From Lachnospiraceae bacterium (GTDB lineage: Bacteria; Bacillota_A; Clostridia; Lachnospirales; Lachnospiraceae), in the NCBI GenBank assembly GCA_017416055.1, contig JAFQDI010000212.1, forward strand, positions 1 to 19,524: a DNA stretch of 19,524 nt. The letters are read 5' to 3'. This document shows, in pieces, positions 1-19,524 of this stretch (position 1 is the stretch's first letter; every line of letters begins with the position of its first letter). A program made the translations under genes and the position numbers. The notes below the pieces were generated by a model. That model was not told the origin of the DNA. It worked only from the letters and a program-made list of their open reading frames with translations, and searched no databases.

Positions 1-1448
1 GCCAGATACAGCCCTCCTGTCACAGCAACACTGAGAACCGCTCTGATGATCAGATTCGCCCAGGTCGCCTCAGGCAGTCCGCCACACAGGGTTTCCACCA
101 GCACGTACGACAGCACAATCAGCGCCAGCGACAACAAATATCTCAGATAGTAGCCCACCGGCGAGCACCCGAACCCTTTTCGGTGCAGCACCCAGGCATC
201 GAACCACCAGTTCACTGCGAGGCGGGCGATCACCGAGCCCAAAAAGACTCCGGCCATCCCGAGCGGCTTTACCAAAATGACAGAAATTATCAGATTCAGG
301 GCGGCATTGATGACTGAACGGTATTTCCCCACCACCGTGAGGCCGGTAGCATCCCGATAGATCTGCACCATGCTCTGCAGATAAATCGTCGCAAAATTCA
401 GCACGATGGTCCACATGGTGAAGCGGTCCAGCAGATACTCCTCCCCCGCCCAAAGCAGGATAAAGGGTTGGAACAACACCAGAAAGCAGACCGAGCAGAT
501 GGCTGCCAGCAGATTCCCGCCCATGTTTAAGCTGCGGAAAACAAACGCGCTTCGCTCCTTGCTTTCGGTGACAAACAGATTGCCGAGACTGGCCGTCATC
601 GCACCGAAAATTCCGGACAGGAAACTCCGCACAGTGCTGATGATCAAATAGTAGTTGTTGTAAAGGCCCACCGCGACCATGCCCACGAAGGCGGAAATCA
701 CCAGATTGTCGGTTGCATTGGTGACGGTGATACTGATCTTCTGCAGGAACGTAGCATAAACCCGATGGTACAGGTCTTTTTTTCGTTCCGATGCCAGCGG
801 TTTCGCCGGTTTCTTCAGGTATGGATATCGCCTGTCCACCAGGACCGAGACGATGATATTCTGCGCAATCTGGGTCACGATCGCCACCGCGGTGTAGAGG
901 AAAAAAGAACGCCAAACGACCAGCACCAGTATCTTCATCAGGTTTAATGCTAAATTGCAGAAGATGCTGACAGTGCCGCTTATGTATCCTTTCTGGTCTG
1001 CGGACAACATCACCGCTTTGTACGCAAAAAACAGGTAGGAAATGACCGGTTGCGCCAGATAAATCAGATAATAGTGGTAGATATTTACCTTGTCGGTGAC
1101 CCCCGTCATCAGTCGAGGCAAAAAGGGCATCAGACAAAGGCCCAGCAAAAGAACCGTCAAGCCAACGATCCGATAAACCTTCCGAAAAAAGGCCATGAGG
1201 GATCGGACTGTCTCTCTGTCTCCCTTTGCCAACGGCTCATATAAGCTGTACGTGACAGCGGTCGAAAAGCCCAATTCGGACAGGCTCAAAATGGTCAATA
1301 CATTGGTATAAAGACTGGAGATTCCCAGATATTCCTTGCCTAACGTGTAGATGAATACGGTTCTGCAGGCAAATTTCAACAGGCTGTTGAGAATCTGTCC
1401 TCCCGTGGAGACCGCTGCGTTGCGCAAGGAATTGGTCGTGCGGCTCAT
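1..1448 (-). CDS. Wzx-like polysaccharide flippase, partial (C-terminus outside window)
   Basis: The reading frame is open from the ATG at 1448 to the window edge, giving 482 residues without a stop. It begins MSRTTNSLRNAAVSTGGQIL and continues with alternating hydrophobic helices, for example VGLTVLLLGLCLMPFLP and IFCNLALNLMKILVLVVW. This is the pattern of the MATE/MOP-type oligosaccharide flippases (Wzx, RfbX) that move undecaprenyl-linked repeat units across the membrane. The N-terminal motif followed by the short helix YTLGKEYLGISSLYTNVL is typical of the family. The ATG overlaps the stop codon of the upstream pyruvyl transferase gene in an ATGA arrangement, which suggests translational coupling. 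It is the last visible gene of the Stealth operon. Family is confident; the exported polymer is inferred only from neighbours. A long ORF in another frame over this region (70-1137) is a shadow. Confidence 0.88.
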   Translation of the reverse strand, partial: MSRTTNSLRNAAVSTGGQILNSLLKFACRTVFIYTLGKEYLGISSLYTNVLTILSLSELGFSTAVTYSLYEPLAKGDRETVRSLMAFFRKVYRIVGLTVLLLGLCLMPFLPRLMTGVTDKVNIYHYYLIYLAQPVISYLFFAYKAVMLSADQKGYISGTVSIFCNLALNLMKILVLVVWRSFFLYTAVAIVTQIAQNIIVSVLVDRRYPYLKKPAKPLASERKKDLYHRVYATFLQKISITVTNATDNLVISAFVGMVAVGLYNNYYLIISTVRSFLSGIFGAMTASLGNLFVTESKERSAFVFRSLNMGGNLLAAICSVCFLVLFQPFILLWAGEEYLLDRFTMWTIVLNFATIYLQSMVQIYRDATGLTVVGKYRSVINAALNLIISVILVKPLGMAGVFLGSVIARLAVNWWFDAWVLHRKGFGCSPVGYYLRYLLSLALIVLSYVLVETLCGGLPEATWANLIIRAVLSVAVTGGLYL

Positions 1449-2656
1449 GATGCGCCTCCCTCTGTGACCGTGTCAGCGCCTCTGTCCACCTCAGTCAACT
1501 GTTGTTCGGACAGGACATCGTGGATTGCACGAACCAGTTGGTCCTCTGCAAAACTTGCCTGCTCACGGATAAGGTTCCGATCATACCCTTCCTCTTTCGC
1601 CCGTGCGAGTGCGGCCAAAACGGTCTCCGGCCGGTCTTTCACGGAAAGGCACCGTTCCTTATGGCCGATTTTTTCAAAAAAGAAGGGCAGTTTCTCGCTC
1701 CAAACCACCGCTACAGACGGGATGTCCAGCGATGCGGCGACAATATGGCTGTGCAGGCGGAAAGAAATCAATCCACCAAACTGTGCAATGGTAGAAACGA
1801 GGTCCTCCGGCCGACTGTCGTGGGGAACAATGAGGTCATCGTCTCTCCCCGCCATCTCCGGCATAGAGCGCAGTATCTGTCTCGCAAAAGCGATGTCTGC
1901 CTGATCGCCGTTGGTAAAGATCTTCCACCGGGTTCCCTCCCGGTCCAGTGCGCGAATGACACCTTGCCAAAAGTGTAGCATTTTTTTCGGGCTGATCTCT
2001 CCGGGGCAAAGGACACCCAGACCGACCGTGTCTGCGTGTTCAACTCGGTTGATTCCATATATATCTCCGGTCGCCAGGGCCGGATCAAAGGTCGCAAGAG
2101 CAGTTTTCCCCCGGCTCATGTAGTGTTCGTTGACGAAGTTCACATTGTCCCGGCAGGACACGTGCTTCACGTTGGGAAAGTCCAGCGTCTGCTTCAGTCG
2201 GCGGCGAATCTCCTCGCTGTAGGACGGCCCCACTCCGCAAGCGTTGAACAGGACAGGGATCCCCCGCTTCGCAAATCGCAGAACACAGGCCTCTAAGAAC
2301 AGGGCGTATCGATCCATGAATAACTTTCCTCCGGCGAAGACCACCAGATCGCAATCCAAACCGCAAATCTTATCCAGATGCGCACGGTTGGCCTCCACGC
2401 GGCGCAGCTCGTGGCGCAGTTCCAGATCGATTCCACAGCAAGTAGAAATACGGCGGATACTCTCACGTATCCGCCGGCGCTCCAGCTTTTCTATCTGCGG
2501 CTCCGGTCCGATCACCGTTCTGTCCCGCCGGATCACATCCCGGATCAGGATGTTTGCCGCAGGAAAGTGACGGTGCAGCTGGTCTGCAACACAGTCGCAG
2601 ATCACAGCATCGCCCAGATTGACCGAATAATATGCACCCAGAATCAAAAATGTCAT
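1445..2656 (-). CDS. Polysaccharide pyruvyl transferase family protein
   Basis: 403 residues. The N-terminus MTFLILGAYYSVNLGD has the glycine-rich N-L-G-D motif of the polysaccharide pyruvyl transferase family (CsaB, WcaK, EpsI/EpsO type). FAGGKLF at about 107-113, SCRDN at about 167-171 and FRLHSHIVAASLDIP at about 299-313 match the family's three recurring blocks; the R-L-H motif is the most diagnostic. Members usually transfer pyruvate from phosphoenolpyruvate as a ketal onto a sugar of a surface polymer, but several relatives have other roles, so substrate is not settled. The start at 2656 is preceded by GGGAGG six bases upstream. The gene follows the third Stealth gene by 36 bases and overlaps the flippase start by four, so it is part of that operon. 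It could add an acidic ketal to the exported polymer. Confidence 0.82.
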   Translation of the reverse strand: MTFLILGAYYSVNLGDAVICDCVADQLHRHFPAANILIRDVIRRDRTVIGPEPQIEKLERRRIRESIRRISTCCGIDLELRHELRRVEANRAHLDKICGLDCDLVVFAGGKLFMDRYALFLEACVLRFAKRGIPVLFNACGVGPSYSEEIRRRLKQTLDFPNVKHVSCRDNVNFVNEHYMSRGKTALATFDPALATGDIYGINRVEHADTVGLGVLCPGEISPKKMLHFWQGVIRALDREGTRWKIFTNGDQADIAFARQILRSMPEMAGRDDDLIVPHDSRPEDLVSTIAQFGGLISFRLHSHIVAASLDIPSVAVVWSEKLPFFFEKIGHKERCLSVKDRPETVLAALARAKEEGYDRNLIREQASFAEDQLVRAIHDVLSEQQLTEVDRGADTVTEGGAS

Positions 2657-2692
2657 GGTTTTCCTCCCATGGGGTGTTTCCCTCGCGGCTGA

Positions 2693-3691
2693 TTATCGCT
2701 CGAAGGATGATTTCTCCGGCAGAGCATCGTGAAACGCAGCGAGAAGAAGTTCTTTGTTCTTCTCAAAATCCAGCCCCGCGGAATCATTGTAACAAATGTA
2801 TTTGTATCGTTTATTTCGAATTGTGTCACAGGTTCTTTGGATGTTGCTTCCTCCCCGGCACCAGTATCCGTCCTTCATCTTGTTGATCGGATGAAACGCT
2901 CCGGAGGCCAGTTGCCAGTACTTGAACACGTACTGATTCAGGTCCTCGCTGTTTCTGAACTTCCTAAGAGAAGTCTCGTGGAGCCAGTCCGCCTCCGCTT
3001 TCCAAACTTCCTCCAACGTCTGTTTGCGATATGCCTGAGGCAGATGGTGAGAATTCAGCCCAAAAAATGCACGGCGATGCACACGTCCCAGATACAGGTT
3101 TTTCAACGCCGTCTTCGGGTCTCTGACGCTGAACCACTTGTCCGGATGTGCCTTCTTGCAGGCCTGCTTGTCAAAATGCTGATTGAGGAAGATGATCGCA
3201 TTCGAATTTACTCCGATCGTCGCATCTCTCCGGTTCAATCGGAGCGGCTGTTCTTCCAGACTGTCACAGGGAAGCCCGTCCACAAAGAAGTCTGTGGGTT
3301 TCACCGGCGCAGTCAGATAACAGTCATCGTTGAAGTATACAAACTGTTCCGCCAGACCCTCAATCCGATGCATATTCAACTCAATGGGATGCGAGCTGAA
3401 GGTGGGCAGATATTCCGCCGGAAGGTAATCCTCGTGGCGGACGATATTCAGTTTCGGATGCTCGGTCTTAAGCCAGGCCGGGATCTCCCCCCAAGTAATC
3501 AGGTGGATCCGGTTCACCCACGGCGCATATTTCTCCACCGCCCGAAACCAATAGTGCAAGGTACCCCAGTCCCGGTAACGCACCGATACACCGGCTTTGC
3601 ACACATCTCCCTCGTAATGTTTCTTCAGTTCTGCCTGCCATTCCGGGTTGCTTCCGTCCACCCAGGGAATCACAAAATCAATTTTTTCCAT
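2693..3691 (-). CDS. Stealth-family sugar-1-phosphate transferase, copy 3 of 3
   Basis: 332 residues with the four conserved regions of the Stealth family in order. CR1 is IDFVIPWVDGSNPEW (4-18). CR2 runs from YRDWGTLHYWFRAVEKYAPW (39-58) through YFNDD (119-123) and TAPVKPTDFF (127-136). CR3 carries HHLPQAYRK (215-223), and CR4 is ICYND (299-303) with the ending LPEKSSFER. Stealth proteins (bacterial SacB, CpsY and relatives; also the eukaryotic GlcNAc-1-phosphotransferase alpha/beta subunit) transfer a hexose-1-phosphate to make phosphodiester linkages, using the N-D-D region for metal/substrate binding. It is cytosolic or membrane-peripheral, as no signal or membrane helix is visible. The ribosome binding site AAGGA sits close to the ATG, and the gene starts nine bases after copy 2 ends. 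The central stretch of about 145-215 differs most from its sisters. Sugar donor unknown. Confidence 0.9.
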   Translation of the reverse strand: MEKIDFVIPWVDGSNPEWQAELKKHYEGDVCKAGVSVRYRDWGTLHYWFRAVEKYAPWVNRIHLITWGEIPAWLKTEHPKLNIVRHEDYLPAEYLPTFSSHPIELNMHRIEGLAEQFVYFNDDCYLTAPVKPTDFFVDGLPCDSLEEQPLRLNRRDATIGVNSNAIIFLNQHFDKQACKKAHPDKWFSVRDPKTALKNLYLGRVHRRAFFGLNSHHLPQAYRKQTLEEVWKAEADWLHETSLRKFRNSEDLNQYVFKYWQLASGAFHPINKMKDGYWCRGGSNIQRTCDTIRNKRYKYICYNDSAGLDFEKNKELLLAAFHDALPEKSSFER

Positions 3692-3700
3692 ACTCGTTCC

Positions 3701-4699
3701 TTATCGCTCAAACGCAGATTTCTCCGGCAAAGCGTCGTTAAATGCCGCGTGGAGCAAGGGTTTATTCGTGTCAAAGTCCACATCCGGCGCATCATTATAA
3801 CAAATATATTTATACTGTCCCGAGCGAATCGCCCGACAGGCTCCGTCAATGTTGTATCCTCCCGGGAACCAGGTTCCGTTCTTTCGTTTATTGTAGGGAT
3901 GGAATTTTCCTGAAGCAAGCTGCCAGAATTTGAACACACACTGGCTCACATCCCGGGTATCACGGAATTTGTGCGAGCTGGTCTCAGCAAGCAGTTCGGG
4001 GTCTGCTTTCCACACTGCCTTAAAGGTCTCCTTCAGGTACGCCTGTGGTAAATGATGAACATTCAATCCAAAAAAGCTGTCTCTGCGGATAAAATAGAGC
4101 ATGAGATTTTTCAAGGTCACGTAAGGGGTCCTGAGACTGTACCACTTCTTCCAATGCTTGCGTTTGCACTCCGCTTTCTTAAAGTGTTCGTTTAAAAAAA
4201 TCACATCGTTTGCCTTGATATTGATCATCTGGGATCGCTCTTTCAAGGGCAATGGTGTCTCATCGATGACGTCACAGGGAAGCCCCTTGACGAAGAAATC
4301 CGTCGGTTTCACCGGTGCTGTCAGGTAAAAATCATCATTGAAATAGACAAATTTTTCCGCCAGTCCCGGGATCCGGTGCAGATTCAGTTCGATCGGATGA
4401 GAACTAAAGGTGGGAAGGTATTCCTCCGGAATATAGTCCTCATGGCGAACCACATGAAGTTTCGGGTGTTCGGTGTTCAGCCAGTCAGGCACCGGTCCCC
4501 AAGTAATCAAATGAATCCGGTTCACCCACGGAGCGTACTTTTCCACCGCGCGGAACCAGTAACGAAGCGTCCCCCAATCGCGATAACGGATCGTCTGCCC
4601 ATCTGAAGTCTGGGGATCCTGACGGTAACGGGCACGCTCAGCCAACCAGGCAGGATCGCTTCCGTCCACCCAGGCAACTACAAAATCTATCTTTTCCAT
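3701..4699 (-). CDS. Stealth-family sugar-1-phosphate transferase, copy 2 of 3
   Basis: 332 residues, the same length as copy 3 and sharing long identical blocks with it: YRDWGTLRYWFRAVEKYAPW, THPKL-like TEHPKL, EYLPTFSSHPIELNLHRIPG, YFNDDFYLTAPVKPTDFF, HHLPQAYLK and the ending LPEKSAFER. All four Stealth conserved regions are present, so it should be an active hexose-1-phosphate transferase. One difference is in CR1, where FVVAWVDG replaces the FVIPWVDG of the other two copies. The middle third (about 145-215), which lies between CR2 and CR3, is divergent and is a plausible place for acceptor or donor specificity, though that is inference. GAGGAG is present seven bases upstream of the ATG, and copy 1 ends 11 bases before the start, which places all three in one transcript. 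Confidence 0.9.
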   Translation of the reverse strand: MEKIDFVVAWVDGSDPAWLAERARYRQDPQTSDGQTIRYRDWGTLRYWFRAVEKYAPWVNRIHLITWGPVPDWLNTEHPKLHVVRHEDYIPEEYLPTFSSHPIELNLHRIPGLAEKFVYFNDDFYLTAPVKPTDFFVKGLPCDVIDETPLPLKERSQMINIKANDVIFLNEHFKKAECKRKHWKKWYSLRTPYVTLKNLMLYFIRRDSFFGLNVHHLPQAYLKETFKAVWKADPELLAETSSHKFRDTRDVSQCVFKFWQLASGKFHPYNKRKNGTWFPGGYNIDGACRAIRSGQYKYICYNDAPDVDFDTNKPLLHAAFNDALPEKSAFER

Positions 4700-4710
4700 C
4701 TATCTACTCC

Positions 4711-5745
4711 TCAACGTTCAAACGAGGATTTTTCCGGCAGCATTTCAGAAAAAACCTCATGAAGCGCACTCTTTGCCACTTCAAAGTCTATCCCGACTCC
4801 ATCATTGACACATATCACTTTGTATCGGTGCTTTCTGATTACATTCTTAATCACTTGCGTTTTCTTGCTGCTGTAATATGGGCGACCGTTCCCTCGCATG
4901 TTATACGGATGGTACTGACCGGTCAGCAACTGATAATACTTGAAAATATACTGGTTCACATCCCGCCAATCGCGGAAACGGTGACTGCTGGTCTCCTCTA
5001 ACAGCTCCGGCTCCAGCTCCCACACTTTTTCCAGTGTACTCTTTAAAAACGGTTGGTGAATGTGATAATTGCAAAAGCCAAAAAAGCGATTGCTTCTCAC
5101 CGTGATGGCCGCAAGGTTCTTTACCGTGTCAACCGGATTTTTCGTGAACACCCATCTGAACAGGTGCTTCTTTATCAACGCGCGTCGCGAAAAATGTCGA
5201 TTCACAAAGGAAACATCATTCAGCAAAATATAACTGAACGGATTCGAATTGTCACAAGTGATCGGCGTCTCTGCAAGCGAGTCACACGGGAGTCCGTTTA
5301 CAAAAAAGTCCGTCGGCTTCACCGGTGCCGTCAGATATACATCATCGTTGAAATAAACAAACTGTTCTGCCAGGCCGGGAATTCGGTGCAAATTCAGTTC
5401 AATCGGATTCGCGCTGAAGGTCGGAAGGTACTCCTCCGGTATATAGTCCCGATGATAAACGATATTCAGTTTCGGATGCTCCTGTACCAGCCACTGCGGC
5501 ACATGATCCCAAATCACCAAATGAATCCTGTTTACCCAAGGCGCATATTTTTCCACGCTTCTGAACCAGTAATGCAGTGTGTCCCAGTCGCGATAACGGA
5601 TCGCCTGTGCATCCACCGGTCCGGTCTTAAGCCCGGAATTCTGCGTTTCCATATTCAAATAGTGATTTTTCAGTTCAAGCCACTCCCGATCGGTCCCGTC
5701 CACCCAGGGAATTACGAAATCGATGGGCCGTTCATTCTTTCTCAT
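4711..5745 (-). CDS. Stealth-family sugar-1-phosphate transferase, copy 1 of 3 (operon's first gene)
   Basis: 344 residues, the longest and most divergent of the three. CR1 is IDFVIPWVDGTDREW (8-22). An insertion of about a dozen residues precedes the CR2 start YRDWDTLHYWFRSVEKYAPW (51-70). YFNDDVYLTAPVKPTDFF is at 131-148. CR3 reads YHIHQPFLK where the sisters have HHLPQAY. CR4 is CVND (312-315), and the ending LPEKSSFER is shared. The ATG at 5745 has AGGGAG five bases upstream. A good extended -10 promoter lies about 70 bases further up, so this is the first gene of the Stealth-pyruvyl transferase-flippase operon. It is divergent from wecB. The reaction is expected to be transfer of a sugar-1-phosphate to a growing glycan; the differing CR3 suggests a different acceptor from copies 2 and 3. 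Family is certain; specificity is unknown. Confidence 0.9.
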   Translation of the reverse strand: MRKNERPIDFVIPWVDGTDREWLELKNHYLNMETQNSGLKTGPVDAQAIRYRDWDTLHYWFRSVEKYAPWVNRIHLVIWDHVPQWLVQEHPKLNIVYHRDYIPEEYLPTFSANPIELNLHRIPGLAEQFVYFNDDVYLTAPVKPTDFFVNGLPCDSLAETPITCDNSNPFSYILLNDVSFVNRHFSRRALIKKHLFRWVFTKNPVDTVKNLAAITVRSNRFFGFCNYHIHQPFLKSTLEKVWELEPELLEETSSHRFRDWRDVNQYIFKYYQLLTGQYHPYNMRGNGRPYYSSKKTQVIKNVIRKHRYKVICVNDGVGIDFEVAKSALHEVFSEMLPEKSSFER

Positions 5746-5812
5746 GCTATCTCCCTACTGAATATCCCAAACTTCTGTCATCAACGCGCAATACACGCAT
5801 GATAACTATTTT

Positions 5813-5841
5813 AGTTTATCATACAACCGGTTTTCTGTCAA
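5813..5841 (-). promoter_or_regulatory. Sigma-A promoter of the Stealth operon
   Basis: On the minus strand, TTGACA (5841-5836) is followed by 17 bases and TAAACT (5818-5813), with a TG one base before the -10 (extended -10). Transcription would start near 5806 and give a leader of about 60 bases before the first Stealth ATG. The -35 lies inside a small inverted repeat. Confidence 0.72.
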
Positions 5842-5847
5842 TGACAG
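5835..5847. promoter_or_regulatory. Inverted repeat over the Stealth promoter -35, possible operator
   Basis: CTGTCA-A-TGACAG is a perfect 6+1+6 inverted repeat that covers the minus-strand -35 and ends ten bases from the divergent wecB -35. A second TTCTGTCA occurs at 5773-5780, matching the TTCTGTCA at 5833-5840. The spacing suggests a regulator site for the divergent pair, but a 13-base palindrome can also arise by chance. Confidence 0.3.
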
Positions 5848-5856
5848 GGATTACAC

Positions 5857-5885
5857 TTGAATTCTGCCCAAAATACGTCTATAAT
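5857..5885 (+). promoter_or_regulatory. Sigma-A promoter of wecB
   Basis: TTGAAT (5857-5862), a 17-base spacer and a perfect TATAAT (5880-5885). The start of transcription would be near 5892, about 60 bases before the wecB ATG. The -35 boxes of the two divergent promoters are only 15 bases apart. Confidence 0.8.
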
Positions 5886-5950
5886 ATTAAGAAGCAACTG
5901 CACCCCGGTCCATCGGCCGGAGCTTCTGTAAAAATGGAGTGTGTCTGTCT

Positions 5951-7042
5951 ATGAAAAAAGTAATGCTCGTCTTTGGAACCAGACCCGAAGCGATCAAGAT
6001 GTGTCCATTGGTAAATGAACTGAAAACCAGATCGGATATCCGCACTGTTGTCTGTGTTACCGGCCAGCATCGCGAGATGTTGGATCAGGTGCTGGACGTA
6101 TTCAAGGTTGTTCCGGATTACGATTTGGCTGTGATGAAAAGAGGACAGGACCTGTTCGATATCACCACAACTGTCATGAACGGCTTAAAGCCGGTTCTTT
6201 TGGCAGAAAAACCGGATATCGTGTTAGTTCACGGTGATACAAGCACCGCTTTTTCGACTGCTTTGGCCTGCTTTTACCTTCAGATTCCGGCAGGCCATGT
6301 GGAAGCCGGTCTGCGCACCTATGATATGCACAGCCCCTTCCCCGAGGAGTTCAACCGCCGTGCGATCAGCCTGATGGCTGATCTTCACTTTGCACCCACC
6401 GAGACCGCTGCACACCATCTTCGTCAGGAAGGTGTGCCCTCCGAGTCGATCTTCGTGACCGGAAACACCGCCATCGACGCATTGCGCACGACGATTCGTC
6501 CGGATTATCACCATCCTCTGTTTGATTGGGTGGGTGATCACCGAATGGTTCTGATCACTGCTCACCGCCGTGAAAACTGGGGCGAGCGCATGATCGGACA
6601 GTTTCGCGCGATTCGCCACGTGCTTGATGAGCACCCCGATGTTAGAGCGATCTATCCCATCCATCCGAATCCGATCGTTCGCAAAGCTGCGCGTGACATG
6701 TTCGATACCTGCAATCAAATTTCACTCATCGATCCTCTGGACGTTTTGGATTTTCATAATTTCATCCATCACAGTTACCTGATCCTGACAGACTCGGGCG
6801 GCATTCAGGAGGAAGCTCCTTCTCTCGGAAAGCCGGTTCTCGTGATGCGCGATACGACCGAGCGCCCGGAGGGCGTAGCCGCCGGCACACTGAAATTGGT
6901 CGGCACCGAAGAAGAGGAGCTTTACCGTGAGTTTTCCCGTCTTCTTGACGACGAGAACGCCTATCAATCGATGGCCCAGGCGGTCAATCCTTACGGTGAC
7001 GGACACGCCTGCGAGCGGATTGCAGATATTTTGGAACAATAG
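5951..7042 (+). CDS. wecB: UDP-N-acetylglucosamine 2-epimerase (non-hydrolysing)
   Basis: 363 residues, a normal length for WecB/MnaA, which interconverts UDP-GlcNAc and UDP-ManNAc in the cytosol. The N-terminal signature VMLVFGTRPEAIKM (4-17) is complete. Residues matching the Escherichia coli catalytic set are visible: D96 in VHGDTSTA, E118 in HVEAGLRT, E132 in FPEEFNRR and H205 in ITAHRREN. The UDP site LTDSGGIQEEAPSLGKPVLVMR is at 279-300. The ATG at 5951 is chosen over the in-frame GTG at 5939 because GGAG (5936-5939) is then a ribosome binding site and the protein starts with the conserved MKKVMLVFGTRP. It is the only plus-strand gene here, has its own promoter, and faces the Stealth operon. 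UDP-ManNAc could feed ManNAc-1-phosphate transfer by the Stealth enzymes, or teichoic acid linkage-unit synthesis. Confidence 0.95.
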   Translation: MKKVMLVFGTRPEAIKMCPLVNELKTRSDIRTVVCVTGQHREMLDQVLDVFKVVPDYDLAVMKRGQDLFDITTTVMNGLKPVLLAEKPDIVLVHGDTSTAFSTALACFYLQIPAGHVEAGLRTYDMHSPFPEEFNRRAISLMADLHFAPTETAAHHLRQEGVPSESIFVTGNTAIDALRTTIRPDYHHPLFDWVGDHRMVLITAHRRENWGERMIGQFRAIRHVLDEHPDVRAIYPIHPNPIVRKAARDMFDTCNQISLIDPLDVLDFHNFIHHSYLILTDSGGIQEEAPSLGKPVLVMRDTTERPEGVAAGTLKLVGTEEEELYREFSRLLDDENAYQSMAQAVNPYGDGHACERIADILEQ

Positions 7043-7104
7043 CAACACCTTTACAGCGAGAAAGGTTCTCACATCACGAATATTTGTAATCGTATGTTTC
7101 TACA

Positions 7105-7212
7105 TAGGAAATAAGCCGTCCTGATCTCGGCCAAGACAGACGGCTTATTTCTTAATAAGTTTTCAGTTTTTCCGGGACGGGTGAAGTGCACTCACCTTCC
7201 GACTGTCCGGTT
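7105..7212 (-). ncRNA. Candidate small RNA with consensus promoter and terminator
   Basis: The predicted minus-strand transcript of about 108 bases begins near 7212 and ends at the 7108-7151 hairpin. It has no start codon with a ribosome binding site leading into a plausible ORF. Its first 40 bases fold as a bulged hairpin: CCGGAC pairs with GTCCCGG around an asymmetric loop, then GGTGA pairs with TCACC. An A-rich single-stranded linker (GGAAAAACTGAAAAC) joins this to the terminator hairpin. That architecture, a structured 5' hairpin, linker and terminator, is usual for bacterial sRNAs. I do not recognise a known RNA family. It could instead be an antisense transcript into the 3' end of wecB if termination is weak. 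Confidence 0.45.
7108..7151. terminator. Hairpin terminator after wecB, probably bidirectional
   Basis: A perfect 13-base stem GAAATAAGCCGTC / GACGGCTTATTTC encloses an 18-base loop, 65 bases past the wecB stop. The plus side is followed by TTAATAAGTTTT, a loose T-rich tract. Because the outer stem is A/T rich on both arms, it can also end the minus-strand transcript that starts near 7212. Confidence 0.75.
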
Positions 7213-7218
7213 AAGTAT

Positions 7219-7247
7219 ATTATAAATCAATTATATCCTTTTGTCAA
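7219..7247 (-). promoter_or_regulatory. Perfect-consensus sigma-A promoter without a coding gene behind it
   Basis: On the minus strand TTGACA (7247-7242), exactly 17 bases, then TATAAT (7224-7219). Both hexamers are exact consensus. It lies downstream of the GNAT gene and reads toward the wecB terminator, so it does not serve any visible gene. Confidence 0.8.
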
Positions 7248-7290
7248 TCCATGAAATATACCTCTCCCGCCTTTTGAATCTTCTTAACTT

Positions 7291-7782
7291 TTAAATTGAA
7301 TTGTCAAACACAAAACCAACTACATCCTGATCCTTCTCAATGAATGTATCATAGTTGTCATTTGTATACTCACTAACAACTCTTTTCCAGAACTTCTGTG
7401 CCGGCATATTGTTCCCCCATATCGTTATTTCCCACCCACCGGGAAATAAATCAAATATTTTTTTCGAAACATACTTTCCAACACCCCGTTTGCGATATTT
7501 TTTCATCACGAAAAACTCTGCAATATTGTGAGGGTTCGATAACTGACTGTGTTCACAACACGATCTAACCAACACCAATCCTGCAATTTTCCCTTCAACT
7601 CTGATAAAAAAGGGATATCTTCCCTCTTCATTCCAGTAGTCGTCAATACGTGGATATCCAAAGTATCCATACTCATTGATATCGTCATCGGAAAACTCTG
7701 AAAAATCATAGTTATATAATTCCATCATCTGAACGAAAACAGATTTTTGCTCAATCAAAATAGGTTCAACACAGATTTCCAT
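7291..7782 (-). CDS. GNAT-family N-acetyltransferase
   Basis: 163 residues. The acetyl-CoA binding motif A is visible as EFFVMKKYRKRGVGKYVSKKIF, with the R-x-x-G-x-G turn RKRGVG. Before it is the strand GKIAGLVLVRSC, and after it a C-terminal AQKFWKRVVSEY strand-helix, all typical of the GNAT fold. It should transfer an acetyl group from acetyl-CoA to an amine; the acceptor cannot be told. The start has AAGGAGG five bases upstream. It lies 27 bases behind the ABC exporter gene with no terminator between, so it is probably co-transcribed. Its base composition is clearly AT-richer than the exporter genes, with many AAA, GAA and AAT codons, which suggests separate acquisition. A drug-modifying role next to a transporter is possible but unproven. 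Confidence 0.82.
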   Translation of the reverse strand: MEICVEPILIEQKSVFVQMMELYNYDFSEFSDDDINEYGYFGYPRIDDYWNEEGRYPFFIRVEGKIAGLVLVRSCCEHSQLSNPHNIAEFFVMKKYRKRGVGKYVSKKIFDLFPGGWEITIWGNNMPAQKFWKRVVSEYTNDNYDTFIEKDQDVVGFVFDNSI

Positions 7783-7809
7783 ACATACCTCCTTATGGCA
7801 TGCTTAACC

Positions 7810-9597
7810 TCACCCCACCAGTACATCCTTAAACTGCGCACAGTATAGGTCGTAGTAAGCACCTTTTTTCTGAAGCAACTCCTGATGCGTCCCCGCCTCC
7901 AGTATCCTCTGGTCGTCCACCACAAAAATCCGATCTGCCTTGCGGATGGTGGAGAGGCGATGAGCGATCACGAACGAAGTCCTTCCTGACAAGAGCGCCT
8001 CGATTCCGTTCTGCACCATGATCTCGGTGTGGGTATCGATGCTGGACGTCGCCTCGTCCAGGATGAGCACGCGGGGCTTCGCGATCAGCGTTCTGGCAAA
8101 GGCTACCAACTGACGCTGTCCCACGGACAAACCGCTCCCGCTCTGCACTTCGGTGTCATAACCTTTTTCTGTCTTCATGATAAAATCGTGCGCTCCCACC
8201 GTCTTCGCCGCCCAGATCACTTCCTCATCGGTGGCGTCCAGCTTTCCGTAGCGGATATTGTCGGCGATGGTGCCGGTGAACATGAAATTTTCCTGGGTCA
8301 TGATACCCATCTGACTTCTCAGACTCTCCATGGTCACATCCTGCACCGGATGACCGTCGATGCGAATCTCGCCCGCCTTTACATCGTAAAACCGGCTGAT
8401 CAGATTGATGATGGTGGTCTTTCCGGCTCCCGTAGGTCCTACCAGCGCGATAGTCTCACCGGGCTTGATATCGAAGCAGATGTCCTTGATGACATCCCGC
8501 TCCGGCTCGTCCGGATAAGCGAAGGTCACATGGTCAAACTCCACCCGCCCTTCGATCTCCGGCAGTTCGTAGGCTCCCGCCTTGTCCGCCAGCTCCGGCT
8601 CCGTGTCCAGGATATCGAAGATGCGCTCCGCACCGGAAATATTGTTCACGATCTTGTTGTACAGGCTGGCCAAATTACGGATCGGACTCCAGAACATACT
8701 CAGATAGGTAGCAAAGGCAATAAATGTACCCACCTCAGTGCCGTCCATACCCAACAGTTGAATACCGATATAGTAGAGCAGAAATCCGCCCATGCCCCAA
8801 GTCAGATCAATGGTCGGGCCAAAGGCGTCCGCTAGAAGCACCGCACGGATGAAGGATTTTCGGTGTTCACCCACCACATGTTCAAAGGTCTTCTCCGACT
8901 CTGCTTCCGCGCAGAAGCTCTGCACCACCTTGATTCCGGAGAAGTTCTCGTGGGTAAAGGCGTTGATATTGGAGGTTTTCTGGCGCACGTCCAGCCAGCG
9001 CCCGTGGCCGAGGATCATGACCGCATACATTCCTACCAGCAAAATCGGCAGGGTGGCGATGGCCGCCATCGCCAGAGGTGGACTCTTCACCAGCATGATC
9101 GTGATCACGGCGGTCACGGTGATCATATCGGGAATCAGCGTGGTCACACTGTCGGACATCATATCTTTCAGCGCGTTCACGTCCCCGATGATCCGGGCCA
9201 GAATCTTTCCTGTAGGACGGCCGTCAAAGAACTGCAGTCCCAGCGTCTGAATATGGGTGTACAGCTCCTCGCGGATCTTCAGCACGATCTCGTTGGAGAT
9301 CTTCGCCATCATAATCATCCGGGCTTTCACACCGATGATCCAGATTACGTTGAGCACAAGCGCCACCACGCCCAGCCCCAAAAGCCCCCTCATATCTTTA
9401 TTCGCCACATGCACATTGATCGCCCGCTCAATAATCAGCGGGTTCACCAGTGCGATGGCGATGGTCACCGCCATGATGCCCAGCACCACAACGATTTTCT
9501 TTTTATAAGCGAACAGATACCGGTACAGCCGGGCCAGCGTCACCCGCTTCGGCACTGCCCGCGATACTTCGTCCTCGCGAAATGAATTTACAGACAT
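7810..9597 (-). CDS. ABC exporter half-transporter, BmrD-like subunit (intact Walker B)
   Basis: 595 residues with six membrane helices in the first 320 residues and an ATPase domain after about 350. Visible motifs are Walker A GPTGAGKT (387-394), Q-loop Q435, signature LSVGQ (490-494), Walker B LILDE with catalytic E515, D-loop residues around SSID, and switch H546. The catalytic glutamate is intact but the signature has V in place of the usual second G. This complements the partner, whose Walker B is degenerate and whose signature is canonical, so one of the two composite ATP sites would be catalytic and the other degenerate, as in BmrCD, LmrCD and TM287/288. The substrate is probably a drug, peptide or lipid-like compound. 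The start has GGAGGAG upstream, and the gene overlaps its partner by ten bases, implying coupled translation. Confidence 0.92.
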   Translation of the reverse strand: MSVNSFREDEVSRAVPKRVTLARLYRYLFAYKKKIVVVLGIMAVTIAIALVNPLIIERAINVHVANKDMRGLLGLGVVALVLNVIWIIGVKARMIMMAKISNEIVLKIREELYTHIQTLGLQFFDGRPTGKILARIIGDVNALKDMMSDSVTTLIPDMITVTAVITIMLVKSPPLAMAAIATLPILLVGMYAVMILGHGRWLDVRQKTSNINAFTHENFSGIKVVQSFCAEAESEKTFEHVVGEHRKSFIRAVLLADAFGPTIDLTWGMGGFLLYYIGIQLLGMDGTEVGTFIAFATYLSMFWSPIRNLASLYNKIVNNISGAERIFDILDTEPELADKAGAYELPEIEGRVEFDHVTFAYPDEPERDVIKDICFDIKPGETIALVGPTGAGKTTIINLISRFYDVKAGEIRIDGHPVQDVTMESLRSQMGIMTQENFMFTGTIADNIRYGKLDATDEEVIWAAKTVGAHDFIMKTEKGYDTEVQSGSGLSVGQRQLVAFARTLIAKPRVLILDEATSSIDTHTEIMVQNGIEALLSGRTSFVIAHRLSTIRKADRIFVVDDQRILEAGTHQELLQKKGAYYDLYCAQFKDVLVG

Positions 9598-11321
9598 AAC
9601 ATCAACTCCTCCGGTCTCTCATACTGTGCCACAAAGGTATCATAATAGCGGCCTTTCTTCTCCATGAGGCTGTCGTGAGTGCCGCGCTCCACGACCTTTC
9701 CACCCTCTAAGATAATAATCTCGTCCGCATGACGCACCGCGGAAATACGGTGAGCGATGATCACCTTCGTCATGCCCCGGAGTCCGTTCAGTTCCTTCTG
9801 GATCTCGTGCTCCGTCTCCATATCCAGCGCGGAGGTGGAGTCATCCAAAAACAGAATCGGTGCGTCCTTCGCCAGCGCTCTCGCGATAGAAAGTCTCTGC
9901 TTCTGCCCGCCGGACAGTCCAACGCCCTTCTCGCCGATCACGGTCTCGTACTCTTTCGGCAGCTTTGACACAAACTCATGGGCTCTCGCCTTCTTCGCGG
10001 AATCCACCATCACCTCGTCAGTCATCGCATCCTTACTTCCGATCCGCAGGTTTTCCGCAACCGTATCCGAAAACAGGAACACATCCTGCATAACCACTGA
10101 GATATTTTTTCTGAGGCAATGCAGATCAAGTTTGCGCACGTCCACGCCGTCCACCGACACACTTCCACCGGTCACATCGTAGAATCGCTCCGCCAGATTC
10201 ACGATCGTCGTCTTTCCCGATCCGGTCATTCCCATAATACCCAGCGTCTTTCCGGCGGGAACAGTGAAACTCACATCCTCCAGAATCTTCTGTCCGTGCA
10301 GTTCCAAACTTACCTGATCAAAGGCCAGTTCACCCCGCACCAGCGGCAAATCTACCCCATCCTCAGGGGAAGCAATCTCCGGCTTCTCCTCCAGAATCTT
10401 ATTGATTTTCTTATTGGAAGCAAAGGCCGCCGCCATGCAGTTCGCCACCCAGCCAAGAATCTCCATCGGCCAGACAATATTGTTCGCATACTCGATGAAC
10501 TCGCCCAGCTTTCCTAAGGTAATTCGGTCCTGCACCACAAACATGCCTCCGATGATGACGGAAAGGAGCAGCATGACCTTGGTCAAAAAGGAAATGTAGG
10601 GATCATACTTCGCCATCGTCTTCGCCAGACGCATATTCAGCTCATAGTAGCGACTGTTGTGCTTTTTAAACTTCGCGATCTCGTGCTTTCCGCGGAAAAA
10701 GGCCTTTACCGTGCGCACACCGGCCAGATTCTCCTGGGCGACCGTGTTCAGCTCCGCATTTTCCTCGCTGATATCGTCATAGACCTTATCCAGGCCCTTT
10801 TCCAGCTTCACCGCAATAAAACCCACCATGGGCATCACGCACAGCGGAATCAGCGTCAAGAGCGGGTCAATACGAATCATGTTCGTCAGGACCATAATCG
10901 TATGAACAATGGCCTCCACACACAGAAGGCCCACAAAGCCCATGAAATCCCAAACGCGCTCCGTGTCATCCTTCACCCGGGCCATCAACTCTCCCGTATT
11001 GTTCTTCTCGAAAAAGCCCACGTTCATCTTCTCGATGTGGCGAAACAGCTTTTGTCTCAGATCCCTTGCGATCGACACGCCGATACAGTCCGCTGTGAAT
11101 TCCTGCAGATACTTAAACAGGCCGCGCCCGATACCGATGCCGAGAAGTCCCAGCACCAGTCCGATCAACAGTTCCTTCCGACCGCCCACCAACACATCGT
11201 CAATGATCCGCCCGATGATCTTCGGCGACTGCATATCCAGCCAGATGCCTAAGTACAGACAGACCAGCGCGAACAGATAGTGAAACTTATACTTGTAAAA
11301 ATACCGTCCTAATCCCTTCAT
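9588..11321 (-). CDS. ABC exporter half-transporter, BmrC-like subunit (degenerate Walker B)
   Basis: 577 residues from the ATG at 11321, which has AAGGAG directly upstream; the longer frame beginning with GTG at 11360 has no such site and is rejected. Six membrane helices occupy about residues 13-300. The ATPase part shows Walker A GMTGSGKT (364-371), Q412, canonical signature LSGGQ (469-473) and switch H524. Walker B reads ILFLDD, with D494 where the catalytic glutamate normally sits. That substitution marks the degenerate subunit of heterodimeric exporters such as BmrC and TM287. The length is close to BmrC. The order degenerate-first, catalytic-second is the same as bmrC-bmrD. Expression is likely controlled by the leader ORF and two terminators just upstream (11371-11567). 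Confidence 0.92.
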   Translation of the reverse strand: MKGLGRYFYKYKFHYLFALVCLYLGIWLDMQSPKIIGRIIDDVLVGGRKELLIGLVLGLLGIGIGRGLFKYLQEFTADCIGVSIARDLRQKLFRHIEKMNVGFFEKNNTGELMARVKDDTERVWDFMGFVGLLCVEAIVHTIMVLTNMIRIDPLLTLIPLCVMPMVGFIAVKLEKGLDKVYDDISEENAELNTVAQENLAGVRTVKAFFRGKHEIAKFKKHNSRYYELNMRLAKTMAKYDPYISFLTKVMLLLSVIIGGMFVVQDRITLGKLGEFIEYANNIVWPMEILGWVANCMAAAFASNKKINKILEEKPEIASPEDGVDLPLVRGELAFDQVSLELHGQKILEDVSFTVPAGKTLGIMGMTGSGKTTIVNLAERFYDVTGGSVSVDGVDVRKLDLHCLRKNISVVMQDVFLFSDTVAENLRIGSKDAMTDEVMVDSAKKARAHEFVSKLPKEYETVIGEKGVGLSGGQKQRLSIARALAKDAPILFLDDSTSALDMETEHEIQKELNGLRGMTKVIIAHRISAVRHADEIIILEGGKVVERGTHDSLMEKKGRYYDTFVAQYERPEELMLCL

Positions 11322-11370
11322 CTCTCTCCTTCTCCACTCAATCTCTCTTTTCCCGAACACAATTTATGAA

Positions 11371-11421
11371 ATAAAAACACCGTGCGTAAACACATCCTTT
11401 CGGCGTTTTACATCACGGTGT
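11371..11421 (-). terminator. Second tandem intrinsic terminator before the ABC exporter
   Basis: On the minus strand ACACCGTG (11421-11414) pairs with CACGGTGT (11384-11377), with further inner pairing between TAAAAC-like and GTTTAC-like segments. The hairpin is followed directly by TTTTTAT. It ends about 50 bases before the exporter start codon and so lies in its 5' leader. Confidence 0.75.
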
Positions 11422-11434
11422 CATCCACTTTTGA

Positions 11435-11467
11435 TATAAAAACGCCGCAGTCACACAGACTGCGGCG
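11435..11467 (-). terminator. First intrinsic terminator (attenuator) after the leader ORF
   Basis: On the minus strand CGCCGCAGTC (11467-11458) pairs perfectly with GACTGCGGCG (11452-11443) around the loop TGTGT, and a TTTTTATAT tract follows. This ten-base GC-rich stem with T-run is a textbook intrinsic terminator, 29 bases after the leader stop codon. Confidence 0.88.
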
Positions 11468-11495
11468 CAAACTCCATCAAATAAGTCCTATCGAC

Positions 11496-11567
11496 TCAAG
11501 AGAAATTCACGGAGGCAGACTGTGATCCAACGAAATTCACACAAACATTAAACAGTAACATGGTCAT
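11496..11567 (-). CDS. 23-residue leader peptide of the ABC exporter operon
   Basis: A 23-codon ORF begins MTMLLFNVCV and ends SASVNFS before TGA. It is supported by position, not homology: AGGAGG lies seven bases before the ATG in an ideal arrangement, a good promoter is about 50 bases upstream, and two intrinsic terminators follow before the exporter genes. The same logic governs bmrB upstream of bmrCD in Bacillus subtilis, where ribosome stalling in a leader peptide prevents termination. The peptide is hydrophobic at its N-terminus and repeats VNF at residues 10-12 and 20-22; at DNA level GTGAATTTC occurs twice. The ribosome binding site can pair with codons 17-19 (GGAGGCA with TGCCTCC), offering a translation-dependent fold. 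I do not recognise the peptide itself. Confidence 0.62.
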   Translation of the reverse strand: MTMLLFNVCVNFVGSQSASVNFS

Positions 11568-11617
11568 GGTGGTGCCTCCTTTCTCCTATATTTTTGTTGC
11601 GACCAACAACACTATTT

Positions 11618-11646
11618 ACTATACAGCGGTTTTCAGGATTTGTAAA
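11618..11646 (-). promoter_or_regulatory. Sigma-A promoter of the leader peptide-ABC exporter operon
   Basis: On the minus strand TTTACA (11646-11641), 17 bases, TATAGT (11623-11618). Transcription would start near 11611. Immediately after it the inverted repeat TTGTTG-GTCG-CAACAA (11609-11594) could be a small 5' hairpin or an operator. Confidence 0.75.
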
Positions 11647-11704
11647 GGGCTTTTTCGCTAAGTTTGGCGATTTATACCAGCGGTTGAACACAGCTCTCCC
11701 TAAA

Positions 11705-11746
11705 GCAGAAAATCAGGGACTGCCGGAAACCCGGCAGCCCCTGATT
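11705..11746 (-). terminator. Terminator hairpin of the 11798 transcript
   Basis: A long stem on the minus strand: AATCAGGG pairs with CCCTGATT, one mismatch, then CTGCCGG pairs with CCGGCAG around GTTT. The 3' arm runs into TTTTCTGCTTT. It can end both the small transcript starting near 11798 and any read-through from the lipoprotein gene. Confidence 0.72.
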
Positions 11747-11798
11747 AACGTAAGGAAAGAGAGGGTATGTGTAAGACTCTTTGTTTCAAATCTTACGT
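11705..11798 (-). ncRNA. Candidate small RNA or second attenuator upstream of the ABC leader
   Basis: From the promoter at 11804-11832 a transcript of about 90 bases would start near 11798 and end at the 11711-11746 hairpin. It contains no credible ORF. The 5' end can pair in two exclusive ways: GTAAGA (11796-11791) with TCTTAC (11776-11771) as a local hairpin, or AACGTAAG (11799-11792) with CTTACGTT (11754-11747) as a helix adjoining the terminator. A pyrimidine-rich stretch (CCCTCTCTTTCC) lies between. It may be a free sRNA, or an upstream control segment for the exporter operon whose own promoter begins some 60 bases further on. No known RNA family is recognised. Confidence 0.42.
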
Positions 11799-11803
11799 TA
11801 GTC

Positions 11804-11832
11804 AGTATACCCATTTCCGGAAAGAATATCAA
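11804..11832 (-). promoter_or_regulatory. Near-consensus sigma-A promoter without a coding gene directly behind it
   Basis: On the minus strand TTGATA (11832-11827), 17 bases, TATACT (11809-11804), each hexamer one base from consensus. It lies 42 bases after the lipoprotein stop codon and drives the candidate small RNA at 11705-11798. Confidence 0.72.
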
Positions 11833-11873
11833 TTAACTGCGTATTAAATTCTCTAAAAAAACTATGAAGAACT

Positions 11874-13613
11874 TTACTCTGCATCAAACTCGTAGAAGTA
11901 GAGCGTTTCATAAACATAGCTCAATTCGCGGGACTGATAATTGCTCTTCGGTCCTTCTTCGATCGTAGAAGAAACACGGTTGCCCTCACTGTCATACGTG
12001 TGCACACGTTTCTCCGTTTCCGTCGTGTCGCTGTATTCGTACTTGAACTCGTAGTTTTCCTCTATCAGGTTTCCGTCATTGTCATAAGTGTAGGTACAAC
12101 GATAATCATAACGCCAATCAAGGTATCCACTTTCTTCAATCAATCTTCCTGCACCGTCATAGACAAAATCACGGTAATGCATCACCTCTTCCGGACTGTC
12201 AACCGTATAATACTTCGCGGAAACCAGTTTTCCTGCTTCGTAGGTAAAGTAGTTGGTGTATTCTCCGGAATTTGTCTGCACACGAAGGCTAATCATGTTT
12301 CCGTCCGCATCATATTCCGGAGTCATAATCGCGCTCGCACTGGTAGGCGATCCCTGATAAATCTTTGTAATCTGTCCTGTTCCATTAAACTCGTATTCGA
12401 ATCGGGTTCGATTTTCCTTTTTGCCAAAATACAAGCGATTGCTTTCATAGTCAGATGTGTAATACCGATTATTCCACTTGTCATATTTATAAGTTGCATA
12501 ATCGTTGTTGCTTACGTTGCCCAGATTGTCGACCCGGACCTCGTTGATCTCCACCAGCTTGTTCTCCAGTATGGTGAACTTTGTCACACGCTCTTTGCTA
12601 TCCTTGTAATCGCCGCACTGTTTGAACAGATCCAACGCATATGCCAAGGTCTCATTGTGGGTGAGGGACTTTTCTTCCGGCCATTCGATCCACGTTCCAT
12701 ATCCATCCGCGGTATCCTTCAGTGCTTTCACTGCGCGGCTGTACAGAACCTCGGGCCAGGTGTCCACTCTGCCGGACTCATCCCGATAATACAGTGTCAC
12801 TGCTCCGGACTCATAATCCTGTACTTCCATCAGCGGATAACCGTCTCTGAATCTCAGTGTGAGGTAATACGCAGGCTTTTTCACATTGTCCAGATACAAT
12901 GTGAGTTCCACGCACTCGTCATCATAGGTAATCAGATTTTGTTTGTACGCCACGTCTGCAAAAGAGACCTGATTGCGAGGGTAAAGGTTAAAGCTATTGT
13001 CCTTCACTTCCTCTGTCGTGTCCAGCTGTTTCCACCAGCCACCCATCAGATTAAAAATCGAATGGTGATAATAGGTTCCGTTATTTTTGCTGTCTTTGGA
13101 ATCATACAGGCTTACACACAGCTGATTCGAATAATCAGACAGACTCATCGTCGCAGAATATCTACTCTCTCCGTCCTCATAAATCTTCAGAGTGACACTT
13201 TTCTCGTTCTCACCGGAGATGACCCAACTGAGTTCCTTGTCACCCAGACGGCAGGTTCCATCGTCCTCGAACGACACGATCGCAACCGCATTCTCCCCGG
13301 AATTCTGTTTATACAGATACCACTCTCCGTACATCTCCTTCAACAAAGACGGCGCATCGCCCTGCTCCTGTTTGTTTTTGTCTGCCACAATTCCTGCCAG
13401 GTGACTGATCGCGCCCTGATAGTTCTCTTTCTCAAGCATCTCCAGCAGATCTTTGTATTTCTCATACAGCGCAAGCGCCTTGTCGGTCGCACTGTCACCT
13501 GCCGCCTCGCTGCTCTGATTCTCATTTTTCCCTGTCTCTTTGTCTTCACTGAGACATGCGGTCATGGACAGACACAGAACCAGTGCCAAACACCAAATCA
13601 AAATCTTTTTCAT
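11874..13613 (-). CDS. Lipoprotein with C-terminal YD-like repeats
   Basis: 579 residues. The N-terminus MKKILIWCLALVLCLSMTAC has a lysine pair, a hydrophobic stretch and the lipobox LSMTAC, giving lipidated cysteine 20 and attachment to the outer face of the membrane. Residues 21-50 are a polar linker rich in E, N, S and D. From about residue 405 to 560 there are units of the form Y-(T/E)-Y-D-x-x-G-N-x-I, for example YDADGNMIS, YDGAGRLIE, YDNDGNLIE and YDSEGNRVS, which resemble RHS/YD repeats and predict a beta-rich extracellular domain. The central region is unrecognised. No toxin domain or RHS core closure is seen, and the protein is far shorter than RHS toxins. AGAGG lies upstream of the ATG. 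It starts just 24 bases past the SRP RNA, with no separate promoter visible. Function unknown. Confidence 0.85.
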   Translation of the reverse strand: MKKILIWCLALVLCLSMTACLSEDKETGKNENQSSEAAGDSATDKALALYEKYKDLLEMLEKENYQGAISHLAGIVADKNKQEQGDAPSLLKEMYGEWYLYKQNSGENAVAIVSFEDDGTCRLGDKELSWVISGENEKSVTLKIYEDGESRYSATMSLSDYSNQLCVSLYDSKDSKNNGTYYHHSIFNLMGGWWKQLDTTEEVKDNSFNLYPRNQVSFADVAYKQNLITYDDECVELTLYLDNVKKPAYYLTLRFRDGYPLMEVQDYESGAVTLYYRDESGRVDTWPEVLYSRAVKALKDTADGYGTWIEWPEEKSLTHNETLAYALDLFKQCGDYKDSKERVTKFTILENKLVEINEVRVDNLGNVSNNDYATYKYDKWNNRYYTSDYESNRLYFGKKENRTRFEYEFNGTGQITKIYQGSPTSASAIMTPEYDADGNMISLRVQTNSGEYTNYFTYEAGKLVSAKYYTVDSPEEVMHYRDFVYDGAGRLIEESGYLDWRYDYRCTYTYDNDGNLIEENYEFKYEYSDTTETEKRVHTYDSEGNRVSSTIEEGPKSNYQSRELSYVYETLYFYEFDAE

Positions 13614-13636
13614 TTCATTTACCTCTTTCTTTTGTA

Positions 13637-13838
13637 CAAAACGTCCTGCCCTTAAAACCGACTGTGACCGTTACCGCCCGAACGACTAGGCTCCGGCGCC
13701 CTACATCACACGAAGAGGCCACTTAGTGCTGCTTCCTTCCGGACCTGACACGGTTCATGGTTTTCGTTGCGTAAGACCGAAACGTCAAACATCGCCCAAG
13801 ACGGGCTGCATCACAGCCGATTTTAAAGACAGGACGCA
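13637..13838 (-). ncRNA. ffs: Signal recognition particle RNA (about 200 nt form)
   Basis: The minus strand contains the SRP RNA domain IV signature GTCAGGTCCGGAAGGAAGC followed by AGCAC, the tetraloop and symmetric/asymmetric loops that bind Ffh. The flanks TTGACGTTTCGGTC and GCAACG match the Firmicutes form before the core, and GATGTAGGGCGCCGGAGCC follows it. The conserved core covers roughly 13683-13790. The transcript appears longer: 5' CGTCCTGTC...GGCTGTGA (from 13836) pairs with 3' TCACAGTC...GCAGGACG (ending 13642) over about 26 positions with G-U pairs, and TTTTGT follows. Together with the promoter this gives about 202 bases, between the usual small (about 100) and large (about 270) forms. 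The RNA scaffolds Ffh-FtsY targeting of membrane proteins. Gene identity is near certain; exact ends are inferred from promoter and pairing. Confidence 0.93.
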
Positions 13839-13844
13839 TGTGCT

Positions 13845-13873
13845 AGTATAGCGTGAAATGTCAACTTTGTCAA
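13845..13873 (-). promoter_or_regulatory. Sigma-A promoter of the SRP RNA
   Basis: On the minus strand TTGACA (13873-13868), 17 bases, TATACT (13850-13845). A second TTGACA (13863-13858) sits only eight bases from the -10 and is not usable with it. The -35 starts three bases after the glycosyltransferase stop codon. Predicted start is near 13838. Confidence 0.85.
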
Positions 13874-13876
13874 ATA

Positions 13877-16042
13877 TTATTTTTCGCTCTTCTCTCCGAG
13901 AACATCTCTCCATTCCTTTAAAATGAAATAGGGATTTTTCGCGCTCAGATTTGGATTGAAATAAGGATCTCCGTTGTCCAGTATCTCAGTCCACCGATCA
14001 CTGAACAGTTCGACTTCCTTCTCAAATCGACGAAGTTTGTCCGGGCTGTCATCCTGCCCTCTGGATTTTGATTCATAATGGTACAGCGTTGCAAACGGTG
14101 TATACACCACCAATTTCCCCGTCTTTCGTATCTTCAGACAGTAATCCACGTCATTAAACGTCACTGCCAGATCCTCACAGAATCCGCCTACCTCTTCATA
14201 AACAGAACGTTTTGTCATCATACAGGCAGCGGTCACCGCACTGTAATTTTGTACGACGCTCGATCGCAGGAAATAGCTCTGATCTTTCACGTCCATTCCC
14301 ACAAACGGGTGCCCCGCAACTCCTCCCAAGCCAATGATCACGCCGGCATGCTGGATTGTTCTGTCGGAATAGAGCAATCTGGCTCCGACAGCACCCACAT
14401 CCTCTCGCTGACAGTAGGACAACATCTCTTCAATGCTGTTTTCCTCAATCAGCTCAATATCATTGTTCAGCAGCAGAAGATACTCACCTTTCGCAAAGGT
14501 CACACCAAAGTTGTTGATCTTCGAGTAATTAAATGTTTTCTCTTTCCACTCTACCACTTTCAGATTTGGATGCGCCGCCTCCAACTCCCGATAATATTCG
14601 AAGGTTTTCGGATCCGTGCTATTATTCTCCACCAAAATAAATTCCAGATTCGGATATTTACATTTCTCAAAGATGGAATCCAGGCAAGTTTTCAGCTGTT
14701 CACGGTGATCCTTCGTGGGAATGATCACAGAGATCAGCGGAGTACCCTTCAACGCGTAAGTGGTCCGGTAATATCCAAGGCCCTGACCGTGATCCACCTT
14801 CGCATCCCAGCCCATTCGTTCACAATGAGCCTTGACTGCTTTGATCCCGGCCTCGTACGCATATCGCTTGTTTTCCGGATTCGCTGCGGTACTGGTCTCA
14901 CTGATTCGCCAATGATACAGAATTTTCGGAATATGGTAAACTTCATTTGCCACCTCTGTGCATCGCAGGATGAAATCAAAGTCCTGCGCTCCATCGTATA
15001 CACTTCGGAATTCGCCGATCTTATCCACGATTGCTTTGGATACCACAAACAAATGACAAATATAATTTCCCGTTCTCAAGAAATCCGGGCTGAAATCCGG
15101 TTTGAGATGCGGGTCTGACAATATCTTGCCGTCGAACGAGATTTTGTCCTCATCAGAATAAATCACATCGGGGCGGATCGGTCGGTTCAACGCCTTCGCA
15201 CACTGGTACAGGGCCTCCGGAGCCAACGTATCATCATGGTCAGCAAGAACTATATAGTCACCGGTGACCATTTTCAGCGCCGCGTTCGTGTTTCCGGAAA
15301 TTCCCTCGTTCTTCTCCAGAATGCAATAACGGATCCGCTCATCCTTCTTTGCATAGCTTTCCAGAATATCAAAGGTGTGGCTTCCCTCACCGCTGCCGTC
15401 CGCAAAGCACAGCTCCCAGTGTGTATAGGTCTGAGATCTGACAGAATCGATCATCTCGCGAAGAACGGTCTCCTCCGTACGGTATACCGGAACAATCAGA
15501 CTGAACTTAGGCTGATACGCAAAAATCTCCCGGCGCTGGCGCTCCAGTTCCTCCTCATCGGGCATAATTTTCATATACCATTTCATATAGTCAGGCTTGC
15601 GAAGTGCGCGGACTGTCTTTTTCCAAAGTTTCCGGAATCCATTCTCCTTCAAATAAATCAATCCGTTTGTGATGGTTCTGGGACGCAGTAATTTCTTGAT
15701 TTTCAGAATAACAGACGGTTCCTGTCCATCCTCAACCGACAGCTTTACCGGGTCAAAACGCTCAATTCTCCGTTTCCCATCAAAGGAAAAGATCAATCGG
15801 TAGGTCATCCCCTCTTCCAGTCGAAAGTTGATCAGAAAGCCGTGATGATAATTTTCTCTCGCAGAAAACAGTTCCTGCATCACATCATAACGTCTGACCG
15901 GAATTATATCCATCTCAACTTCACGATGATCTCTTGTCTCCAGACGATACTCTACCTGATCCGAGATTTTGTCTCCGGCAGCCCATCCCACCAGGGTAAC
16001 GGTTCCGTCTTTAATCTTTGTAAAATCAATGTTATATTTCAT
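13877..16042 (-). CDS. Glycosyltransferase with two GT2 (GT-A) domains
   Basis: 721 residues from the ATG at 16042, which has GGAGG five bases upstream; the in-frame TTG at 16054 would overlap that site and is rejected. Residues 1-175 form a non-catalytic beta-rich and then basic segment. The first GT-A domain starts with FSLIVPVYRTEETV at about 180 and carries the D-x-D-like ADHDDT (267-272) and YSDEDK. The second starts ISVIIPTKDHREQL at about 437, with LVENNST and LNNDIEL (525-531), and ends with the FNDVDYCLKIRKTG and YHYES motifs typical of rhamnosyltransferase-like GT2 enzymes. Such double-domain proteins build O-antigen, teichoic or capsular chains from nucleotide sugars at the inner membrane face. 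No membrane helix is seen. It follows a 101-residue hypothetical gene by 32 bases. Donor and acceptor unknown. Confidence 0.9.
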   Translation of the reverse strand: MKYNIDFTKIKDGTVTLVGWAAGDKISDQVEYRLETRDHREVEMDIIPVRRYDVMQELFSARENYHHGFLINFRLEEGMTYRLIFSFDGKRRIERFDPVKLSVEDGQEPSVILKIKKLLRPRTITNGLIYLKENGFRKLWKKTVRALRKPDYMKWYMKIMPDEEELERQRREIFAYQPKFSLIVPVYRTEETVLREMIDSVRSQTYTHWELCFADGSGEGSHTFDILESYAKKDERIRYCILEKNEGISGNTNAALKMVTGDYIVLADHDDTLAPEALYQCAKALNRPIRPDVIYSDEDKISFDGKILSDPHLKPDFSPDFLRTGNYICHLFVVSKAIVDKIGEFRSVYDGAQDFDFILRCTEVANEVYHIPKILYHWRISETSTAANPENKRYAYEAGIKAVKAHCERMGWDAKVDHGQGLGYYRTTYALKGTPLISVIIPTKDHREQLKTCLDSIFEKCKYPNLEFILVENNSTDPKTFEYYRELEAAHPNLKVVEWKEKTFNYSKINNFGVTFAKGEYLLLLNNDIELIEENSIEEMLSYCQREDVGAVGARLLYSDRTIQHAGVIIGLGGVAGHPFVGMDVKDQSYFLRSSVVQNYSAVTAACMMTKRSVYEEVGGFCEDLAVTFNDVDYCLKIRKTGKLVVYTPFATLYHYESKSRGQDDSPDKLRRFEKEVELFSDRWTEILDNGDPYFNPNLSAKNPYFILKEWRDVLGEKSEK

Positions 16043-16074
16043 GATTTCCTCCAATTGATAACCTTACATCGTCT

Positions 16075-16380
16075 TTACAGCTTCGCCTCCAGAATCGACG
16101 GTATATTGTCCCACTCATCTCTTCTCGATTCATACTGCTCTGCCATCCAGTCAATGGCTTCCTCCCGACCGGTTTCGCTGTAGGGAAACGCCTCTCCGGT
16201 CTTCTTTTCGTCCGGTGTCGCATCAAAGGCAAACGGCCCCGGCCACACCGTCGCGCAGAGTTTGAAATCAGGCTTTTCTCCAACCCGCATCAGCCGATAG
16301 CGCATCCCCCGCTGCTGCCCGGTGATCACTCCGCCGTAGGACAAAAAGTTAAAGGGCATCATGGTCTGTTTATCTATCAT
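16075..16380 (-). CDS. Hypothetical protein of 101 residues
   Basis: The ATG at 16380 (MIDKQTMMPFNF) is preferred over the longer frame starting at 16434, because GGGAG lies six bases upstream and the longer version would run deep into the HAD gene. The chosen start overlaps the HAD stop by 11 bases, which suggests coupled translation. The protein is soluble and has a patterned core: RGMRYRLMRV, LCATVWPGPFAFDATPDEKKT, then an acidic C-terminal helix EEAIDWMAEQYESRRDEW. I recognise it only as resembling short uncharacterised proteins seen in clostridia with the W-P-x-P-x-x-x-D-x-T-P-x-E-x-K block; some are labelled GNAT-like, but no acetyl-CoA motif is visible here. Function unknown. It is co-directional with the HAD phosphatase and the glycosyltransferase. 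Confidence 0.72.
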   Translation of the reverse strand: MIDKQTMMPFNFLSYGGVITGQQRGMRYRLMRVGEKPDFKLCATVWPGPFAFDATPDEKKTGEAFPYSETGREEAIDWMAEQYESRRDEWDNIPSILEAKL

Positions 16381-17209
16381 TCTGTTCTCCCAACACATAG
16401 TTCCAAATTGCGTCTGCCACACCGTCGTGGGCATTGTCGCCGGTCACTGCATCGGCAACCTCCTTCAATTCGGGCACCGCGTTTTCCACCGCTATGGAAA
16501 ATCCGGCAGCCCGAAGCATGGAGATATCGTTGCTGCTGTCTCCCATCGCAAGGACGTTCTCCATCGGAATCTGCAAATGACGGCAGAGTGCAGTCAGACC
16601 GTTTCCTTTTCCGGCATTCGTCGCGAACATCTCGATATTGCCCGCCAACCCGGACTCATACATCAACGGAAGGTGATCCGCCTGCAAAGATGCCACGATT
16701 TCCTCCCGCTCTTCCCAATTTGTACAGTAAAAATTGATCTTGCTGATCGGAAGTTCGTGCTCGCGATAGTAGCTCACCAGATCGTGAACGAACTTTCCGG
16801 TCTCCTGCATCAATTCTGCGTAATTCGCCAGCCCAAACTCCGGACAGCGCTCCACGGTCCAATCCTGCAGATAATAAAGTCCGTCCGCCCCCATCTGGAT
16901 CAGCACGTCGTGGTGCTCTGCTTCCTGCATGATCCGGTCTGAAAGCCATCTCTCCATCCCGAAAAAATGAACATGCTCGCCGGTGCGAAGATCAAACGAC
17001 TCCGTTCCGTTATTGCAGACCACGTATCTGAGCTGTGGGAACAGACTGAAATAGGGTTCCATCTCTGCCTTGCAGCGGCCGCTGCAAAATGCGACCTGTA
17101 TTCCGTCCGCCAATGCCCGGTTGATCGCATCAACCGTTTTGGGCGTGATCTGATTGTCCGGGGTGAGGACCGTACCGTCCAAATCCAAAGCAAGTAACTT
17201 GAACTTCAT
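16370..17209 (-). CDS. Cof-type HAD-family phosphatase (class IIB)
   Basis: 279 residues from the ATG at 17209, chosen because GAGG is upstream and the conserved start MKFKLLALDLDGT follows; an upstream in-frame start at 17245 has no site. Motif I is DLDGT with D9 nucleophile and D11 acid/base. Motif II is CSGR with S43, motif III lysine is K201 in NAGKGNGL, and motif IV is GDSSNDISML with D224 and D228. The cap between about residues 85 and 190 is the alpha/beta IIB type. Such enzymes dephosphorylate sugar phosphates, FMN-type or pyridoxal phosphates in the cytosol, and the substrate cannot be predicted from sequence. It follows tldE after a hairpin terminator and overlaps the next small gene by 11 bases. 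No promoter is obvious in the 55-base gap. Confidence 0.92.
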   Translation of the reverse strand: MKFKLLALDLDGTVLTPDNQITPKTVDAINRALADGIQVAFCSGRCKAEMEPYFSLFPQLRYVVCNNGTESFDLRTGEHVHFFGMERWLSDRIMQEAEHHDVLIQMGADGLYYLQDWTVERCPEFGLANYAELMQETGKFVHDLVSYYREHELPISKINFYCTNWEEREEIVASLQADHLPLMYESGLAGNIEMFATNAGKGNGLTALCRHLQIPMENVLAMGDSSNDISMLRAAGFSIAVENAVPELKEVADAVTGDNAHDGVADAIWNYVLGEQNDR

Positions 17210-17220
17210 TGTACACCTCT

Positions 17221-17258
17221 GTATAAAGGGGCTGTCGCATATCAAATGTGACAGCCCC
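17221..17258 (-). terminator. Terminator after tldE
   Basis: On the minus strand GGGGCTGTC (17258-17250) pairs with GACAGCCCC (17236-17228), extended by ACAT/ATGC-like inner pairs, followed by TTTATAC. It begins six bases after the tldE stop. The short T-run suggests partial termination, so some transcripts may continue into the HAD gene. Confidence 0.7.
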
Positions 17259-17264
17259 GCCGTC

Positions 17265-18596
17265 TTACTTTCCGCCTACCATGATCTCACTCACCAGCAC
17301 ACTGGGAGCTCCGATTCCGGACAGCCCCAGCTCCATATCATTGCCCAGGTCAGTGATCTTAAACAACATTTCGTAGAAATTTCCTGCGATTGTGAACGCC
17401 TTCACCGGCTCCGCTTTCTTGCCGCCGCGGATCATAAATCCACTGCTCTGCAAGGAAAAGTCTCCGGTCACAAAATCTGCACCTGCGTGCAGACCGCCCA
17501 AGCTCGTCACCAGTACACCTTCTCCTGCCTTCGCATACAGCTCCTCAGGAGTTTCGGTTCCGGGCTGAATAAAGAAATTGGTCGGTCTCACCACGATCGG
17601 GGAGTTCACGCCGCGTGCTGCATTTCCGGTGGACTCCACGCCCGCCTTCGCCGCCGTCGCCAGATTGTGAAGCAGGGTCTTCAGCACACCATTCTCAATG
17701 ACCGCCTTCGTCTTAGTGGGTGTACCCTCGCCGTCGAATGCGGACTGATTGTAGCTATCCTTGTAGAAAGGATCATCCATCAGCGTCACGCAGTCTGCCG
17801 CAATCTTAGTGCCTTCCTTGCCCTTCATTAAGGACATGCCGTTCTGAACATTCTCTGCAGAGAATGCTGCGGAGAACACGCCCAGCATGCTGCTCATCGC
17901 ATGGGAGGACAATACTAACGGATACTTGCCACTGTCGGGAACGCCTGCTCCCATTTTATCCTTCGCTTTCTGGGTTACCTTCCGGGTCAATTCCTTCAGG
18001 TCGATCTCCTCCAGATTGCCCAATTCGAAATCATATGCATCGCTGGTCTCCGTCCCATCCGTCACGATAATCTGAGGAATAAACGCGCCCATATGCGTCG
18101 TATTCTTCAGCTGAACGCCGTTGGAGTTGTCCAGGCAAATCGTCTTGTGCTCAATCGCCGCTGACACCTGAGAAGAAGGGGATACTTTCTCGTCCGCTTC
18201 CATACAGCACTTCAATGCCTCCAGCGTCAGTTCAATCATACGGGTCGTAGGCACATCCTCAACCACCTTGGGAGATACCTCGCTATACGCAAGTCCACCT
18301 TGGCAGAACAGAATCGGCTCCTCTTTCTCCATGGAAAGTGCATTCTCCATCGCACGCGCTACCAGACTCACTGCCTCATCCGCTGTGAACAGACCGGTGG
18401 AAGCGTAGCCGATATGGCCACCGCACACGCAGCGCAGGCAGGCACCCGCCTCATCCGAGCTGGAAAAGCCGTTGATCTCGCCGCCGAACGCACTCAGCTG
18501 GGTGGATTCGGACTGCTCGTAATAAAGCTCATATTCGGTAAGACTCTGATTCTTCGCCTCGGCGAAAACCAGCTCTTTAAATTCCTGATAATTCAT
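17265..18596 (-). CDS. tldE: TldE/PmbA family protein, partner of TldD protease
   Basis: 443 residues from the ATG at 18596, which has GGGAGG seven bases upstream; the frame could extend to an ATG at 18614 directly behind the tldD stop, but that has no site. The family pattern is visible: GACLRCVCGGHIGYASTGLF near the N-terminus, AAIEHKTICLDNSNGVQL, FDGEGTPTKTKAVIENGVLKTLLHNLATA, GDFSLQSSGFMI, and the C-terminal GIGAPSVLVSEIMVGGK. TldE forms a heterodimer with TldD, a zinc peptidase that cleaves unfolded or modified peptides, such as microcin B17 and the CcdA antitoxin in Escherichia coli. TldE itself lacks the H-E-x-x-x-H motif, as expected. It lies 18 bases behind tldD in one operon. No peptide-precursor gene is seen next to it. 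Confidence 0.93.
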   Translation of the reverse strand: MNYQEFKELVFAEAKNQSLTEYELYYEQSESTQLSAFGGEINGFSSSDEAGACLRCVCGGHIGYASTGLFTADEAVSLVARAMENALSMEKEEPILFCQGGLAYSEVSPKVVEDVPTTRMIELTLEALKCCMEADEKVSPSSQVSAAIEHKTICLDNSNGVQLKNTTHMGAFIPQIIVTDGTETSDAYDFELGNLEEIDLKELTRKVTQKAKDKMGAGVPDSGKYPLVLSSHAMSSMLGVFSAAFSAENVQNGMSLMKGKEGTKIAADCVTLMDDPFYKDSYNQSAFDGEGTPTKTKAVIENGVLKTLLHNLATAAKAGVESTGNAARGVNSPIVVRPTNFFIQPGTETPEELYAKAGEGVLVTSLGGLHAGADFVTGDFSLQSSGFMIRGGKKAEPVKAFTIAGNFYEMLFKITDLGNDMELGLSGIGAPSVLVSEIMVGGK

Positions 18597-18614
18597 GTTC
18601 GCTCCTCCCTTCAT

Positions 18615-19524
18615 TTAACCGCGTCCACCAACGGTAATGTTGGACACACGGATCATCGGCTGACCTACGTTCGCAGGAACGCTTCCGCTGGAAGATCCAC
18701 ACATGCCGGCAGACATATCCAGATTATCGCTGACCATATCGATGTTCTTGATTACCTCAGAACCCTTGCCCACAAGGCTGGCGCCGCGCACAGCCTCGCA
18801 AATCTTACCGTTACGGATCATATATCCTTCCGCTACACCGAAGTTGAACTCGCCGGTCACGGGATTTACGGAACCGCCGCCCATCTTCTTCGCGTACAGA
18901 CCGTACTCGATGGAGGAAATAATCTCCTCCTCGGTGTCTGTTCCGGGAGCGATATAAGTATTTGTCATACGGGAAGTAGGCTCGTACGCATAACTCTGGC
19001 GTCTGGAATTTCCGGTGGGAGCCATGCCCATGCGACGTCCGTTGAATTTGTCAATCATGTAGGATTTCAGCACACCATTCTCGATCAGCACGTTCTTCTG
19101 AGAAGGAGTACCCTCGTCATCAATATTGATGGAGCCCCACTCGTTCGGGATCGTACCGTCGTCGATCGCCGTCACCTTCGGGTTCGCCACCATCTCACCC
19201 AGCTTACCACAGAACTCAGACTGGCCGTAAGCTACGGAAGAGGCCTCCAGAGAGTGTCCGCAGGCCTCGTGGAAGATTACACCGCCGAAACCGTTTCCGA
19301 TGGCAACCGTCATCTTGCCCGCAGGGCAATATCCGGCATTTAGCATCGTCACCGCCTGCTCCGCCGCGCGTACACCCACGTCCTTCGCATCAATGGTCTC
19401 ATAAAGCTCGAAACCTCTGCGCTTTCCGGGTGCATGATATCCGGTCTGATTCTCTCCATCACGGCTCGCGATCGCACTCACGCTGATTCGACTGCGGATC
19501 TGGCGGTCACTGGCAAGAAGACCC
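18615..19524 (-). CDS. tldD: TldD metalloprotease, partial (N-terminus outside window)
   Basis: The last 303 codons are visible, reading open to the window edge; an internal GTG at 19481 is not the true start, because the upstream codons (SDRQIRSRISVSAIAS) continue the family sequence. The zinc-binding H-E-A-C-G-H motif, in FHEACGHSLEASSVAYG, identifies TldD rather than TldE. It is followed by IDDGTIPNEWGSINIDDEGTPS, SRRQSYAYEPTSRMTNTYI, the GGGSVNPVTGEFNFGVAEGYMI block, and the C-terminal MCGSSSGSVPANVGQPMIRVSNITVGG with a conserved cysteine that acts as a ligand in the family. TldD and TldE form a hollow heterodimer that degrades threaded peptides. The gene is the first of the visible tldD-tldE pair; upstream signals are outside the window. 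Confidence 0.95.
   Translation of the reverse strand, partial: GLLASDRQIRSRISVSAIASRDGENQTGYHAPGKRRGFELYETIDAKDVGVRAAEQAVTMLNAGYCPAGKMTVAIGNGFGGVIFHEACGHSLEASSVAYGQSEFCGKLGEMVANPKVTAIDDGTIPNEWGSINIDDEGTPSQKNVLIENGVLKSYMIDKFNGRRMGMAPTGNSRRQSYAYEPTSRMTNTYIAPGTDTEEEIISSIEYGLYAKKMGGGSVNPVTGEFNFGVAEGYMIRNGKICEAVRGASLVGKGSEVIKNIDMVSDNLDMSAGMCGSSSGSVPANVGQPMIRVSNITVGGRG

What the first reader, a model, noticed from the sequence alone, without database searches (positions are those of the whole stretch)
11371..11646. Leader peptide and two tandem terminators in front of a BmrCD-like exporter
Between a good promoter and the exporter start codon lie a 23-codon ORF with an ideal AGGAGG site, a ten-base-stem intrinsic terminator and a second terminator hairpin. 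This is the layout of ribosome-mediated transcription attenuation, established for bmrB-bmrCD in Bacillus subtilis. Two terminators in series imply very tight shut-off, with antibiotic-stalled ribosomes as the likely inducer. The leader sequence is not one I recognise, so it may be a new member of this regulator class.
Basis: partly seen in the sequence, partly recalled or inferred. Interest (0 to 1): 0.75.

Follow-up and report, generated by a model that had tools for sequence, protein, structure and literature searches.

The report
Ribosome-tripped switch guarding an exporter
In front of a pump gene of a bacterium akin to gut Lachnospiraceae lies a stretch of RNA that seems to read whether ribosomes are stuck: normally it would stop transcription, and a stuck ribosome would flip it open; related bacteria carry the same switch in different letters.

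Summary
On the minus strand a promoter-like pair (11646-11618), a 23-codon leader ORF with strong RBS (11567-11496) and two intrinsic terminators (T1 11468-11442, T2 11422-11376) precede two ABC half-exporters (11321-7810). Comparison with 98 other non-redundant leaders before related exporters, mostly Lachnospiraceae, supports a ribosome-mediated transcription attenuator. What is conserved is RNA more than peptide. The 3' end of the ORF is a switch strand (S) that can pair with the leader's own Shine-Dalgarno (anti-antiterminator) or with the 5' arm and loop of T1 (antiterminator). Both pairings are stronger within a locus than between loci (0 of 20000 permutations), and T1's loop covaries with the ORF end. 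In the window and some relatives the 3' side of T1 is also complementary to the 5' half of T2, which suggests a relay opening both terminators; this part is weaker, and equilibrium folding speaks partly against it. No ribosome, drug or transcript was tested. Closest known: vmlR, bmrB-bmrCD, ermK. New variant of a known kind. Interest 0.6.

The parts
11618..11646 (-). promoter-like pair, TTTACA-17-TATAGT
   Evidence: a promoter match precedes 66 of 99 leaders, 0.8 on average in shuffles (biased, because the ORF picker favoured ORFs with such a match)
11573..11586 (-). core of the leader Shine-Dalgarno strand, GGAGAAAGGAGGCA; pairs with the ORF 3' end (P1, anti-antiterminator)
   Evidence: SD x S duplex -25.6 kcal/mol; matched better than permuted, 0/20000, 35 leaders including the window
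11496..11567 (-). leader ORF, 23 codons, MTMLLFNVCVNFVGSQSASVNFS
   Evidence: leader ORF plus terminator in 67 of 80 relatives
11496..11530 (-). switch strand S at the ORF 3' end: 11530-11496 in the best duplex with the SD region, 11525-11508 in the best duplex with T1
   Evidence: the two uses overlap by 18 nt
11442..11468 (-). terminator T1; its 5' arm and loop (11468-11453) can also pair with S (P2, antiterminator, -15.8 kcal/mol)
   Evidence: T1 -22.1 kcal/mol
11425..11448 (-). T1 3' arm, U-tract and tail, complementary to the T2 5' half at 11421-11400 (P3)
   Evidence: -21.7 kcal/mol; z -4.4, 0 of 300 shuffles as good
11376..11422 (-). terminator T2 (5' half and loop 11422-11398)
   Evidence: -22.1 kcal/mol
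11319..11335 (-). exporter RBS and ATG
9588..11321 (-). ABC half-exporter 1 (577 aa); Walker B ends LDD (degenerate)
7810..9597 (-). ABC half-exporter 2 (595 aa); Walker B LDE, signature LSVGQ

Best explanation
A ribosome-mediated transcription attenuator built as a chain of RNA segments SD - S - T1a - T1b - T2a - T2b, each able to pair with its neighbour. OFF: a ribosome running to the stop codon covers S, so T1 forms and transcription ends; after it leaves, S can pair with the leader SD and T1 still forms (less surely so if no ribosome ever loads). ON: a ribosome held at or near the leader start covers the SD, S is free when the 5' arm of T1 emerges, S:T1a forms first and T1 is blocked; in the window the freed T1b may then pair with T2a and hinder T2. 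Shown by sequence and covariation: the parts, P1 (SD:S), P2 (S:T1a) and their overlap in S. Supported but not universal: P3 (T1b:T2a). Inferred: that stalled ribosomes trigger it, that ribosome-targeting drugs cause the stall, and that the exporter removes such compounds.
For: Matched versus permuted duplex energies. 35 leaders of the window's type, window included: SDxS 0/20000, SxT1a 0/20000, T1bxT2a (n=31) 0/20000; four non-neighbour controls 17873, 6835, 9515 and 19537 of 20000. One leader per exporter group under 80% identity in the first 300 aa (n=19, 19, 15): 0, 3, 3 of 20000; controls 1945 or more. Without the window's clade (n=28, 28, 25): 0, 0, 1 of 20000. T1-loop side of P2: 171 of 210 cells pair against 143.8 (sd 4.4) permuted, 0/20000; 5, 6 and 5 pair types at three successive positions (32, 29 and 15 of 35 paired); slid registers 95, 83, 85. 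P1 and P2 use overlapping bases of S (6 nt or more in 33 of 35 and 49 of 64). Equilibrium folding at the length where T1a is out, 6 or more S:T1a pairs: 12 of 35 bare, 32 and 33 of 35 with a ribosome at codon 2 or 5, 2 of 35 with shuffled spacers (mean of ten shuffles each), none with a ribosome at the stop, by construction. The core motif of S starts a median 22 nt before the ORF end, within a terminating ribosome's footprint (footprint size recalled).
Against: Once T1 is complete, equilibrium folding prefers it to S:T1a even with the start region masked in 11 of 12 loci examined (L002 is the exception), so antitermination must be kinetic. In the bare window RNA S:T1a already prevails when T1a is out (11.8 pairs against 4.3 for SD:S), so the untranslated leader may leak. 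Relay: once T2 is complete, T2 forms in the window in every ribosome state (19.2 pairs); the tail of T1 pairs with T2a (8.7 pairs) even with the ribosome at the stop and T1 intact; P3 beats dinucleotide shuffles individually in 10 of 31 (7 of 23); the T1 3' arm alone shows no matched signal (14957/20000), the signal sitting in the tail (3/20000); P3 is not significant in the other type (2194/20000, n=11; 3799/20000, n=7), where one control, T1bxT2b, reached 601/20000. Per-locus shuffle tests reach p 0.05 in only 14 of 25 for P1 and 11 of 25 for P2; controls 4, 1, 3 of 23 and 2 of 25. In one search the P2 register fits poorly in L002, L024, L066 and L110. 7 of 80 relatives show no leader by my picker. 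The NusG pause motif TTNTTT is not clearly enriched between stop and T1 (23 of 99 against 18.0, sd 3.1; 3 of 35 in the window's type). No expression data.
Confidence: 0.85

Rival explanations
1. Constitutive double terminator: T1 and T2 simply set a low basal level, and the SD:S hairpin only limits translation of a dispensable ORF.
For: In the window T1 and T2 win over the alternative pairings at equilibrium once complete.
Against: Does not explain why the T1 loop covaries with the leader ORF end, nor why the same bases of S serve two partners.
Confidence: 0.06
2. The leader ORF encodes a functional small protein or a nascent-peptide stalling sequence, and its amino acids matter.
For: An ORF with strong RBS in 67 of 80 loci; the other type often ends in ITSG/ITSV-like residues, its motif mostly in one frame (44/14/4, two without).
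Against: In the window's type the conserved stretch lies in three frames (25/6/3 of 35), and at amino acids 2-8 no residue exceeds 25 of 99. A stall at specific early codons is not excluded.
Confidence: 0.08
3. A ligand- or protein-binding riboswitch or antiterminator in which translation plays no part.
For: Alternative, mutually exclusive structures are present.
Against: No Rfam family reaches its gathering score in the leader; one arm of the switch is the RBS of a recurrent ORF, and the other lies where a terminating ribosome would sit.
Confidence: 0.04

Closest known systems
vmlR leader, Bacillus subtilis (PMC9226507, abstract and passages)
   Same: uORF within an anti-antiterminator hairpin; a stalled ribosome blocks it, an antiterminator forms and prevents intrinsic termination; in read-through transcripts a further pairing is predicted to open the next hairpin.
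   Different: vmlR's next hairpin hides the gene's SD, here it is a second terminator; the uORF is MIN there, 23 codons here; it controls an ABCF protein, not an exporter; NusG-dependent pausing is part of vmlR, and its motif is not clearly enriched here.
bmrB-bmrCD, B. subtilis (PMC4191407, abstract and passages)
   Same: Translated leader ORF, terminator with predicted antiterminator and anti-antiterminator before an ABC exporter pair; induced by lincomycin, erythromycin and chloramphenicol.
   Different: bmrB is 162 bp with the terminator inside the ORF; the role of its predicted anti-antiterminator is called unclear there. I had no B. subtilis sequence to compare pairings.
ermK, Bacillus (known here through passages of PMC4335068, and PMC5418344; Kwak 1991 not read)
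   Same: Leader ORF and two adjacent Rho-independent terminators.
   Different: Controls an rRNA methylase; whether its two terminators are coupled as proposed here I did not check.
cplR, Clostridioides difficile (PMC10201436, passages)
   Same: uORF sequestered in a 5' hairpin in the repressed state, drug-stalled ribosome, terminator and antiterminator.
   Different: One terminator, which also hides the gene's SD; 3-codon uORF (MRI); ABCF gene.
mef/mel and msrD leaders (PMC4335068, PMC10314930, passages)
   Same: Ribosome-mediated transcription attenuation of resistance genes.
   Different: There a specific nascent peptide does the stalling (MsrDL); here only amino-acid counts were made, and no arrest motif was searched for.

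Membership tests
Ribosome-mediated transcription attenuators | Leader ORF with RBS between promoter and gene | tested here: met
   leader ORF plus terminator in 67 of 80 relatives
Ribosome-mediated transcription attenuators | Intrinsic terminator between leader start and gene | tested here: met
Ribosome-mediated transcription attenuators | Antiterminator that overlaps the leader ORF and excludes the terminator | tested here: met
   S:T1a, matched signal and covariation
Ribosome-mediated transcription attenuators | Read-through depends on ribosome position in the leader | tested here: inconclusive
   Only modelled by equilibrium folding; no experiment
Ribosome-mediated transcription attenuators | Induction by ribosome-targeting drugs | not testable with these tools
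   no transcript data
bmrB-bmrCD | Terminator inside the leader ORF | tested here: not met
   T1 starts 27 nt behind the stop codon; bmrB as described in PMC4191407
bmrB-bmrCD | Exporter orthologous to BmrC/BmrD | tested here: inconclusive
   YheI and YheH chains match (1.7e-93; 2e-97) but P-glycoprotein-type and TM_0288 chains score higher; no tree made
ermK-type attenuator | Two adjacent intrinsic terminators behind a leader ORF | tested here: met
   31 of 35 leaders of the window's type have a second hairpin with U-tract
vmlR-type attenuator | uORF start region in an anti-antiterminator that a stalled ribosome would block | tested here: met
   P1, (pairing only; the blocking is modelled)
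Amino-acid attenuators (trp, his, ilv) | Run of codons for one amino acid in the leader | tested here: not met
   MTMLLFNVCVNFVGSQSASVNFS has no such run
Rfam families | Match above gathering score in the leader | tested here: not met

The most novel reading that the evidence does not exclude
A chained attenuator: one ribosome held at the leader start shifts a row of six RNA segments by one register, so that two intrinsic terminators are opened in turn (S:T1a, then T1b:T2a). Because the trigger is occupancy of the Shine-Dalgarno and not a nascent peptide, the leader's coding content is free to drift and the switch would answer to any agent that arrests ribosomes early.
Probability: 0.45. Interest if true: 0.75.

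Novelty: new variant of a known kind. Interest (0 to 1): 0.6.

Why it matters
It gives exporter loci of many gut Lachnospiraceae a recognisable and testable RNA switch, with the pairings named base by base and supported by covariation, where no Rfam family reached its threshold in the window's leader. If the relay is real, it shows how two terminators can be coupled to one ribosome event. It would also let one ask which translation inhibitors such commensals sense, by where ribosomes stop and not by which peptide they make.

Tried and rejected
Whole-genome lookup for the window: none held. Search for a leader of the same kind at other ABC exporters of one related genome: 17 of the 30 loci scanned, 450 nt upstream; only the homologous locus shows an AAGGAGG followed by two terminators (rough scan). 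Non-neighbour pairings (SDxT1a, T1bxT2b, T1axT2a, SxT2a): no matched signal in the window's type; in the other type T1bxT2b reached 601/20000 (n=11). NusG pause motif: not clearly enriched. T1-T2 coupling through the T1 3' arm alone: no matched signal; those arms are much alike between loci, so the test says little either way. B. subtilis bmrB leader as a direct comparison: the control genomes gave no loci. Literature searches for a coupled double terminator or a Lachnospiraceae leader of this kind; none seen in the listings (at most 40 rows each, open-licence papers only; no full text was read whole). The window's type was defined by the sequence of T1 after looking at the data, and the P2 register and the counted positions were fixed by eye; the permutation tests do not use that register.

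Rows dropped before the counts. From the window plus 80 loci (81), 13 dropped: L012, L015, L045, L052, L054, L055 (309 nt or less upstream; L015, L045 and L054 still show part of S and a T1) and L026, L035, L037, L047, L056, L064, L078 (no convincing leader by my picker; L056 has a leader-like ORF at -605, outside my 600 nt limit). From L081-L130 (49 usable, L129 being 58 nt), 8 duplicates (L081, L082, L083, L088, L097, L113, L117, L119) and 10 dropped by eye because ORF or T1 was not clear (L092, L093, L094, L104, L105, L107, L118, L120, L124, L128). 99 remain. T1 was set by a regex for L009 and L011, and the first hairpin skipped for L013, L022, L051, L079, L123. T2 is the next terminator and the most stable later one from then on. 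One search used 25 of the 26 then in the window's type (L065 left out). In one search the motif of L066 was placed by a pattern of its own. L131-L135 repeat loci already held.

Full report
What is there. Read on the minus strand, the window holds a promoter-like pair (11646-11618), a strong Shine-Dalgarno, a 23-codon ORF (11567-11496), a terminator T1 (11468-11442), a second terminator T2 (11422-11376) and, from 11321, two overlapping ABC half-exporters. The first has the Walker B end LDD, the second LDE with the signature LSVGQ, read directly from the translations: the pattern of a heterodimer with one degenerate site (that BmrC/BmrD and relatives share this is recalled). BmrC (YheI) and BmrD (YheH) are among the matches to solved structures, but not the best ones, so 'BmrCD-like' is fair and 'BmrCD orthologue' is untested.

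Relatives. One scan of GTDB genomes with the first half-exporter gave 80 loci (the best 80 of 470), by record title mostly Lachnospiraceae, exporter identity 52-83%. A picker that scores the RBS, an upstream promoter match and an ATG gave a leader ORF of 15-60 codons followed by a terminator in 67 of 80. A search of 397 genomes of one family and fetched regions added more. After dropping duplicates and unclear cases, listed in Tried and rejected, 99 leaders remain including the window: 35 with a T1 like the window's (type A) and 64 others (type B).

The peptide is not conserved, the RNA is. In type A the 3' end of the ORF carries a stretch near CAGYYUGCCUC. Its core lies in frame 0, 2 and 1 in 25, 6 and 3 of 35 leaders, one having no motif. 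In type B the corresponding ACCUC-like stretch is mostly in one frame (44/14/4, two without), so there a peptide role is less well excluded.

Pairing 1, SD with S. The stretch is complementary to the leader's own SD. To test more than a generic anti-SD, I compared duplex energies of each SD with its own S against other loci's S. Type A: matched -20.78, permuted -17.58 (sd 0.43), 0 of 20000; type B: -16.63 against -14.08 (sd 0.30), 0 of 20000.

Pairing 2, S with the 5' arm and loop of T1. In type A the helix runs in one register in most of the 35 rows (poorly in L002, L024, L066, L110): four pairs, a pyrimidine-pyrimidine mismatch in 33 of 35, then pairs that run into the T1 loop. On the loop side 171 of 210 cells pair, 143.8 (sd 4.4) after permutation, none of 20000 as high; three successive positions show 5, 6 and 5 pair types. 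A terminator loop has no obvious reason to follow the end of an ORF upstream unless the two meet. S uses overlapping bases for both partners (33 of 35 and 49 of 64 by 6 nt or more), so the pairings exclude each other there.

Pairing 3, T1 3' side with T2 5' side. In the window the 3' arm, U-tract and tail of T1 can form -21.7 kcal/mol with the 5' half of T2, 0 of 300 shuffles as good. Over 31 type A loci with a T2, matched -15.24, permuted -12.67 (sd 0.45), 0 of 20000, and four non-neighbour pairings show nothing. But individually 10 of 31 pass p 0.05, in 19 of 31 the best duplex uses at least 4 bp of the T1 3' arm, and the matched signal sits in the tail (3/20000), not in the arm alone (14957/20000), the arms being too alike between loci to be informative. 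Within the window's clade alone (n=6) 207 of 20000; without it (n=25) 1 of 20000. So the complementarity is well supported for the window and several others (L001, L002, L004, L019, L024, L085 among those at p 0.05), and weak or tail-only in L006-L009, L011, L014-L027 (L019 and L024 apart) and L028. In one search, 4 of 35 have no T2; L005 and L032 are two of them.

How it most likely works. Folding the window RNA in steps with the part under a ribosome removed: with a ribosome at codon 2 or 5, S:T1a is complete (11.9 pairs) when the 5' arm of T1 is out; with a ribosome at the stop it cannot form, because S is covered. When the 5' half of T2 is out, S:T1a / T1b:T2a / T1 stand at 11.6 / 15.4 / 0.5 pairs with a ribosome at codon 5, 7.7 / 14.7 / 2.9 at codon 2, 0.8 / 10.2 / 10.0 in bare RNA and 0 / 8.7 / 10.9 with a ribosome at the stop. 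So the stalled state favours the shifted register, but the T1 tail finds T2a to some extent in every state, and when T2 is complete it forms in every state (19.2 pairs). Across type A, 6 or more S:T1a pairs at the T1a stage appear in 12 of 35 bare, 32 and 33 of 35 with a ribosome at codon 2 or 5, and 2 of 35 with shuffled spacers; type B 16, 45, 51 and 4 of 64. These are equilibrium folds at fixed lengths. T1, once complete, wins over S:T1a in 11 of 12 loci examined, so the switch must be kinetic, as is usual for attenuators (recalled). The bare window RNA favours S:T1a over SD:S at the T1a stage, against a perfect default OFF.

Inference beyond the data. A ribosome that has moved well past the first codons would free the SD again, so arrest at or soon after initiation should be the best trigger; this points to drugs acting there, but it is reasoning from footprint size, recalled, and no drug is tested. 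The exporter's substrate is unknown.

Relation to what is known. The logic terminator / antiterminator / anti-antiterminator with a uORF is that of vmlR, where a further pairing in read-through transcripts is predicted to open the next hairpin (PMC9226507, passages). bmrB-bmrCD is the nearest by target gene, but its terminator lies in the ORF and the role of its anti-antiterminator is called unclear (PMC4191407, passages). Two adjacent terminators are known from ermK (passage of PMC4335068). In nine searches I saw neither this leader family in Lachnospiraceae nor two terminators coupled by a strand of the first pairing with the second. I therefore call it a new variant of a known kind.

Noticed in passing
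L026:2581-3000: Promoter-like pair and a T1-like hairpin before the exporter, but no leader ORF or S seen by eye: a possible natural loss of the switch.
   Followed up: no
window 7291-7782: GNAT acetyltransferase gene directly behind the exporter pair on the same strand, possibly in the same transcript.
   Followed up: no
window 13644-13834: Bacterial large SRP RNA on the minus strand.
   Followed up: no
L029, L030, L033, L034, L048 upstream of the exporter: A type B subgroup shares a near-identical T1 (around CCTCATGGTRATTTTRCCATGRGG) and leader C-termini with KIISGV; why the loop is so constant is only partly explained by pairing with S.
   Followed up: partly
window 2693-5745: Three similar ORFs in a row (332, 332, 344 aa) that look like one duplicated family by eye; not searched.
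   Followed up: no
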